A DNA stretch of 64,000 bases from positions 124,001 to 188,000 of the forward strand of contig NZ_CP016477.1 of the NCBI RefSeq assembly GCF_001693275.1, written 5' to 3'. Position numbers and translations under genes: made by a program. The stretch is from Picosynechococcus sp. PCC 7117. Its GTDB lineage: Bacteria; Cyanobacteriota; Cyanobacteriia; Cyanobacteriales; MRBY01. This document shows, one piece after another, positions 1-64,000 of the stretch. Numbering within the stretch: the stretch's first letter is position 1; each line of letters starts with the position of its first letter. The notes beneath the pieces are model-generated. The model saw only the letters and a list, made by a program, of their open reading frames with translations. It did not search any database and was not told the DNA's origin.

Positions 1-690
1 TCTAACCAAGACGCCATGTTTGACCAACTCTTTCGGGAACACGTCGCTGGGATCTACAAAGCCCTAAACGAACCGATTCCGCCGGAAGTGCTCCAACCCA
101 TTGAAGACCACACCCGCCACCGGGAGCACCTCCCCGAAAGCTTTATTCACCCGATCATTGATGGTATCGGCGACGAACAGGATTGGGATAAAGCCGGTTG
201 CATCGAAATTGGCGGTGCCCGGGGAACTATGCACCAAAGCAGCGCTCTACAACGACTCTTTTACGGTTGGGATCATCTTAATTTTTATTTGCGCTTTGAC
301 CTCAAGCGGGGCATCAAATGGGGCGAGGAACTCCCGGCAGAACTCCATCTCCTTTGGTTCTATCCAGGGGTAAACTGCGCCATTAGCCCGGCTCCCATCG
401 CCAGTATGCCCGACCAGGCTCCCCTAAATTATCTCTTCCGGCACCACATCGGCATTAATCTCTTAACCCAATCTATCTGGTTTGAAGAAGCCAGTGATTA
501 TGGCCAGTGGCGGCCCCGGGGTGCCCATGCCAAAATGGCTTACCGAGAATGTTTAGAATTGTCTGTGCCGTGGGATGTACTGCAGATTAAACCGGACTAT
601 ACGCTCAATTTAGTGGCAATTTTGGCCGATGATGGTGAGTACCATAGTTTTGTGCCGGAAAATCGCTTTGTTACCCTACAGGTGCCTTAA
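1..690 (+). CDS. C-terminal part of a probable GH57-type glycoside hydrolase (5' truncated by window edge)
   Basis: The reading frame is open to base 1 (codons Ser-Asn-Gln-Asp-Ala precede the Met at 16), so this is the last ~230 residues of a longer gene. The start of the visible part (DAMFDQLFREHVAGIYKAL) resembles the end of the catalytic region of cyanobacterial GH57 alpha-amylase/alpha-mannosidase-like proteins. It is followed by an all-beta C-terminal domain rich in aromatic residues (LQRLFYGWDHLNFYLRF, ELHLLWFYPG) ending in VTLQVP. GH57 enzymes cleave or transfer alpha-glucans. The catalytic motifs lie outside the window, so the family call rests on the C-terminal region only. The stop is 21 bp from the end of the convergent aldo/keto reductase gene. 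Confidence 0.55.
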   Translation, partial: SNQDAMFDQLFREHVAGIYKALNEPIPPEVLQPIEDHTRHREHLPESFIHPIIDGIGDEQDWDKAGCIEIGGARGTMHQSSALQRLFYGWDHLNFYLRFDLKRGIKWGEELPAELHLLWFYPGVNCAISPAPIASMPDQAPLNYLFRHHIGINLLTQSIWFEEASDYGQWRPRGAHAKMAYRECLELSVPWDVLQIKPDYTLNLVAILADDGEYHSFVPENRFVTLQVP

Positions 691-711
691 GCCATTTTCT
701 CAGGATAAAAC

Positions 712-1890
712 TTAGCTCGTCGATAACCGTTGCACCGCTGCTCCTCCCAATAAATTATCGGCTTCCTGGAGGTACTGGAGAATGTGTTTGCGGTGGGGAC
801 TAAGGCGTAATACGTTGCGTAGATCTACCTCCGTTAAGCGGTCGGCTTTTTGGCCAGGAAACCAGTGGCCGCCGTTGCCCATCAGGTTGTAGCGGGCTTT
901 GCCGTATTCAATCATGTCGTAGGCGATCGCCAAATTTCTGAGCCAGAGAATGACGGGGATATTAATCTGGTGCGGGGTTTGGTCGTAGGTCGGCAGGCCC
1001 ACTTGCCAGGTCTTGGCCCAATCTTCTCCCAGGGAGGCGATCGCCTGATTTTCCAGTCGCGCGAGAATATCTGGCAAAATTTCATCGGCCCGCCCCAGCA
1101 GAGGGAGGGTTTCTAGGTGCTGATCAAAATCTGACGGACGCGCCGCCCCCACACTCAAAGTATGGATCTGGGGATGGGACAAACAAAATAAATCGTTAAA
1201 CACCATTGGATGCAACGGCCTGCAGAGATCGACTAGCTTTTGGGGTGGATTGTAAAGATGTCCCCCCTTATCTGATGGGCTAATGATAAATACCCCCATA
1301 TCCTGCTGCGTTGCTGCTTCGATGGCCCGCCAATTGTCCTGATTAATCCAATACCAGTGCAGATTCACATAATCCATCGCCCCCGTTTCGATGGTTTTCA
1401 CAATCAAATCCGTCGAACCATGGGTCGAAAAACCAATGTGACGAATCCGTCCCGCCCGCTGCAATTCCTGGGCGACTTCTAAACAACCCCGTTCAAAGGT
1501 GAACTTAAATATTTCCTCGTTATTAATGCCGTGGATACCAAATAAATCCACATAATCCAGTTGCAAATAATTGAGGGATTTTTCAATTTCGCGCCGAAAT
1601 GCCTGGGGATCAGCCTTTGGGGAAACCTTTGTTTGGATAATGAGATCTTCTCGTTTAAATTGCGATAAGACCCACCCAAGTTGCATTTCTGACGTGCCGT
1701 ACCCACGCGCCGTTTCGATGTGGTTAATGCCCAGCTCAAGCGATCGCCGAATCGTTGCCGCTAGATTTTTTTGGTTGTCAGCAGGAATTTTCGCGGGGTC
1801 TTGATCCTGCCACTTAAACTGATAGCGCATCCCGCCACAGGAAAAAACAGGCATTTGCAGTTCGGTGCGACCAAAGCGACGATATTGCAT
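712..1890 (-). CDS. aldo/keto reductase family protein
   Basis: NADPH-dependent oxidoreductase of the aldo/keto reductase superfamily (TIM barrel); substrate unknown. The N-terminus (YRRFGRTELQMPVFSCGGMR) is typical. By eye the catalytic tetrad is Glu59 (NHIETARGYG, where Asp is usual), Tyr64, Lys88 (IIQTKV) and His120 (LFGIHG). The C-terminal third (ARYNLMGNGGHWFPG) matches the place where related proteins carry a Cys-rich ferredoxin-like segment, but no Cys cluster is present here. I chose ATG at 1890; the upstream in-frame TTG at 1899 is less likely. Monocistronic, convergent with the preceding gene. Confidence 0.85.
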   Translation of the reverse strand: MQYRRFGRTELQMPVFSCGGMRYQFKWQDQDPAKIPADNQKNLAATIRRSLELGINHIETARGYGTSEMQLGWVLSQFKREDLIIQTKVSPKADPQAFRREIEKSLNYLQLDYVDLFGIHGINNEEIFKFTFERGCLEVAQELQRAGRIRHIGFSTHGSTDLIVKTIETGAMDYVNLHWYWINQDNWRAIEAATQQDMGVFIISPSDKGGHLYNPPQKLVDLCRPLHPMVFNDLFCLSHPQIHTLSVGAARPSDFDQHLETLPLLGRADEILPDILARLENQAIASLGEDWAKTWQVGLPTYDQTPHQINIPVILWLRNLAIAYDMIEYGKARYNLMGNGGHWFPGQKADRLTEVDLRNVLRLSPHRKHILQYLQEADNLLGGAAVQRLSTS

Positions 1891-2240
1891 AGATCTCAAG
1901 CGTATTTCTTAACTTCTATTGGGAGGTATTCAGAAAAAACATTATAACGAAGAAAAAATCTCGTCCCTAAGCGGCAAAGGCTGTTCTGCCTCTGACAAAA
2001 CAAAACGCGCCTATTTAAACTCAACTGATCAAAGCAACAAACCATCGGTTCTTAAGACATCGCCCCCAGTCTTGTTGGTCTTTGTTATACTATTGCTGCT
2101 GTTCAAGCATTATGGGGAGAGTAGCGGCAAAAATTATGCAGAGATCTTATCTCTAAGACTCATTTACACTCTGCTGAAATAATGAATATAATGCTTGCGA
2201 GATTGTTTCAAACAGCTTCTACAAATATTTTTTCGAGTTT
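1891..2240. other. 350-bp intergenic region between divergent genes
   Basis: AT-rich spacer between the divergent aldo/keto reductase and glutathione peroxidase genes. Its only supported content is the sigma70-type promoter at 2163-2192. An 87-codon open frame inside (1919-2182) has no family resemblance and is judged spurious. Confidence 0.6.
2163..2192 (+). promoter_or_regulatory. putative sigma70-type promoter of the glutathione peroxidase gene
   Basis: TTTACA (-35, 2163-2168) and TATAAT (-10, 2187-2192) are separated by 18 bp, giving a predicted start near 2199 and a leader of about 40 nt before the ATG at 2241. Recognised by eye from consensus only. Confidence 0.6.
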
Positions 2241-2735
2241 ATGACGACACAAACGCCTACTTCTATTTATGATTTTTCGGCCACGGCCATCGATGGCACA
2301 TCGGTCGATCTTAGTACCTATAAAGATCAGGTTTTATTGATTGTCAATACAGCCAGCCAATGCGGATTCACCCCCCAATACAAAGGTTTGCAGGCGCTCC
2401 ATGAACAATATGGCGGCAAAGGTTTAGTCGTCCTCGGCTTCCCCTGTAACCAGTTTGGCCAACAAGAACCCGGCAACGAATCGCAAATTCAATCATTTTG
2501 TGAAACTACGTTTGGGGTTTCTTTTCCGATGTTTCAAAAAATTGATGTTAATGGCAGCAATGCCCACCCGTTATATCAATATTTAACCAAGGAAGCGCCC
2601 GGTATTTTGGGGACAAAAAATGTGAAATGGAACTTCACAAAATTCCTTATTAACCGTCAGGGTCAAGTGGTAAAACGCTATGCACCCACGGCAACACCGG
2701 AGGCGATCGCCAAAGATATCCAAGAATTGCTTTAA
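2241..2735 (+). CDS. glutathione peroxidase family protein (Cys type)
   Basis: Thiol peroxidase that reduces hydrogen or lipid peroxides. The 164-aa protein is full length for the non-selenium bacterial/plant GPx class. Visible: the peroxidatic Cys41 in NTASQCGFTPQY, the FPCNQFGQQEPG block (Cys69), Cys87 as a possible resolving Cys, and the Trp130-Asn131 pair of the catalytic tetrad in VKWNFTKFL. Cyanobacterial homologues usually prefer NADPH/thioredoxin-dependent reduction of lipid peroxides. Preceded by a good promoter and followed by a hairpin terminator, so it is likely monocistronic. A GST-family gene lies convergently next to it. Confidence 0.93.
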   Translation: MTTQTPTSIYDFSATAIDGTSVDLSTYKDQVLLIVNTASQCGFTPQYKGLQALHEQYGGKGLVVLGFPCNQFGQQEPGNESQIQSFCETTFGVSFPMFQKIDVNGSNAHPLYQYLTKEAPGILGTKNVKWNFTKFLINRQGQVVKRYAPTATPEAIAKDIQELL

Positions 2736-2781
2736 AAACTATCTGCTTCAGAAAACGTCCTAGTTTCTGACACTAATTTAA

Positions 2782-2817
2782 CCCCCAGGCTTACATAAAA
2801 CTTGGGGGCTTTTTTTC
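2782..2817 (+). terminator. Rho-independent terminator after glutathione peroxidase
   Basis: CCCCCA and TGGGGG arms (2782-2787 and 2803-2808) flank an AT-rich loop and are followed by a T tract from 2810. Confidence 0.8.
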
Positions 2818-2834
2818 TTTATAAGAACAATCAA

Positions 2835-3674
2835 TTAATCGATTTCAATGGTTGTGGGCGCGCCATCTTCGGTCTTTGACTCACGATTACTCCCTGTTTC
2901 TTGGCGGAACTCGCGATAAAGGCGATCGCGCCACTCAAAAAACGGCGCATATTCCGCATTATCCCCCAAGCCCGGAATGCCCTTACCTTTGAGGTAGTCA
3001 GGGATATCAAAATAGTTCCCCTCAGGAAATTTGAGCAAAATACTCAGGGCGGCCACGGAAAAATCCGCCAAAGTTGGCTGGTCGCCGATTAAATAGGGTT
3101 GTTGCTGGACAAGCAAGGTTAACGCTTCGAGATCCTGCCTCAGACCCCGCTGGGCTTCTTTTACCGCGTCACCACCAAGACCAACGCCCGCCCCAAAGAA
3201 ATCTAAAACATCCCCTGGCACAGCCCCCAGAAGATTTTTAAAGAGATCAGGCACCTGCTTCGGCACAATGGAGGTGCGGAAGTTAGGGTTTTGGTTGAGG
3301 GCACCAATGAAGGCTTTTCGACCTTTCAAGCCAATGGACTCATCGGCCCATTCTTCCATGATCAAACATTGGGCCCGTTGCACTGGAGCGGTAGGAATAA
3401 TCGGTTTTTCGGGATATTTGCGGTCAAGGTAAAAAGCAATTTCTGTGGAGTCACTGATTACCGTATCGCCATCTTTGAGGACAGGCACTTGACGCTGACC
3501 CGACATTTTATATACATCCAGTTGACCGATACCGGGGGTCACTTCGATTTTTTTGTACTCTAAACCCTTGTAATCGAGGATTAAGCGGACTTTTTCCGAA
3601 AACTGGGATAGTTCAAATTGGTATAACGCCAACATAGGGGTTCGCCTTGATGATTGAGTAGGTAAATCACTCAC
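2835..3674 (-). CDS. glutathione S-transferase family protein
   Basis: Thioredoxin-fold N-terminal domain (MLALYQFELSQFSEKVRLIL, RQVPVLKDGDTVISDSTEI) followed by an all-alpha C-terminal domain ending in an acidic tail. The pattern VPVL plus D-S-T (in place of E-S) is the glutathione-binding half of the GST fold. Substrate unknown; detoxification or redox function is an inference. The start is ambiguous: GTG at 3674 has AAGG five bases upstream, while ATG at 3635 (MLALYQF) matches where the GST fold begins. Divergent from ssb. Confidence 0.8.
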   Translation of the reverse strand: MSDLPTQSSRRTPMLALYQFELSQFSEKVRLILDYKGLEYKKIEVTPGIGQLDVYKMSGQRQVPVLKDGDTVISDSTEIAFYLDRKYPEKPIIPTAPVQRAQCLIMEEWADESIGLKGRKAFIGALNQNPNFRTSIVPKQVPDLFKNLLGAVPGDVLDFFGAGVGLGGDAVKEAQRGLRQDLEALTLLVQQQPYLIGDQPTLADFSVAALSILLKFPEGNYFDIPDYLKGKGIPGLGDNAEYAPFFEWRDRLYREFRQETGSNRESKTEDGAPTTIEID

Positions 3675-3752
3675 ACCTTACAAAACTTCACAACAAATTG
3701 CCATCAGAACTTGTGGCACAATAAAGCAGAACAGTTGTATGGAAAGTCAACG

Positions 3753-4112
3753 ATGACCATTAACCTCGTAAATCTTGTGGGCCGGGCCGGTGGGGATCCG
3801 GAAGTGCGCTATTTCGAGTCGGGTAGTGTGCTGTGTAATTTGACTTTAGCGGTAAATCGTCCTACCAGCCGGACGGATCAGCCGGATTGGTTTAATTTAG
3901 AGATTTGGGGAAAAACAGCAGAAATCGCCGCTAATTATGTGAAAAAAGGCAGTCTGCTCGGCATCCAAGGCACTTTAAAGATTGAGACTTTCACGAATCG
4001 CAATGGCCACGAATCGTCTAAGCCAGTAATTCGGGTTAATCGTCTAGATTTGCTGGGTTCTAAGCGGGATGTGGATCCCAATGCGGTAGATAGTTATAAC
4101 AACTACGGGTAA
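3753..4112 (+). CDS. ssb: single-stranded DNA-binding protein
   Basis: OB-fold SSB that coats ssDNA in replication, repair and recombination. The 119-aa product starts MTINLVNLVGRAGGDPEVRY, with the family pattern VGR-DPEVR-F-G and the core WFNLEIWGKTAEIAANYV-KG-L. ATG at 3753 is chosen because GGAAAG lies seven bases upstream; a longer in-frame TTG start at 3711 adds a non-family leader. The protein ends SYNNYG and lacks the acidic DDDIPF-like tail of E. coli SSB. A repeat-rich region and a hairpin terminator follow. Confidence 0.9.
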   Translation: MTINLVNLVGRAGGDPEVRYFESGSVLCNLTLAVNRPTSRTDQPDWFNLEIWGKTAEIAANYVKKGSLLGIQGTLKIETFTNRNGHESSKPVIRVNRLDLLGSKRDVDPNAVDSYNNYG

Positions 4113-4147
4113 ACACCCTGCGCCTGCGGCACTTTCCTTAAGGGACG

Positions 4148-4199
4148 CCCCTCTAACTCCCCTTAATGGAGGCACCCCTCTAACTCCCCTCAAGGGGAG
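4148..4199. repeat. two-copy 16-bp extragenic repeat with hairpin
   Basis: The 16-mer CCCCTCTAACTCCCCT occurs identically at 4148-4163 and 4175-4190 (period 27 bp). The second copy runs into a perfect 6-bp hairpin (CTCCCC-TCAA-GGGGAG, 4184-4199). The composition differs from the flanking genes, which suggests a dispersed extragenic element. Whether it occurs elsewhere in the genome cannot be seen here. Confidence 0.7.
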
Positions 4200-4222
4200 A
4201 ATTGCACCCTTTGCCTGCACCA

Positions 4223-4247
4223 CCTCCCTCCAGGGAGGATATTTTTT
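4223..4247 (+). terminator. probable terminator downstream of ssb
   Basis: CCTCCC and GGGAGG arms (4223-4228, 4233-4238) with a 4-nt loop, then an AT/T-rich tract. It lies just before the stop codon of the convergent ABC gene. Confidence 0.6.
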
Positions 4248-6000
4248 AGAGGCCTTGGGGAATTGCGGCGATGAGTTGTTTGGTGTAGTCCTGTTGGGGA
4301 TTGCGGTAAATTTGGTCAGCCGTACCCACTTCCTCGATTTTGCCTTTGTTCATCACGATGATGCGATCGCCCATAAATTTCACAACGCTGAGGTCGTGGG
4401 AAATAAAAATATAGGTCAGTTGAAATTCCGCTTGGAGTTCCTTCAGCAGATTTAACACTTGGGCCTGGACAGAGACATCTAGGGCCGATACGGATTCGTC
4501 GCAGATAATAAATTGGGGTTCAATGGCCAAGGCCCGCGCAATACAAACCCGTTGCCGTTGGCCGCCCGACAGTTCGTGGGGATAGCGGTTTACCCATTGA
4601 GGATTGAGACCTACCCGCTCTAACAGATATTGCACTCGCTCAAGGCGTTTTTTCTTGTCTCGCTTGATATTGTGAATGATTAACGGTTCGGCGATCGCCC
4701 GGCCAATGGTCATGCGGGGATTGAGGGAATTGTAAGGATTTTGGAAGACAATTTGCATCTCCCGGCGCAGTTGTCGGAGGCGCTTACTCCGGGCTGGGAG
4801 TTGGGCAATATTTTCGCCCCGAAACCAAATGTCGCCACTGAGGGGTTGAATCAGTCGCAAAATGGCCCGGGCAAGGGTGGATTTACCGCACCCGGATTCG
4901 CCCACTAGACCGAGGGTTTCCCCCGGATAGAGATCAAAGGAAACATTATTAACGGCCATGAAATACCGTTGCCCCGTCAAAAGAAAATTACGGCTTGGAT
5001 AACCCACCTGGAGCTTTTGCACAGATAGGAGCGGTTTTTGTTTAATTAGGGCTTCGAGGCGCTTTTTATCGGCTTCTAGGGAGACTTCTGCCAGTAAATT
5101 TAGATCCGGCTGTCGCTCTTGGATCACGACGGTTTGGGTGTCGGGATCGGTTTCAACACTCATATAGTCGGCGACGGTCGGCAGCAGGACTAATTTTTGA
5201 TCAAGGCGGGGCCGACAGGCCAGTAACCCTTTGGTATAAGGATGTTGGGGCGCTTTGAAAATCCGTTCGATGGGGCCTTGCTCAACAATTTTCCCCCGGT
5301 ACATTACCGCCACTTCGTCAACAAGTTCCGCAATCACCCCCAAATCGTGGGTGATAAAAATTAGAGACATTTGCCGGGCCTGACAAAGATCCCGCAACAG
5401 TTGCAAAATCGTCGCTTGCACAGTCACATCGAGGGCGGTGGTGGGTTCGTCCGCAATTAATAGCGTCGGATTAGAGGCGATCGCCATGGCAATCATCACC
5501 CGTTGCAGTTGGCCCCCGGACAATTCATGGGGATAGCGTTTCATCACCTCGGCGGGCAATTGCACTTCCTGGAGTCGGGCGATCGCCTGTTGGCGGGCCT
5601 GGGCTGGGGTGACATTTTGGTGCAATAAAATTGCTTCGGTAAGCTGAAACTCCACGTTATAAACGGGATTAAGGGAACTCATGGGTTCCTGGAAAATCAT
5701 TGCAATCTCGCCACCGCGATAGGTACGCCGCTCCCATTCGGGCAAACTTTGGAGATCGAGGGGTTCTGTGTCTGGGGTCGCCTTAAAGAAAATTTCGCCC
5801 CCGGTGACGCGGCCTGGTTTTTGGATCAGCCCCATCAGTGCAAGGGATGTGACCGATTTGCCGGAGCCGGATTCCCCCACGATGCCGAGGGTCTGGCCCC
5901 GTTTAAGCTGAAAGCTAATTTGATCAACCGCGAGATTGGTTTGATTTTCGCTGGTGAAGGCCACCTGCAGTTGACGGACATCGAGAACCAGATCACTCAT
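4246..6000 (-). CDS. fused two-domain ATP-binding protein of a peptide/nickel-type (Dpp/Opp/Yej) ABC importer
   Basis: 584-aa protein with two ABC ATPase modules in tandem, as in YejF or a DppD-DppF fusion. Module 1: Walker A GESGSGKS (about 42-49), signature [16 protein letters not shown], Walker [14 protein letters not shown]. Module 2: Walker A GESGCGKS (about 360), signature [16 protein letters not shown], Walker [14 protein letters not shown], with Ser where Pro is usual after the catalytic Glu. The C-terminal [16 protein letters not shown] is the oligopeptide-family tail. It powers import of oligopeptides or related solutes at the inner membrane. Permease and binding-protein genes are not adjacent, as is common in cyanobacteria. 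Confidence 0.92.
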
Positions 6001-6065
6001 GGGGGCAGTTTTTTTACTAGACTCAGGCAGAGAAATTTATAGAAAAATTTATGTTGATTGTAGCG

Positions 6066-7565
6066 TTAGGGGGTTTTGGGGTGGCGATCGCCGAGGGCTT
6101 TGCGGGCTTCCTCTCGGTCATCGAAGTGAATTTTTTCGGTGCCCAGAATTTGATAGTCTTCATGGCCTTTACCAGCGATGAGAACCCCGTCCCCCGGTTG
6201 GGCCTCTAAAATGGCCCGTTGAATTGCCGTGGCCCGGTCTGCTTCCACGAGAAACTGAATATTTTCGGGAATCCCTTTCACCACATCGGCCAAAATTTGC
6301 TTGGGGTCTTCCGTGCGCGGATTATCGGAGGTCACCACAGCCCAATCTGATTGCGTCGCGGCGATTTTTCCCATCAAAGGTCTTTTGGTGCGATCGCGAT
6401 CGCCACCGCAACCAAACACACAGATCATTTTTTTCGCGATAAAAGGCCGGGAGGCTTTCAGGAGATTTTCTAAACTGTCGGGGGTGTGGGCATAGTCAAC
6501 GATGACGCTAATGTCTTGATCCTCAGCCACGATCACCCGTTCCATGCGCCCCGGCACCCCTTGGAATTGGGGCAAACAGGTAATCATCTGGTTTAAATCC
6601 AAACCCAAGGCCAGACCTGCACCGACGGCGGCCATCACATTTTCGAGATTAAACTGACCGACTAGGGGCGACGTGAATTCTACCGTGCCCATGGGCGTTT
6701 TTAGGCGACCTTGAACTCCCGTCGCGGTGTAGATCAGGCGATCCATGTAAAGATCCGCTGCGGCATCTTGGAGGCTATAACCCCAGGCTTTTTCACCGAG
6801 TTTGTGGGCGAGGCGATCGCCATAGGGATTATCCAAATTCACCACTGCCCTGCCGTGGCAATATTCCTCGTTAAAAAGCAGGGCTTTCGCCTGGAAATAG
6901 TCCTCCATCGTCGGGTGGTAATCCAGGTGATCCTGGGTGAGATTGGTGAAAACGGCCACATCAAATTGACAACCCTTAACGCGATTTTGGTGCAGCGCAT
7001 GGGAACTCACTTCCATCACCGCGTGGGTATTGCCCGCTTCGAGGGCTGCCGCAAAGTTTTTCTGGAGATCGATGGCGAAGGGAGTCGTGTGGGTGGCAAT
7101 TTTTTCGTAGCCGGGCCAGCGGGTGTAGAGGGTACCGATGAGGGCCGTGGGCTGTTGGGCGGCTTGGAGGAAATATTCAATTAAGTGGCTGGTGGTGGTT
7201 TTGCCGTTCGTCCCCGTCACCCCAACCAGTTTTAAACTTGCAGTGGGTTTTTCGTAGAAAAGGTTGGCAATTTCAGCACAGGCGATCACAGGGTCAGCAA
7301 CGGGAATGACGCATTCGCCCTTGGTCGCGGGAAATTTTTCGAGGGCCTTTGGACTGACCACAGCGGCGATCGCCCCAGCTTCGATAGCCCCTTGCCAAAA
7401 CTCGCCCCCATCGACGCGGGTACCGGGCAAACCAATGAACAGATCCCCAGGCATTACGGCTTGGGAGTTGCTCGCCAATCCTTTGACGACCTGCTGGAGC
7501 ATCGGGTGATCCGGCAGGGATTCAATGGCCGATACCTGTTTTAAAAGTGCGCCTAGCTGCATCAT
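6066..7565 (-). CDS. murE: UDP-N-acetylmuramoyl-L-alanyl-D-glutamate--2,6-diaminopimelate ligase
   Basis: Cytoplasmic Mur ligase adding meso-diaminopimelate to UDP-MurNAc-dipeptide during peptidoglycan synthesis. Visible: the ATP loop VTGTNGKTTTSH (about 115-126), the substrate block HTTPFAIDLQ, EVSSHAL, the central VDYAHTPDSLE, and TSDNPRTEDP, whose DNPR motif marks diaminopimelate rather than lysine specificity. Length (499 aa) is normal. Two adjacent ATGs (7565 and 7562) follow GGAGG; the second has the better spacing. No hairpin terminator is evident after the stop. Confidence 0.96.
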   Translation of the reverse strand: MMQLGALLKQVSAIESLPDHPMLQQVVKGLASNSQAVMPGDLFIGLPGTRVDGGEFWQGAIEAGAIAAVVSPKALEKFPATKGECVIPVADPVIACAEIANLFYEKPTASLKLVGVTGTNGKTTTSHLIEYFLQAAQQPTALIGTLYTRWPGYEKIATHTTPFAIDLQKNFAAALEAGNTHAVMEVSSHALHQNRVKGCQFDVAVFTNLTQDHLDYHPTMEDYFQAKALLFNEEYCHGRAVVNLDNPYGDRLAHKLGEKAWGYSLQDAAADLYMDRLIYTATGVQGRLKTPMGTVEFTSPLVGQFNLENVMAAVGAGLALGLDLNQMITCLPQFQGVPGRMERVIVAEDQDISVIVDYAHTPDSLENLLKASRPFIAKKMICVFGCGGDRDRTKRPLMGKIAATQSDWAVVTSDNPRTEDPKQILADVVKGIPENIQFLVEADRATAIQRAILEAQPGDGVLIAGKGHEDYQILGTEKIHFDDREEARKALGDRHPKTP

Positions 7566-7669
7566 TTGCCTCCAAATCCTGGGATTTTCCCGATTTTAGT
7601 CTGTGCTCAGGGAAATTTTGTCATCTCAGTAGCAGTTTAGCTCAATTTTTCGTTGGACTAACGCGGTAT

Positions 7670-8221
7670 TTAGTGGGTCAAGAAAGGTTTAGCGAGATAG
7701 TAACTGGCAATGGTTTTGGCATCGAGGCGATCGCCATTATGGATTTTCGCTTCCAACTCCTCTGGACTCAACAAAAGCACCTCAATATCCTCGTCGACGT
7801 CCTGGGCTGGAGGAGTGGCTAATTTTTCTAAATCCGTCGCCAAAAAAGCATAGATCCACTCGTCAGAATAGCCTGGGCAAAGGGGGAATTTCCCCAGCGA
7901 TCGCCAATTTTTTGCCCCATAACCCGCTTCCTCTGGTAGTTCCCGTTGCACCGTGCTGAGGGGGTCTTCCTCGGTTTCAATCGTTCCCGCCGGAAATTCG
8001 ATAATCCGCCCTTGGAGGGCAAAGCGATATTGCCGTACCACCACCAACTGACCCTCATTGGTCACAGGCACCACCAACGCGCCCCCCGGATGACGGATCG
8101 CCCCATAATCACCAACGGCCCCATTGGGTAACCGCAGACGATTCACTTCGTAGGCAAATTTCGAGCCACTGTACATCAAGAGAGGTTTAATCACCTCAGG
8201 CAGTTCATTGTGGGAAACCAT
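7670..8221 (-). CDS. NUDIX hydrolase, ADP-ribose pyrophosphatase-like
   Basis: 183-aa Nudix protein. The Nudix box reads G-TIETE-E-DPLSTVQ-RELPEEAGY, matching GX5EX7REUXEEXGU, and is preceded by RIIEFPAGTIE as in ADP-ribose pyrophosphatases (NudF type). It probably hydrolyses ADP-ribose or similar nucleoside diphosphate derivatives; substrate is inferred from subfamily resemblance. ATG at 8221. Lies between murE (same strand) and the divergent der. Confidence 0.88.
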   Translation of the reverse strand: MVSHNELPEVIKPLLMYSGSKFAYEVNRLRLPNGAVGDYGAIRHPGGALVVPVTNEGQLVVVRQYRFALQGRIIEFPAGTIETEEDPLSTVQRELPEEAGYGAKNWRSLGKFPLCPGYSDEWIYAFLATDLEKLATPPAQDVDEDIEVLLLSPEELEAKIHNGDRLDAKTIASYYLAKPFLTH

Positions 8222-8426
8222 GGGAAAAATTACAGGATAAAGAATAGGAAAAGAGGAGCCGGAATCGGGGCGATCGCCTTAAAAATTGGTATGATTAAAT
8301 ATTCTGAGTTTTGATGTTGGCGTTTATATCATAATTTTTTGAAGCAAAACAGACCGCTTGTACTAAAGCTTAGCGAGTCCCCCCGTCATTATCCAGTCTT
8401 TTTCCCCTGATTCAAGCAGAGTCCCT

Positions 8427-9788
8427 ATGAAACTCCCCATTATTGCCGTGATCGGTCGTCCCAACGTGGGCAAATCTACCCTCGTCAACCGCATTGCTGG
8501 CGATCAACAGGCGATCGTCCATGACCAGCCCGGCATTACCCGCGATCGCACCTATCGGCCTGGTTTTTGGCAAGACCGCAATTTTCAGATTGTCGATACG
8601 GGCGGGATTGTTTTCGATGACCACGAAGAATTTTTACCTTTAATCCGCGAACAAGCGGCGATTGCCCTTGCCGAAGCAGCCGTGGCCCTTTTTGTGGTGG
8701 ATGGCCAAGCCGGATTAAATGCCGCCGACCAAGAAATTGCCGACTGGTTGCGCCAACAAAATGTCCCTGTTGTCCTGGCCGTGAACAAATGCGAATCCCT
8801 CGAACAGGGCTATACCCAAGCAGCTGAATTTTGGGAGCTGGGCATGGAAGAACCTTTCCCCATCTCGGCGATCCATGGCAGTGGCACCGGCGATCTTTTA
8901 GACAAAGTGATCGAATACCTCCCCACGATCACCGATGTCGAAGAAGATACCACCATTAACGTCGCGATCATTGGCCGCCCCAACGTCGGTAAATCGAGTC
9001 TGCTCAATGCCCTCACCGGAGAACAACGGGCGATCGTCAGTCCGATTTCTGGGACGACTCGCGATGCCATTGACACAATCATCGAACGCAACGGCCAACA
9101 ATATCGTCTCATTGATACCGCTGGCATCCGCCGGAAAAAAAACGTGGATTATGGGGCCGAATTTTTTAGCATTAACCGTGCCTTTAAAGCGATTCGTCGG
9201 GCGGATGTAGTACTTTTTGTGATTGATGTTTTAGATGGGGTGACCGAACAGGATCTCAAACTAGCGGGTCGGATCATTGACGAAGGCCGGGCGGTGATCA
9301 TCGTTGCCAACAAGTGGGATGCTGTCGAGAAGGATACCTACACAATCAACCAATACCGCAAAGAGTTGCAAGCGCGTCTATTTTTCATGGAATGGGCCGA
9401 AATGCTCTTCATTAGCGCCCAGACTGGTCAGCGGGTGAATAAAATCCTGGATTTAGTTGATCAAGCCGCCGAATCTCACCGTCGCCGCGTTTCTACCGCC
9501 GTGATTAATGAGGTGATCCAAGAAGCGGTTTCCTGGCATTCTCCCCCCACCAGTCGCCAAGGAAAACAGGGCCGGATTTACTATGGCACCCAGGTGCGCA
9601 GTCAGCCGCCGACAATTTCTCTGTTTGTTAATGACCCCAAACGGTTTAACGATAGCTACCGCCGCTATATCGAGAAGCAATTTCGTCAGGATCTCGGTTT
9701 TGCGGGCACGCCGATCCGTTTGGTTTGGCGCGGTAAACGGGTGCGGGATGCAGAACGGGGCACCCCCAACCGAGCCACAAAGGTTTAG
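8427..9788 (+). CDS. der: ribosome-associated GTPase Der (EngA)
   Basis: Essential double-GTPase for 50S ribosomal subunit maturation. Two G domains in tandem: GRPNVGKST (G1, about 10-18) with DTGG and NKCE, then GRPNVGKSS (about 183) with [14 protein letters not shown] and NKWD. A C-terminal KH-like domain follows ([18 protein letters not shown], then [16 protein letters not shown]). Length 453 aa is standard. ATG at 8427. Confidence 0.97.
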
Positions 9789-9835
9789 CGCAGACGATAC
9801 ACTGAAGGGCATCTTTGTCTGGGACACTAGGCGCT

Positions 9836-11065
9836 ATGTCTTCTGAAAAAATGTCGTCATCGTCACCCCCCTATGATCTGATCGTGGTAGGGGCCACTGG
9901 TTTTGTGGGCCAAATTATTTGCCGCTATCTTTGTGACCATGCCGAACGTGAATCGTTTACTTGGGCGATCGCCGGCCGTTCAGCCGAAAAATTAGCCCAA
10001 CTCAAGCACTCCTTGGGCATCCCAGGGGAGACCTTAGCAACCTTTGTTGTTGATGTGTTTGATCAAGGGACAGTGACGGCCCTCTGCGAGCAAACGAAGG
10101 TGATCCTCACAACGGTCGGCCCCTACAGTCTTTATGGAGAAACCTTGCTCCGGGCCTGTGCCACAACGGGAACTGATTATTGCGATCTGACCGGGGAAGT
10201 CCAGTGGGTCAAAAAGATGGTGACTAAATATGAGGTGATCGCCCAACAATCGGGGGCGCGGATCGTTCATTGTTGCGGCTTTGATTCGGTGCCGTCTGAC
10301 CTTGGGGTGTATTTTTTGCAACAGCGGGCTTTAGAACAATTCAGAAAACCCTGTCGCCAAATTAAGATGCGCGTTAAGGCGGCCCAGGGAGGCATTTCTG
10401 GGGGGACGGCGGCCAGTGGCGTGAATCTGATCAAAGAGGCGATCGCCGACCCAGAGATCAAAGCGCTGTTGGCTAATCCCTATGCCCTCTGCCCCAAAGC
10501 CCCCAATCCCCAGCACCCAGCTCCCCTAATCCCGGTACAAATCGACCACACTTTCGGCGAATGGGTGACGCCCTTTATTATGGCAGCGGTGAATACCCCC
10601 ATCGTGCTACGCTCCAATGCCCTACAAAATTGGGCCTATGGAGAGCAGTTCCAGTACGACGAAGGGCTGCTTACGGGGATCAGTGTTGGAGGTTGGTTGA
10701 AAGCCCAGGGTCTAAGCCTATTACTTAAAATCCTGGGAGGAACTGCGGCGATCGCCCCTGGCATCCTCGAAAAAATTGTCCCGGCCCCCGGCGAAGGGCC
10801 TTCCCCCAGCCAACAGCAAGCCGGATTTTATGATCTACGCTTTTGGGGCATTACTACTTCGGGTGAAGCTCTTATGGCAAAAGTCACTGGCGATCGCGAT
10901 CCGGGCTATGGTTCCACCGCAAAAATTATCGCCCAAGCGGGACTCTGTCTAGCCAAAGATCATTTATCCCGATCCGGTGGCTTCTGGACGCCAGCCACAG
11001 CCATGGGTGAACATCTTATCGATCGCCTTATCGCTTACAGTGGCTTAACCTTCAGCATCCTTTGA
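9836..11065 (+). CDS. saccharopine dehydrogenase-like / trans-acting enoyl reductase family protein
   Basis: NAD(P)-binding Rossmann protein. YDLIVVGATGFVGQIICRYL gives the GxTGFVG dinucleotide motif, and TTVGPYSLYGETLLRACA plus YCDLTGEVQWV are hallmarks of the saccharopine-dehydrogenase-like family that includes mycobacterial trans-acting enoyl reductases and human SCCPDH. RIVHCCGFDSVPSDLG is another family block. The true substrate is unknown; a lipid-related role is possible by family only. ATG at 9836 is chosen over an in-frame TTG at 9815; a second Met follows four codons later. A bidirectional terminator separates it from the convergent transporter gene. Confidence 0.82.
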   Translation: MSSEKMSSSSPPYDLIVVGATGFVGQIICRYLCDHAERESFTWAIAGRSAEKLAQLKHSLGIPGETLATFVVDVFDQGTVTALCEQTKVILTTVGPYSLYGETLLRACATTGTDYCDLTGEVQWVKKMVTKYEVIAQQSGARIVHCCGFDSVPSDLGVYFLQQRALEQFRKPCRQIKMRVKAAQGGISGGTAASGVNLIKEAIADPEIKALLANPYALCPKAPNPQHPAPLIPVQIDHTFGEWVTPFIMAAVNTPIVLRSNALQNWAYGEQFQYDEGLLTGISVGGWLKAQGLSLLLKILGGTAAIAPGILEKIVPAPGEGPSPSQQQAGFYDLRFWGITTSGEALMAKVTGDRDPGYGSTAKIIAQAGLCLAKDHLSRSGGFWTPATAMGEHLIDRLIAYSGLTFSIL

Positions 11066-11095
11066 GTTGATCTTGGCCCTCACGATTCAAAACAT

Positions 11096-11129
11096 AGAAA
11101 AGGAGCGACCTGAGTCACTCCCTTTATTT
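11096..11129. terminator. bidirectional terminator between convergent genes
   Basis: Imperfect hairpin GGAGCGAC-CTGA-GTCACTCC (11102-11121) flanked by an A-rich tract on the left and a T-rich tract on the right, so it can act for both converging genes. Confidence 0.7.
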
Positions 11130-11175
11130 CCCTAATTATTTTTATTTTGGCAATCGGTGGATTAAGCCCGATTTC

Positions 11176-12018
11176 CTAGCGCAGCACAGGATTTTTCATG
11201 GATTCTTCCATCGCCATTTGAGGAAGTCCTTGGGATTTCGTGTAGTGGGTCGAGTACAGCAGCGCACCGATGAAGATACCACCACCAATGATGTTACCAA
11301 TCGTCACAGGCAGGAAATCCCAGAAGACCATATCCATACCAGAGATCGGCGCACCGAGAACCATGCCAGTCAAGATAAAGAACATATTGACCACGATGTG
11401 CTCCAGGCCGAGGGTGACGAACGCGAAGATCGGGAACCAGCAGCCCATAAATTTACCTGGGACGGACTTACTCACCATGCCCATCATCACAGCCAAACAA
11501 ACTAGGAAGTTACAGAAAATACCACGGACAATGAAGAGGAAGAAACCATTGGTGCCCATTTCTTTCACTGCCACGGTCTTGGAGAGGGCGATTTCGATGA
11601 TTTTTTCACCCACGGGGCTGGGGTCAGCAGTTCCTCCATTGGTAAGGGAGAACCCCATCAACAGGGCCACAAACAAACAACCTAAAAAATTACCCAGATA
11701 AACCCAAAGCCAATTATTAATAACTCTGCCAAACCTCACTCGTCTCGCCAACATTGCCGATGTCATCAGCGCAAAGTTGCCAGTGACCAGTTCCATCCCA
11801 AAGAGCACGATGGAGGCAAATCCCCAAGGGAAGAGAAGTGCTCCGAGGAATGGCAGACCACTTTGTACGGCGACGGTAACAGCGAGGGTAGTGGCAACGC
11901 CAAGAGCCAGACCAGAGTAGAAGCCACGGATGAGCAGATCTTTGACGGAAAGACGTGCTTTTGTTTCGCCTGCTTTGATACTGGCATCTACTAGTTCTTT
12001 GGGGATTACGTAGTCCAT
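11176..12018 (-). CDS. formate/nitrite transporter family protein (FocA/NirC type)
   Basis: 280-aa pentameric channel-type transporter with six hydrophobic helices. Family marks: PKELVDASIKAGETKA at the N-terminus, the Omega-loop region PFLGALLFPWGFASIVLFGMELVTGNF, and GLEHIVVNMFF with the conserved central-pore His and Asn. The family moves formate, nitrite or related small anions through the inner membrane. In a cyanobacterium nitrite is plausible, but no nitrate-assimilation gene is adjacent. ATG at 12018 with upstream TAGGAGAA. It is preceded by a 615-bp AT-rich region that must hold its promoter. Confidence 0.88.
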   Translation of the reverse strand: MDYVIPKELVDASIKAGETKARLSVKDLLIRGFYSGLALGVATTLAVTVAVQSGLPFLGALLFPWGFASIVLFGMELVTGNFALMTSAMLARRVRFGRVINNWLWVYLGNFLGCLFVALLMGFSLTNGGTADPSPVGEKIIEIALSKTVAVKEMGTNGFFLFIVRGIFCNFLVCLAVMMGMVSKSVPGKFMGCWFPIFAFVTLGLEHIVVNMFFILTGMVLGAPISGMDMVFWDFLPVTIGNIIGGGIFIGALLYSTHYTKSQGLPQMAMEESMKNPVLR

Positions 12019-12633
12019 TATTTTCTCCTAATTTAAAACCGATGGGGAAACAAAAGGGTTATTGGTTTTTCTAAAGTCAATGCGCTTTGAGATTAACTTT
12101 TGAACCACAGATAAATTGTTCATGAAGAACTTAATTTTGCTTTTTCGGAATTTAATTCCAAAAGTTTAGCTCTGGATTTTTATTCTGCTGTGATATTCAG
12201 CCAAGAAAATTTCTTGATCTAAGTCAAAGCTAAGCACCACAATATTCTTGAGGAATTCTCCCGAAGAAAAATACTTTTAAATAAAATCAGTCTCCAATCA
12301 CAATTGAAGCTTTATTTTCTGACTAACTGCAAAAAATATAGAGGATTCAAATTGTTTAGAAGAAAGTAATCTTCAGTTGGTTTTGCCAAGAAAATAATAA
12401 TGCTTGGCAAAGTAGAGAACGAGCTACAAAAATCTTTTTAAAAGAGATTTTGCGCGTTTAATAGGTCATAAGTTAAACAAGGAAACCCTGAAAATGTGTA
12501 ACCAAAGCTACGATTTTTGAGGGCACTTGAGTTCTATGCATGAATTGAATTACGTTTTTACATGAAAAACACCCAGGCAAGAATGATCGCGGCCATGGGT
12601 GTGTTGCAATGGGGTTGTTAGGGCTGACTCGGG
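12019..12633. other. 615-bp AT-rich intergenic region with inverted repeats
   Basis: No gene-like frame was found. Content: the promoter region of the transporter gene on its left, an interrupted palindrome GGAATTTAATTCC at 12147-12159, a perfect 9-bp inverted repeat TTTGCCAAG/CTTGGCAAA at 12382-12390 and 12403-12411, and the terminator of trmH at the right edge. HIP1 sites are absent until its right end. It may hide a small RNA or an operator; neither is proven. Confidence 0.6.
12565..12605 (-). terminator. terminator of trmH
   Basis: Read on the minus strand, ACACCCA and TGGGTGT arms (12569-12575 and 12596-12602) close a long loop, followed by a T run (complement of 12565-12569). Lies 28 bp after the trmH stop. 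Confidence 0.65.
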
Positions 12634-13293
12634 TCAGGTTGGAATGATTTGACCTTCTGAATCTAGCGGGGGATAGGGTAATTGGCGATCGCGGTAATGG
12701 GCGACAAGTTCAGGGTAGCCCCACTCAAAGACCTTCTGACGGTAGAACTCTGGATCTAGGCGCGGTTGGTCATAAAATCCAGCCTGGAGGCGTTGGCGTT
12801 GTGCCTCAAAGAGAATCACCGCTGCGGCCACGGAAACATTAAGGGACTGCACCATCCCTAACATCGGAATGATAATGTGACCATCTACAAGCTCTGCGGC
12901 TGTGTCGCTGACCCCCCACCGTTCGGCCCCCATCAAAATTGCTGTGGGTTGCGTATAGTCAATGGTGCGATAATCAACGGCGCGATCGCTTAAATGGGCC
13001 GCATAGATTTTAAAGTTTTGCTGGTGGAGCTGATCGATGGCTACGGTAACGTCAGGGTGACGATTTAAATCAACCCATTTCTCACTGCCTTGGGCCACCT
13101 GGGAGTAAGTATCGAGGACATCACCATCTGCGACCTGATTCATTGCATGGACAGCCATCACCCCCACCGCATCACAGGTACGAATAATCGCGGAAATATT
13201 GTGGGGTTTGTGGACATCCTCCATGAGGACAGTGAGGTCAGGTTGACGACGGTCTAAGGTTTGGCAAATGCGTTGATATCTTCTCGACAGCAC
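12634..13293 (-). CDS. trmH: tRNA (guanosine(18)-2'-O)-methyltransferase TrmH
   Basis: SpoU-family (SPOUT fold, trefoil knot) methyltransferase that uses S-adenosylmethionine to methylate G18 in the tRNA D-loop. The 219-aa protein has all three SPOUT motifs: motif 1 VHKPHNISAIIRTCDAVGV, motif 2 ILMGAERWGVSD and motif 3 IPMLGMVQSLNVSVAAAVIL. The C-terminal extension YRQKVFEWGYPELVAHYR is typical for TrmH. The start is a GTG at 13293; there is no in-frame ATG nearby upstream. Confidence 0.92.
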   Translation of the reverse strand: MLSRRYQRICQTLDRRQPDLTVLMEDVHKPHNISAIIRTCDAVGVMAVHAMNQVADGDVLDTYSQVAQGSEKWVDLNRHPDVTVAIDQLHQQNFKIYAAHLSDRAVDYRTIDYTQPTAILMGAERWGVSDTAAELVDGHIIIPMLGMVQSLNVSVAAAVILFEAQRQRLQAGFYDQPRLDPEFYRQKVFEWGYPELVAHYRDRQLPYPPLDSEGQIIPT

Positions 13294-13330
13294 AATCTTA
13301 TTTTTTAGCTAACAGCACAGGATCCAGATT

Positions 13331-13717
13331 TTAGGTGATTTGGGAAAGATTGTCTTCCCAATTTTCCCCATCAAAAAATATAATCTCAAAGACATCTAAT
13401 AGATTTTCATCTAAACAGCGCAGATTCACATCGATACTATCGGGATGGGAGCGGGGTAGATAAAAAGAATGGACGCCACAACGCCGACAAAAAAGGTGGG
13501 TTGCTTGGTGGGTATTAAACTGGTAGGCCGTTAGCAGATCTTGTCCTTGGAGTAAATGGAAATCTGCCTGGGGGACAATGATATGGAGAAATCCTTTTTT
13601 ACGACAAATAGAACAGTTACAGTCAAGGGCTTGAAAGTTTCTCAAGGCGACTTGGAAGCGAACACCACCACAATGACAGCCACCACCATAACGTTTCGGT
13701 GTAGAAAAATTAGACAT
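13331..13717 (-). CDS. GFA family protein (Mss4-like, zinc-binding)
   Basis: 128-aa protein of the glutathione-dependent formaldehyde-activating (GFA)/CENP-V family. Zinc ligands are visible in CHCGGVRF, CNCSICRKKG and LFCRRCGVHSF. The family includes S-(hydroxymethyl)glutathione synthase-like proteins, but most members have unknown substrates. ATG at 13717 is chosen because the longer open frame would overlap the preceding Rrf2 gene. Only 10 bp separate the two, so they are almost certainly co-transcribed and the regulator may control this gene. Confidence 0.85.
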   Translation of the reverse strand: MSNFSTPKRYGGGCHCGGVRFQVALRNFQALDCNCSICRKKGFLHIIVPQADFHLLQGQDLLTAYQFNTHQATHLFCRRCGVHSFYLPRSHPDSIDVNLRCLDENLLDVFEIIFFDGENWEDNLSQIT

Positions 13718-13727
13718 TGTAAAAACT

Positions 13728-14171
13728 TCAAATAACAAAACTTGTGGCTTCTCCCTGGGCTGCTTTCCAACTGCGGGCGTCGTAATACAAATCAGCAAGG
13801 GTAATGTTATAAAGGGCTTCTTGGAGTTTTTGGTGGAGCCGCTGCCAGAGACTAAAGGTAACCCAATCTTCGGCTTGGTCGGGGTGGGGTTCATGGTGGG
13901 GGAGCGGTTCAATGGTTTCACCGATGGCCTGGAGAATTTGACCTAGGGAAATATCTTCGGGTTTCGATAGTAATTGATATCCCCCTTGGGCACCACGGAC
14001 TGAACGAAGAATTCCGGCTCGACGCATCTCAATCAACAGCTTCTCAAGGTATGGGGCAGGGAGGTTTTGGCGTTTGGCGATCGCCTTTACGGAGGTGGGG
14101 CCATAACCGGGTTGCAAACTAATATCGAGTAAAGCTTTAACACTGTAATGACCTCTGGTGGTTAGCTTCAT
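13728..14171 (-). CDS. Rrf2 family transcriptional regulator lacking cysteines
   Basis: 147-aa winged-helix regulator starting MKLTTRGHYSVKALLDI, with the Rrf2 block PTSVKAIAKRQNLPAPYLEKLL, then LRSVRGAQGGYQLL and the dimerisation helix ISLGQILQAIGE. IscR-, NsrR- and RsrR-type members bind an Fe-S cluster. Here the region after the wing (EPLPHHEPHPDQAED) has His and acidic residues but the whole protein contains no Cys, so cluster ligation would have to be non-canonical or absent. First gene of a pair with the GFA protein; divergent from cyAbrB. Confidence 0.9.
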   Translation of the reverse strand: MKLTTRGHYSVKALLDISLQPGYGPTSVKAIAKRQNLPAPYLEKLLIEMRRAGILRSVRGAQGGYQLLSKPEDISLGQILQAIGETIEPLPHHEPHPDQAEDWVTFSLWQRLHQKLQEALYNITLADLYYDARSWKAAQGEATSFVI

Positions 14172-14387
14172 GGCTACCTTTTTTGAAAAAATTTTGGCAT
14201 GTTAGGAAAGAATGCGATTATTTTTGCCAAAAAAAATCGCCTTAACCTCTATTTTAAGAGAGAATAATGTAAGATAAACGTGAGAAACAGCTAATTTAAA
14301 AGTTTAAGGTGCGCAGCGAAGTAAAAAAAGAATTCGCAGGCTTCATCCCATAACTCTCATTTATCGTCATTCATTCGTAATAAGTAA

Positions 14388-14774
14388 ATGGCTACAAAGA
14401 AAAAGATTGAAACATTGACCGGTGATGCACTGCTCGCAAAAGTTAAGGAGCTTGAAAACCACAGTAAAGAAGAAAAAGCAAGAGCTTGCGGCTATTACAC
14501 GATCACCAAGAATGGGGTTGAACGTGTCAATATGATGAAGTTCTATAATGCTCTCATCGAAGCAGAAGGGGTGCAGTTAGATAGCAATACAAATGCCCAA
14601 GGTCGGGGTGGTCGTGCTGCCACCTATCGTATTAGTGTACAGTCCAATGGGAATCTTTTGATTGGGTCTGCCTACACTAAAAAAATGGGACTCCAGCCCG
14701 GTGATGAATTTGAAATTTCTTTAGGTCGCAAGCATATTCACCTCAAACAACTGGGTGCCGATGGTGATGATTAA
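14388..14774 (+). CDS. cyAbrB-type transcriptional regulator
   Basis: 128-aa AbrB-like DNA-binding protein of the cyanobacterial cyAbrB family. The family core is clear: KARACGYYTITKNGVERVNMM near residues 35-55, then the C-terminal AbrB-type beta domain YRISVQSNGNLLIGSAYTKKMGLQPGDEFEISLGRKHIHL. In other cyanobacteria these proteins regulate nitrogen and carbon uptake genes, hydrogenase and redox balance. The N-terminus is lysine-rich. ATG at 14388 after a ~215-bp leader region shared with the divergent Rrf2 gene. Confidence 0.92.
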   Translation: MATKKKIETLTGDALLAKVKELENHSKEEKARACGYYTITKNGVERVNMMKFYNALIEAEGVQLDSNTNAQGRGGRAATYRISVQSNGNLLIGSAYTKKMGLQPGDEFEISLGRKHIHLKQLGADGDD

Positions 14775-14844
14775 ATTTTCCTAGGAATTAATCTGCACAA
14801 ATCGAGATAGCGATCGCCATGGTGGGGGTCGTTTTTTGTGGAAA

Positions 14845-15483
14845 TTACCATTGACTGGGGTGATGTTGCTGGATGCGCTGGCTAAGTTCCGGCCATTCTT
14901 GTTTTGCGAGCATCGCGGGGGGAAAGAGATCGCTCGAAAGGCCAACGGCGATCGCCCCGGCTTGGATCAAGTCTGGGCCATTGGTGAGGCTAACGCCCCC
15001 AGTGGGAATGAGAGGAATGTGGGGTAAAGGGGCTTGGAGACAACGGATAAAACTAGCGCCACCAACGGCTTTAATGGGAAATACCTTGACGCCGTCACTA
15101 CCCCAACGCCAGGCCTGGTAGATTTCGCTTGGGGTTAAGGCTCCCAGAACCATGGGAATATCCTGGTGATGGGCAATCTGGATTAACTCCCGGTCACTGT
15201 GGGGGCTGAAAGCGAAGGTAGCACCACAGGCGATCGCCTCTTTTAAATCTGTGGGCGTGAGGATCGTGCCCGTGCCGATGATTGCCTGGGGAAATTTTTC
15301 CCGCAGGGTCGCAATGATGTGGCCAGCTTGGTCACTATTCCAGGTGATTTCAATGAGCTTTAATCCCCCGTTAATCGCGGTTTCAGCCATTTTTATTCCC
15401 AGTTGCCAATTCGTGGTTCGAATAACGGCGATCGCCCGGTGTTCTCGGAGTTGTGCAAACCAGCGTTGTTGGAGGGGGGTCAT
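14845..15483 (-). CDS. KDPG/KHG aldolase family protein (Eda-like)
   Basis: Class I aldolase of the 2-keto-3-deoxy-6-phosphogluconate/4-hydroxy-2-oxoglutarate family (212 aa, TIM barrel). Visible: catalytic Glu in LIEITWNS, GTGTI (Thr), the Schiff-base Lys in VKVFPIKAVGG, and the phosphate-binding PTGGVS. The Arg that follows the Glu by four positions in E. coli Eda is Asn here. It would yield pyruvate plus an aldehyde. ATG at 15483 overlaps the stop of the upstream MerR gene by four bases (ATGA), which indicates translational coupling; the longer frame to 15540 is not needed. Confidence 0.82.
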   Translation of the reverse strand: MTPLQQRWFAQLREHRAIAVIRTTNWQLGIKMAETAINGGLKLIEITWNSDQAGHIIATLREKFPQAIIGTGTILTPTDLKEAIACGATFAFSPHSDRELIQIAHHQDIPMVLGALTPSEIYQAWRWGSDGVKVFPIKAVGGASFIRCLQAPLPHIPLIPTGGVSLTNGPDLIQAGAIAVGLSSDLFPPAMLAKQEWPELSQRIQQHHPSQW

Positions 15484-15896
15484 TGCAAATTTGGACAAAT
15501 GGTCGATGGGGGCTGGGGCTGATCGGAAAAATCTTGCCAACCAGACAGAATACCCTGTAATTCCCCCTTTAGGATCGTCAGGGCGGCCATTTGCTGATTA
15601 ATTTCTTGGAGTTGCGCTTCTAATAACTCCCTAATTACCCCACAGGGCAATGTTCCTTGGTCGCGCACTGATAGGATCTTGCCAATGTCTTCGAGGCTTA
15701 AACCGAGGGACTGGGCCCGTTTAATAAATGCCAACCGAGCAAAGACCGCCGCCGAAAAAAGTCGATAACCCTTTGGCGATCGCCCCATCACTGTGGTCAA
15801 CAACCCCAGATCCGCATAGTAGCGAATCGTTTTTACCGGTAAACCACTCTGTTGGGCCACTGTCCCAATTTTGAGACCATAATCTGCCGTTGCCAT
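15480..15896 (-). CDS. MerR family transcriptional regulator, probably metal- or redox-responsive
   Basis: 138-aa MerR protein. The N-terminal winged HTH reads KIGTVAQQSGLPVKTIRYYADLGLL, followed by KGYRLFSAAVFARLAFIKRAQSLGLSLEDIGKIL and a coiled-coil dimerisation helix. Effector-region cysteines: one after the HTH/second domain (TLPCGVI) and one in the C-terminal tail (STICPNLQ). These are placed as in thiol/metal sensors such as ZntR or CueR, so a metal or redox signal is likely but unproven. Its start overlaps the stop of the membrane-protein gene (TAATG) and its stop overlaps the aldolase start. Confidence 0.88.
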   Translation of the reverse strand: MATADYGLKIGTVAQQSGLPVKTIRYYADLGLLTTVMGRSPKGYRLFSAAVFARLAFIKRAQSLGLSLEDIGKILSVRDQGTLPCGVIRELLEAQLQEINQQMAALTILKGELQGILSGWQDFSDQPQPPSTICPNLQ

Positions 15897-16180
15897 TAGC
15901 GTTGTCTTTCGTTCATCAACTGGGGCAGCGGCACATTTACTTCCGTGGGGGGTAAATAACGACGTGGTAAAACCCGATTGAGATCCCGTTGATCGCGGCG
16001 GATACGAGACCAGCGAATGGCGATCGCCCCTAATACAAATCCCAAACCGATGCTAAATAAACCCCAATGCTCATCGACACCCCCAATGACCACTTCGATT
16101 AAACCCATCACAATCAAGAAGCTAGACACTGGCTCCTTGCGATATAAACGCTTAACAGTTCGTCGATTGAAACGGGCCAT
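15896..16180 (-). CDS. conserved small membrane protein of unknown function
   Basis: 94 aa. A very basic N-terminus (MARFNRRTVKRLYRKEP) precedes two hydrophobic segments (SSFLIVMGLIEVVIGG and GLFSIGLGFVLGAIAIRW), then a basic/proline-rich soluble tail. No recognised family. Its stop and the MerR start share one base, so it heads a three-gene coupled unit with MerR and the aldolase. Divergent from the sugar permease gene. Confidence 0.75.
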   Translation of the reverse strand: MARFNRRTVKRLYRKEPVSSFLIVMGLIEVVIGGVDEHWGLFSIGLGFVLGAIAIRWSRIRRDQRDLNRVLPRRYLPPTEVNVPLPQLMNERQR

Positions 16181-16358
16181 AGAATTTTCCAGGGAAATTT
16201 TCCACAGGGGCTGAAAAATAATGAATAACGATTACCTTTAGCTTAACAAATTGGCGCTTCTCCTTGGTTCAGGAGCGGTCCCCAAATCACCGTCTATGTC
16301 GGGCAACCTTAGATTTTTGCCTTAAGATACATTTTGACTCTGCGCCCCGGTATTCCCC

Positions 16359-17237
16359 ATGAAACTTTCAACCAAGTTCCTGACGCCATATCTTTTTCTG
16401 CTACCGGCCCTTGCCATTTTGGGCCTAGCGGTAGCTCTCCCGGCCCTCCAAGCGTTTTACCTTAGTTTCACCGAGTACCAATACGACCTGACCCAAACGC
16501 CCCGTTGGATCGGCTTTAAAAATTTTGCCCTGCTGCTCCAGGACGATTTATTTTGGAAAACCTTGGGTAATACGGTGTTGTACCTGATTGGGGTCGTACC
16601 GATACTGGTGAGTTTTTCCTTAGCCTTGGCCATTTTGGTGAACCAGAGTCTCCGGGGGATTACTTGGTTTCGGGCGGCTTTTTATACCCCAGTGATCGTT
16701 TCTCTGGTGGTGGCGGGAATTGCCTGGCGCGCTCTGTATGCCTCCAATGGTTTTTTTAATCAACTTCTGAAGCAAGTCGGTTTAGGGGATGGGATTCCTT
16801 GGCTCACGGATCCCAAACTCGCCCTCTGGAGTGTGATGTTGGTGACCATTTGGAAAGGACTGGGCTATTACATGGTGATCTATCTGGCAGGATTGCAGGC
16901 GATTTCCCCGGAACTGTATGAAGCAGCTTCCCTAGATGGTTCGGACGGTTGGCGCAAACACCTAGACATTACGGTGCCCTTGATGCGTCCTTACATTTTG
17001 CTGGTGTCCGTGATTTCAGCGATTTCGGCGACGAAGGTTTTCGAGGAAATTTACGTGATGACCCAGGGAGGCCCCTTGAACGCTTCAAAAACGGTAGTCT
17101 ATTACCTCTATGAGCAGGCGTTTCAAAATTTAGAGATCAGCTATGCTTGCACCATTGGCCTAGTCTTGTTCCTGGTAATTTTTGTCCTCTCAATTTTTAA
17201 TCTTTATCTGTCTCGCCAAACCAACCAAGGCTTTTAG
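16359..17237 (+). CDS. sugar ABC transporter permease (MalF/UgpA/LacF type)
   Basis: 292-aa inner-membrane permease with six predicted helices of the carbohydrate uptake family 1. The cytoplasmic EAA loop is clear: YEAASLDGSDGWRKHLDITVPLMRP. The N-terminal PYLFLLPALAILGLAVALPALQAF and TQGGPLNASKTVVYYLYEQAF are typical of the MalF-like partner. In other genomes the second permease, binding protein and ATPase are usually linked; none is found here, so it is a scattered component. Substrate unknown (in cyanobacteria glucosylglycerol, sucrose or trehalose are possible). Confidence 0.9.
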   Translation: MKLSTKFLTPYLFLLPALAILGLAVALPALQAFYLSFTEYQYDLTQTPRWIGFKNFALLLQDDLFWKTLGNTVLYLIGVVPILVSFSLALAILVNQSLRGITWFRAAFYTPVIVSLVVAGIAWRALYASNGFFNQLLKQVGLGDGIPWLTDPKLALWSVMLVTIWKGLGYYMVIYLAGLQAISPELYEAASLDGSDGWRKHLDITVPLMRPYILLVSVISAISATKVFEEIYVMTQGGPLNASKTVVYYLYEQAFQNLEISYACTIGLVLFLVIFVLSIFNLYLSRQTNQGF

Positions 17238-17243
17238 CTTCCC

Positions 17244-18845
17244 TTAACGACGCTTAAGCTTACCTTTGATGCGCTGCCAAAAAATCTCTAACTCTGGCAA
17301 TTTCAACAAACTCGCAAGGCTAAAGAAAATAACCAAAGAAAAGGCGATCGCCACGAATAATTCCAAGCCCTGCACATAGAGGTTTTGGCCGAAACTCAAG
17401 GATTCTACCCCCAGCGAAATTCCCCAGCTTACAAATCCAGCGGCGATCGCTGCCCCCGTTAAGCCCAGCAAATTCAAGCCCCATTCTCCCAAGGGCAATC
17501 CGCCGAGGCGACGATTTAAGATCCCAAGCATCATAATGATCGAAAAAACATTGACCCCAATCGTGGCAAAGACCAAACCCGGCGTCTGGAATTGGTTCAC
17601 CAAAATAAAATCTAAAAACCCATTCAAAAAGATATTAAAAACACTAATCCGTGACGGCGTGACCCCATCCCCCAAGCCATAGAAAACCCGCACCAACACA
17701 TCCCGTCCCAGGTAGAAAAACATCCCTATCCCATAGGCCATCAAAACCGGAGCAACGATGGCCGTCGCTTCCGCCGCAAAAGCATTGTATTCGTAGATAA
17801 TCCGGATAATCGTCCGCGCCTGGGAGACAAAAATTGCACTCAGGGGCAACATCGAAAGGGCCGTGAGCAACAAACCCTGACGAATGCGAATCTTTAAATC
17901 ATCCCAATTTTCTGGGGCCGCCAACCGCGAAAACACAGGCAACAACGGTACCAAAATCATGTTGGAAATAATCCCCAAGGGCGTGAGGACGATGAAATTG
18001 GCATAGCGCATCGCCGCCGCCGCACTCTCAATGTAGGAGGCAAAATACATATCCGTATAAACATTGATATGCAGCATCCCCGAAGACAAGGTGGCGGGCA
18101 ACATCACCCGCATCACATCCTTCACCCCTGGAATATTCAGATCCAATCGAGGCCGCAGAGTCCCCAAACCCGATTTCCACTGAGCAAACACCTGGGCGAG
18201 CCACTGCCAAACCGCACCAACGAGGGTCGTTCCAGCGAGGACAATACAGCCCAACTGCATATATTCGGGGGCGCTGGCCTGTTCCCCCAAAATCCAGATC
18301 AAGCTGCCGACCCCGATCACCACACTGAGGCTCGAAAACAACGGGCTAATCCCCGGTAGCCAATATTGATCCGAGGCATTTAACACCCCGAAACCAATGC
18401 CAATCAGACCCGCAAAGACCGCCAACGGAGCCATAATCTGCAACTGCAAAATCGCCAACTCCCGCACCGTTCCCTCTAAGCCTGGGGCTACCAAGTCAAT
18501 GAAAAATCCCGCAAAGACCACCAGCAAAACGGTGATCAACAGGAGTCCCCCCGTCACCAGGGTAGAAACCGTTTCTACGAGGGGCGCAGCATCTTTTTGA
18601 TCTCGCTTGGCCAAGATACTCACGAGGGCACTGTGGAACGGCCCATTGATTCCCCCCAACAGAATGAGCAAAAAGCCCGGAATAATGTAGGCATAGGCAT
18701 AGGCATCGACCACTGGCCCCACCCCAAATGCCCGGGCGATCGCCTGCTCTCGCACCAAGCCGAATACCTTACTAATCAGGGTGGCGATCGCCACAACCCC
18801 CGCAATACCAGCTAGCGAACGAGACTTTCGAGGAGAATCAGTCAC
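17244..18845 (-). CDS. murJ: lipid II flippase MurJ (MviN)
   Basis: 533-aa polytopic membrane protein of the MOP superfamily, about 14 helices, that flips lipid-linked peptidoglycan precursor across the inner membrane. Visible: the N-terminal ATLISKVFGLVREQAIARAFG with the conserved Arg, then AYAYIIPGFLLILLGGINGPFHSAL and FYLGRDVLVRVFYGLGDGVTPSRIS. GTG start at 18845. Convergent with the sugar permease (6 bp between stops) and divergent from psbZ. It complements murE in this window. Confidence 0.94.
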   Translation of the reverse strand: MTDSPRKSRSLAGIAGVVAIATLISKVFGLVREQAIARAFGVGPVVDAYAYAYIIPGFLLILLGGINGPFHSALVSILAKRDQKDAAPLVETVSTLVTGGLLLITVLLVVFAGFFIDLVAPGLEGTVRELAILQLQIMAPLAVFAGLIGIGFGVLNASDQYWLPGISPLFSSLSVVIGVGSLIWILGEQASAPEYMQLGCIVLAGTTLVGAVWQWLAQVFAQWKSGLGTLRPRLDLNIPGVKDVMRVMLPATLSSGMLHINVYTDMYFASYIESAAAAMRYANFIVLTPLGIISNMILVPLLPVFSRLAAPENWDDLKIRIRQGLLLTALSMLPLSAIFVSQARTIIRIIYEYNAFAAEATAIVAPVLMAYGIGMFFYLGRDVLVRVFYGLGDGVTPSRISVFNIFLNGFLDFILVNQFQTPGLVFATIGVNVFSIIMMLGILNRRLGGLPLGEWGLNLLGLTGAAIAAGFVSWGISLGVESLSFGQNLYVQGLELFVAIAFSLVIFFSLASLLKLPELEIFWQRIKGKLKRR

Positions 18846-19066
18846 AATCTTTTAGGAATTTAAAAAACACAATAAAAAGCGAAAAGCTTTCCCATTCTCA
18901 CCGAGAATGCCTTCTTTGAGAATCACTTGCGGCCCCATCTACCAGAGAAGGTCAATTTTCTGGTAGCTTACTATAAACAATGAAAACTTTAGGATTTTCA
19001 AAACCCTATTTGGCATCCTAAGCCCATAAACCCCATTTGCTTGCTGTCTTGGGAGAATTTTAAAAA

Positions 19067-19255
19067 ATGACTATTTTATTTCAACTTGCCCTTGCTGCCC
19101 TCGTGGCCCTTTCGTTCCTGATGGTAATTGGTGTTCCCGTTGCCTATGCTTCCCCCACCAACTGGGAACAGTCCAAATCCTTGATTTTTGTCGGTTCCAT
19201 TGCTTGGACTGTTCTGGTCATTGCCGTCGGTGTCCTGAATTTTTTCGTGATCTAA
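19067..19255 (+). CDS. psbZ: photosystem II protein PsbZ (Ycf9)
   Basis: 62-aa thylakoid protein with two transmembrane helices: [26 protein letters not shown], a short lumen/stroma loop [12 protein letters not shown], and [19 protein letters not shown]. Length and sequence match the PsbZ family, which stabilises the PSII core-antenna contact. GGGAG lies 11 bases upstream of the ATG. Followed by a strong terminator, so it is probably monocistronic. Confidence 0.97.
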
Positions 19256-19303
19256 CCACGCATATTCCTATGTCTGGCGATCAGGACGGCCCTGATCTCC
19301 CCC

Positions 19304-19357
19304 AAGGTGCAATCTTCTGCGTTGGCAACCTCAACGTGATTGCACCTTAATTTTTTT
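19304..19357 (+). terminator. strong Rho-independent terminator after psbZ
   Basis: Perfect 11-bp arms AAGGTGCAATC (19304-19314) and GATTGCACCTT (19338-19348), with a loop that can itself pair (GTTG/CAAC), followed by a T tract. Confidence 0.9.
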
Positions 19358-19397
19358 ATTAATTTCCCCCTTTACACCTTTTCTCTACAAATCCATT

Positions 19398-19874
19398 ATG
19401 GCTACCTTTGAAGGAACCTATAACGACAACACCCAAGCGCTCAAATTGGCGATCGTCATCGGTCGTTTCAATGACCTGGTAACAAGCAAGCTCCTCGCAG
19501 GCTGCCAAGACTGTCTCCGTCGCCATGGAGTCAATACCGATCCAGAAGGAGCGCAAATCGATTACATTTGGGTGCCCGGCTGTTTTGAAATTTCCCTAGT
19601 CGCCAAAAAACTGGCCGATTCTGGTAAATACGATGCCATCATTTGTCTTGGGGCGGTGATTCGGGGCGATACTCCCCACTTTGATTACGTTGCGGCTGAA
19701 GTTTCCAAGGGAGTTGCGGCGGCGGCATTCCAAACGGGCGTACCGGTTATTTTTGGCGTCCTGACCACAGATACCATGCAGCAGGCCCTCGAACGAGCCG
19801 GGATTAAGAATAACCTCGGTTGGGGCTACGCTCTCAGTGCTTTAGAAATGGCGAGTCTGATGGGAAAGATTTAA
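19398..19874 (+). CDS. ribH: 6,7-dimethyl-8-ribityllumazine synthase
   Basis: Penultimate enzyme of riboflavin biosynthesis; condenses 5-amino-6-ribitylaminouracil with 3,4-dihydroxy-2-butanone 4-phosphate. The 158-aa protein has [31 protein letters not shown], the [15 protein letters not shown] block containing the catalytic His, and [20 protein letters not shown] at 19398 follows the psbZ terminator. Just after the stop, CGTTGG and CCAACG can pair around a HIP1 octamer, but without a T tract. Confidence 0.97.
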
Positions 19875-19922
19875 GCGTTGGGGCGATCGCCAACGGGATC
19901 TCAAAAAAAATCAACGAGACCC

Positions 19923-19951
19923 TTGACATCTTCGTTTTTTCTTGGCATAGT
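19923..19951 (+). promoter_or_regulatory. putative promoter of tRNA-Gly
   Basis: TTGACA (19923-19928, perfect -35) and CATAGT (19946-19951, -10-like) with a 17-bp spacer, about 22 bp before the tRNA. Consensus match only. Confidence 0.55.
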
Positions 19952-19973
19952 TGTATACGTGCTCAGCACGCAA

Positions 19974-20045
19974 GCGGGTATAGCTCAGCGGTAGAGCGTC
20001 ACCTTGCCAAGGTGAATGTCGCGCGTTCGAATCGCGTTACCCGCT
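19974..20045 (+). tRNA. tRNA-Gly (GCC)
   Basis: Full cloverleaf of 72 nt. Acceptor arms GCGGGTA/TACCCGC with discriminator T, D arm GCTC-AGCGGTA-GAGC, anticodon stem TCACC/GGTGA with loop TTGCCAA (anticodon GCC, reading GGC/GGU), and T arm GCGCG-TTCGAAT-CGCGT. CCA is not encoded. Confidence 0.97.
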
Positions 20046-20217
20046 TAACTAAAAAACTAATCAAACAATAAAATAACCTCATCATTGGCCTGGTACAATC
20101 GTTGCGATTTGCTATAGACTGTCTGGAATATTCGAGCACATTTGTTAAACTGGCTCCGAATCAAAGATTGCGATGAGCCATATCGCTTAATTCGAGCCAT
20201 GCTTAGAGGATTTCGGC

Positions 20218-22629
20218 GTGTTTAATTTTGTCAGAAAGTCAGTGTCTCAACCCCTAGAAGACAACACCAATCAATTGCAGAGTGGGTCACAACCTGGGGC
20301 TAGCTCTGACCATGACTTACAAGGTGCTGAAAGGGTAGCCATGGACGGGGGAGAATTACCACAAACCATTACAGATAACGGCGCATCACCCCAAAAGCCA
20401 CAGCGAAAATCAAAAAGACGACGTTGGCGGCTTTGGCTATTGGCGGGACTTGTGCTTGGGGTTGGCAGTGGCAGTTTTCTTATCTACCGGGGCTGGCAGG
20501 AACTAGAGGCACTGGTACCGGAAAATGTCGATGAAATCTTAATTTATACACGTCCGGGTACCCTCACCATTCAAGCAGCCGATGGCAGTGTCATTGAAGA
20601 GGTAGGGCCTGTTTCCCATGATCGGGTCAAAATCTGGGCCGTACCAACGACTTTAACCGAGGCGTTTATTGCCAGTGAAGACCGACGCTTCTATGAACAT
20701 TTTGGGGTGGATTTACAGGGGGTCGCACGGGCCGCCTACATGAACTTTCGGGCAGGCAGAGTCGTAGAAGGGGGCAGTAGCATTACGCAGCAGGTGGCGC
20801 GTATTGTCTTTTTGAACCAGGAAATGACCCTAGCGCGTAAGGTCAAGGAAATGCGCTTGGCAACAAAATTAGAAGAACAGTTCTCCAAGGAGCAGATCCT
20901 AGAAAGTTATCTAAATTTAGTTTATCTAGGCTCCGGGGCCTATGGTGTCTCGGATGCGGCTTGGGTTTATTTTGGTAAAAATTTAGAAGAATTGACCCTA
21001 GGGGAAACGGCGATGATTGCGGGTTTAGCGCCAGCCCCCAGTTTATATTCACCGTTTGTTAATCTCCAGGCGGCGACGGTGCGGCGGGATCAGGTGCTAG
21101 AGCGGATGTGGGAAGAGGGTTATATTTCTCAGGCCGAGTATGAAACGGCGATCGCCACCCCCATTGAAACGAATCGGCAAACGCCCCAACGTTTACTGCG
21201 CAAATACCCCTATTTTGCTGATTATGTGAAGGCAGAACTGAAACGGTACCTTTCCCCAGAGCAGTTGGAAACGGGCAGTTTTGTCATTGAAACGACCTTA
21301 AATCCTCAATGGCAGGAGTGGTCAGAGGCGGTTGTGGCGGAAGGAATTACGAACTACGGACGTTATCAACGCTTTGAACAGGCGGCGATGGTGAGCATCG
21401 ATCCCCGCAGTGGCCAGATTAAAACGATGGTTGGGGGTTTAGATTTTGAAAATAATCAATATAACCGCGTCACCCAAGCCCAACGGCAACCGGGTTCGAC
21501 CTTCAAAATGTTTGTCTATGCAGCGGCGATCGCCTCTGGGATGTCTCCCAATGCAACCTATGTTGACCAAGAATTTGCCATTGATGGCTACCGTCCGAAA
21601 AACTATTCCGGTACCGTCAGCAATCAAGCCGTTTCCCTCACAGAAGCTCTGACAAAATCGATCAATACCATCGCCCTGAGTGTGATGCTTGATGTGGGTT
21701 GGGACCCGATCATTAATCTCGCCCACCGCATGGGCGTTGAATCGGAGATGAAGCCCACCTATTCCCTAGCTCTGGGAGCCTGGGAAGTGAATTTACTAGA
21801 GCTAACCGCCGCCTATGGCACCCTCGCAAATGGTGGCGCTTATCAGCCTGTGTATGGCATTAGTCGAATTCTTGATCGCAATGGCAAGGTCGTTTACCAA
21901 GCGAACCGCAAACCGATCCAAGCCATTGATTCTGATAGTGCCGCCATCATGACCTATATGCTGCGAAATGTCGTGAGTAGCGGTACCGGCAGCCAAGCGA
22001 ATATTGGTCGTCCGGTGGCCGGGAAAACAGGCACCTCTGATCAGGCGCGAGACCTGTGGTTTATTGGTTACATCCCCCAAATGGTAACAGGGGTTTGGCT
22101 CGGCAATGACGATAATAAACCCACCTGGGGAGCCAGTAGTACGGCGGCGCGCCTTTGGGGTGATGCAATGCGTCAAATTGCGGCGGCCATGACGGTGGAA
22201 GATTTTCCCAAATTACCAAATTTGAATAATCGCGTCGGTTCTATTGCCGCAGAACCAATCCAAGGGGGCGCGAAAAAAACGAAGGTCGTTGCCACAGATA
22301 CAGAAGAAAAAACCAGCACCACAAATTCAGAAGCACAAGAGACCACGGAAGCATCCTCTGATGAGCGCCCAACCCCAGAGGCAGCGGCGACAACACCGAC
22401 GAACAATGATAATAAAGCTGTGGTCGACAATGAAATTAAGCCCCCAGCACCGGCCTTTGACTTCACTGATCCGGCGGATACTGTACCTCCCCTTGCCCCC
22501 TTACCGAGGAATAATCGACCTGCATCCACCGCAACGCCACCGAGTCCGCCTGCGGCCCCGAGACCAGCTCCTACGAATGTTGATGTGCCGGCTCCCCCTG
22601 TCATTCAAAAGAAGGAAACAGCTCCCTAG
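20218..22629 (+). CDS. class A penicillin-binding protein 1 (peptidoglycan glycosyltransferase/transpeptidase)
   Basis: 803-aa bifunctional cell-wall synthase. A cytoplasmic basic stretch (KSKRRRWRL) and one membrane anchor (WLLAGLVLGVGSGSFLIY, about 83-100) precede the GT51 domain: SEDRRFYEHFGVDLQG with the catalytic Glu, then EGGSSITQQVAR. The transpeptidase domain has SxxK in QPGSTFKMF, SxN in KSINTIA, and KTGTSDQARD. The C-terminal ~150 residues are low-complexity Thr/Pro/Ala-rich, often seen in cyanobacterial PBP1. GTG start at 20218; the next in-frame ATG is 41 codons in and would still keep the membrane anchor. Its stop overlaps the convergent regulator by 4 bp. Confidence 0.94.
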   Translation: MFNFVRKSVSQPLEDNTNQLQSGSQPGASSDHDLQGAERVAMDGGELPQTITDNGASPQKPQRKSKRRRWRLWLLAGLVLGVGSGSFLIYRGWQELEALVPENVDEILIYTRPGTLTIQAADGSVIEEVGPVSHDRVKIWAVPTTLTEAFIASEDRRFYEHFGVDLQGVARAAYMNFRAGRVVEGGSSITQQVARIVFLNQEMTLARKVKEMRLATKLEEQFSKEQILESYLNLVYLGSGAYGVSDAAWVYFGKNLEELTLGETAMIAGLAPAPSLYSPFVNLQAATVRRDQVLERMWEEGYISQAEYETAIATPIETNRQTPQRLLRKYPYFADYVKAELKRYLSPEQLETGSFVIETTLNPQWQEWSEAVVAEGITNYGRYQRFEQAAMVSIDPRSGQIKTMVGGLDFENNQYNRVTQAQRQPGSTFKMFVYAAAIASGMSPNATYVDQEFAIDGYRPKNYSGTVSNQAVSLTEALTKSINTIALSVMLDVGWDPIINLAHRMGVESEMKPTYSLALGAWEVNLLELTAAYGTLANGGAYQPVYGISRILDRNGKVVYQANRKPIQAIDSDSAAIMTYMLRNVVSSGTGSQANIGRPVAGKTGTSDQARDLWFIGYIPQMVTGVWLGNDDNKPTWGASSTAARLWGDAMRQIAAAMTVEDFPKLPNLNNRVGSIAAEPIQGGAKKTKVVATDTEEKTSTTNSEAQETTEASSDERPTPEAAATTPTNNDNKAVVDNEIKPPAPAFDFTDPADTVPPLAPLPRNNRPASTATPPSPPAAPRPAPTNVDVPAPPVIQKKETAP

Positions 22630-23309
22630 GTATTCTGCTCGCCAAAGTAATATCCTTTTCCGTAGATGGTGTGGATTAGAGGGCGATCGCCTTTTGCTTC
22701 TACCTTGCGTCGTAGCAAGCGTACCAGAGCCGCCAGCACATTACTGCTGGGAGATTCATCGCCATCTTGCCAGAGGTGTTGATAAATTTGCTCGTGGGTC
22801 AGGAGTTGAGCTGGGTGCTCCATAAAATAGCTCAGGAGTTGCAACTCCCGATCCGAGAGGCGAATGGCCCGGCCAGCACGGTAGGCCATTTGGTTGGCGA
22901 TATCTAATTCGAGATCGGCAATCTTTAAACGATTAGGTGGCTCTCCCCCCGGCGATCGCCTTAATAACGCCCGCACCCGGGCCAGCAGTTCCCGCAACTC
23001 AAAGGGCTTGACTAAATAATCATCGGCACCAGCATCCAGACCAGAAACCCGGTCGTCCACCGTATCCTTGGCCGTTAAAAATAAAATAGGCGTTGTGCGG
23101 CCTAGCGATCGCACCCGTTGGCAGATTTCAACCCCCGAATATTGCGGCAACATCCAATCCAAAATCAGTAGATCATACTCTTGATCGCAGGCCAGTTCTA
23201 ACCCCTGCTGGCCAGTTTCTGCCAATGCCACGGTATGCCCTTCCCGTTGGAGCACTTGGCTAAGGGCGCCCCGTAATTCCCGTTCATCGTCTACCAACAA
23301 AATGCGCAT
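22626..23309 (-). CDS. OmpR/PhoB family DNA-binding response regulator
   Basis: 227-aa two-component regulator. Receiver domain MRILLVDDERELRGALSQVL with the acidic pair DD, phospho-acceptor Asp51 in LLILDWMLPQYSG, Thr in LFLTAKD and Lys in YLVKPFELREL. It is followed by a winged-helix DNA-binding domain (LSDRELQLLSYFMEHPAQLLTHEQIYQHLW, then HTIYGKGYYFG). It resembles the cyanobacterial RppA/NrsR group, which responds to redox or metal signals, but that is not certain. No kinase gene is adjacent. ATG at 23309 is used because the receiver begins there. Confidence 0.92.
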   Translation of the reverse strand: MRILLVDDERELRGALSQVLQREGHTVALAETGQQGLELACDQEYDLLILDWMLPQYSGVEICQRVRSLGRTTPILFLTAKDTVDDRVSGLDAGADDYLVKPFELRELLARVRALLRRSPGGEPPNRLKIADLELDIANQMAYRAGRAIRLSDRELQLLSYFMEHPAQLLTHEQIYQHLWQDGDESPSSNVLAALVRLLRRKVEAKGDRPLIHTIYGKGYYFGEQNT

Positions 23310-23391
23310 GGTTACTTCCAAAACACCTTGATTCCCATTATTCCCGAAGAAGGAAACCTGACCCAAGGCGATCGCCGACCATTTTCCCAAT

Positions 23392-23410
23392 AAAAAAGGA
23401 AGCAGCTTCC
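23392..23410 (-). terminator. probable terminator downstream of the DUF4278 gene
   Basis: On the minus strand GGAAG-CTG-CTTCC is followed by six T (complement of 23392-23397). It lies about 105 bp after the DUF4278 stop. Confidence 0.5.
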
Positions 23411-23514
23411 GTCTACTTCCAACTAATATTCATTATTCTTACTGTTACGACTACTGGGGAGATTTACCTTGTTCCATCACCAGAGTCAGAAAGAGTTTAA
23501 ATCAAAATCACAAC

Positions 23515-23928
23515 TTACACCGAGGATAAAGCATTAGATTCCTGTTGCAGCAAGGTAATCAGTTGTTCGTCCCCCTGGGCTTGGGCCGTGTGGATCCGCC
23601 GTTCTAAGCTGCGGCGCATATTTTCTAGGTGCACACGCCGGGCGTCTTGACCCATTAATTTAGAGAGCTGTGGGACTCGTACCGGACAAGCTGCAGCGGC
23701 CGCTTCCTGTTGCTGTTGGGCCGTCGCTTTAACCACAGGTTGCTGAATCGCGTAGGTGCCACTCCGATAGTGGAGGAGTACTGACTCAACATCCGGACGA
23801 TCAACTGTTTGCGTTACACAGTGTCGCCGCACCGTTTGTCCACGATAACGACCTAAGATATCCCCTTCTGTCACTTCTAAGGTTGCGGGAAGAGAATCAT
23901 AGGAAACACCACGATATGTCAATTTCAT
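23515..23928 (-). CDS. DUF4278 domain-containing protein
   Basis: 137-aa cyanobacterial protein. The N-terminus MKLTYRGVSYDSLPATLEVTEG and RYRGQTVRRH match the short DUF4278 domain, whose function is unknown. A later LHYRSGTYA is a second strand of that domain; the rest is Gln/Ala-rich, then helical and charged (ENMRRSLERRIHTAQAQGDEQLITLLQQE). ATG at 23928 has a strong GAGGAA Shine-Dalgarno, preferred over an upstream in-frame start at 23952. Small, hydrophilic and probably cytoplasmic. Confidence 0.82.
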   Translation of the reverse strand: MKLTYRGVSYDSLPATLEVTEGDILGRYRGQTVRRHCVTQTVDRPDVESVLLHYRSGTYAIQQPVVKATAQQQQEAAAAACPVRVPQLSKLMGQDARRVHLENMRRSLERRIHTAQAQGDEQLITLLQQESNALSSV

Positions 23929-24051
23929 AGAGATTTCCTCACTGTGCCTCAAAACTTTTTTCTGTAACTATTGTTACATTAATTCCTAAATTTTCTCGAA
24001 AAAATCAGAAAAACTTAAGGATTCTACTTAGATTGCGTATAACCAAACCAC

Positions 24052-24074
24052 AAAAAAGGAGCCCGAAAGCTCCT
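24052..24074 (-). terminator. terminator of clpC
   Basis: Minus strand: AGGAGC-TTTCGG-GCTCCT followed by TTTTTT. Located about 60 bp after the clpC stop. Confidence 0.85.
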
Positions 24075-24134
24075 CTTGGCATCTTAGGTTTTAATTAACG
24101 TTAGGGTTATCGACAGGCTATGGATTGGTCACAG

Positions 24135-26600
24135 TTAACCAGGTTGCTTGGCTAATTCCAAAGGTTTTGCCGCTTTACTGACGGCCACTTTACCTTCTTC
24201 ATTGATGTCAACGATCGCCGTATCACCAGAACCAACGCGGCCAGAAAGAATTTCCTCAGCGAGGACATCCTCTAACAGGCGCATAATCGCGCGACGTAAT
24301 GGACGGGCACCATAGGATGGGTTGTAGCCTTCTTCCACGAGTCGCTCCTTAAACTTGTCGGTAACTTGCAACTCAATTTCCTGCTCAGTCAGGCGCTTGA
24401 AGACGTCCTTAAGGAGGATTTCGGAGATTTCTTTAACCTCTTCTTTGTTGAGTTGGCGGAAGACAATAATCTCATCGAGACGGTTGAGGAACTCTGGACG
24501 GAAGTATTGCTTGAGTTCTTCGTTGACCAGGGAACGGATCCGGTTGTACTGGGATTCTGCCGCATCTTCGCCAAATTCGAAGCCGAGGCCACCGCCACCT
24601 TTTTCAATGACCTTAGAGCCAATGTTGGAGGTCAGGATAATCAAGGTGTTCTTGAAGTCCACGGTGCGCCCCTTCGCGTCGGTCAAACGTCCATCTTCAA
24701 GGATTTGCAGCAGCATGTTGAAGATGTCGGGGTGGGCTTTCTCGATTTCGTCAAAGAGAATGACTGTGTAAGGGCGACGACGGACGGCTTCGGTTAACTG
24801 ACCCCCTTCGTTGTAGCCGACGTAGCCGGGAGGGGAACCAATTAATTTAGAAACGGTGTGCCGCTCCATGAACTCGGACATGTCGAGGCGAATCATCGCA
24901 TCTTCAGAACCGAAGAAGTAGGCAGCTAAAGCCTTGGTTAATTCGGTTTTACCAACCCCAGTGGGGCCAGAGAAGACGAAGCTGGCAATGGGACGGTTGG
25001 GGTTTTTCAAGCCAACACGGGCCCGACGAATGGCGCGGGATACAGCTTTAACGGCATCTTCTTGACCAATGAGCCGCTGGTGCAGGGTATCCTCCATGTT
25101 GAGGAGTTTGGTGGATTCGCTCTCGGTGAGTTTGTTGAGGGGAACCCCTGTCCAAGAGGCGACGATGTGGGCGATTTCTTCGGCATCAACCACGGCATCG
25201 ATGTCGCTATTTTTCTCTTTTTGGCTGGCGGCGATCGCCCGAATTTCGGTTTTGATTTCCATTTCGCGATCGCGCAATTCACCCGCTTTATCGAAGTCTT
25301 GGGAGCGCACCGCTTCATCCTTTTGCTTCAGGACATCGCGCAATTCTTTATCGAGTTCCTTGGCTTCAGGGGGCAGTTGGGAATTAATCAACCGAACACG
25401 GGAACCCGCTTCATCGATCAAGTCAATGGCTTTGTCGGGCAAGAAGCGATCGCTGATGTAACGGTCGGCTAATTTTGCCGCTGCATCGAGGGCTTCATCA
25501 AGGATTTTGAGCTTGTGGTGCTGTTCATAGCGTTCCCGCAGACCAAAGAGAATTTCGATGGTTTCTTCGACGGAAGGTTCACCAACCATTACGGGTTGGA
25601 AGCGCCGTTCTAAGGCTGCATCCCGCTCAATGTGCTTGCGATATTCATCAAGGGTGGTGGCACCGATACATTGCAGTTCACCACGGGCGAGGGCAGGCTT
25701 GAGGATATTGGCGGCATCGATCGCCCCTTCCGCAGCACCCGCACCGATTAGGGTATGAACTTCGTCAATCACCAGGATCACATTCCCGGCTTGGCGAATT
25801 TCGTCCATGATTTTTTTGAGGCGTTCTTCAAATTCACCCCGGTATTTCGTGCCCGCAACCAGCAAACCAATATCGAGGGTGACAACGCGCTTTTCTTCGA
25901 GAATGTCAGGCACATCCCCATTGGAAATTCTTTGGGCCAGACCTTCGGCGATCGCCGTTTTCCCGACCCCTGGTTCGCCAATCAGTACCGGATTATTTTT
26001 CGTGCGGCGACCAAGGATTTGAATTACTCGTTCAATTTCATTTTGACGACCAACGACGGGATCAAGCTTACTGTCTTTGGCCAGTTGGGTCAGATTCGAG
26101 CCGAATTCATCTAGGGTCGGCGTCTTATTGCTCCGGGAAGAACCGCCACCCGCTGCGACTTCTGCGGTCTCACCGAGCATCCGGATTACCTGGGTACGTA
26201 CCTTGGAGAGGTCAACCCCTAAATTTTCGAGGACTCTGGCAGCAACTCCTTCCCCTTCACGGATTAAGCCTAGTAACAAATGCTCCGTACCAATATAGTT
26301 GTGACCCAATTGGCGAGCTTCTTCGAGGGAGAGTTCTAAAACCCGTTTTGCCCTGGGCGTGAACGGAATTTCAACGGCCACAAAGCCAGAACCCCGCCCG
26401 ATAATTTTCTCTACCTCAATGCGGGCATCCTTGAGATTAACCCCCATAGACCGGAGTACCTTAGCGGCAACGCCAGTCCCCTCACCAATGAGACCGAGGA
26501 GGATTTGCTCCGTACCAACGAAGTTGTGACCAAGGCGACGCGCTTCCTCTTGGGCGAGCATAATCACCTTAATAGCTTTTTCTGTGAAGCGTTCAAACAT
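24135..26600 (-). CDS. clpC: ATP-dependent Clp protease ATP-binding subunit ClpC
   Basis: 821-aa HSP100 unfoldase that feeds substrates to ClpP. Order: two N-terminal Clp repeats ([24 protein letters not shown] and [20 protein letters not shown]), AAA+ domain 1 with [13 protein letters not shown] and [11 protein letters not shown], a UVR-type middle region ([20 protein letters not shown] and [12 protein letters not shown]), AAA+ domain 2 with [15 protein letters not shown], and the ClpP-binding loop near GGGLGFEF. In cyanobacteria and plastids ClpC is the main, usually essential, chaperone partner. ATG at 26600. A clear terminator follows. Confidence 0.97.
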
Positions 26601-26729
26601 GACCTGTTTTTTACCTGCTGCTAGTCCCTATGTAGAGTTGATTCTAGCACAGGGGAAATTTTTGGTTGATGCCTAGAACAATTGATTCTGATACGGTTTC
26701 TCCCCCTTGGCAAGCTCTGGTAACATTCG

Positions 26730-27101
26730 CTACGAACCGACGTTGACGGCGGAAACAGTGAGGCCATACAGGAGCCCAATTTTGAAGACATGCATCAGTT
26801 GAAATAAGAGTCGGCTCTGGGGCGCAGTGGGGTTTGTGGCCGCTTTTTGGGCAATGGTTTGGCGATCGCCTTGTCTATAGTAGAGAAAGTTGATCACTTC
26901 AGCCAAAAAAATGATCCCAATGGCAACTATCGGATCCCAAGCCATGGCTTGACCGACAGCCGGCGGAAAAACCGTCGCAACAAAGTTTCCAAAAAGGAGA
27001 AAAATGGCGAGCAAGGCCATCTTGCGCCATGGATTTTGAAAAAAACTGGTAAATTGCCCAAGGGTTGCCCCCAGGAGGAGATTAAGTCGGGTGCGTTGCA
27101 T
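26730..27101 (-). CDS. ycf20: Ycf20-like protein (DUF565)
   Basis: 123-aa membrane protein. SFFQNPWRKMALLAIFLLFGNFVATVFPPAVGQAMAWD matches the Ycf20/DUF565 pattern (NPWRK, LLFG-F-ATV, GQ-WD) known from cyanobacteria and plastid genomes; FKIGLLYGLTVSAVNVGS is the conserved end. About three hydrophobic segments. A Ycf20 homologue in green algae/plants is linked to non-photochemical quenching; the role here is unproven. It lies 26 bp after the DUF3611 gene, so the two are probably co-transcribed. Confidence 0.85.
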   Translation of the reverse strand: MQRTRLNLLLGATLGQFTSFFQNPWRKMALLAIFLLFGNFVATVFPPAVGQAMAWDPIVAIGIIFLAEVINFLYYRQGDRQTIAQKAATNPTAPQSRLLFQLMHVFKIGLLYGLTVSAVNVGS

Positions 27102-27127
27102 AGGTCACGTCGGGAACGGTGAGGACA

Positions 27128-27730
27128 TTATTTATTCAATCGATCGAGGAGCCAGAGGGCAATGACAATCCCGGTGAAATGGGAGGCGATCGTGTGGGTA
27201 TTCGCCAGGATAATAAATAAATCTTTCGGTTGAATGAGCTGGGATGTGTTTGAAAAAACGGCCCCCTGGGGAATGGTCAAGGATTTTCCGAGGACGAGCC
27301 CCACAAAGGCTTCGGCACCAATGATCGCAAACATCATGCCCAGGAGGTTAGCCAAGAGACCAAATTTAATGGTTTGAATGGTGTAGGACTTCTTGGGCCG
27401 GAGGGAGCTATCACCCGCGAGCATCAGTCGGGCAATGGTTTTGTAGCGAAAGAAGAAAAAGATACTCACGATGAGGGCAATGAGACCGCCGGCAGCACAG
27501 AATAGCCCAAAGCTGCTTCCCTGGCTAAAGCGAATATCTTGGTTGGCGTTGGTGGCATCACTGCCGACTAGGCTCGCACTGGCAAAGAGGAGAATTAGCG
27601 CTGCGACAACACCGAGGATAATCTGTACCCAGAAGCCAATATTACCGGCGAGTTTGAGGGTGGCCGAGGCTCTGAGGATGGCGGCGGGGATCGATGCGCC
27701 CGCTAAAGCACCGTAGGAATCACGTTTCAT
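27128..27730 (-). CDS. DUF3611 family membrane protein
   Basis: 200 aa with four predicted membrane helices (GFWVQIILGVVAALILLFA, SFGLFCAAGGLIALIVSIFFFF, FGLLANLLGMMFAIIGAEAFVGLVLG, ASHFTGIVIALWLLDRL). The N-terminal block LRASATLKLAGNIGFWVQ and the pattern VFSNTSQLIQPKDLFIILANTHTIASHF match the DUF3611 family found in cyanobacteria and plant plastids; function unknown. ATG at 27730. Upstream of ycf20 on the same strand. Confidence 0.8.
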   Translation of the reverse strand: MKRDSYGALAGASIPAAILRASATLKLAGNIGFWVQIILGVVAALILLFASASLVGSDATNANQDIRFSQGSSFGLFCAAGGLIALIVSIFFFFRYKTIARLMLAGDSSLRPKKSYTIQTIKFGLLANLLGMMFAIIGAEAFVGLVLGKSLTIPQGAVFSNTSQLIQPKDLFIILANTHTIASHFTGIVIALWLLDRLNK

Positions 27731-28008
27731 AGGAGTTTGTGGTGATGGGGTTATGTCTGCAGGGTCAGAATTTGCTTTTGCTCCATTCTCTTATATCAAC
27801 TGTTGGGTTGCCAAAAGGGAAAAGGCGATCGCCTCTGGTTCTAACCAACACTCCCTTGTCTAGCATTTGATGCCTATCACCAAGATCAATGGTGACCAAA
27901 CAGTCGGAAACAAACAATGGGAGTCAAGTGAACTAAGGGTTACAGCATCCTCAGCGAAGGGGGACAAGCTATGATGGTCATCAGGTTTTTCAGAGAGTTT
28001 GCGCGTTA

Positions 28009-29610
28009 ATGCACCCGATTCGCCTCACCTTATTTTTCATTGGCCTGAGTATTATTCTGGGGCTGATGTTGTGGTTGGTGAATTCCCTCTATCGTCTCTA
28101 TCTCCAGGTGTCCTTTACGGCGCCATTTCTGGCAAATCTGCTGATTTTGGTGCTTATTGCCCTAATTGGTTTAATTCTCTGGACGTTTTGGCGCTATTTC
28201 AACCTCTTTGGCCGCAAACGAAAACCGCGATCGCCCCGGAAAGTTGCCAATTACCAGCCCCAACTGCCCACGGAAAAAACAGAAGTGGCGGCGGCGAATC
28301 TACGCACCATTCAACAGCAAGTCAACCAAATCCAAGATAAAGTTGCCCAGAAAGTCCTCCTGAACCGTTCCCAGGAAATTCAGGCGAATTTTGAGCGACA
28401 AGAGCTCCAGGTGGCTGTTTTTGGTACGGGATCGGCGGGTAAAACATCTTTGGTGAATGCCTTAATTGGGCAAATGGTGGGTAATGTCGAAGCGACCATG
28501 GGCACCACCCAAACGGGTCAGACCTATCGCCTAAAACTAAAAGGGGTGAATCGGCAAATTTTAATCACGGATACGCCGGGGATTTTAGAAGCGGGGGAAG
28601 CGGGCATTCAACGCGATCACCTGGCGCGGGAGTTGGCAACCAATGCGGATCTGTTGATTTTCGTGGTAGATAATGATCTGCGGCAATCGGAATATGATCC
28701 CCTCTGTGAGCTGGCTGAAATTGGCAAGCGATCGCTGTTGGTGTTTAACAAAATCGACGTTTACGCAGACGCTGATCAACAATTGATTGGCGATCGCCTC
28801 AAGGAAAAAGTGCAACACCTGATCACTCCCCAGGACGTGGTTTTAGTCTGTGCCAATCCCCAACTCGTAGAACTAGAGGATGGCGAAATTTTTACCCCAG
28901 AGCCGGACGTGATGCCCTTAGTAAAACGTTTAGCGGTGGTGCTGCGGGCCGAAGGGGATGATTTGTTAGCAGATAATCTCCTCCTACAATCCCAACGCCT
29001 GGGGGAAGAAGCCCGCAAAATCATTGAACACCAACGGAAAAAACAGGCCGAACAGGTGATCGAACGCTACCAGTGGATTGGCGCTGGAGTAATTGCTGTA
29101 ACGCCCTTACCTGTGGTGGATATGTTGGCGACGGCAGCGGTGAATGCCCAGATGGTAATGGAAATTGGTCGGGTGTATGGCTGCGAAATCGATGGCGATC
29201 GCGGTAAAGAATTAGCTGTTTCCCTGGGCAAAACCCTGGTCAGTTTAGGGGTCGTTAAAGGCGCGGTCGAAATCCTTGCAAAAATTCTCCAAACGAACAT
29301 CGCCACTTACCTCGTGGGCAAAGCAATTCAGGGGGTGACAGCCGCCTACCTCACGCGCATCGCGGGCAAAAGTTTCATTGAATATTTCCGCCATGACCAG
29401 GATTGGGGCGATGGCGGGATCACGGAAGTGGTGCAGGAGCAATTTAAGCTCAGTAAAAAAGATGAGTTTGTCAAAGATTTTGTCGGCGATGCCATTCTAA
29501 AAGTTGTCAATCCCTTTAAGGAAGTGTGGCAAATTGAACTGGAAGAAGACCCAGAATTGGCGGAGTTGGAATGGACAGCACCCCAACGGCGACGGCGGGA
29601 TGAATGGTAG
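28009..29610 (+). CDS. membrane-anchored Era-like GTPase with C-terminal DUF697-type domain
   Basis: 533 aa. Two N-terminal membrane helices (residues about 5-25 and 43-62), a basic stretch, a helical linker, then a G domain: G1 GTGSAGKTS (139-147), G2 Thr in MGTTQTG, G3 DTPG, G4 NKID, G5-like VCANP. The C-terminal part (YQWIGAGVIAVTPLPVVDMLATAAVNAQMVMEIGRVYG) resembles DUF697, which is often paired with such GTPases. It probably acts at the cytoplasmic face of a membrane; target unknown. Followed after 28 bp by an unknown gene and then the rqcH homologue. Confidence 0.82.
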   Translation: MHPIRLTLFFIGLSIILGLMLWLVNSLYRLYLQVSFTAPFLANLLILVLIALIGLILWTFWRYFNLFGRKRKPRSPRKVANYQPQLPTEKTEVAAANLRTIQQQVNQIQDKVAQKVLLNRSQEIQANFERQELQVAVFGTGSAGKTSLVNALIGQMVGNVEATMGTTQTGQTYRLKLKGVNRQILITDTPGILEAGEAGIQRDHLARELATNADLLIFVVDNDLRQSEYDPLCELAEIGKRSLLVFNKIDVYADADQQLIGDRLKEKVQHLITPQDVVLVCANPQLVELEDGEIFTPEPDVMPLVKRLAVVLRAEGDDLLADNLLLQSQRLGEEARKIIEHQRKKQAEQVIERYQWIGAGVIAVTPLPVVDMLATAAVNAQMVMEIGRVYGCEIDGDRGKELAVSLGKTLVSLGVVKGAVEILAKILQTNIATYLVGKAIQGVTAAYLTRIAGKSFIEYFRHDQDWGDGGITEVVQEQFKLSKKDEFVKDFVGDAILKVVNPFKEVWQIELEEDPELAELEWTAPQRRRRDEW

Positions 29611-29638
29611 ATTTTACACGGAAGCTTGAGGCATGGTT

Positions 29639-30214
29639 ATGGCACTACAGCGACAGATTAACTGGCAGAAATTAGCGGAAATTTACGAACTCAAGGAATT
29701 TTTTGCGGCGGATTTTGCTGGTTTCCAAGCCGAAATTGAACAGCAATTGCAAGATCTGGATCGCTTCCCGACAGAAACCTTGGATAAATTAGCAAAACTA
29801 CGTGCCCTAGAAGTGACCAACGGCATCACCCAATGGGCCTATCGGCGCGGCGCGGCCCAAGCGCTCCCCATCGAGCAGACCCGGCAATGTATGAACATGG
29901 TGATGGGCTTTATGAAAAATGTGGAATTGTCGTTTCCCAGCATCGGCACTGTTGAATTTAGCGATTGGGAAACAGACTATGTGCGGCGGGTGCGGGGACT
30001 CTATATTGATGCGTTTAAAAATAATCTGCCTGGGGCAGAATCGCAGTTCCATGCCATTTCTACGGCGCAGTTTATCGCCTGTGGTCATCACCGTTTAAAT
30101 GAGGCGATCGCCCTCGTAGAAGCAGACTATGGGGAACTGTTTTCGGCCTATTTCATCGAACGAATGAAAAAATATATCGGCGCTTATCTGGATAGTTTTA
30201 GCGAAAGCCCCTAA
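29639..30214 (+). CDS. conserved protein of unknown function
   Basis: 191-aa soluble, mainly helical protein; I recognise no family. Features: Asp/Glu/Gln-rich N-terminal helices (DFAGFQAEIEQQLQDLDRF), a Tyr/Trp-rich middle (TNGITQWAYRRGAAQAL), a Met-rich segment (QCMNMVMGFMKNVELSF) and two Cys. ATG at 29639 has GAGG seven bases upstream; ATG at 29633 is too close to it. It sits between the membrane GTPase and the RqcH homologue with short gaps (28 and 51 bp), which suggests an operon. Confidence 0.7.
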   Translation: MALQRQINWQKLAEIYELKEFFAADFAGFQAEIEQQLQDLDRFPTETLDKLAKLRALEVTNGITQWAYRRGAAQALPIEQTRQCMNMVMGFMKNVELSFPSIGTVEFSDWETDYVRRVRGLYIDAFKNNLPGAESQFHAISTAQFIACGHHRLNEAIALVEADYGELFSAYFIERMKKYIGAYLDSFSESP

Positions 30215-30265
30215 GATCCAAGACTGCGCATCCGTGGCATCGGCATTGGGGAGAATCGAGCAGCA

Positions 30266-32032
30266 ATGAAAATTCAGGCAGTAGACTACACAACCTTGGT
30301 GGCCCTGGTCACGGAATTACAGCGGGACTGGGTGCCAGCGCGCCTCGAACAGGTTTATCAATACGACAAACAAACCCTCTGTTTAGCCCTGCGCACCCTC
30401 GAAAAACGGGAATGGCTCTGGTTATCTTGGCACCCCCAGGCCGCCAGAATGCATTTAGGCGATCGCCCCCCCAGGGATCCCGATACCTTTACCTTTAGCG
30501 ACCAACTGCGCCACTTGATTAAAGGTTCGGCCTTGCTGGGAATTGAACTGATCCAACCCTGGGAACGGGTGGTGGATTTTCAGTTTGGTCGCCGCCCTGG
30601 AGAAGCCCCCCAATGGCATTTGTACGTCGAAATTATGGGGAAACATAGCAACGTGATCCTCGCCAATGCCGATCAGCAAATTGTCACTACGGCCCAACAA
30701 ATTAGTGGCGATCGCTCCACCGTCCGCCCCGTCCAAACCGGCCAACCCTACGAATTTCCCCCGGCCCTGACGAAAACAGCACCCAGCCCTACAGAATCCT
30801 TTGAACGCTGGCAAGAAAGAATCGCCCTATTGCCAAAATCTCTGAAAAAACAAATCCTCGAAAATTACCGGGGCGTGAGTCCTATTCTTCTAGAAGGGAT
30901 GATTGGTGCGGCCCAGTTAACCCCTGAGCAAACGACGGATACCCTCACCGCTCACGATTGGGAAAATCTTTTTCAGCAGTGGCAACGGTGGCTTGCTTGC
31001 CTAGAACAGCGACAGTTTTGCTTGACGCTCCAGGACAACCAATATCAAGTGGTACCTTGGCAGCCGGATGAATCTTGTTTGCCCCTACAGCCAACTCTCA
31101 ATCACTATTATCAAAGCCGCCTTAATCAACAACAATTCCAACAACTGCACCACCAACTCAACCAGAAAGTTAGTCTCCTGTTGGGAAAATTGCAGCAAAA
31201 AGCCCAACTCTTTCGGACGCGCCTCACAGAATCCACCGAAGCGGATCAATACCGTCAATACGGCGATTTACTCATGGCCTATTTGCATGAGTGGCAACCG
31301 GGTTTAACCGAAATTGCCCTAACGGATTTTGCCTCAGGCGATCGCCTTAAAATTCCCCTCCAACCAGATAAAAATGCCGTCCAAAATGCCCAGGCTTTTT
31401 ATAAACAACACCAAAAACTAAAGCGAGCAAATCACATTGTGCAACCGCTTTTAAAGGAAGTAGAAACAGAAATTCATTACCTCGAACACATTGAAGCCAG
31501 TTTGGGACAAATCGCGAATTACGAAAATGCCACTGACTTAGAAGCTTTACAGGAAATTCAGGCAGAATTGATCCACGGGAGTTACCTCAAAACCAACCGA
31601 GAACCTACTGCTAAACAAGTGGTTTCTAAACCCCACATTTACCGCACCCCAGGAGGATCAGAACTCTGGATCGGGCGCAATAACCAACAAAATGATCATC
31701 TAACGTTTCGGGTGGCTAATGATTATGATCTTTGGTTCCATAGCCAAGAAATCCCCGGTAGCCATGTTTTATTACGACTAGAACCCGGCGCGGTTCCCGA
31801 TGAGGCGGAATTGCAGTGGGCGGCCGATTTTGCAGCTTATTACAGTCGCGCCAGCCAAAGCGATCAGGTGCCCATTGTTTATACAAAACCTAAGCACGTT
31901 TATAAACCCAAGGGGGCCAAACCAGGAATGTGCATCTATAAACAGGAAACGATTCTCTGGGGTCAACCCCAACGGGCCAAGGCGGCGATCGCCAAATTAA
32001 CCCAATCCACAGATCAGTCCGAGAAAAAGTAG
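30266..32032 (+). CDS. rqcH: NFACT family protein, RqcH homologue (ribosome quality control)
   Basis: 588 aa. The NFACT-N domain (first ~180 residues) includes LRHLIKGSALLGIELIQPWERVVDFQFG and LYVEIMGKHSNVILAN. A helix-hairpin-helix/coiled-coil middle follows (LNQKVSLLLGKLQQKAQLFRTRL, then LLKEVETEIHYLEHIEASL). The C-terminal NFACT-R/DUF814 domain has SELWIGRNNQQNDHLTFR, DLWFHSQEIPGSHVLLR and VPIVYTKPKHVYKPKGAKPG. RqcH binds stalled 50S-peptidyl-tRNA and directs alanine tailing for degradation. The Asp-Arg pair needed for tRNA binding in B. subtilis RqcH is Glu100-Arg101 here. Older annotations call this family fibronectin-binding. Confidence 0.87.
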   Translation: MKIQAVDYTTLVALVTELQRDWVPARLEQVYQYDKQTLCLALRTLEKREWLWLSWHPQAARMHLGDRPPRDPDTFTFSDQLRHLIKGSALLGIELIQPWERVVDFQFGRRPGEAPQWHLYVEIMGKHSNVILANADQQIVTTAQQISGDRSTVRPVQTGQPYEFPPALTKTAPSPTESFERWQERIALLPKSLKKQILENYRGVSPILLEGMIGAAQLTPEQTTDTLTAHDWENLFQQWQRWLACLEQRQFCLTLQDNQYQVVPWQPDESCLPLQPTLNHYYQSRLNQQQFQQLHHQLNQKVSLLLGKLQQKAQLFRTRLTESTEADQYRQYGDLLMAYLHEWQPGLTEIALTDFASGDRLKIPLQPDKNAVQNAQAFYKQHQKLKRANHIVQPLLKEVETEIHYLEHIEASLGQIANYENATDLEALQEIQAELIHGSYLKTNREPTAKQVVSKPHIYRTPGGSELWIGRNNQQNDHLTFRVANDYDLWFHSQEIPGSHVLLRLEPGAVPDEAELQWAADFAAYYSRASQSDQVPIVYTKPKHVYKPKGAKPGMCIYKQETILWGQPQRAKAAIAKLTQSTDQSEKK

Positions 32033-32179
32033 GGGGTAGGGTTTCGGTTCATTGGGGGGAAAGGTATGAGATCCCTCACTTGATTTTTTAAAGAAAATAT
32101 GTAGCCACGAAAGACAAATTGCTTGAAAAGCCTTTTTTAAAAGCTTTTGGCCCGTTTGCGTCGCCGAAACCAGAAAACA

Positions 32180-32206
32180 TTAGCAGTCGCCCCCTAGGAG
32201 TGCTAA
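32180..32206. promoter_or_regulatory. CIRCE operator (HrcA-binding site) upstream of groEL2
   Basis: TTAGCAGTC-N9-GAGTGCTAA. It matches the CIRCE consensus TTAGCACTC-N9-GAGTGCTAA with one mismatch in the left arm. The right end is 38 bp before the GroEL start, the usual place for HrcA repression of heat-shock genes. Confidence 0.93.
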
Positions 32207-32223
32207 ATTTGCTAGTGACGTAA

Positions 32224-33912
<1,689 letters not shown>

Positions 33913-33951
33913 TTTTTCCTGAACCCTTTTAAAAATTCAATATCTGCATTG

Positions 33952-33976
33952 GGCACCCTCCGGGGTGCTTTTTTTG
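33952..33976 (+). terminator. terminator of groEL2
   Basis: GCACCC and GGGTGC arms (33953-33958, 33963-33968) with a tight loop, followed by a run of seven T. Confidence 0.88.
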
Positions 33977-34003
33977 TTTTCTGGGCGAAAATCTTGGGTT
34001 AAG

Positions 34004-37000
34004 TTAGCCCGTCGGGGACTGTTCTTGTAACCAGTGATTGAGGGTTTCCCGAAGGGTTTGGGGATTGAGGGGTTTACTGAGGTAGTCGTTCATGCCTGCT
34101 GCCAAATACTGCTCTTGGTTGGCTTCTCCTAGGGTGGTGGTGAGCGCAATGATCGGTATCTGCCGGTGGCGATCGCCGCCACCCCGGCGAATATGTTGGC
34201 TCGTTTGAAAGCCATTCATCTTGGGCATGAGGCAATCCATCAAAATTAAACGATAGGGCTGATTTTCAGGGGTTGCTTGGAGCATTTGTAGGGCTTCTGT
34301 GCCCCCTGGGGCGACATCGACGGAAAAACCAAACTGTTGGCAGAGGCCCCGAATAATAATTTGATTGACGGGGTTATCTTCCACGAGGAGGAGGCGGGCC
34401 GAGATTTTTTGGCCCTGTTTGCTTGCGCTAGGTTGGGAGCCAGAATCTGGGGGTCGAGCGTTTGGCTGGGCGAAATTTTCACAGAAACGCCGACAGGCCT
34501 GCCACAGGGGACGGGATAAAATCGGCTTGACGAGGTGGTGGGTTGCCGTGAGTTGGGGGAAGCTTTGGGGATCGGTGGGGCTGTAGGGAAACGTAGTGAG
34601 CAGCAGTAACTGGCAGGTTTTTTGGGGGTAAAGCTGTTGAAGATTTTGGGCGAGGGTCAGGGCATCGATCTCCCTCAGGGAATGATCCAAGATCAGGAGG
34701 GGCGTTTCGGTGGTGGGGGGCTGGGTTTGCCAAAGGGCGATCGCCTCTTGGCCATTGGCTGCGGCTTGGACAGTGGCGCCCCAGGCTTGGAGCTCATCGC
34801 GCAAAATTTCCCGTTGGGTTTGTTGCTCTTCGACGATGAGGATCTCTAATCCCTGCAAGCTATCGGCGGTCATCCGCGACAGTTGAGATCGCCCCGCCCC
34901 ATACCCTAGGGTAAAGGTAAAACAGCTCCCCTCCCCTGGGGTACTAACCACTTCAATGGTGCCCCCCATCACTTGACAAAGACGCTGGGTAATCGCCAAA
35001 CCGAGACCCGTGCCACCATAACGCCGGGTGGTTCCTGCTTCTAACTGGGTAAAAGGCTCGAAAAGATCGTTCAATTTCTCAGCGGCGATGCCAATGCCAG
35101 TATCCGTCACTGAGCAGGTAAAATCGAGGCGATCGCCAACCCGCTCCGTTTGACAGCGAATCATCACCTCCCCTTGGTTGGTAAATTTAATGGCATTGCT
35201 TACCAGATTCGTCAGGATTTGTCGTAAACGCCCAGGATCTCCTTGGATAGAACCGTGCCGCAAACCCCGTAAATCAAAAATGAGATTGAGACCTTTCTCC
35301 TGGGCCGCAAACGCCATCAACTTGGCAAAATTTTCAAAAAATTGATGGAGATCAAAATCCACCGTTTCTAGTTGCAGCTTACCGGCTTCCATCTTCGAGA
35401 AGTCCAAAATATCGTTCAGCAAGATCAGTAAAGATTCAGCGCTAGAAAGGGCGATGCGGGCGTGTTCTTGCTGTTCTGTGGTGAGCTCTTCGCTATAGAG
35501 CAGTAAATTGAGCATTCCGATAATGCCATTCATGGGCGTCCGAATTTCGTGGCTCATGGTGGCTAAAAACATACTTTTGGCATGGGCGGCCGCTTCTGCT
35601 GCTTCTTTGGCATCAATCAACGCCTGCTCCGCCTGTTTGCGATCGCCAATGTCACTATGGGTACCAATAATCCGCAGAGGTTCTCCCGACGGTGTCCATT
35701 CGATCACCTTGCCCCGGTCTAAAATCCACTTGTAGGAACCATCTTTGCACCGCACCCGATGTTCACTGCGATAGGTTTCTGTCTGGCCATCAAGGTGAGC
35801 CTGGATGGCTTGATAAGTCATTGCCAAATCATCTGGGTGGACACGACTTTCCCATTCCATCAGGGTGTCACCAATTTCTGCCTCGCCGTAGCCCAACATC
35901 GCTTTCCACTGCCGCGAAAAAAAGACATGATTTGTTTGGGCATTCCAATCCCAGACCCCATCCCCAGAACCCTCTAGGGCAAATTGCCAACGGAGTTCAC
36001 TTTCCCGGAGAGCCTGTTCTGCCAAGACCCGCTCCGTAATATCGAGGGCAGTCCCAAAAAAACGGATGGTTTTGCCAGAGGCATCTTTTTGACTACTCCC
36101 CCTCGCCTCATGGTAGAAAATTTGGCCATTGGTCAGTTGGGCACGGTATTGCACCATATAGCTTTCGCCCGTGCGCATCGCTGTTTCAACGCAGTGTTTG
36201 AGGCGTTCTTGGTCATCGGGGTGAATTAAAGCCCAGTGTTCATCGTAGGTGGGCGGCCCCTGGGCCATATTTAAGCCAAACATTCGCAACAGTTCCGGCG
36301 ACCAGGAGAGATGACCAGTGGCTAGATCGACTTCCCAGCTACCGATATGGGCGAGGCGTTGGGCTTCCTGGAGGGAGGCTTCACTGTGTTTGAGGCGTTC
36401 TTCAAAGCGTTTGTAGGGGGTCAAATCAATGTGGGAACCAATGATACGCAGCGGCTGACCTTGTGCATCCCATTCGATGACCTTACCAGAACAAAGCACC
36501 CAGACAGTGGAGCCATCTCGGTGACGATAACGGACTTCGTTGCAGAAGGGAATTTCGCCGTGGCTAGCAATGTGCTGTTGCAGGTTGTGGTTAACTTTCT
36601 GGAGATCTTCGGGAAAAATCAGTTTTTGCCAGGATTCTGGGCGGTTAGGCAGTTCGTGATCTGCATAGCCAAACATCCGCTTAAAACTGGGGCTGAGATA
36701 CTCGATATTGTTAATACAATCCCAGTCCCAATAGCCAGCAAAGGCATTTTCAAGAATTTCTTCAAAAAATTTCAGTTCATGGTGACTGTATTCCGGTGCT
36801 GCGGCTGGTTCTGGGTCGAGGTGTTGGCGTAATTCGGCGAGGCGATCGCCAGGCAAGATTCCCACTGGTCTCCCTTGCTCATCCACAAGGGTTAGCCAAG
36901 CAAGCTGCTGCTCGGCGAAGTATTGACATAATGATTCAATTTGGTCGAGGGCGGCCACGGGATAGGTCGGGGCGGGCCGTTGCATAATCTCTGCGGCGGT

Positions 37001-37231
37001 TGCCGTTTGGAGATTTTCCCCCTGGGCGATCGCCCGTAAAATATCCCCAGGAGAAACGGTGCCAAGGAGCTGTTCGTTAGCCATAACCAGCACGCCAACA
37101 AGTTGAGGATCGGCACAAAGGCGATCGCTCAATGCGATGAGAGATAGATTAGGCGAAACAATAACCGGTTGATGCAGCAAACTGGCGATCATTTCGGGCA
37201 CTGGAAACCGTGATGGAAGTGCTGTTGACAT
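34004..37231 (-). CDS. hybrid sensor histidine kinase with CBS, PAS/PAC and two receiver domains
   Basis: About 1075 aa. Order: two CBS motifs ([20 protein letters not shown] to AELRQH), three PAS/PAC units ([45 protein letters not shown]), HisKA with the phospho-acceptor in [18 protein letters not shown], HATPase_c ([24 protein letters not shown]), then receiver 1 (ILIVEEQQ, Asp in LLILDHS, Lys in HLVKPI) and receiver 2 ([11 protein letters not shown], Asp in [13 protein letters not shown], Lys in YLSKPL). No transmembrane helix is seen, so it is a cytoplasmic sensor; PAS domains may bind cofactors and CBS may sense adenylates. No output gene is adjacent. ATG at 37231 is preferred to a TTG at 37291. 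Confidence 0.93.
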
Positions 37232-37576
37232 GGCACATAGGCTGAAAGAAAGTCGCGGCAGGAAGTGCAACAACCAACTTTTATGTATCAATTCCTTGGG
37301 AGATAACTCTTATCTTATCAAGCGATGTTTCCTGTTGTTTGATTTATGAAGGGAAAAGCAATATTTTTTTCGTTTAAATTAAAACGATCACTTCATGATG
37401 TAAAAACAACGCCTCTAAACTCTCTAGTAATTGACAGTAAATCTCAATTCAATTTCAGTCTAAAAATGTCAACCAGTAGATCCAGATAACATTAAATTGC
37501 TATGAAATTTTTCCATCTTGAAATGCATTAATTATTTTTTGAATTTCAGTTAGATTATCAGTGCTGAGATTGCGGA

Positions 37577-38977
37577 CTATTGAACAATCAGATAACCGTC
37601 ACGATACCAAGTTTCAAGCTGTGCGAGGGAAATGCCGCTGGCGATCGCCTCTTTTTGGGTAAACCCTTCAGGATATTCACTGAGCAAAGTTTGCAGTGCG
37701 GGAATGGTTTGGTGTTTGGCGAGAAAATCATGGTAAATGCCCCCTTCCCAGAGGTAACACCACGATGGCAAACGGTAGCAGGTCTTTTCAGTGATTGGGG
37801 GATAGCGATAGGCGAGGGGTTCACGACATTGCGCGTTTAAAATCGCTTGGGCATAGCCTTCTAATTGACCTTGCACACCGTAGTTTTCATGGAGATAGGC
37901 AAGGGTTTCGGGGGAAGTTTTGCGTTTTTCTATAATAATTTGCGCGGCGATCGCCGCCGCTGTTTTCGCGTCCCCAAAATGAACTTTGTCAATTAAATAA
38001 TCAGGCAACAATTCCCGATGGGTCGAGACACGGGACACAATCGCTGGGGTTCCACAACCTAAAGATTCATAGGGGGAATTACCAAAGGATTCAACAAAAT
38101 TACCCAAGCCCAAGGTGACAGCACCCAAACTGTAATATTGCGGCATTAACGACTGGGGAATCCATTCATGAAAAATGAAATTTTGCGTTAAATTGCGGGT
38201 TTTAATTTCCGTTTCCATCTCCCGATAAAAGGCTGCCACTTCCGGCGAAATGCCCACCTCTAACCAGCGGGGAACCAACACTTTTAAATTTTTAATGCCG
38301 TATTTGTGGACGAGTAAATCCGCGACGCCGATCGTTTGAGGTAAACCCTTCGTGGGTTCAGGGCGGTGGGGATGAATCACAATCGCATCTTTTACCGGGT
38401 CAACAGGCACAATCGCCAAAATTTCTTGCGGTGGAGTCGGTTTAAAAATATCCCAATCAATGCCCGTTGAAACGACTAATAGCCGCTCATTTAATTCCGG
38501 CAAAAATCGTCCCATCGTCTCCGCATAAAAACGCCGCGAATATTCCGACACCGCAATCAGGCGATCGCCCTGAAATAAAAATCCCCCAAGGATCGTTTCC
38601 GGATAGACGTTATCCCGCAGTGCCACCACCGTCGGAATGTGCTGGTAAGCATAGGGAAAGAGAAATTCCCCGTCGTGCATATAAAAGCGATCTGCGCCGT
38701 CGAGGTGGGCAGCCACATCCTGCATCATGTTTGCAATATCGTAGGCGGGGATGGCGTAGGGCTGTGGAAAGGGTTGATGGAACCGCAAAATCGGTTTAAC
38801 CAACACATTGTCATGCCAGCGAAATTCAACGCAACTATCGGCGCAACGGGTCGAGAGAATCACCACCTCATGCCCCATTTCCCCCAGATACACCGAGATA
38901 TTTTTAATCTGTTTCGGTGCGCCCCCGGTCACATGGTCACGGAACAGGGGATTAATCGAGAACATGACAATTTTCAT
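37577..38977 (-). CDS. glycosyltransferase, GT4-like
   Basis: 466 aa with a GT-B fold. The N-terminal Rossmann part (MKIVMFSINPLFRDHVTGGAPKQI, HEVVILSTRC) binds the acceptor. The C-terminal donor site contains VIHPHRPEPTKGLPQTIGVA and GNFVESFGNSPYESLGCGTPAIVS, with the EX7E-type acidic pair (E-S-F-G-N-S-P-Y-E) of retaining GT4 enzymes. It ends with a ~70-residue extension (SEYPEGFTQKEAIASGISLAQLE) that looks like a small helix-turn-helix-type domain. Sugar donor and acceptor unknown; no polysaccharide cluster is adjacent. ATG at 38977 is chosen over a TTG three codons upstream. Confidence 0.82.
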   Translation of the reverse strand: MKIVMFSINPLFRDHVTGGAPKQIKNISVYLGEMGHEVVILSTRCADSCVEFRWHDNVLVKPILRFHQPFPQPYAIPAYDIANMMQDVAAHLDGADRFYMHDGEFLFPYAYQHIPTVVALRDNVYPETILGGFLFQGDRLIAVSEYSRRFYAETMGRFLPELNERLLVVSTGIDWDIFKPTPPQEILAIVPVDPVKDAIVIHPHRPEPTKGLPQTIGVADLLVHKYGIKNLKVLVPRWLEVGISPEVAAFYREMETEIKTRNLTQNFIFHEWIPQSLMPQYYSLGAVTLGLGNFVESFGNSPYESLGCGTPAIVSRVSTHRELLPDYLIDKVHFGDAKTAAAIAAQIIIEKRKTSPETLAYLHENYGVQGQLEGYAQAILNAQCREPLAYRYPPITEKTCYRLPSWCYLWEGGIYHDFLAKHQTIPALQTLLSEYPEGFTQKEAIASGISLAQLETWYRDGYLIVQ

Positions 38978-39211
38978 CGGCGGCAAAGGGCAATAAACAG
39001 CAAAAAAACATTACCTATTCAACGGGAACCAGGTGAAGTTTAGTTTAAGGTTTCACTAGGAAATAGCTTCACTGCATTACTGAGCTCTGTATCTTGATCC
39101 TCACGTGACCTAGAAGATACAAGCCCATGCTAAGTAAATCCGTTTGATGCCGATTTAGCAGCGTTAAAATTATCTAAGGTATGCTCGTTCTCCAATTGGA
39201 AGATCATCGCT

Positions 39212-40471
39212 TTACGGAACCTTATGTACGGAAAACTCGAACCAGTCACGGCTGCCAAGTACCACAGATATATTTCGTGCTGCTGCTATGTAGTAAAGAT
39301 CTCCATCAATGACTTGTAGGCTACAGCCGAATCGACAACTTGGTCGCATTAAAAAAGATTCAAATTGGGTTCGTCCTAGATTTATGCCTGCTCTCGCATC
39401 CCTCGGAAAAACATCTGAAGCTCTAAAATCAAAGATGTCCACTTCCACAATTTCAGGGCGTTGATAAGTGCTTCTACTAATTACGCCTGGTCGGCCTCGC
39501 GAATCCCTATCTCTGTTTCTCGGATCGCTTGTAGTGACAGTGTCAGTTACCAGGCGGACGGTCGGGACACTTCTAACGTCACTATCTAAAAGAATTTCAT
39601 GCAGAACAATATGATCGATTTCTCCTTGGTTAAACATACTCGCTAAAACCAATCGATCAGTTTGCTGGATCAGGCTCATACCAGACGACGATGACCAAAC
39701 ATTATCAAAAGTCTTAATTAGTCGCCATTTACAACCTGGTTGATCTAAATCATCGCACTTTACCGATTTGAAAGACCGTGGCACCCATGGATCAAGATTC
39801 TCTTGACCAGGAGATGAATATATTTCACGCTCAGCGCGGTAAATTTCCAATTGCGAGGGCGCATATTCAGCGACATCTGACCGAACGAGAAAAATACCAT
39901 GATCACCAAACTCCGTAATTCCTACCGAATTAGTTTTCTTTTCGATGCGGAGATCTGGTAATTCTTTTAATTGATTATTGGCTAAATTGTATACGCGAAT
40001 ATTGCCTATTCCTCTTTTATCGTCGTTATCTGTAGCAACGATATAATTCCCATGGGCTTGCAAAATACTGGGGTGGTAATAATCAAAAATACATTCGGTC
40101 TTCCAGGTAAGATTTTTGGCATCCATGCCTTCCGACCAGGGCGTCGAATAGGAGATTGTGCCGCAGGTTTGACTATTTTCACCTCTATTCTCTAGTGAAT
40201 GGCTGATCACAATCCGGCGATCGCCGGTCATAGTGATGCCTTGAACATGATCACTCCATCCTCGCTGATCGTTAAACCGGTCGTAAAAGCCCTGAATTTC
40301 CGTAGTATAAGTTGTAGAACGATCTGACCACCTCCTATTAGGGCCTGAATTCGACAAGAGGTCGAGCACACTTCTGTTAAGGGTTGAGTCCTCAGCATGT
40401 GCTACACTCTGCAGAAATGTTCCGAAAACAATGATTTGACAAGCAAACAATAGCAACTTCAGGGTGCGCAC
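39212..40471 (-). CDS. predicted secreted protein of unknown function
   Basis: 419 aa; no family recognised. The N-terminus MRTLKLLLFACQIIVFGTFLQSVAHA is a clear Sec signal peptide with a likely cut after AHA. The mature part is hydrophilic and beta-rich with repeated strand-turn patterns (RRIVISHSLENRG, NYIVATDNDD, RLVLASMFNQG, LQVIDGDLYYIAAARN), compatible with a beta-propeller or adhesin-like fold. Several cysteines (TCGTIS, TECIFD, KCDDLDQPGCKW, PSCRFGCS) could form disulfides in the periplasm. GTG start at 40471 after GAGAAA; an in-frame stop lies just upstream. Codon use looks less adapted than in neighbours and only one HIP1 site lies inside. Confidence 0.72.
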   Translation of the reverse strand: MRTLKLLLFACQIIVFGTFLQSVAHAEDSTLNRSVLDLLSNSGPNRRWSDRSTTYTTEIQGFYDRFNDQRGWSDHVQGITMTGDRRIVISHSLENRGENSQTCGTISYSTPWSEGMDAKNLTWKTECIFDYYHPSILQAHGNYIVATDNDDKRGIGNIRVYNLANNQLKELPDLRIEKKTNSVGITEFGDHGIFLVRSDVAEYAPSQLEIYRAEREIYSSPGQENLDPWVPRSFKSVKCDDLDQPGCKWRLIKTFDNVWSSSSGMSLIQQTDRLVLASMFNQGEIDHIVLHEILLDSDVRSVPTVRLVTDTVTTSDPRNRDRDSRGRPGVISRSTYQRPEIVEVDIFDFRASDVFPRDARAGINLGRTQFESFLMRPSCRFGCSLQVIDGDLYYIAAARNISVVLGSRDWFEFSVHKVP

Positions 40472-40606
40472 TTTCTCGACCTAATTATGTTCTTTTATCA
40501 TGTTATCTGTGATTTTAGAGCGGGTTATAAGGGTTTATAAAAAGAGACAAGGAAAAAGGAAAGTATTGCCTGTTATTGAGTAGATCTTGGTTTATGCCAA
40601 GAATTA

Positions 40607-42481
40607 TTAAATATCATCAATCCGTAAGCGTCCATCCCGAACAACCCCGCCCGCTTTTGTCACGCCGCCATAGGTTTTAATGTGGGTGATCAAAGCTTCC
40701 CGCAGCAGCAATTCCGTATCTTTGCTGGGCAAGACATCAAGATTAAACAGGGCAATATCCAGATGCTTTTGGGTAAATTTAGCTTCCCAGTGGCAGGCAG
40801 GTTGCCGGATAAAACTATGGGTCACAAAGGTAAAAGTATGCGCCAGTTGATCTTTTAACGGTGTACCCCGCACCAAAATATCCGTTGCCTGGGCCGCGAC
40901 GCGATTTTCACCAAGCTGAATTTTGTAGCGAATTTGCCCGCTAAATTGCACAAAACCCCGTTCTAGGTGGGCTTCACCGTAGCGATTTGCCCGCCGTGCA
41001 TTGTCCTGCAACAGATCCCAAAGTTGTGCCCCTGTGATTTGAAACAAACGCAACGTATCGGCGTGGGGCATCACCGCAAACCAATCGCCATAGACCAACG
41101 TCGCTGGGGGTAAACCTGCGCACAACACCGCCGCATCGGTCAGGGCAAAATCTACTTCGTAACCGTTTTTTTGTGCCTGTGCCACCATGCCCGCTGTGAT
41201 GAAATTGGCAAAGGCGGATTCATGGCTGGCAAAATCATTTAAAACGACATCGGTTTCTAAATCGGGATGATCAGCGACCATGCCCAAGGGGTGATTCAGT
41301 TTTTGGTGTAGGGAGGTAATGATCGGGGCAATCTGGGTTTGCTCAAAGGTTCGCTCGACGGGCAGATCGGCAGTCACAGACAGTTTGGCATTGGTCACGG
41401 TGGCGGGCTGCTGCTCATCTCTCAGGGTAATGGTCACTTCCCCTAAAAACCGCCCTAAAGTTCCCGCCTGCACAATAGGAATACCGTTGACGATGTTTTC
41501 TTGATTCAGACAGGTTTCATTCAAAATGTGGTGGGTGTGTCCGCCGATAATCAAATCCACTGCGCCAGAGGGTAAATGTTCCGCCAGTTGGCGATCGCCG
41601 TAACCCTCTACCGTGGCACTGGTCGAATGGAGGTCATAGCCCAAATGACTGAGGATAATCAGCACGTGGCAATAGGGACGCAACACAGGTAAAAGATTTT
41701 TGACAACTTGCACCGGATCGACAAAGGTTAAATGACGCGCATCGGAACCCTTCATTTGCGCCGAGGTGGTTAAGCCGATAATGCCGACTCGTACCCCCTT
41801 CACATCCAGTAATGCCGCCGGATAAATGACCTTTTTTAGCTGGGCTGGCGGTAACAGATTCGCCGACAACACCGGAAAATCCCCCGACCGTTGAATCATT
41901 TTGACGAGGGCATGGGTGCCTAAATCGAGATCGTGATTCCCCAAAGCGGCGGCATCGACCCCCAAGGTTTGATACAGATCGTAGGCATGGTTGCATTCAG
42001 AAACCAGCGCATCAAAGGGGGTTCCCACCATGTCATCCCCCGCTGAAAGGAGCAACACCCCAGCTTGGGGATTGTTGGCATACTTGCGTTGTTGTTGGTG
42101 GTAACGGGAGACAAGCCGCGAAAAAACAGGGATATTTCCCTCTGGGGCAAGGTGACTGATGCGTCCATGCAGGTCATTAAAATGCAAAATTTTTAACCGA
42201 AAGGGGGTCACAATCGGCAGGTCAGCGGCGCGGGGGATTTGGTAGCGACTGGAAATATTGGGATCAACGTCAATCGCGGTAATGGGCTGGGTAGCATCAC
42301 CAATAAACAAAAACCGCGATCGCCCCTGATTTTTCGCCAGATAGGGAGCGGCGACCAAACGTAGCGGATTGGGGATAAACGCAGATTCTGATCGGGCAGA
42401 AGGCTTTGGGACTGGAAGATTTGGCTGGCTGTTCACAGGACTTCCCAAAAGGATGACGGCACAGGGAGAGGCGATCGCCAC
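40607..42481 (-). CDS. 5'-nucleotidase/bifunctional metallophosphatase, probably periplasmic
   Basis: 624 aa. N-terminal calcineurin-like phosphoesterase with dimetal ligands: LKILHFNDLHGR (Asp, His), LLSAGDDM, ALGNHDLDLG (Asn-His), LIILSHLG and LIIGGHTHH. The C-terminal UshA-like domain (5_nucleotid_C) contains NFITAGMVAQA and FVTHSFI and carries the nucleotide pocket. It would hydrolyse nucleotides or other phosphate esters outside the cytoplasm. The first possible start is GTG at 42481; the following hydrophobic run AIASPCAVILLG looks like a signal peptide core but lacks a basic n-region, and an in-frame stop lies close upstream, so the true start is uncertain. Confidence 0.87.
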   Translation of the reverse strand: MAIASPCAVILLGSPVNSQPNLPVPKPSARSESAFIPNPLRLVAAPYLAKNQGRSRFLFIGDATQPITAIDVDPNISSRYQIPRAADLPIVTPFRLKILHFNDLHGRISHLAPEGNIPVFSRLVSRYHQQQRKYANNPQAGVLLLSAGDDMVGTPFDALVSECNHAYDLYQTLGVDAAALGNHDLDLGTHALVKMIQRSGDFPVLSANLLPPAQLKKVIYPAALLDVKGVRVGIIGLTTSAQMKGSDARHLTFVDPVQVVKNLLPVLRPYCHVLIILSHLGYDLHSTSATVEGYGDRQLAEHLPSGAVDLIIGGHTHHILNETCLNQENIVNGIPIVQAGTLGRFLGEVTITLRDEQQPATVTNAKLSVTADLPVERTFEQTQIAPIITSLHQKLNHPLGMVADHPDLETDVVLNDFASHESAFANFITAGMVAQAQKNGYEVDFALTDAAVLCAGLPPATLVYGDWFAVMPHADTLRLFQITGAQLWDLLQDNARRANRYGEAHLERGFVQFSGQIRYKIQLGENRVAAQATDILVRGTPLKDQLAHTFTFVTHSFIRQPACHWEAKFTQKHLDIALFNLDVLPSKDTELLLREALITHIKTYGGVTKAGGVVRDGRLRIDDI

Positions 42482-42579
42482 AATGACGAAATGCAGTTTC
42501 TAGGGGAAGCGTGGCACAGTTGTTTAATCGGCGCGTTAAGGTTCCGTTAGTGGGTTGTAAAGTTCTGCCAAAGTGACCG

Positions 42580-42607
42580 AAAAAAAAGACATGGCCGCAA
42601 CCATGTC
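42580..42607 (-). terminator. terminator of the channel-like gene
   Basis: Minus strand: GACATGG-TTGCGG-CCATGTC followed by a run of T (complement of 42580-42587). Lies 27 bp after the stop. Confidence 0.88.
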
Positions 42608-42633
42608 CAGATTAATTACGTTTTTAAGGGCAT

Positions 42634-44253
42634 TTAGTCATTTTTCATCGAATCAAGCCAATGTCTGACCTGTTCTGCGGCGATATCTTTACCACCCAGA
42701 CCAAAGGCAATGGCGATCGCCACAGCAATCCCACCGACCAGCAGTCCAAAGGCCAAATTCACGATATTTGTGGCAATGCCCATTTGTTCCAGCGCCATCG
42801 CGCCCACGAGGACGAGAATGATAATCCGCGCCGCTTGACCGAGGATCTTCGACTGCCTAGAGCCAGAGGCAGCCAGGGCTTTGTAGGAAATGTTGGAGAA
42901 ATACAAACCCAACGCAAAGATCAAAAGGGCGACTAACACCTGTCCGGCGATCGCCAAAATGACCCCCACAACGCTGGTGAGAGCTTCAATTTGCAGCACA
43001 TCAACGGCAGTCAGCGCCGCCACCAACATAATGACCACCAGGGAAATCGTCCCCATCACCTGGGAAGGGGTTTTACCCGGTTTCGCGGTTTCGCCCTCGC
43101 CTTCCCTCGGAGCAGCACTAACCATCCCGTCTAGGCCGAGCCAAGTTAAGACATTATCAAAGCCAAAACCCGTCAGCACATTGCTCACAAACTCAGACAC
43201 ATATTCACCCACCACATAGGCAAAGGTGAGAATAATCGCAGCGGCGAGAAGCTTGGGCAAGAGCATTAACACTTGATCCAACATGGCGATCGCCGGGAGC
43301 GAAATCGCCTCAATCTGGGCCACCTCTAGGGCAGAAATCGCCACAGGGATCAAGATCAAAATATAAGCAATGGTACCGAGCACCCAAGACAAAGACTGTC
43401 GCCCAGCACTACTAGACAGACCAAATTTTTCACCAATTTGATCTACGCCCGTTGCCTTCAGGAGGTTGGTCACCAAACGGCGCACCACCTGGGCAATGAA
43501 CCAACCCACAACCCCAATCAGGGCCGCCGCAAAGAGATCCGGCAGGATTAGCAATACTTCATCCACGACATCCCGTAGGGGCGCGAGGGTATTTTCTAAG
43601 CCCAGGGTTTCGAGGATCGGCGTAAGGAAAAAGAAGAAAATAAACCAATACAGCGCATTGCCGATGGTTTCACTGATATTCGTGGTCTGGGATTGCGGTG
43701 CCGTTTCTGCTTCTGTCGCCTCGGTCTCAGCGTCGGTGTCCGCCGGATTAAGGCGCTCATCTAGGCGAAAGGTATTTAGGCCTTTGACCACAATTAATTT
43801 GGCAATGGTGGCCACCAACCAAGCAACCCCTAACCACAAACCCGCCGCAAACAGTTGGGGCAAGAAGTTTGTGACTTGACTAAGCAGTTCATTCAGTGGT
43901 GTGTAAACCCCGTCAAGCTGGAGGGTTTCTAAAACAGCCACCACCGTAAAGAGAATGACGAACCAGTAGACGATATTCGCCGCCCAAATTTCAATGGGCA
44001 GATCACTTTTGCCGTCGTGACCGGTGATCCAAGCGGCAATTTTATTATCGACATCGGTTTTATTCAGCAACCCTTTAACGATGGCTTTCACCACTAGGGC
44101 AACGATCCAACCGATGATTAAGATGGCGATCGCCTTAATGATATTGGCGACATCTTCCCCGACGAGGGTTTGTAGAGACTCCGGTAATTGGAGTGCTAAA
44201 ACAGCATAGGGGTCACCCACAGGAGGCCCCAAGGTATTGATTAAAGGTGACAT
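42634..44253 (-). CDS. multi-helix membrane protein with mechanosensitive-channel-type TM-helix repeats
   Basis: 539 aa built from about five repeats of two helices: VANIIKAIAILIIGWIVALVVKAIV, LPQLFAAGLWLGVAWLVATIAKLIVV, LPDLFAAALIGVVGWFIAQVVRRLV, LPKLLAAAIILTFAYVVGEYV and VLVALLIFALGLYFSNISY. Each repeat has the pattern LP-hydrophobic-G-W-A, as in the conserved TM_helix domain of small mechanosensitive channel/CmpX-like proteins. The segments between repeats start with DRL/DQI/DKV-type motifs. The typical MscS beta domain is not visible, so a stress-related membrane role rather than a proven channel is inferred. ATG at 44253. Confidence 0.82.
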   Translation of the reverse strand: MSPLINTLGPPVGDPYAVLALQLPESLQTLVGEDVANIIKAIAILIIGWIVALVVKAIVKGLLNKTDVDNKIAAWITGHDGKSDLPIEIWAANIVYWFVILFTVVAVLETLQLDGVYTPLNELLSQVTNFLPQLFAAGLWLGVAWLVATIAKLIVVKGLNTFRLDERLNPADTDAETEATEAETAPQSQTTNISETIGNALYWFIFFFFLTPILETLGLENTLAPLRDVVDEVLLILPDLFAAALIGVVGWFIAQVVRRLVTNLLKATGVDQIGEKFGLSSSAGRQSLSWVLGTIAYILILIPVAISALEVAQIEAISLPAIAMLDQVLMLLPKLLAAAIILTFAYVVGEYVSEFVSNVLTGFGFDNVLTWLGLDGMVSAAPREGEGETAKPGKTPSQVMGTISLVVIMLVAALTAVDVLQIEALTSVVGVILAIAGQVLVALLIFALGLYFSNISYKALAASGSRQSKILGQAARIIILVLVGAMALEQMGIATNIVNLAFGLLVGGIAVAIAIAFGLGGKDIAAEQVRHWLDSMKND

Positions 44254-44444
44254 TGTTTCAGAATTAAAATTAAATAACTACATCGCTAATCACGGCCATA
44301 ATGGGCGTTTTTGCGCTAATTTACGGCAAGACGTTGCCTCTTCCACCCTACAAAGATCCTCCGGATTTTTCACCCGCAAAAAGGATAAATTCGCTATATT
44401 TTTTTTCATAACTTTGGGAAAATCCACCTTTAGATAGAATTTTG

Positions 44445-44888
44445 ATGGAAATTTTTGAGCAATCAATTCAAGTGCGGGCCAGTGCCACCTGTGTTGAGCA
44501 GTGTTTTACGGATCTAGAAACCATGCACCGCTGGTTAAATCCCCTGCTGCGGTGTGAACCCCTCGGCGATCGCTGGAGCACAGCCCTCGAAAGTCAAAGT
44601 CGCTTTTGGTTAAAAATTCCCTTGGTTAACCTGGTGTTGAATAATCGCGTTGTGGAACGGGAACCGGGGTTAATTGTCTGGCAATTCACGGGCTTTTTCC
44701 GGGGGCGAGACCGTTGGGAATGTATCCCCAATGCCACAGGAACCCAGTTGGTAAACCGCTTTCAGTTTGAAATTCCCAATCCTTTGGTGCGTTGGGGCTT
44801 TAAAACCTTTGCCGCCCGCTGGACAAAGAAAGATATGCAGGCCCAACTGCGACGGATCAAGGCGATCGCCGAAGCCACCCAACCGTGA
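44445..44888 (+). CDS. SRPBCC family protein
   Basis: 147-aa START/Bet v1-like (helix-grip) protein: MEIFEQSIQVRASATCVEQCFTDLETMHRWLNPLLRC, then RVVEREPGLIVWQFTGFFRGRDRWECIPNATGTQLVNRFQF, and a C-terminal long helix (KKDMQAQLRRIKAIAEA). Such proteins bind lipids or other hydrophobic ligands in a central cavity; ligand unknown. ATG at 44445. First of several small co-directional genes. Confidence 0.8.
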   Translation: MEIFEQSIQVRASATCVEQCFTDLETMHRWLNPLLRCEPLGDRWSTALESQSRFWLKIPLVNLVLNNRVVEREPGLIVWQFTGFFRGRDRWECIPNATGTQLVNRFQFEIPNPLVRWGFKTFAARWTKKDMQAQLRRIKAIAEATQP

Positions 44889-44939
44889 CCCCCCAAACCG
44901 TTTAAGATAAATAACAGGAAAAATAACCCGTAAACCTGC

Positions 44940-45212
44940 ATGTATAGTCTGGATTTGACCCTCAAATATAGCCCGATCCCCGTTTCTGTCCAACGCAAAG
45001 AAGCTGATGCGGCCCAAGCACTCTATCAATCTGTCCTTGAGGCGATGAAAGGCGACTACGCCACCCTCCTCGAACTCACCTGCGAAAAGGATGAGGATAA
45101 AAAAATCGCCCTCCTCAGTGATCAAATTAGTGCCGTTGTCCTCAACAAGAAAAGTGGTGCAGCCGCTGGCGGACGGGTACCAGGCTTTTTTGCGACCCAA
45201 GCGGCAGAATAA
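44940..45212 (+). CDS. small conserved protein of unknown function
   Basis: 90 aa, hydrophilic. The first half is helical (SVQRKEADAAQALYQSVLEAM) and the second half holds DKKIALLSDQISAVVLNKK and a Gly/Ala-rich tail. No family recognised; it looks like a small cyanobacteria-specific protein. Lies 51 bp after the SRPBCC gene on the same strand. Confidence 0.6.
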   Translation: MYSLDLTLKYSPIPVSVQRKEADAAQALYQSVLEAMKGDYATLLELTCEKDEDKKIALLSDQISAVVLNKKSGAAAGGRVPGFFATQAAE

Positions 45213-45316
45213 CAAAGGTCTCTGGCCTCAACCCACGGGGGGCGATCGCTGCCCTCTTTTTTGTTACGTTTACTGTGTCGTTGTGATTATGGCCCCCAGT
45301 GACCACTCCCAAAGCC

Positions 45317-45985
45317 ATGTCTAGTTCTGCCATTGCCGTCGAAAACCTAAATTTCAGTTGGCAACCGGACAAAAAAATCCTCAGTCACTGCAATCTAGCC
45401 GTCCCCCAGGGAGAATTTTGGATGCTCTTGGGCACCAATGGCAGTGGCAAATCGACTCTGTTACGGATTCTGGCGGGACTCCTAACGGCCGATTCGGGTA
45501 CCGTTGAATTGATCCAACCCGTCGGCTTTGTCTTTCAAAACCCAGATCACCAGTTGGTCATGCCTACCGTGGGCGCAGATGTCGCCTTTGGCCTGGTTTC
45601 TGAACGCTTACCAACCCCCACCATCCAACAGCGGGTGGCCGAGGCCTTGGGAGCAGTGGGTTTAGGTAATTTGGCCCGTCGGCCGATCTATGCCCTCAGT
45701 GGTGGCCAAAAACAACGGGTCGCCATTGCCGGGGCGATCGCCAGACATTGTGAAGTGCTGCTCCTCGATGAACCCACGGCCCTCTTGGATGGTGATACCC
45801 AACTCGATCTCGTCAAACAAGTGCAACATTTAGTTAAAAGTCGGGGGATGACGGCCCTCTGGGTGACCCATCGCCTCGATGAATTAGACTTTTGTGATGG
45901 GGCCTTCCTCTTGGAAAATGGCCGAGTCGTTGACCAAGGCGATCCCCAAACCCTCAAACATCGTTTACAAACCACCACCGTCTAG
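45317..45985 (+). CDS. energy-coupling factor-type ABC transporter ATP-binding protein
   Basis: 222-aa ATPase of the CbiO/EcfA type. Walker A GTNGSGKST, the Q-loop QNPDHQLVMPTVGADVAFGL (the PDHQ pattern is characteristic of ECF ATPases), signature ALSGGQKQRVAIAGAIA, Walker B EVLLLDEPTALLD and switch His in VTHRLDE. It would power vitamin or metal uptake with an EcfT and S component, or act with a plastid-type partner as in plant ABCI11-like proteins. No membrane partner is adjacent. ATG at 45317 preferred; a GTG lies six codons upstream. Followed after 6 bp by dut. Confidence 0.87.
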   Translation: MSSSAIAVENLNFSWQPDKKILSHCNLAVPQGEFWMLLGTNGSGKSTLLRILAGLLTADSGTVELIQPVGFVFQNPDHQLVMPTVGADVAFGLVSERLPTPTIQQRVAEALGAVGLGNLARRPIYALSGGQKQRVAIAGAIARHCEVLLLDEPTALLDGDTQLDLVKQVQHLVKSRGMTALWVTHRLDELDFCDGAFLLENGRVVDQGDPQTLKHRLQTTTV

Positions 45986-45991
45986 CTTTCT

Positions 45992-46420
45992 ATGCACCTC
46001 CGCCTCCTCAAGCTCCACCCCAACGCCATTATTCCTAAATATCAACACGATGGGGATTCTGGTGTTGACCTCCATGCCATTGAACCCGTGGCGATCGCCC
46101 CCCACAAAACAGCCTTGATTAAAACGGGCCTCGCGGCGGAAATTCCCATTGGCACCGAACTTCAAATTCGCCCCCGCAGCGGTTTGGCCCTCAAACAAAG
46201 TGTCACCGTTCTCAACAGTCCTGGCACCATCGACGCCAACTATCGCGGTGAAATCGGCGTGATCTTAATCAACCATAGCGATACAGTCTTTGAGGTCAAA
46301 GCCGGGATGCGCATTGCCCAAATGGTGATGGTTCCCGTGATGCATTTAGATATTACGGTGGTTGACAAAGTCAGCGACACAAGCCGAGGTACGGGCGGGT
46401 TCGGCTCTACGGGCACTTAA
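45992..46420 (+). CDS. dut: deoxyuridine 5'-triphosphate nucleotidohydrolase
   Basis: 142-aa trimeric dUTPase that converts dUTP to dUMP and limits uracil in DNA. All five motifs are visible: HDGDSGVDLHA (1), RPRSGLAL (2), GTIDANYRGEIGVIL (3), RIAQMVMVP (4) and SRGTGGFGSTG (5). Nearly fused to the ECF-type ATPase gene upstream (6-bp gap), probably an operon. Confidence 0.97.
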   Translation: MHLRLLKLHPNAIIPKYQHDGDSGVDLHAIEPVAIAPHKTALIKTGLAAEIPIGTELQIRPRSGLALKQSVTVLNSPGTIDANYRGEIGVILINHSDTVFEVKAGMRIAQMVMVPVMHLDITVVDKVSDTSRGTGGFGSTGT

Positions 46421-46481
46421 ATCCAAAGTGCCTTACGCTAAATTGGAAGAAAGGTAACTACGGTAGGCAATATTTGCAGCT

Positions 46482-47330
46482 ATGGACTTTTCTTTTTTTT
46501 GGGGCTTAGGGTTAGGGGGAATTGGCCTGTTTTTTACGATGCGCACCGTCCAAAAGCAGGAAATTTTAAAGCTCAAAAAAAACTTTGCCACCCAACAGGA
46601 AGCCTACGAATCCCAGCTCCAGCTCCAGGCGGAAAATTACAGTTTAGAAATGGCGAATCAGGCCCAGGATTTTCAACAGGCGATCGCCGACCTCGAACAA
46701 CGCATTGCCAAGCAAACCCAAATTAAAGAACGCCTTGAACAAAAACTCCAGCGGGAAAAAGAATTAAGCCTTGCCAGCCAAAAGAAACTCCGTGAAAATA
46801 ACCGCGACATTGACGAAATTCTTGAATCTTTAGAACAATCACAACAGGATGTCCTGCACCACAAAGAAGCAGAAATCAGCCAACTGAAAGCCCAATTACA
46901 AGAATATGCAGTTAACTTAGAACAGCAAAGGGTTGATTTATTTAATCTCCAACAGCAGTCAGCTTCCCAACAAAAGACCCAAGGCGATCGCCTCAATGCA
47001 GAACAAATACAAACCCTTGTGGGTACTCTACTACCAGAAATCACCCTTCTGCGGGACTCTCTAAATGTATTAGTAGACCAGCCCGAAAACCTCGCCGCTC
47101 TCATCAAAGCCCTGAAAGATATTCTCGAAGGCCAAGCCTACGCCGCCAAAAAAGTCCGCGCCACTGACAACAAATGGACAGAATGCCGGGTGCCCCATAT
47201 CAATTTGATGCGCCTTTATTATCAAAAATGTAAAAAAACATCAGGCTATCAAATATTAATTTCACCCAAGAAAAATCAAAAAAGCCAAGATCAAGATTAC
47301 GAATGGCTCAAAAATCAAAGTAGTTGTTAA
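46482..47330 (+). CDS. membrane-anchored coiled-coil protein of unknown function
   Basis: 282 aa. A short N-terminal hydrophobic segment (FSFFWGLGLGGIGLFFTMRTV) precedes a long coiled coil from about residue 28 to 165 rich in Gln, Glu, Leu and Lys (IADLEQRIAKQTQIKERLEQKLQREKE). A short C-terminal globular part follows (LLPEITLLRDSLNVL, TECRVPHINLMRLYYQKC). No family recognised. The architecture suggests a scaffold or tether at the cytoplasmic membrane. Follows dut by 61 bp on the same strand. Confidence 0.72.
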   Translation: MDFSFFWGLGLGGIGLFFTMRTVQKQEILKLKKNFATQQEAYESQLQLQAENYSLEMANQAQDFQQAIADLEQRIAKQTQIKERLEQKLQREKELSLASQKKLRENNRDIDEILESLEQSQQDVLHHKEAEISQLKAQLQEYAVNLEQQRVDLFNLQQQSASQQKTQGDRLNAEQIQTLVGTLLPEITLLRDSLNVLVDQPENLAALIKALKDILEGQAYAAKKVRATDNKWTECRVPHINLMRLYYQKCKKTSGYQILISPKKNQKSQDQDYEWLKNQSSC

Positions 47331-47405
47331 TGATTGACCAAAAATATATTTTTTCAACTGCGATTGCGATACCAACAATCCGAAATTTTCCCAAAAAAAG
47401 CAAGC

Positions 47406-47432
47406 AAAAACCCCCACCATCTCTGGTAGGGG
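47406..47432 (-). terminator. terminator of psbA
   Basis: Minus strand: CCCCTACC-loop-GGTGGGGG (eight pairs, one U-G) followed by TTTTT. About 80 bp after the psbA stop. Confidence 0.85.
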
Positions 47433-47513
47433 CTCTCGCCAATCATTACTTATTCAGTTTTACTGTCAAAGCAATCATCTTTTCTCAACTAAGCCCGAAG
47501 ACTCAAACAGTTA

Positions 47514-48596
47514 TTAACCGTTGATTGCAGGTGCTTGCAGAGCCACAGGTGCTTGCTCGCCAGCTGCTAAGTCTAAGGGGAAGTTGTGAGCGTTACGCTC
47601 GTGCATTACTTCAAAACCGAGGTTCGCACGGTTCAGAATGTCCGCCCAGGTGTTGATTACACGACCTTGAGAGTCAAGGATGGACTGGTTGAAGTTGAAA
47701 CCGTTCAGGTTGAATGCCATGGTAGATACACCAAGAGCAGTGAACCAGATACCGACTACAGGCCATGCACCCAAGAAGAAGTGCAAGGAACGGCTGTTGT
47801 TGAAAGATGCATATTGGAAGATCAAACGACCGAAGTAGCCGTGGGCTGCAACGATGTTGTAAGTTTCTTCCTCTTGACCGAACTTGTAACCGTAGTTCTG
47901 AGATTCGGTTTCAGTGGTCTCACGTACCAAAGAAGAGGTTACGAGAGAACCGTGCATTGCGGAGAACAAAGAACCACCAAATACACCAGCCACACCAAGC
48001 ATGTGGAAGGGGTGCATCAGGATGTTGTGCTCTGCCTGGAATACGATCATGAAGTTGAACGTACCAGAAATACCCAAAGGCATACCATCAGAGAAGGAAC
48101 CTTGACCGATGGGGTAGATGAGGAATACTGCAGTTGCTGCTGCTACGGGAGCAGAGAACGCAACACAGATCCAGGGACGCATACCAAGGCGGTAAGAAAG
48201 TTCCCACTCACGACCCATGTAGCAGAAAACACCAATGAGGAAGTGGAAAATTACCAACTGGTAAGGGCCACCGTTGTACAACCACTCATCTAGAGAAGCA
48301 GCTTCCCAGATGGGGTAGAAGTGGAGACCAATTGCGTTAGAAGAAGGTACAACTGCGCCAGAGACGATGTTGTTACCGTAGAGAAGAGAACCTGCGACGG
48401 GCTCACGGATACCGTCGATGTCAACGGGAGGAGCTGCGATGAACGCAATGATGAAGCAGGTAGTAGCAGTGAGAAGGGTAGGAATCATCAGGACGCCGAA
48501 CCAACCGACATAGATGCGGTTCTCGGTGCTGGTGATCCACTGACAGAACTTCTCCCACAAGGAAGCGCTTCCGCGCTGTTGTAGTATAGTAGTCAT
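47514..48596 (-). CDS. psbA: photosystem II D1 protein
   Basis: 360-aa PSII reaction-centre protein with five membrane helices. Mn-cluster and cofactor ligands are all present: Tyr161, Asp170, Glu189, His190, His198, His215, His272, His332, Glu333, His337, Asp342 and the mature C-terminus Ala344, plus a 16-residue CtpA-cleaved extension. Ser264 is present. Residue 130 is Glu, the form linked to high-light D1 in other cyanobacteria. Gly80, Phe158 and Thr286 are canonical, so this is not the low-oxygen D1' variant. Preceded by a promoter and a 5'-leader hairpin; followed by a terminator. Confidence 0.99.
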
Positions 48597-48631
48597 ATCG
48601 TTATGATTGCTATGAAATTATCAAGGTGCGC

Positions 48632-48646
48632 TCTGGAAAAACCAGA
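48632..48646 (-). promoter_or_regulatory. short hairpin at the predicted 5' end of the psbA mRNA
   Basis: Perfect TCTGG-loop-CCAGA arms with a 5-nt loop, placed at about the predicted transcription start. It could affect mRNA stability or light-dependent turnover, as 5'-leader elements do for other psbA genes; not proven. Confidence 0.45.
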
Positions 48647-48651
48647 ACTGT

Positions 48652-48681
48652 TTTATATGTATGTGTCCATACTAGCAACAA
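48652..48681 (-). promoter_or_regulatory. psbA: putative psbA promoter
   Basis: On the minus strand TTGTTG (-35, complement of 48676-48681) and TATAAA (-10, complement of 48652-48657) are separated by 18 bp. The predicted start is near 48645, giving a ~50-nt leader with no strong Shine-Dalgarno. Confidence 0.6.
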
Positions 48682-48774
48682 AATGAAGTTTTGTAAAGGA
48701 TTTTGGGGGGATCTTTACATTTGCTTTAGGTTTATGCATTACAATACAATTCGCACGAGCAGCCAAGGAAGTTG

Positions 48775-50928
48775 CTACAAAGAGTCTAGCTTGGCTTGAA
48801 GTTCAGGATTATAGAGGCGTTCGTAGTTCCAATAGTTTGCAAAGACAGTTTCGACGTAGTTTTTCGTTTCATTAAACGGGATCTGCTCGATGAAGGTGTC
48901 GGGATCGTTAAGGCCATAGCGTTGGAGCCACTGGGCAACGTTACCAGGGCCAGCATTGTAACTGGCGATCGCCAACATGGAATTATCATCATATTCCTGG
49001 TGAGTGTAGCGCAGATACCAGGTACCGAGTTTAATATTGTCCTCTGGTTCATCGAGGGCATAGGCCTTCCCGGTTGTCTGTTGGGCAATCCATTCGGCGG
49101 TACTGGGCATCACTTGCATCAGTCCCTTTGCTCCCACGGGGGACTCAATATTTTTCTCAAAGCGGGATTCTTGGCGCATTAAAGAAACGACCAGCAGGGG
49201 ATTAAGGTCATTTTCGGCGGCCCACCGCTGGATCGGTTCAGCATAGGGGAACGGGAAAAGGGCATGCCAATAGGTTTCGTTTTCCCGGAGTGCTAACCAC
49301 GCTTGGCGATCGCCGGGTTCGTCCCGTTGGCTGAGATTCCAAATGGTATTAATCCCCTGGAGATAGCGACCTTGGGCCAGTTTTAACAGACCTTGGGTAA
49401 AGGCTTCGGGGACAGTGAGTTCTGTTTTACTGGCGAGTTCGAGTTGGAGGGTATTCCAGGCGTCAAAATCCTGGCCGAGGCGATAAAGCTCCTGAAATGT
49501 TTCGGAACCCGCCGGGGGCACAGGGCGAGTTTCTGGGATCGTTAATTCCGGTTGGAGACTGCGTACCGACGTGAAATCCCCGACATCCCAGCCGAGTTGT
49601 ACCGCCGATCGCCAAGCGTAATAGGATTCGGGGTAGTCGCGGAGGACTTGTTGATAGGCTTGTTTTGCTGCTTGGGTTTGGCCAAGCTGTTGTTGCCATT
49701 TTCCTGTCCAAAAAATAGATTCAGGGGCAAGGGAATGATCCGGGGTCAAGGAGGCGATCGCCTTGGCCCATTCAATGGCCTGGGTGTAATTTCCTTCTGC
49801 GGCGTAGCGTTCGGCCTGTTGCCAGCGGTATTCTGTGGTGGCGGTGCCGTCTTTATAAGTATTGAGCGCTTTTTCGCGGGTTTGGTTGGCGGAACTATTG
49901 CTACCGAGCTTTTCTAAAAGGTTGGCCTTGGTAAAGAGGGCTTCGGGGGCTTCCTCTGGAAACTTTTCGACGGCTTGATCTAAATAGGTCAGCGCTGTGG
50001 TGTCATTGACTAAACTGGCGAGGCGACGTAAACCAAGGCCTGTTTCTGGGGCGTCGGGGAAAGTTGTGATCAAGGCTTCATAGGCAGGTCGGGCTTGCTC
50101 CGGTTGGTCACTGACCTGGAAGCTGCGGGCGAGACGGTATAAATTTTGAGGAGTTTCGGGGGCTTTTTGGTAGGCAGTGGCGGCGTCGGCATATTGCCAT
50201 TGATCCCAAAAACTATCGGCGATCGCCTGCCAGGTTTCTGGGGATAGCTGATCGGCGAAATTATCAATTAAAGCTTGACGGACTGCGGCAATATCTGGGG
50301 CGTCGGCGTCATATTTGAGGCGTAGTTCCAGAAGATCCCGTTGCTGGGGATTTTCTGCAAGGCGTTGCTGGATCAAGCTTTGGGTGCGGGGATGGGCAGG
50401 ATATTCGGCGATCGCCTGGTCGGCATATTTCGGGTCGTAGGCACTGAGGCGAAAGAGGGCTTCGGCTGCGGCGGCATCCTCTGGGTAATTTTGCACCACA
50501 TCAAACCAAATCACCTGGGCCTGTTCGGGGTTGTTCGTTAATTCGTAGGCGCGGCCCCGCTTAATCAAAATATGGGGCGTCAACACCGGATAATCTTGCT
50601 CTAGATTCTCGAAGGCGGCCAGGGCAGCGGCACCATCCTGTTCAACGAGATAGTCCATCCCTAATAGGTAACGGGCGCGACTGCGGTCAAGGCTATTTTT
50701 TTTCCCGTTGGCGATCGCCTCAAGCCATTCCCGCCGTTCCTCTGGTGTTTGTTCTACCAAAGCCAGCACTTCAGAATCGCTTGTTTCAGAGGATTCCACC
50801 TGACCAGCGCTCTGGGACAATAAGGGTATCTGTTGCCGGGCGGCGATCGCCCCCAGACCCAAGATCCCCGTTAAACCAAGGCCAATCCAAAAGGTTGGCG
50901 AACTGTACTTGACCCGAACCCGCTTCAT
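48775..50928 (-). CDS. membrane-anchored soluble lytic transglycosylase (SLT) with TPR-like repeats
   Basis: 717 aa. N-terminal anchor (FWIGLGLTGILGLGAIAAR, about 13-31), then a long helical TPR/Slt70-like superhelix (AAALAAFENLEQDYPVLTPH and EQAQVIWFDVVQNYPEDAAA are typical). It ends in a C-terminal GH23 domain: MRQESRFEKNIESPVGAKG with the catalytic Glu, GLMQVMPSTAEWIA and MLAIASYNAGPGNVAQWL. It cleaves glycan strands with formation of 1,6-anhydroMurNAc, probably for wall remodelling in the periplasm. ATG at 50928. Confidence 0.93.
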   Translation of the reverse strand: MKRVRVKYSSPTFWIGLGLTGILGLGAIAARQQIPLLSQSAGQVESSETSDSEVLALVEQTPEERREWLEAIANGKKNSLDRSRARYLLGMDYLVEQDGAAALAAFENLEQDYPVLTPHILIKRGRAYELTNNPEQAQVIWFDVVQNYPEDAAAAEALFRLSAYDPKYADQAIAEYPAHPRTQSLIQQRLAENPQQRDLLELRLKYDADAPDIAAVRQALIDNFADQLSPETWQAIADSFWDQWQYADAATAYQKAPETPQNLYRLARSFQVSDQPEQARPAYEALITTFPDAPETGLGLRRLASLVNDTTALTYLDQAVEKFPEEAPEALFTKANLLEKLGSNSSANQTREKALNTYKDGTATTEYRWQQAERYAAEGNYTQAIEWAKAIASLTPDHSLAPESIFWTGKWQQQLGQTQAAKQAYQQVLRDYPESYYAWRSAVQLGWDVGDFTSVRSLQPELTIPETRPVPPAGSETFQELYRLGQDFDAWNTLQLELASKTELTVPEAFTQGLLKLAQGRYLQGINTIWNLSQRDEPGDRQAWLALRENETYWHALFPFPYAEPIQRWAAENDLNPLLVVSLMRQESRFEKNIESPVGAKGLMQVMPSTAEWIAQQTTGKAYALDEPEDNIKLGTWYLRYTHQEYDDNSMLAIASYNAGPGNVAQWLQRYGLNDPDTFIEQIPFNETKNYVETVFANYWNYERLYNPELQAKLDSL

Positions 50929-51073
50929 GGTGGTGCTGTCGTAAATTCAACGGTTTCGATCATAGGCGATCTCTCAAAAATCCGGTGCTTTCCCCAGGCG
51001 ATCGCCGCAAAAAAACCTAACTTCCAGGGGAAATTAGGATCAATAAAAAAGATTGCAGTGGAGAATAATAGCC

Positions 51074-52126
51074 TTACTTTTTCGGTTGGTAGTACAGGTT
51101 AGACCCTTGATCCGCGATGTAATGGCAGGCTTTTTGGGATCTAAAGAAACTGCGCCAAATCGGAGCATGGCTCACCCGATAATAATCTCCCAGGAGGGGC
51201 TTGATCGCTTCGGTCGCATCCTTGAGATAGTAATGGGGAATCGTATGAAAAATGTGGTGGGCGACGTGGGTGCCGATATTGTGGTGGATTTCGTTAAAAA
51301 TGCCATAATCCCGGTCAATGGTGGAAAGAGCACCCTTGAGGTAATACCAATCATCACCCCGGTACCAAGGAATATCCGCCTCAGTATGGTGCAGATAAGT
51401 GACTAGATCGAGCCAAATCACGAAGATGACGTAGGGCACAAAATAGAATTTCACAAAGGCAAGAAGCCCGAACTGCACTGTAAACCACGCGAGAAAACCG
51501 ACCATGGCGATAATCGCGGCGGTACTGACGATGATATCGTTGCGCTCGGCAGGCTTAAACAAGGGACTTTTTGGCGAAAAATGAGAACCAGGCCCCCGAC
51601 CCGGCGATCGCTTAAACAAATAAACCGGATAAGCAATCAGGGGCGCATAGAAACGGACAAGTTTCTCCGCAAAACCCATCTGGTCATATTTTGACTCTGG
51701 GATTGGGTACCAACTCTCATCGGTATCAATGTTGCCCGTGTTGGAGTGGTGGGTGCGGTGGGAAATACGCCAACCATGGAAAGGCACCAAAATCGGCGTG
51801 TGGCTCAAATGCCCAATCAAGTTGTTGAGCCATTTGGACTTAGAAAAAGATCCGTGGCCGCAATCATGGCCGACCACAAACAAAGCCCAAAACATGGTGC
51901 CCTGGGCAAACCAAAAAATGGGATAGAAAAACCAAGAATCTAAATAAGCGGCGATCGCATAGAGGCCAGCGATGATCCCAATATCAAGAAAAAAATAGGC
52001 GAGGGAACGGAAGACAGAAGGCTGAAAACAGTAGTCTGGGATGGCTGCTTTCACATCCTTGAGGGTGAAGGGCAGATCTTGCCGTAGAGACTCGCGACTC
52101 CCTGGGGAGCGGACTGTACTTTGCAT
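51074..52126 (-). CDS. desB: acyl-lipid omega-3 (delta-15) desaturase
   Basis: 350-aa thylakoid/cytoplasmic membrane desaturase that introduces the omega-3 double bond into membrane-bound fatty acids, using ferredoxin. Three His boxes: HDCGH, HRTHH and HVAHH, separated by two pairs of membrane helices. VVGHDCGHGSFSKSKWLNNLIG and TGNIDTDESWYPI are DesB/FAD3-type rather than delta-12 DesA. In cyanobacteria desB is normally cold-induced. ATG at 52126. Confidence 0.95.
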   Translation of the reverse strand: MQSTVRSPGSRESLRQDLPFTLKDVKAAIPDYCFQPSVFRSLAYFFLDIGIIAGLYAIAAYLDSWFFYPIFWFAQGTMFWALFVVGHDCGHGSFSKSKWLNNLIGHLSHTPILVPFHGWRISHRTHHSNTGNIDTDESWYPIPESKYDQMGFAEKLVRFYAPLIAYPVYLFKRSPGRGPGSHFSPKSPLFKPAERNDIIVSTAAIIAMVGFLAWFTVQFGLLAFVKFYFVPYVIFVIWLDLVTYLHHTEADIPWYRGDDWYYLKGALSTIDRDYGIFNEIHHNIGTHVAHHIFHTIPHYYLKDATEAIKPLLGDYYRVSHAPIWRSFFRSQKACHYIADQGSNLYYQPKK

Positions 52127-52312
52127 TCAGTTTCAAAAAGAGATTAACAAATGTTTACAATTCTACTGCCTTTTGTCAGGATGCAGGGGAAATTGCCGCA
52201 AAATTCCTGAATTTCGTTTAATTTTTCCCATTGTTTGGCCCTGGCGATCGCCACAGAACTTCTTCAAGACTTCTCTGTAGAATAGGAGCTAGTCCATTGC
52301 AGAAAAAGTTTT

Positions 52313-52780
52313 ATGTCCACTACCACTGAACCCACAGATCGTTTATTTGGGGCCTTGCCTTACCTATTACCCCTCGTCTACGCTTTGCCCTTCGGTCTGC
52401 CGTTTTTAATGCGCTTTCCGATTCTGGCGGTGATCTACGTGCCTTTACAACCCCTAATCCGCCTTTATTCGTTTCCCTTTGCGGGGCTGATTATTTTCTT
52501 CATTCTCTATGCTGCGGTGGTACGCAACAGCAAAATTAGCCACTTCATTCGCTTCAATACCCTCCAGGCGATCTTGATTGACATTGCCCTGGTGTTGTTC
52601 GGGATTTTAATTCGCTTTTTTGGCTTTGGGGGCGGCAGTCTTCTCGTTGAAACCCTTTCAAATGTTGCCTTTCTTGGTACTTTAGTGGCTTGCCTCTATG
52701 CAATGGTGCAATCGATCCTCGGCAAATATGCGGAGTTGCCGACTATTTCCCAGGCCGCCTATTCCCAATTACCTTATTAA
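52313..52780 (+). CDS. Tic20-like (Ycf60) membrane protein
   Basis: 155 aa with four predicted helices: RLFGALPYLLPLVYALPFGLPFL, LYSFPFAGLIIFFILYAAVV, FIRFNTLQAILIDIALVLFGIL and FLGTLVACLYAMVQSILG. The pattern SHFIRFN-QAIL and the C-terminal YAELPTISQAAYSQLPY match cyanobacterial Tic20/Ycf60 proteins, the ancestors of the plastid inner-envelope import channel. Function in cyanobacteria unknown. Divergent from desB. Confidence 0.85.
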   Translation: MSTTTEPTDRLFGALPYLLPLVYALPFGLPFLMRFPILAVIYVPLQPLIRLYSFPFAGLIIFFILYAAVVRNSKISHFIRFNTLQAILIDIALVLFGILIRFFGFGGGSLLVETLSNVAFLGTLVACLYAMVQSILGKYAELPTISQAAYSQLPY

Positions 52781-52882
52781 TCGGACGAAATAGGCAAAAT
52801 TCTGGAAATTTAGGGTCTAATCGGGAAACTTTTTTGGGGTCATCCCCGACAGATAATCATGGTGAAGTATTAGGGAAACACA

Positions 52883-53440
52883 ATGGCGAAGTTGATGATG
52901 TTAGAGCCTTATCAATTATTGTTGGGCGGCGTAGTGGCGATCGCCTTTCTCACGGTGGGCCTGACGGTAGGGGTCAGCAATGCCCTGGGGCGCAATATTC
53001 TTAAACCCCGGCAGTTTACCTGTCAGCCCGTCATAGAACCCCAAACAGGAGAACTGATGTGGACAGTCTTTCATCAGGGCCAAGGGCAACCGCAACCTTG
53101 GCTGCAAATGGTGCCGGGCATGGAAGGGGATGTATCCCCCAAAAGTCGTTGTGAGCAGGTCGCCCAGCGCCTAGATTCCCTAGTACCACAGCAACTCCGC
53201 GCCCTCACCTATCAGCCCAACCCGGCCACCCCAGAACGGGAAGCAATTTGTGCTCTGACTCAAACCAAAGGCGGCCCTTGTACGACGCTCCTAATTTTGA
53301 AGCCAGAGACAGACCCAACGCAGTTTTTTGCGGATCTGACCCTGCCCCTACGCCAATGGGGAGAGGGGATGCAATTAGAAACCGCAAACCAGGTGCCCCT
53401 CGATCTGCAGCCCTATCTTCTGGAGCCAGCTTCTCCCTAG
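52883..53440 (+). CDS. COP23 domain-containing protein
   Basis: 185 aa. One N-terminal hydrophobic segment (LLLGGVVAIAFLTVGLTVGVS), then a globular part. The four-Cys pattern FTCQP, SRCEQVAQRLDSL, AICAL and GGPCTTLLILKP matches the circadian oscillating COP23 family seen only in cyanobacteria. Disulfides and an extracytoplasmic location are likely. Function unknown; COP23 of Cyanothece is a circadian-phased membrane protein. Ends 24 bp from the convergent pfkA. Confidence 0.82.
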   Translation: MAKLMMLEPYQLLLGGVVAIAFLTVGLTVGVSNALGRNILKPRQFTCQPVIEPQTGELMWTVFHQGQGQPQPWLQMVPGMEGDVSPKSRCEQVAQRLDSLVPQQLRALTYQPNPATPEREAICALTQTKGGPCTTLLILKPETDPTQFFADLTLPLRQWGEGMQLETANQVPLDLQPYLLEPASP

Positions 53441-53464
53441 AGTTCTGGGCGGCTTAAATGTGGC

Positions 53465-54562
53465 CTAAATTTCACCTGGGCGATCGCCGAGACAAATCCC
53501 TAAGCCCCGCGCGGTTTTCACCAAAGTTCCCTCCGGATCAACGACCCGATTGATCTCAATGGCCTCACTAATGGGCGCACTAGACACCTGGCCATTTTGC
53601 CAAGTCACCATGTGATCAAATTTGCCCTGGGCGATCAAATCCACCGCCGCGACCCCAAAGGCCGAGGCCAGCAAACGGTCTAGGGGTGAGGCGATGCCCC
53701 CCCGTTGGATGTGGCCCAATACCGTTACCCGCGTTTCTGCGCCAGTCTTTTTGGCCACCTCATCACCCATGTATTGACCGATGCCCCCCAGGCGACATTC
53801 CCCAAATTGTAATTCGTGTTTAAGGGTTTCCCCAGAGGTGGTACAGACTGCCTCTGAAACAACGACAAGGGTATGACCATTACCGGAATTTTGGCGATCG
53901 CAAATAAACTCACACACCGTCTGTAAGTCGTAGGCAATCTCTGGGATCAAGATCACATGGGCACCGCCAGCAATCCCCGCATTTAAGGCGATGTGGCCGG
54001 CATCTCGCCCCATGACTTCCACAATCATTACTCGGTTGTGACTTGCCGCCGTAAAATGCAGTCGATCTAAAGCTTCCGTGGCAATATTGACAGCTGTTTC
54101 AAACCCAATGGAACGTTCCGTAATGCCCACATCATTGTCAATGGTTTTGGGGATGCCCACGAGGTTCATGCCCCCCAGGTGGGCTAATTTTTGGAGAATC
54201 GCCAAGCTACCATCGCCGCCAATCCCGACCAGTGCATCCAGCCCCAAGCGGTGATAGGCTTCGCCAATTTCCTGGGAGCGATCCTTTAGGGAACCATCTT
54301 CCATGGGAAAAGCAAAGGGATTACCTTTATTGGTTGTCCCTAACATGGTGCCCCCCATCGTTAACCAAGTATCGACTTGATCTTCGGTGAGGACAATGGT
54401 TTCTGGTGGCTCCTGGAGCAGGCCGAGGGTCGCTCGACAGATACCAATCACTTCCCAACCGTATTGATGTCGGGCGCAGCGAGTTACAGCCCGAATCGCT
54501 GCATTCAAGCCGGAGCAGTCGCCGCCACTGGTGAGTACACCAATTTTTTTTACGTTTCCCAT
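53465..54562 (-). CDS. pfkA: 6-phosphofructokinase
   Basis: 365-aa PFK of the bacterial A family, phosphorylating fructose-6-phosphate in glycolysis. Visible: KKIGVLTSGGDCSGLNAAIR, the nucleotide site GIGGDGSLAIL (Gly118 favours ATP over PPi), IPKTIDNDVG with the catalytic Asp and Lys139 where E. coli PfkA has Gly, VMGRDAGHIALNAG and GHIQRGG. Longer than E. coli PfkA (320 aa), as in the actinobacterial/cyanobacterial subgroup. ATG at 54562. Confidence 0.93.
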   Translation of the reverse strand: MGNVKKIGVLTSGGDCSGLNAAIRAVTRCARHQYGWEVIGICRATLGLLQEPPETIVLTEDQVDTWLTMGGTMLGTTNKGNPFAFPMEDGSLKDRSQEIGEAYHRLGLDALVGIGGDGSLAILQKLAHLGGMNLVGIPKTIDNDVGITERSIGFETAVNIATEALDRLHFTAASHNRVMIVEVMGRDAGHIALNAGIAGGAHVILIPEIAYDLQTVCEFICDRQNSGNGHTLVVVSEAVCTTSGETLKHELQFGECRLGGIGQYMGDEVAKKTGAETRVTVLGHIQRGGIASPLDRLLASAFGVAAVDLIAQGKFDHMVTWQNGQVSSAPISEAIEINRVVDPEGTLVKTARGLGICLGDRPGEI

Positions 54563-54746
54563 AACTGATGCTGTTTACCGTTGTCCTAAAGCGTTTATGA
54601 CCTGGGGCCATTGGGCCTATTGTTAATCAGGAAACGGCGATCGCCACAGCCTCTGAGATGATTCGTTTAATTTTTTGACAGTTATTTACTGATATGGCTG
54701 ATAAGTCAGCGATCGCTCACATCCCCAGGGAAATTTCAGGGAAACT

Positions 54747-55502
54747 TTAGGATGCGAGGTAATGGGGAATAATCACATCGGGGATACTTTGCCCCGTCAG
54801 ACAATGCCAATGGCAGGTAAACAGGTCTGGTTGTTGGCAGCGCAGAGAGGCGATCGCCGGTGCTGCCGGGAAAGGCCAGAGTCGATCAAAAATCAACCGC
54901 TTTTCCGGCGAGAAGGAAAACTGTAGCAGGTAAACCCCAGGCGTAGCCCCAATGGAATCGAGGAGTTGGTAGCCCAGATAATACAAGCTTTGGCGCTGTT
55001 CATCCCGGAGATCGATGGGCTGGTGGTAGGAGTTGGGCATTACCCCTTCACCGATCACTTCGCCGTACAAAGGCCCCTTCGCCGTGTAGATAATTGGTAG
55101 CCAGTGATCACCTAAATAATTGTGGTTACAGACCCGGTGGGTTGTGTGTTTCTGCACCCACTGACGCCGCTCTTCAATTTTGCGACAGGCTTGAAATACT
55201 TTTTGGTGCGTGAAAGAAAAAGGCTCTGGTAAATCAATCGTCAAGGGACAAACGAGGACGTCGCGACCCTGGGACTGGCCCCCGTGCCGAACCATCGCCG
55301 GTGTGAGCACTTCTACTTCTGTGCCCTCGGCCTGCTGCACAATTGCCGTTTTAAATGCCTTAATCATCCGCTCCGTAACGGGGGAAGCAGAGATAAATTT
55401 GCCAGAATGCTTTAATTCAGCATTGACTAAGATGATGACCTTAGAGGGTGCTGAACGTCGGGATGGGGCTGCCACCTTTGGGGTTAAATGTGGGTAATTC
55501 AA
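54747..55502 (-). CDS. conserved protein of unknown function
   Basis: About 242-251 aa. The core starts KVIILVNAELKHSGKF, followed by VREH-type strands (EVEVLTPAMVRHGGQSQGRDVLVCPLTI), then a central aromatic-rich part (HNYLGDHWLPIIYTAKGPLYGEVIGEG) and two C-terminal Cys near HWHC. No family recognised. No ATG is available near the 5' end: TTG at 55502 or GTG at 55475 are candidates, and either overlaps the end of the upstream coiled-coil gene. Confidence 0.65.
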   Translation of the reverse strand: MNYPHLTPKVAAPSRRSAPSKVIILVNAELKHSGKFISASPVTERMIKAFKTAIVQQAEGTEVEVLTPAMVRHGGQSQGRDVLVCPLTIDLPEPFSFTHQKVFQACRKIEERRQWVQKHTTHRVCNHNYLGDHWLPIIYTAKGPLYGEVIGEGVMPNSYHQPIDLRDEQRQSLYYLGYQLLDSIGATPGVYLLQFSFSPEKRLIFDRLWPFPAAPAIASLRCQQPDLFTCHWHCLTGQSIPDVIIPHYLAS

Positions 55503-55983
55503 TCTCAGACAGGCTATGACGACGATTTTTCACTGCAAGGCGGTAACTCACACTTTGTAAGTCGGCATGGAGTTGGCGATTCTCCCTTTGCAGCTTCTCT
55601 ACTTTATCGCGAACTGTTGCCATTCTCTCAGCAAATTTTTGCCGATAAATCTGCGGTAGTTCTTGAACCACCTGTTCTAACCGCCGACTGCGATCGCCTA
55701 ATTCTTTAACGGATTGGCGCAATTGGGAAATTTCTTGATCTTTCTGGGTCAAGCGCTCTTGATAAAAAACGACTTGCTGTTCAACCTCTTGGAACTGCTC
55801 CCGGAGGCGCTGGAGTTCTTCTTGGTGCTGGGCTTCTAGCTCCGGGGCCGGGTCATCATTGCCCTTGACGAGACGAAATAACTCCTGGGACAGTTGCTGC
55901 ACCAGTTGATCCCGCAGTTGGAGTTCCTGCTGGAGTTGGGCGACATCGAGGGGTTGGGATTGACGGGGTTCGGTTGTTGCCAC
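55441..55983 (-). CDS. coiled-coil protein of unknown function
   Basis: 180 aa, strongly helical and charged (QQELQLRDQLVQQLSQELFRL; EELQRLREQFQEVEQQVVF), with a C-terminal less helical tail (EIELPTFNPKGGSPIPTF). GTG start at 55983 (in-frame stop just upstream). It overlaps the following unknown gene by up to 62 bp, so the two are probably translated from one message. Role unknown. Confidence 0.7.
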   Translation of the reverse strand: MATTEPRQSQPLDVAQLQQELQLRDQLVQQLSQELFRLVKGNDDPAPELEAQHQEELQRLREQFQEVEQQVVFYQERLTQKDQEISQLRQSVKELGDRSRRLEQVVQELPQIYRQKFAERMATVRDKVEKLQRENRQLHADLQSVSYRLAVKNRRHSLSEIELPTFNPKGGSPIPTFSTL

Positions 55984-56253
55984 GGTTATTCATCACTCCA
56001 TTGATCAAGGGTTTGGGGTTAGATCGTCCGATATGTACATCAATCTAGACAAAACTTGCACCGCCCAAAGGATAGAAAAGACAGTCTTTCGCCTATGACT
56101 TTTTACTGGAACTGGCCAGTATAGACCTAATAATATCTAATGCTTTGGAAAAATGCCTGTCTTCGGGGAAATTTTGTAAGAAAATCGCCATTCGTGGTTT
56201 CCCCCTTGCGGATAAGATAAAGGGGATTTTTAACAAGCCCTGTTTTTCTTCAC

Positions 56254-57687
56254 ATGAGTATTGCAAGCAATCCCCCGATTAAGTTTGGCACTGACGGTTG
56301 GCGTGGCATTATCGCCGATGATTTTACCTTCGCTAATGTTTGTAAAGTGACCCGGGCGATCGCCAGCTACCTAGAGACGGCCTATGGGAAGGATCGTCCG
56401 GTGCTGGTGGCCTATGACACCCGTTTTTTTGCAGACGAATTTGCCCAGACTGCGGCGGAAGTGCTCGCGGATCTCGGTTGGACGGTGCAGGTGGTAGAGC
56501 GGGATTGCCCGACCCCGGTGATTGCCTACAATGCGAAGTTTCTTAATTCTGCTGGCGCGTTGATGTTTACGGCCAGCCACAATCCGGCCCCCTACTGCGG
56601 GATCAAATATATTCCCGATTACGCCGGGCCAGCGACCCCAGAAATCACCGACACGATTGTGGCGAATATTGCTAGTGCTTCGGCGGAGATGCCCACGGGC
56701 AAAAATGGCGACAAGATTTCTCGGTTTGACCCGAAACCTGCCTATTTAAAATTTATCTACACTCTCCTGGATGTGGACAAGATTCGTTCAGCGGGCCTGA
56801 AAGTTAAATATGATGCGCTGTATTCCACGTCGCGCGGTTACTTAGATGAAGTGCTCGCCCACTGCGGCTGTGAAACGGAATCATTTAATACCAGCCGTGA
56901 TGTTTTGTTTGGCGGTGGGATGCCAGAACCGAAAGGCTCTCAGTTGGTGGGCCTCGTGGATGCGGTAAAGGCGGATCAAGCGGATCTAGGCTTGGCGACC
57001 GATGGTGATAGCGATCGCTTTGGGGTTGTGGATGAATTGGGGAATGTTTTAACGCCCAACACAATTCTGCTGTTGCTCGCGCGGCACCTGCTGAAAAACA
57101 AAGGTCAAAAAGGGGCGATCGTCCGCACGGTGGCCACAACCCATTTGCTCGACAATTTGGCCGCAAAATATGGCTTAGAAATTTTTGAAACGGCGGTCGG
57201 CTTCAAGTACATCGGCGAAAAAATGCGCGAAACTGCTGTCCTCATTGGCGGTGAAGAATCCGGTGGTTTGAGTGTGCTCGGTCATATCCCGGAAAAGGAT
57301 GGCATTTTGGCGGATATGCTCGTGGCCGAGGCGATCGCCTACGAAGGTAAGCCCCTATCGCAGTTAGTCAAAGAAGCCCTTGAAGATGCCGCTGGGCCGC
57401 TCTTCAACAAGCGCTTGGATCTGCACCTGGAAGAACCCCACAAAAAGGCTGTCTTGGACTTCTATAAGGCGACGCCCCCGGAAACCGTGGCTGGTTTAGC
57501 GGTCAAGGAAGTGGGCCTAAAAGATGGCGTGAAACTGTACCTCGAAAATGGCAGTTGGGTGCTCCTGCGTCCTTCTGGTACAGAGCCGTTGATGCGGGTT
57601 TACATGGAAACGGATTCTGCTGCCCTTGAAGCGAAAATTGCCTCAGAAATGGAAGCGGCGATCGCCAAACTTGATCCCGCGAAATAA
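56254..57687 (+). CDS. phosphoglucomutase/phosphomannomutase
   Basis: 477-aa alpha-D-phosphohexomutase. Four-domain fold with FGTDGWRGIIADDF, the phosphoserine loop TASHNPAPYCGIK (about 107-119), the Mg-binding DGDSDRFGV, the sugar-binding GGEESGGLSV, and the C-terminal phosphate-binding RPSGTEPLMRVYME. It interconverts hexose 1- and 6-phosphates; the choice between glucose and mannose is not decided by these motifs. ATG at 56254. A strong terminator follows. Confidence 0.95.
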   Translation: MSIASNPPIKFGTDGWRGIIADDFTFANVCKVTRAIASYLETAYGKDRPVLVAYDTRFFADEFAQTAAEVLADLGWTVQVVERDCPTPVIAYNAKFLNSAGALMFTASHNPAPYCGIKYIPDYAGPATPEITDTIVANIASASAEMPTGKNGDKISRFDPKPAYLKFIYTLLDVDKIRSAGLKVKYDALYSTSRGYLDEVLAHCGCETESFNTSRDVLFGGGMPEPKGSQLVGLVDAVKADQADLGLATDGDSDRFGVVDELGNVLTPNTILLLLARHLLKNKGQKGAIVRTVATTHLLDNLAAKYGLEIFETAVGFKYIGEKMRETAVLIGGEESGGLSVLGHIPEKDGILADMLVAEAIAYEGKPLSQLVKEALEDAAGPLFNKRLDLHLEEPHKKAVLDFYKATPPETVAGLAVKEVGLKDGVKLYLENGSWVLLRPSGTEPLMRVYMETDSAALEAKIASEMEAAIAKLDPAK

Positions 57688-57711
57688 ACACCTTTGAAAT
57701 TTTGTGAGAGA

Positions 57712-57742
57712 GGGCGTTACTAATCGGTAATGCCCCTTTTTT
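57712..57742 (+). terminator. terminator of the phosphohexomutase gene
   Basis: GGGCGTTAC (57712-57720) pairs with GTAATGCCC (57727-57735) apart from one G-U, with a 6-nt loop, then a T run. Confidence 0.9.
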
Positions 57743-57766
57743 AATGCTTTTTTGAAAGAGAAAAAA

Positions 57767-58753
57767 TTAGGCGATCGCCTTGAGATTTTCCTCGATGTGC
57801 GCCTGGGGATCATGGTCACGAATTTGGCGAATAAAGAAATCCTCTAGGGAAACTCGCGCCAATTTCAAATCTAATAATCGCGCCTTCATTAAGCTCAGGG
57901 AAGCAATGAACTTTTGGGGATCTCCCTCCAAATGGCCGATCCAATGGTGATCCTTGCGGGCTAAATCCGGCACCCAAGACCGTAACGCTGCCTCGGTACC
58001 CCCTTCGATGACGACTTGATAGCGATCTGCTGCCCCCAAAAGCTCATCTAAAGTACCTTGGCAGATAATTTCCCCCTTCGACAAAATCGCCAGGCGATCG
58101 CAAATTAGTTCCACATCCGCCAAAATATGCGAATTAAAGAAAATCGTTTTTCCCTGGGCCTTTAGGGACAAAATAATTTCTCGCACTTGGTAGCGACCGA
58201 GGGGATCGAGGCCCGACATCGGCTCATCGAGGAAGACTAAATCAGGATCATTGATTAACGCCTGGGCCATCCCTACCCGCTGGAGCATCCCCTTGGAATA
58301 TTTGCGGAGTTGCCGCTTTTTCGCCACTTCCTGGGCCAGTCCCACCGTATCCAGCAGTAATTTAATCCGCTTTTGTCGCTTGCCGCGCGGAATCTGAAAT
58401 AAACCCGCCGTAAAATCTAGAAATTCCCAGGCCGTCAAAAAGTCATAGAAATAAGCATTTTCCGGAAGGTAGCCAATGCGCTGTCGGGTCTGGCGATCGC
58501 CAAACGGTTTCCCCAACAGCGTCGCATTGCCCCCAGTCGGTCGGATAATCCCCAACAGAATTTTCAAAAGGGTGGTTTTTCCCGCTCCGTTCGGCCCCAG
58601 TAGCCCAAAGGTTTCTCCTCCCAAGACTTCGAGGGAACAACTTTTCAGGGATTCACTGGTTTTGTTGAGCCAAAAGCCGGTACGGTAAGTTTTGCAAAGG
58701 TCCCAGGTCTTGACCACTGCCATACCATCGGAGGAAGGAGATGCGGACTGCAT
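57767..58753 (-). CDS. ABC-2 type transporter ATP-binding protein
   Basis: 328-aa ATPase of the NatA/CcmA-like exporter family. Walker A GPNGAGKTT, signature KYSKGMLQRVGMAQAL, Walker B DLVFLDEPMSGLDP, switch His in FNSHILADVELICDR, and a C-terminal ~90-residue extension typical of ABC-2 ATPases. Permease subunit not adjacent. ATG at 58753 is preferred; no strong Shine-Dalgarno is seen. Substrate unknown. Confidence 0.88.
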   Translation of the reverse strand: MQSASPSSDGMAVVKTWDLCKTYRTGFWLNKTSESLKSCSLEVLGGETFGLLGPNGAGKTTLLKILLGIIRPTGGNATLLGKPFGDRQTRQRIGYLPENAYFYDFLTAWEFLDFTAGLFQIPRGKRQKRIKLLLDTVGLAQEVAKKRQLRKYSKGMLQRVGMAQALINDPDLVFLDEPMSGLDPLGRYQVREIILSLKAQGKTIFFNSHILADVELICDRLAILSKGEIICQGTLDELLGAADRYQVVIEGGTEAALRSWVPDLARKDHHWIGHLEGDPQKFIASLSLMKARLLDLKLARVSLEDFFIRQIRDHDPQAHIEENLKAIA

Positions 58754-58905
58754 AGGGCAATTTCGTGACAAATTGAAACAATTTAGGGAATTTCAGGCTA
58801 AGCGTTTGAACCAAACGACAAGATCGATAAAATATAGTCTGGTTGATTATATTAAACTTTTAACCAAATTCTTTTTCTGTTGAGAGCATTGAGAGGAAAA
58901 CTCCT

Positions 58906-59259
58906 TTGAAAAAATTACTTGCTATTGCTTTAACCGTACTTGCTACTGTTTTTGCCTTCGGGACTCCTGCATTTGCCGCTGACGCTGCTGCTGGTGCCCA
59001 GGTATTTGCCGCTAACTGTGCCGCTTGCCATGCTGGTGGTAACAACGCAGTCATGCCCACCAAAACCCTAAAGGCTGATGCCCTAAAAACTTACCTCGCT
59101 GGCTACAAAGATGGCAGCAAGTCCCTCGAAGAAGCGGTTGCCTACCAAGTAACCAACGGACAAGGGGCAATGCCTGCTTTCGGTGGTCGTCTAAGCGATG
59201 CTGACATTGCTAACGTTGCCGCTTACATCGCTGACCAAGCAGAAAACAACAAATGGTAA
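58906..59259 (+). CDS. petJ: cytochrome c6 (soluble electron carrier)
   Basis: 117-aa lumenal haem protein carrying electrons from cytochrome b6f to photosystem I or a terminal oxidase. Signal peptide KKLLAIALTVLATVFAFGTPAFA, with cleavage after AFA; mature protein ~93 aa. Haem-binding CAACH and axial Met in GQGAMPAFGG. The only usable start is TTG at 58906, with GAGGAAA seven bases upstream; no in-frame ATG precedes it. Cyt c6 often replaces plastocyanin when copper is low. A strong terminator follows. Confidence 0.97.
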   Translation: MKKLLAIALTVLATVFAFGTPAFAADAAAGAQVFAANCAACHAGGNNAVMPTKTLKADALKTYLAGYKDGSKSLEEAVAYQVTNGQGAMPAFGGRLSDADIANVAAYIADQAENNKW

Positions 59260-59303
59260 ACGACTGATTGCCTCAAAATCAGTTGCAATCCATTCCCCAT
59301 AGA

Positions 59304-59335
59304 CCAGTTATTTAAGCAAAATAACTGGTTTTTTT
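59304..59335 (+). terminator. terminator of petJ
   Basis: Perfect 10-bp arms CCAGTTATTT and AAATAACTGG (59304-59313, 59319-59328) followed by a T tract. Confidence 0.9.
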
Positions 59336-59455
59336 ATGGCGATTGACCCTTTCGACAGATGAGCTTCAGAACAAAAAACCTCCCCAGATGGAGAGGTCAA
59401 GAAATAAATTAATCAAATCAAAGCATTCGTTTTTGAGATTTACCGCAACAGTGGC

Positions 59456-60757
59456 CTAGACAAACCACTCGTCCATTGCCTGTTCTTTGGTGTTGGTATT
59501 CCGAGAAGGAGTCGCCCGGTCAAAAGTCATGTGAATCGAACGGGTTTGTTCCCCATCGGCAGCCACGGCCACAATTGGATAATCGATATTGCCGTCCTGG
59601 AAAGACATCTGGAAGCGGAATGTGCCGTCTGGATTCAGTTTGATCGGTTGACCACCAATGGTGACAGTGGCATCGGGTTCCGTCGCACCGTAAACAATCA
59701 ACTCTGCATCGGCCACGAGCCAGAATTTCCGGGGACGCGCTGGTGGCATCGACGCAAAGCCAGCACCGGACATATTCAAGCCGGACATATTGAGACCAGA
59801 AACGTTGGGGGCTGCCCATAGTCCTGCTCCAGAGGGGAAGACATAGGAACTGATGGATTCTTGGGGCGGTACTGAGCCAGCCACATGTTGCATCGAACCA
59901 AACAGAGATCCAGCAATACGTTGGGCTTCGAGGGATTGGAGATCGCCAAAGATTTCGTCGTAGATGGGACTAGAGGTACTTTCGGCAGCGGCGGCAGCAG
60001 CTTCTGCTTGTTTCTTGGCTGGGGGTACCAGATTGTAAACGGTTTTTCCTTTCAGTTCTTCATCCCACTGGACGGTCACAAAGATGTCTTCTACCCAGTC
60101 GCTGGGATAGACGGGGGGAATGCGAATTGCGGTGGAGCGGGCCAAGCTTAACCAACGGCCATCGGCGCAACGGTAACCGATTTCGACAACGTAATCGCGA
60201 TCGCTAACGGGGACGGGGAAATACCATTCCCGTGCCATTTCATCACACAAATATTCTTGGACGTTGTGGGGGGTCTGGTAGTCGAGGTTGATATCCGTGA
60301 CGTCATAGAGGCGCAGGGCGATCTGCTGGCCCCCTTGGTTGCGCAGGTATTGCTTGTGGTCGTTGGGGATATCCCAGTAGGCGTAGGCCCATTGGGGATC
60401 GCGGGGTAAGAGAACGATGCGACTTTGGCCATAGCCGCCGGGGAGGTCACCGAGGTCTTCATCGACACTGGCGAGATCGAGCTCGATGGGATCATCTTGA
60501 CCAACTTCAAATTTTGCTGCTTCCACTTGAGTTTCCTCCTCTTGGCTATTGACTGGGGTGATGGATTCAGTTTTGTCGGGGGTGACTGAGGCTTTGGGAT
60601 TGTCGTAGCTTGAGCGTTTTTTCACCTCAGCGAGGAGTTGATCTTTGCGCATCCGACTATAGCGGCTGATGCCAAGTTTGCTGGCGAGCTTCCGTAGTTG
60701 CCTCAGGGTCATATCTTCTGGGTTGTCTGCGAATCCATTGCCTACTGTGGTGGTCAT
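59456..60757 (-). CDS. DUF4912 domain protein with N-terminal Rho_N/SAP-like domain
   Basis: 433 aa. The N-terminal ~40 residues (MTLRQLRKLASKLGISRYSRMRKDQLLAEV) resemble the Rho N-terminal/SAP-type nucleic-acid-binding helix-extension-helix. An acidic linker precedes the DUF4912 region (SRIVLLPRDPQWAYAYWDIP, then VVEIGYRCADGRWLSLARS). A short tandem repeat (GLNMSGLNMSGAGF) links to a C-terminal beta domain (FWLVADAELIVYGATEPDATVTIGG). ATG at 60757 is chosen because GGAGGAG precedes it. Function unknown; common in cyanobacteria. Confidence 0.82.
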   Translation of the reverse strand: MTTTVGNGFADNPEDMTLRQLRKLASKLGISRYSRMRKDQLLAEVKKRSSYDNPKASVTPDKTESITPVNSQEEETQVEAAKFEVGQDDPIELDLASVDEDLGDLPGGYGQSRIVLLPRDPQWAYAYWDIPNDHKQYLRNQGGQQIALRLYDVTDINLDYQTPHNVQEYLCDEMAREWYFPVPVSDRDYVVEIGYRCADGRWLSLARSTAIRIPPVYPSDWVEDIFVTVQWDEELKGKTVYNLVPPAKKQAEAAAAAAESTSSPIYDEIFGDLQSLEAQRIAGSLFGSMQHVAGSVPPQESISSYVFPSGAGLWAAPNVSGLNMSGLNMSGAGFASMPPARPRKFWLVADAELIVYGATEPDATVTIGGQPIKLNPDGTFRFQMSFQDGNIDYPIVAVAADGEQTRSIHMTFDRATPSRNTNTKEQAMDEWFV

Positions 60758-61077
60758 GGGATGGGCTCCTCCGTTGCACGAATTTTGGACTGATACAGGG
60801 TAGGCGCTTGCATCGGTTTTTTTGGCGATCGCCTGTTGTTTCATGTTTTAGCAGAGAATCCTGGGTTTCGTGATCCCAAAAGTCAAGATATGTTGACTTT
60901 TAACGAATTCAATGGCTTTCAGTGATTTTTTATGTCAGGAAACTATGACTTTTGTATCTGGAGTAAGTATTTGTGCTTGGTTAAAAAGACGAATTTGAGT
61001 GATTCTGCCCCGGGCCATAGGCAAGGGATTTGGAAATCCGCTAAGATGACATCGCCCATTTGTAACATCCCGACATT

Positions 61078-62418
61078 ATGATTCGCCTCGAAACGGTTTC
61101 TCCCCACCAGCAACTTGTGATTACGCCGCCTGCATCGGGCCTCAGTTTGCAGGGAAAGGTGCGGATTCCGGGGGACAAGTCCATTTCCCACCGGGCGCTG
61201 ATGTTGGGGGCGATCGCCGAAGGCGAAACGATCATCGAAGGCTTGCTATTGGGCGAAGATCCCCGCAGTACGGCGGCCTGTTTCGCGGCGATGGGGGCCA
61301 ATATTTCAGAATTAAATGAAACGGAAGTCCGGGTGCAGGGGGTCGGCCTCGGTAATCTGCAAGAACCAGATAATGTCCTCGATGCGGGCAACTCCGGCAC
61401 TACGATGCGCTTGATGATGGGTTTGCTGGCTTCGTCGCCGGATCGCTTTTTTGCCGTGACGGGGGATGGTTCCTTGCGATCGCGGCCCATGTCTCGGGTT
61501 GTCAATCCCCTAAAGGAAATGGGGGCACAAATTTGGGGCAAAAAAGGCAATACCCTCGCTCCCCTGGCGATTCAAGGGCAACAACTCAAGGGAATTCATT
61601 ACCATTCCTCCATTGCGTCAGCCCAGGTCAAATCCTGTGTATTATTGGCGGGACTCTTGGCAGAGGGGCAAACCACCGTCACCGAACCTGCCCTTTCGCG
61701 GGATCACAGTGAACGGATGCTCCGGGCCTTTGGCGCAAATCTCACCATTGATCCCGAAACCCACAGCGTGACCCTTGACCCCTACCCGACGTTGCGGGGC
61801 CAAAAAGTGGTGGTGCCGGGGGATATTAGTTCGGCGGCTTTTTGGATGGTGGCGGCGGCGATTGTGCCCGATTCTGATTTGACCATTGAGAATGTGGGGA
61901 TTAATCCGACCCGCACCGGGATTATTGAAGCGATGCAGATGATGGGGGCGGACATGACCCTGGATAATGCGCGGGAAGTGGCCGGGGAACCGGTGGCGGA
62001 TCTGCGGGTGCAATATTCTCCCCTCAAGGGTTGCACCATCGGCGGCGAGATTATTCCCCGGCTGATTGATGAAATTCCGATCCTGGCGGTGGCGGCCTGT
62101 TTCGCAGCAGGAACAACGATCATCAAAGATGCTGAGGAGTTACGGGTCAAAGAAAGCGATCGCCTCGCAGTGATGGCCGCAGAATTGACGAAAATGGGCG
62201 CGAATATTATCGAGCATCCCGACGGCCTAGAGATCATTGGGGGCGCCTCTTTAAACGGAGCAGAAATGGATAGCTACACTGACCATCGCATTGCCATGAG
62301 TTTGGCGATCGCCGCTTTAAATGCCAAGGACGAAACCCGCATCCACCGGGCCGAAGCCGCTTCCATTTCCTATCCCACCTTTGTCGAAACCCTCACCAAC
62401 GTTTGTCAGTTTGAATAA
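61078..62418 (+). CDS. aroA: 3-phosphoshikimate 1-carboxyvinyltransferase (EPSP synthase, class II)
   Basis: 446-aa shikimate-pathway enzyme joining PEP to shikimate-3-phosphate. Motifs: [66 protein letters not shown] and [11 protein letters not shown]. The set R-x-H-x-E, GDK, SAQ-x-K and N-x-T-R is that of class II, CP4-like enzymes rather than class I (E. coli/plant). ATG at 61078. Ends 9 bp before the convergent P450 gene with no visible terminator. Confidence 0.97.
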
Positions 62419-62427
62419 ACGCCCAGG

Positions 62428-63795
62428 CTAGATTTTGCTGCCGTTAAAGCGCATTTTCACCCCCGTTGCAGGAGACAAAACTAACCCCTTGCGTTTGGCG
62501 GCGACGGGCACTTGATCCAGTAGGGTTAAATCGGCTTGGGTGGCGATCGCCGCAAGACCTAAGCGCAACTCCACCATCGCTAAAGCTTCCCCGGCACAAC
62601 GGCGCACACCGCCCCCAAAGGGCATAAATTCGTAGGGCGTAAACTGCCGTTCGAGAAACCGTTCAGGGCGAAATTCCCTGGGGTTGGGGTAGAGATCCGG
62701 GTGTTGGTGGAGCAGATAAATTGACCCCATCAGCACCGTGCCCCCCTCAATGGAATAATCGAGCAACTGGGTGGTGGCAACAGCTTGACGAGCAAAAGTG
62801 AACATCGCCACGGGATTAATCCGTAGGGTTTCATTGCAAACGGCTGCGAGGTAAGGCAAACGGTAAATATCCATCGGGTCAGGATTTTTGCCCAAGGCTG
62901 TGATTTCGGCGCGGACTTTTACCATCACCTCCGGGTGGGTATGGAGCCAATAGGTGCCCCAGGCCATGGCGATCGCCGTCGTTTCGTGGCCCGCAAACAA
63001 CAGCAACATCAGCTCATCGCGTAACTGTTGATCGTCCATGGTGTTGCCCGCTTCGTCAGTGGCTGCCATCAGCAAAGACAAAATGTCAGTTCGCTCCGGG
63101 TCGGGGTGGGCGCGGCGTTCCTGCAATTCGGCGTAGATCAACTCATCTAGGGCCTGGCGATCGCGGATAAAACTGCCCCAGGGACTCCAGGCCCCCAAAT
63201 CCTTTTGTAGCGACGTGAAAAAGAGAAAACTATTGGCGATGGGCGAGGTAAACCGATTTAAAATCTTGCGGGTCATCGCCATAATCGGCGCGTAGCGATC
63301 GCCCCCCTGCACCCCAAAGACCACCTCAATGATCGTGCGCAGGGTAATCTTTTGGGTGATGTCCTGCATCTGGAAAGCTTGGCCCGGCTTTAGCTGGGAC
63401 AACTCCTCCTCAATAATTTGGGTAATGAGCGCCCCATAGTTGTGCATCCGCGCCCCGTGGAAGGCTGGCATGATCAACTTTCTTTCTTGTCGATGGCGAT
63501 CGCCGCTCAAACTCACCAAAGACCGTTGCCCAACCAGGGGTTCAATAATGCCGTTTAACTCCCCAGGGGCCGCAAAAGCCTGGTTACTATTACTGAGCAA
63601 CTGCCGCATCGCCTCAGGATGATAGGCCAAAACCAAGGGCTGGTCATAGCCTGCCGCTGGCATATAGGCGAGATCCGGTGCCAAACTTGCTAAGCGGGTT
63701 AAATATCCCACAGGATTCAACAACGATTGTAATTTTTGCTGAAATTTTCCCGTAGATAAACGCGGAATGGACTTGAATTCAGTGGCGATCGCCAT
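62428..63795 (-). CDS. cytochrome P450 (CYP110-like)
   Basis: 455-aa haem monooxygenase. Visible: the oxygen-activation I helix LLFAGHETTAIAMAW, K-helix ExxR in CNETLRINPV, the PERF region FRPERFLER, and the Cys haem ligand in FMPFGGGVRRCAGEALA. Similar to the CYP110 group of cyanobacteria, thought to act on fatty acids, alkanes or terpenoids. No transmembrane anchor is clear, so it is probably soluble. ATG at 63795 is preferred; an upstream extension to 63915 has no family support. Confidence 0.92.
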   Translation of the reverse strand: MAIATEFKSIPRLSTGKFQQKLQSLLNPVGYLTRLASLAPDLAYMPAAGYDQPLVLAYHPEAMRQLLSNSNQAFAAPGELNGIIEPLVGQRSLVSLSGDRHRQERKLIMPAFHGARMHNYGALITQIIEEELSQLKPGQAFQMQDITQKITLRTIIEVVFGVQGGDRYAPIMAMTRKILNRFTSPIANSFLFFTSLQKDLGAWSPWGSFIRDRQALDELIYAELQERRAHPDPERTDILSLLMAATDEAGNTMDDQQLRDELMLLLFAGHETTAIAMAWGTYWLHTHPEVMVKVRAEITALGKNPDPMDIYRLPYLAAVCNETLRINPVAMFTFARQAVATTQLLDYSIEGGTVLMGSIYLLHQHPDLYPNPREFRPERFLERQFTPYEFMPFGGGVRRCAGEALAMVELRLGLAAIATQADLTLLDQVPVAAKRKGLVLSPATGVKMRFNGSKI

Positions 63796-64000
63796 AGGTT
63801 TGACTCGATAGGGTGAAGGGCCTTGTTTCCCTATTGTGACACTTTTGTCCAGAGAACCATACTCGCTAAAAACGTCCCTAAGCCAGAAAAAATCAGAGTT
63901 TGACGGGAAGCCCAAGGGAATTTTTATAAATTTTTCTTATATAGAACCGAAACTATGACGATATTTTCTTGTATTGACTCTAGTCTATGGTATTGCTAAA

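Follow-up and report, generated by a model that had tools for sequence, protein, structure and literature searches.

Lineage-specific (ORFan) secreted proteins of cyanobacterial accessory genomes belong to no recognised family, carry a signal peptide, are encoded with atypical codons and turn up in some strains only, at one site of the chromosome. Proteins exported by the Sec pathway are recognised by an N-terminal signal that combines n-, h- and c-regions and a cleavage site of the AXA type. The gene found at 39212..40471 on the minus strand of the window (the whole stretch of 64,000 nucleotides of Picosynechococcus sp. PCC 7117 DNA that was analysed) was compared with these ORFans, and no tested feature sets it apart from them. 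It is fairly well supported that the gene, in the following referred to as the orphan, is of this ordinary kind, i.e. an apparently secreted, constrained and codon-atypical ORFan exchanged among Picosynechococcus lineages. Among the paper titles listed by searches on the subject none was about this protein.

The orphan is an intact open reading frame of 419 codons plus stop, starting with GTG in the genome of the window (G000) and with ATG in the copy carried by a second genome (G002). The latter corresponds to Picosynechococcus sp. PCC 7003, as one of its plasmid contigs is 100% identical to NZ_CP016475 throughout the 8 kb compared. A 4,675-base contig of G000 aligns with NC_010476 of Picosynechococcus sp. 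PCC 7002 (91.5% identity, 81% coverage), in keeping with a host of this genus. Read by eye, the N-terminus runs from RTLK through LLLFACQIIVFGTFLQS to VAHA followed by ED, which has the tripartite layout of a Sec signal peptide; this comprises residues 1-26 (40394..40471, minus strand) with a putative signal peptidase I site between AHA and ED. The AlphaFold2 (AF2) model places a helix at residues 2-24, and this block (pLDDT 81-82) is the sole confident part of the model. The signal peptide claimed in the initial annotation is thereby borne out as Sec-type, and the product is apparently exported by this pathway; the description as secreted holds fairly well, as judged from the sequence. The mature chain from residue 27 has a computed mass of 44.8 kDa and a pI of 5.5. 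The several cysteines noted earlier were counted as seven; six belong to the mature chain (residues 103, 127, 239, 247, 379 and 383), and all are conserved in the G002 copy, which is 94% identical. A pairwise estimate between the two copies gave dS 0.129, dN 0.028 and dN/dS 0.215, and the existence of a second carrier together with this ratio speak for a real, apparently constrained gene.

Searches of Pfam, NCBIfam and PHROGs gave no match to the orphan up to E 5, nor did PADLOC up to E 1, and the G002 copy was likewise without a Pfam match. The best match among PDB sequences is a leucine-rich repeat (LRR)-like stretch at residues ~152-184 (E 0.0054 with the single protein, 0.0021 with a two-row profile), where no stretch passes on its own. 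Residues 152-183 resemble a single LRR unit of the designed LRR proteins 4pq8 and 4r5d (E 0.0021). In contrast to these proteins, which represent a class recognised by several tandem units, the orphan has one unit only and no above-chance repeat. An identity as an LRR protein was consequently rejected, and the match was treated as chance because no repeat follows. The initial statement that no known family is recognisable thus stands fairly well, with one weak LRR-like stretch as the only qualification.

The carriers were always the same two genomes, G000 (counted as a carrier in every set) and G002. In the overlapping genome sets examined, the orphan was present in 2/6 genomes of the genus, 2/60 relatives and 2/386 genomes of the phylum, as well as in 2/388 genomes of each of the order and class sets. 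The order set additionally gave 14 weak rows in 14 genomes (E 0.008-0.1), 4/14 of which cross stops, and the class set, searched with a profile that included typed rows, gave eight weak rows in six genomes (E 0.01-0.09), 6/8 of which cross stops; both groups were taken as chance on the basis of score and length. No copy was found in plasmids or viral contigs. A phage origin was rejected, as only 12 phage records were retrieved, at E 8-9 and in tail-fibre-type genes or an unnamed gene, with nothing significant among them. Six exact 8-residue peptides from the orphan, scanned against genome contigs of bacteria and archaea, yielded 31 stretches, none of which was confirmed; such a scan detects close relatives only, so that distant relatives outside the cyanobacteria may exist. 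On these sequence comparisons the orphan appears to be without relatives found outside its genus, and its occurrence within the genus is patchy rather than uniform.

The base composition of the orphan was evaluated against the 45 open reading frames of the window that were picked mechanically (at least 450 bases, little overlap), a few of which may not be genes. Its GC content of 0.437 is the second lowest of the 45, its GC3 of 0.381 is the lowest (z -3.4), and its CAI-like index of 0.589 is the second lowest, after that of a Photo_RC protein (47514-48596). The less adapted codon use relative to its neighbours, proposed in the initial annotation, is accordingly confirmed. The companion argument from HIP1 fared less well: a single HIP1 octamer does lie in the gene (40217..40224), among 123 in the whole window, yet this represents no significant depletion against the 2.42 sites expected (P=0.30). 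Indeed, 25% of all 1260-base windows carry one site or none, and 9/44 of the other open reading frames show a lower HIP1 density. Depletion of HIP1 as a sign of arrival was therefore rejected.

The synonymous divergence (dS) between G000 and G002 has a window median of 0.38, based on those 44 of the 45 open reading frames (orphan included) for which the alignment with G002 spans 150 codons or more, so that the dS of the orphan is about threefold below the median; the values for its flanking genes are 0.50 and 0.65. Only the frame at 44670-45215 is lower (0.06), and those slightly above are the Photo_RC protein (0.14) and a GFA-family protein at 13331-13921 (0.15). Codon adaptation is an unlikely cause of the low value, because the codons of the orphan are poorly adapted. 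Its leader (40472..40530, minus strand) differs at a single position in the alignment of G000 and G002, with much higher divergence further upstream, where the four bins between 40500 and 40899 hold 16-31 differences per 100 bases. The bins of the orphan itself hold 0-10, except for 15 at 39500-39599. The glycosyltransferase gene on the other side is approached without a sharp edge, at 4-15 differences per 100 bases in the bins 38600-39199. Hence the copies of the orphan and its leader separated later than those of the adjoining nucleotidase gene, as expected from transfer or recombination, which suggests a recent exchange between strains. In combination, patchy presence, atypical codons and low dS support recent acquisition or exchange. 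The earlier proposal of a relatively recent arrival is on this basis fairly well sustained (2/6 genus genomes, dS 0.13 versus 0.38), while HIP1 lends it nothing.

The changed codons between the two copies comprise 31 silent and 26 non-silent ones. Three neighbouring genes have dN/dS ratios of 0.048-0.135, i.e. below that of the orphan, and residues 281-315 contain nine changed versus three silent codons, so the constraint is apparently uneven along the protein. Two other frames deserve mention. The frame at 44670-45215 (minus strand) lacks a Pfam match and has dN 0.077, with dN/dS above 1 against G002; it may be no gene at all, with conserved DNA underneath. The GFA-family frame at 13331-13921 (minus strand) has a GC content of 0.445 and no match in the G001 stretches compared, and is a second candidate for recent exchange.

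The flanking genes are those described in the initial annotation. On one side lies a group 1/4 glycosyltransferase (PF00534/PF13439; 37577..38986, minus strand), identified by Pfam and NCBIfam, whose open reading frame starts with TTG, although an ATG at 38977 is the likelier start. On the other lies an UshA-like 5'-nucleotidase (PF00149/PF02872; 40607..42481, minus strand), identified in the same manner and present in 5/6 genus genomes at E 1e-50. The glycosyltransferase is narrowly spread, with matches in 4/40 relatives at E 1e-30, one of which, 34% identical, adjoins the same nucleotidase. Alignment of G000, G002 and the non-carrier G001 delimits an island without counterpart in G001, with approximate boundaries at 39059..40606. 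In G001 the nucleotidase reads almost directly into the glycosyltransferase leader, and the matches to both end 104 bases apart. The island DNA (39040-40620) had no match at E 0.01 in G001, G003, G004 or G005, i.e. in 4/6 genus genomes, and the one match elsewhere in its own genome (32 bases, 88%, E 0.0025) was taken as chance. A tRNA-linked island was rejected, there being no tRNA in 33000-46000, and so were the terminal repeats of a mobile element, as one direct repeat of 14 bases and four inverted pairs (14-21 bases) were seen, none at both island ends. No Rfam element reached the gathering score in 38900-40700, no terminator was found (1.7 expected in shuffles), and the orphan leader contains two promoter-like matches against a shuffle mean of 4.0.

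The non-carrier allele is a reason for considering that the orphan might be an old gene of the genus which several lineages have lost. The ancestor of G000, G001 and G002 would then have had the gene, G001 would have deleted it together with the nucleotidase stop, and later recombination would have homogenised the copies of G000 and G002. The nucleotidases of G000, G002, G004 and G005 share the C-terminus RLxIxD, extended by I in G000 and G002, before the stop codon. That of G001 (3' end, L014) is missing this C-terminus and its stop; the frame continues across the junction and terminates in the glycosyltransferase leader, a picture closer to the scar of a deletion than to a cleanly empty site. 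G001 may accordingly represent a deletion allele, which counts against a simple insertion. Against widespread loss, G005 has the nucleotidase and, 220 bases on, the 34% identical glycosyltransferase, with no orphan in the genome; G003 and G004 are also devoid of it, and the atypical codons favour arrival from outside. Loss from an old gene is tenable on this evidence, albeit at somewhat less than an even chance.

Beta-propellers consist of four-stranded blades repeated round an axis, and a sequence repeat between blades is common but not obligatory. Single-sequence AF2 runs on the whole orphan and on residues 71-419 both gave a pLDDT of 37, and both models show weak strands, several of them in groups of four. 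The beta-rich character assigned initially agrees with these strands, at that low confidence only. The repeated strand-turn pattern was not upheld: the best self-alignment score of 42 lies below the shuffle mean of 50.4 and was reached by 50/60 shuffles, and in a gapless repeat test 0/20 settings of width and copy number stood out, the best being reached by 11/100 shuffles. Both tests consequently place any repeat between blades at chance level. With the model of residues 71-419, Foldseek gave 464 matches at a cut-off of E 10; the best had E 3.1e-3, and 0/464 reached E 1e-3. Among the 50 of these matches listed, most are beta-propeller proteins by name, with TM scores of 0.11-0.19 to the model; the search tool itself warns that a low-confidence input, here of pLDDT 37, makes such matches meaningless. 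Pfam and NCBIfam gave no propeller family for the orphan, and the sole recognised propeller match among PDB sequences was one ERCC-8 line at E 0.68. That the orphan is a beta-propeller-like binding protein is a guess, at which these matches hint at most.

A more specific version of this idea is that the orphan is a diverged member of a secreted propeller family that bears HxQG and HPGGIQ motifs and is related to Pfam DUF6454 (PF20055). Residues 74-211 (DHVQGI...HPSILQ..G...RVYNL...VGIT) can be fitted to this pattern, and the N-terminal half has an HxQG and HPxxxQ..G spacing that may resemble that of DUF6454. A consensus typed for the family does match DUF6454 (E 4e-5), but it was typed after the orphan had been read, and the likeness is therefore circular. 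The orphan itself lies below the gathering cut-off of DUF6454, with no match at E 5; the G002 copy had no Pfam match and the orphan's own genome contained none to DUF6454 at E 1. No real member of the family was recognised among the matches examined; the typed consensus also gave 24 weak matches in 20/291 genomes (E 0.0015 or more). One degenerate peptide derived from the typed alignment gave eight stretches in bacterial and archaeal contigs, none confirmed, and the single match of a typed DNA pattern (L037) was judged chance from the translations. A literature search for DUF6454 returned no paper. Membership in such a family is in our judgement unlikely.

The surroundings of the gene had also led to the suggestion of a phosphate-related role. 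The binding site of SphR is given in PMC1906773 as CTTAACCT in tandem with 3-base linkers. A single site in the window has three mismatches or fewer to this double repeat, namely CTTAAACT-aaa-CTTCACCT at 39031..39049 (minus strand). It lies close to the island but not within it, in the leader of the glycosyltransferase, 44 bases above the start of that open reading frame. As at least one such match occurs in 34/100 whole-window shuffles, its existence alone is unremarkable; what is remarkable is its position and conservation. The corresponding place in G001 reads CTTAAACT-ggg-CTTCACCT, with both 8-base units identical and a different spacer (10/200 shuffles of the 8-kb stretch contain a match), and the stretches of G004 and G005 contain no such site. 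In the orphan leader the best site for tandem Pho boxes has 12/16 or 16/24 letters, equalled by 29-33% of 149-base windows, and the nucleotidase leader has no Pho box above that chance level on its strand. Since the Pho-box-like site faces the glycosyltransferase and the orphan leader is without an above-chance site, the glycosyltransferase is a candidate for the Pho regulon and the orphan, as far as its leader tells, is none, barring read-through from another promoter. The proposed phosphate role thereby retains only the indirect argument of a Pho-box-like site 3' of the orphan. That orphan, nucleotidase and glycosyltransferase, which share one strand, would form a phosphate-limitation module, e.g. 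one that binds organic phosphate or displays it on the cell surface, is suggested by the location of the orphan between an UshA-like enzyme and a gene with a conserved Pho-box-like site, yet is quite improbable given the chance-level leaders of the orphan and nucleotidase and the retention of both neighbours without the orphan in G001.

The reading we prefer is that the gene is functional, belongs to the accessory genome of some Picosynechococcus strains, was acquired or exchanged, and has as its Sec-exported product a propeller-like binder in the envelope; taken as a whole this reading is tentative, and some part of it is likelier than not to need revision. The protein would be exported and cleaved after AHA, and its mature form of ~45 kDa would reside in the periplasm or on the cell surface. 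Purifying selection, as well as acquisition or exchange by recombination after the carrier lineages split, is what we infer from a gene that is intact in two genomes, codon-atypical and patchy, in which silent changes outnumber amino-acid changes per site, and which is far less diverged between the carriers than most genes nearby. With less support, the mature part would be mainly beta and propeller-like, with three disulfides paired by nearness (Cys 103-127, 239-247 and 379-383). Such a domain could bind an envelope ligand, perhaps a glycan or a partner protein, and so provide a strain-variable surface trait, the ligand being pure conjecture. A binding rather than an enzymatic role was preferred solely for want of a match to any enzyme family, and two copies of 94% identity are too few for conservation arguments on function. 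The propeller fold and the binding role are guesses, and more apt to prove wrong than right. It is very improbable that the orphan is the founder of a secreted family of distinct fold that moves among Picosynechococcus strains and adds surface binding to a phosphate-limitation locus.

Overall, the initial observation is partly confirmed, namely for the open reading frame, signal peptide, cysteines, lack of a family match, neighbours and codons and not for HIP1 depletion and the repeat pattern, and its interpretation is partly supported. The Pho-box-like site in the glycosyltransferase leader constitutes a separate, testable lead on a phosphate-dependent change of the envelope. For Picosynechococcus, a genus in laboratory use, the locus provides a documented strain-variable secreted ORFan, for which two carriers and a non-carrier allele make loss versus gain testable.
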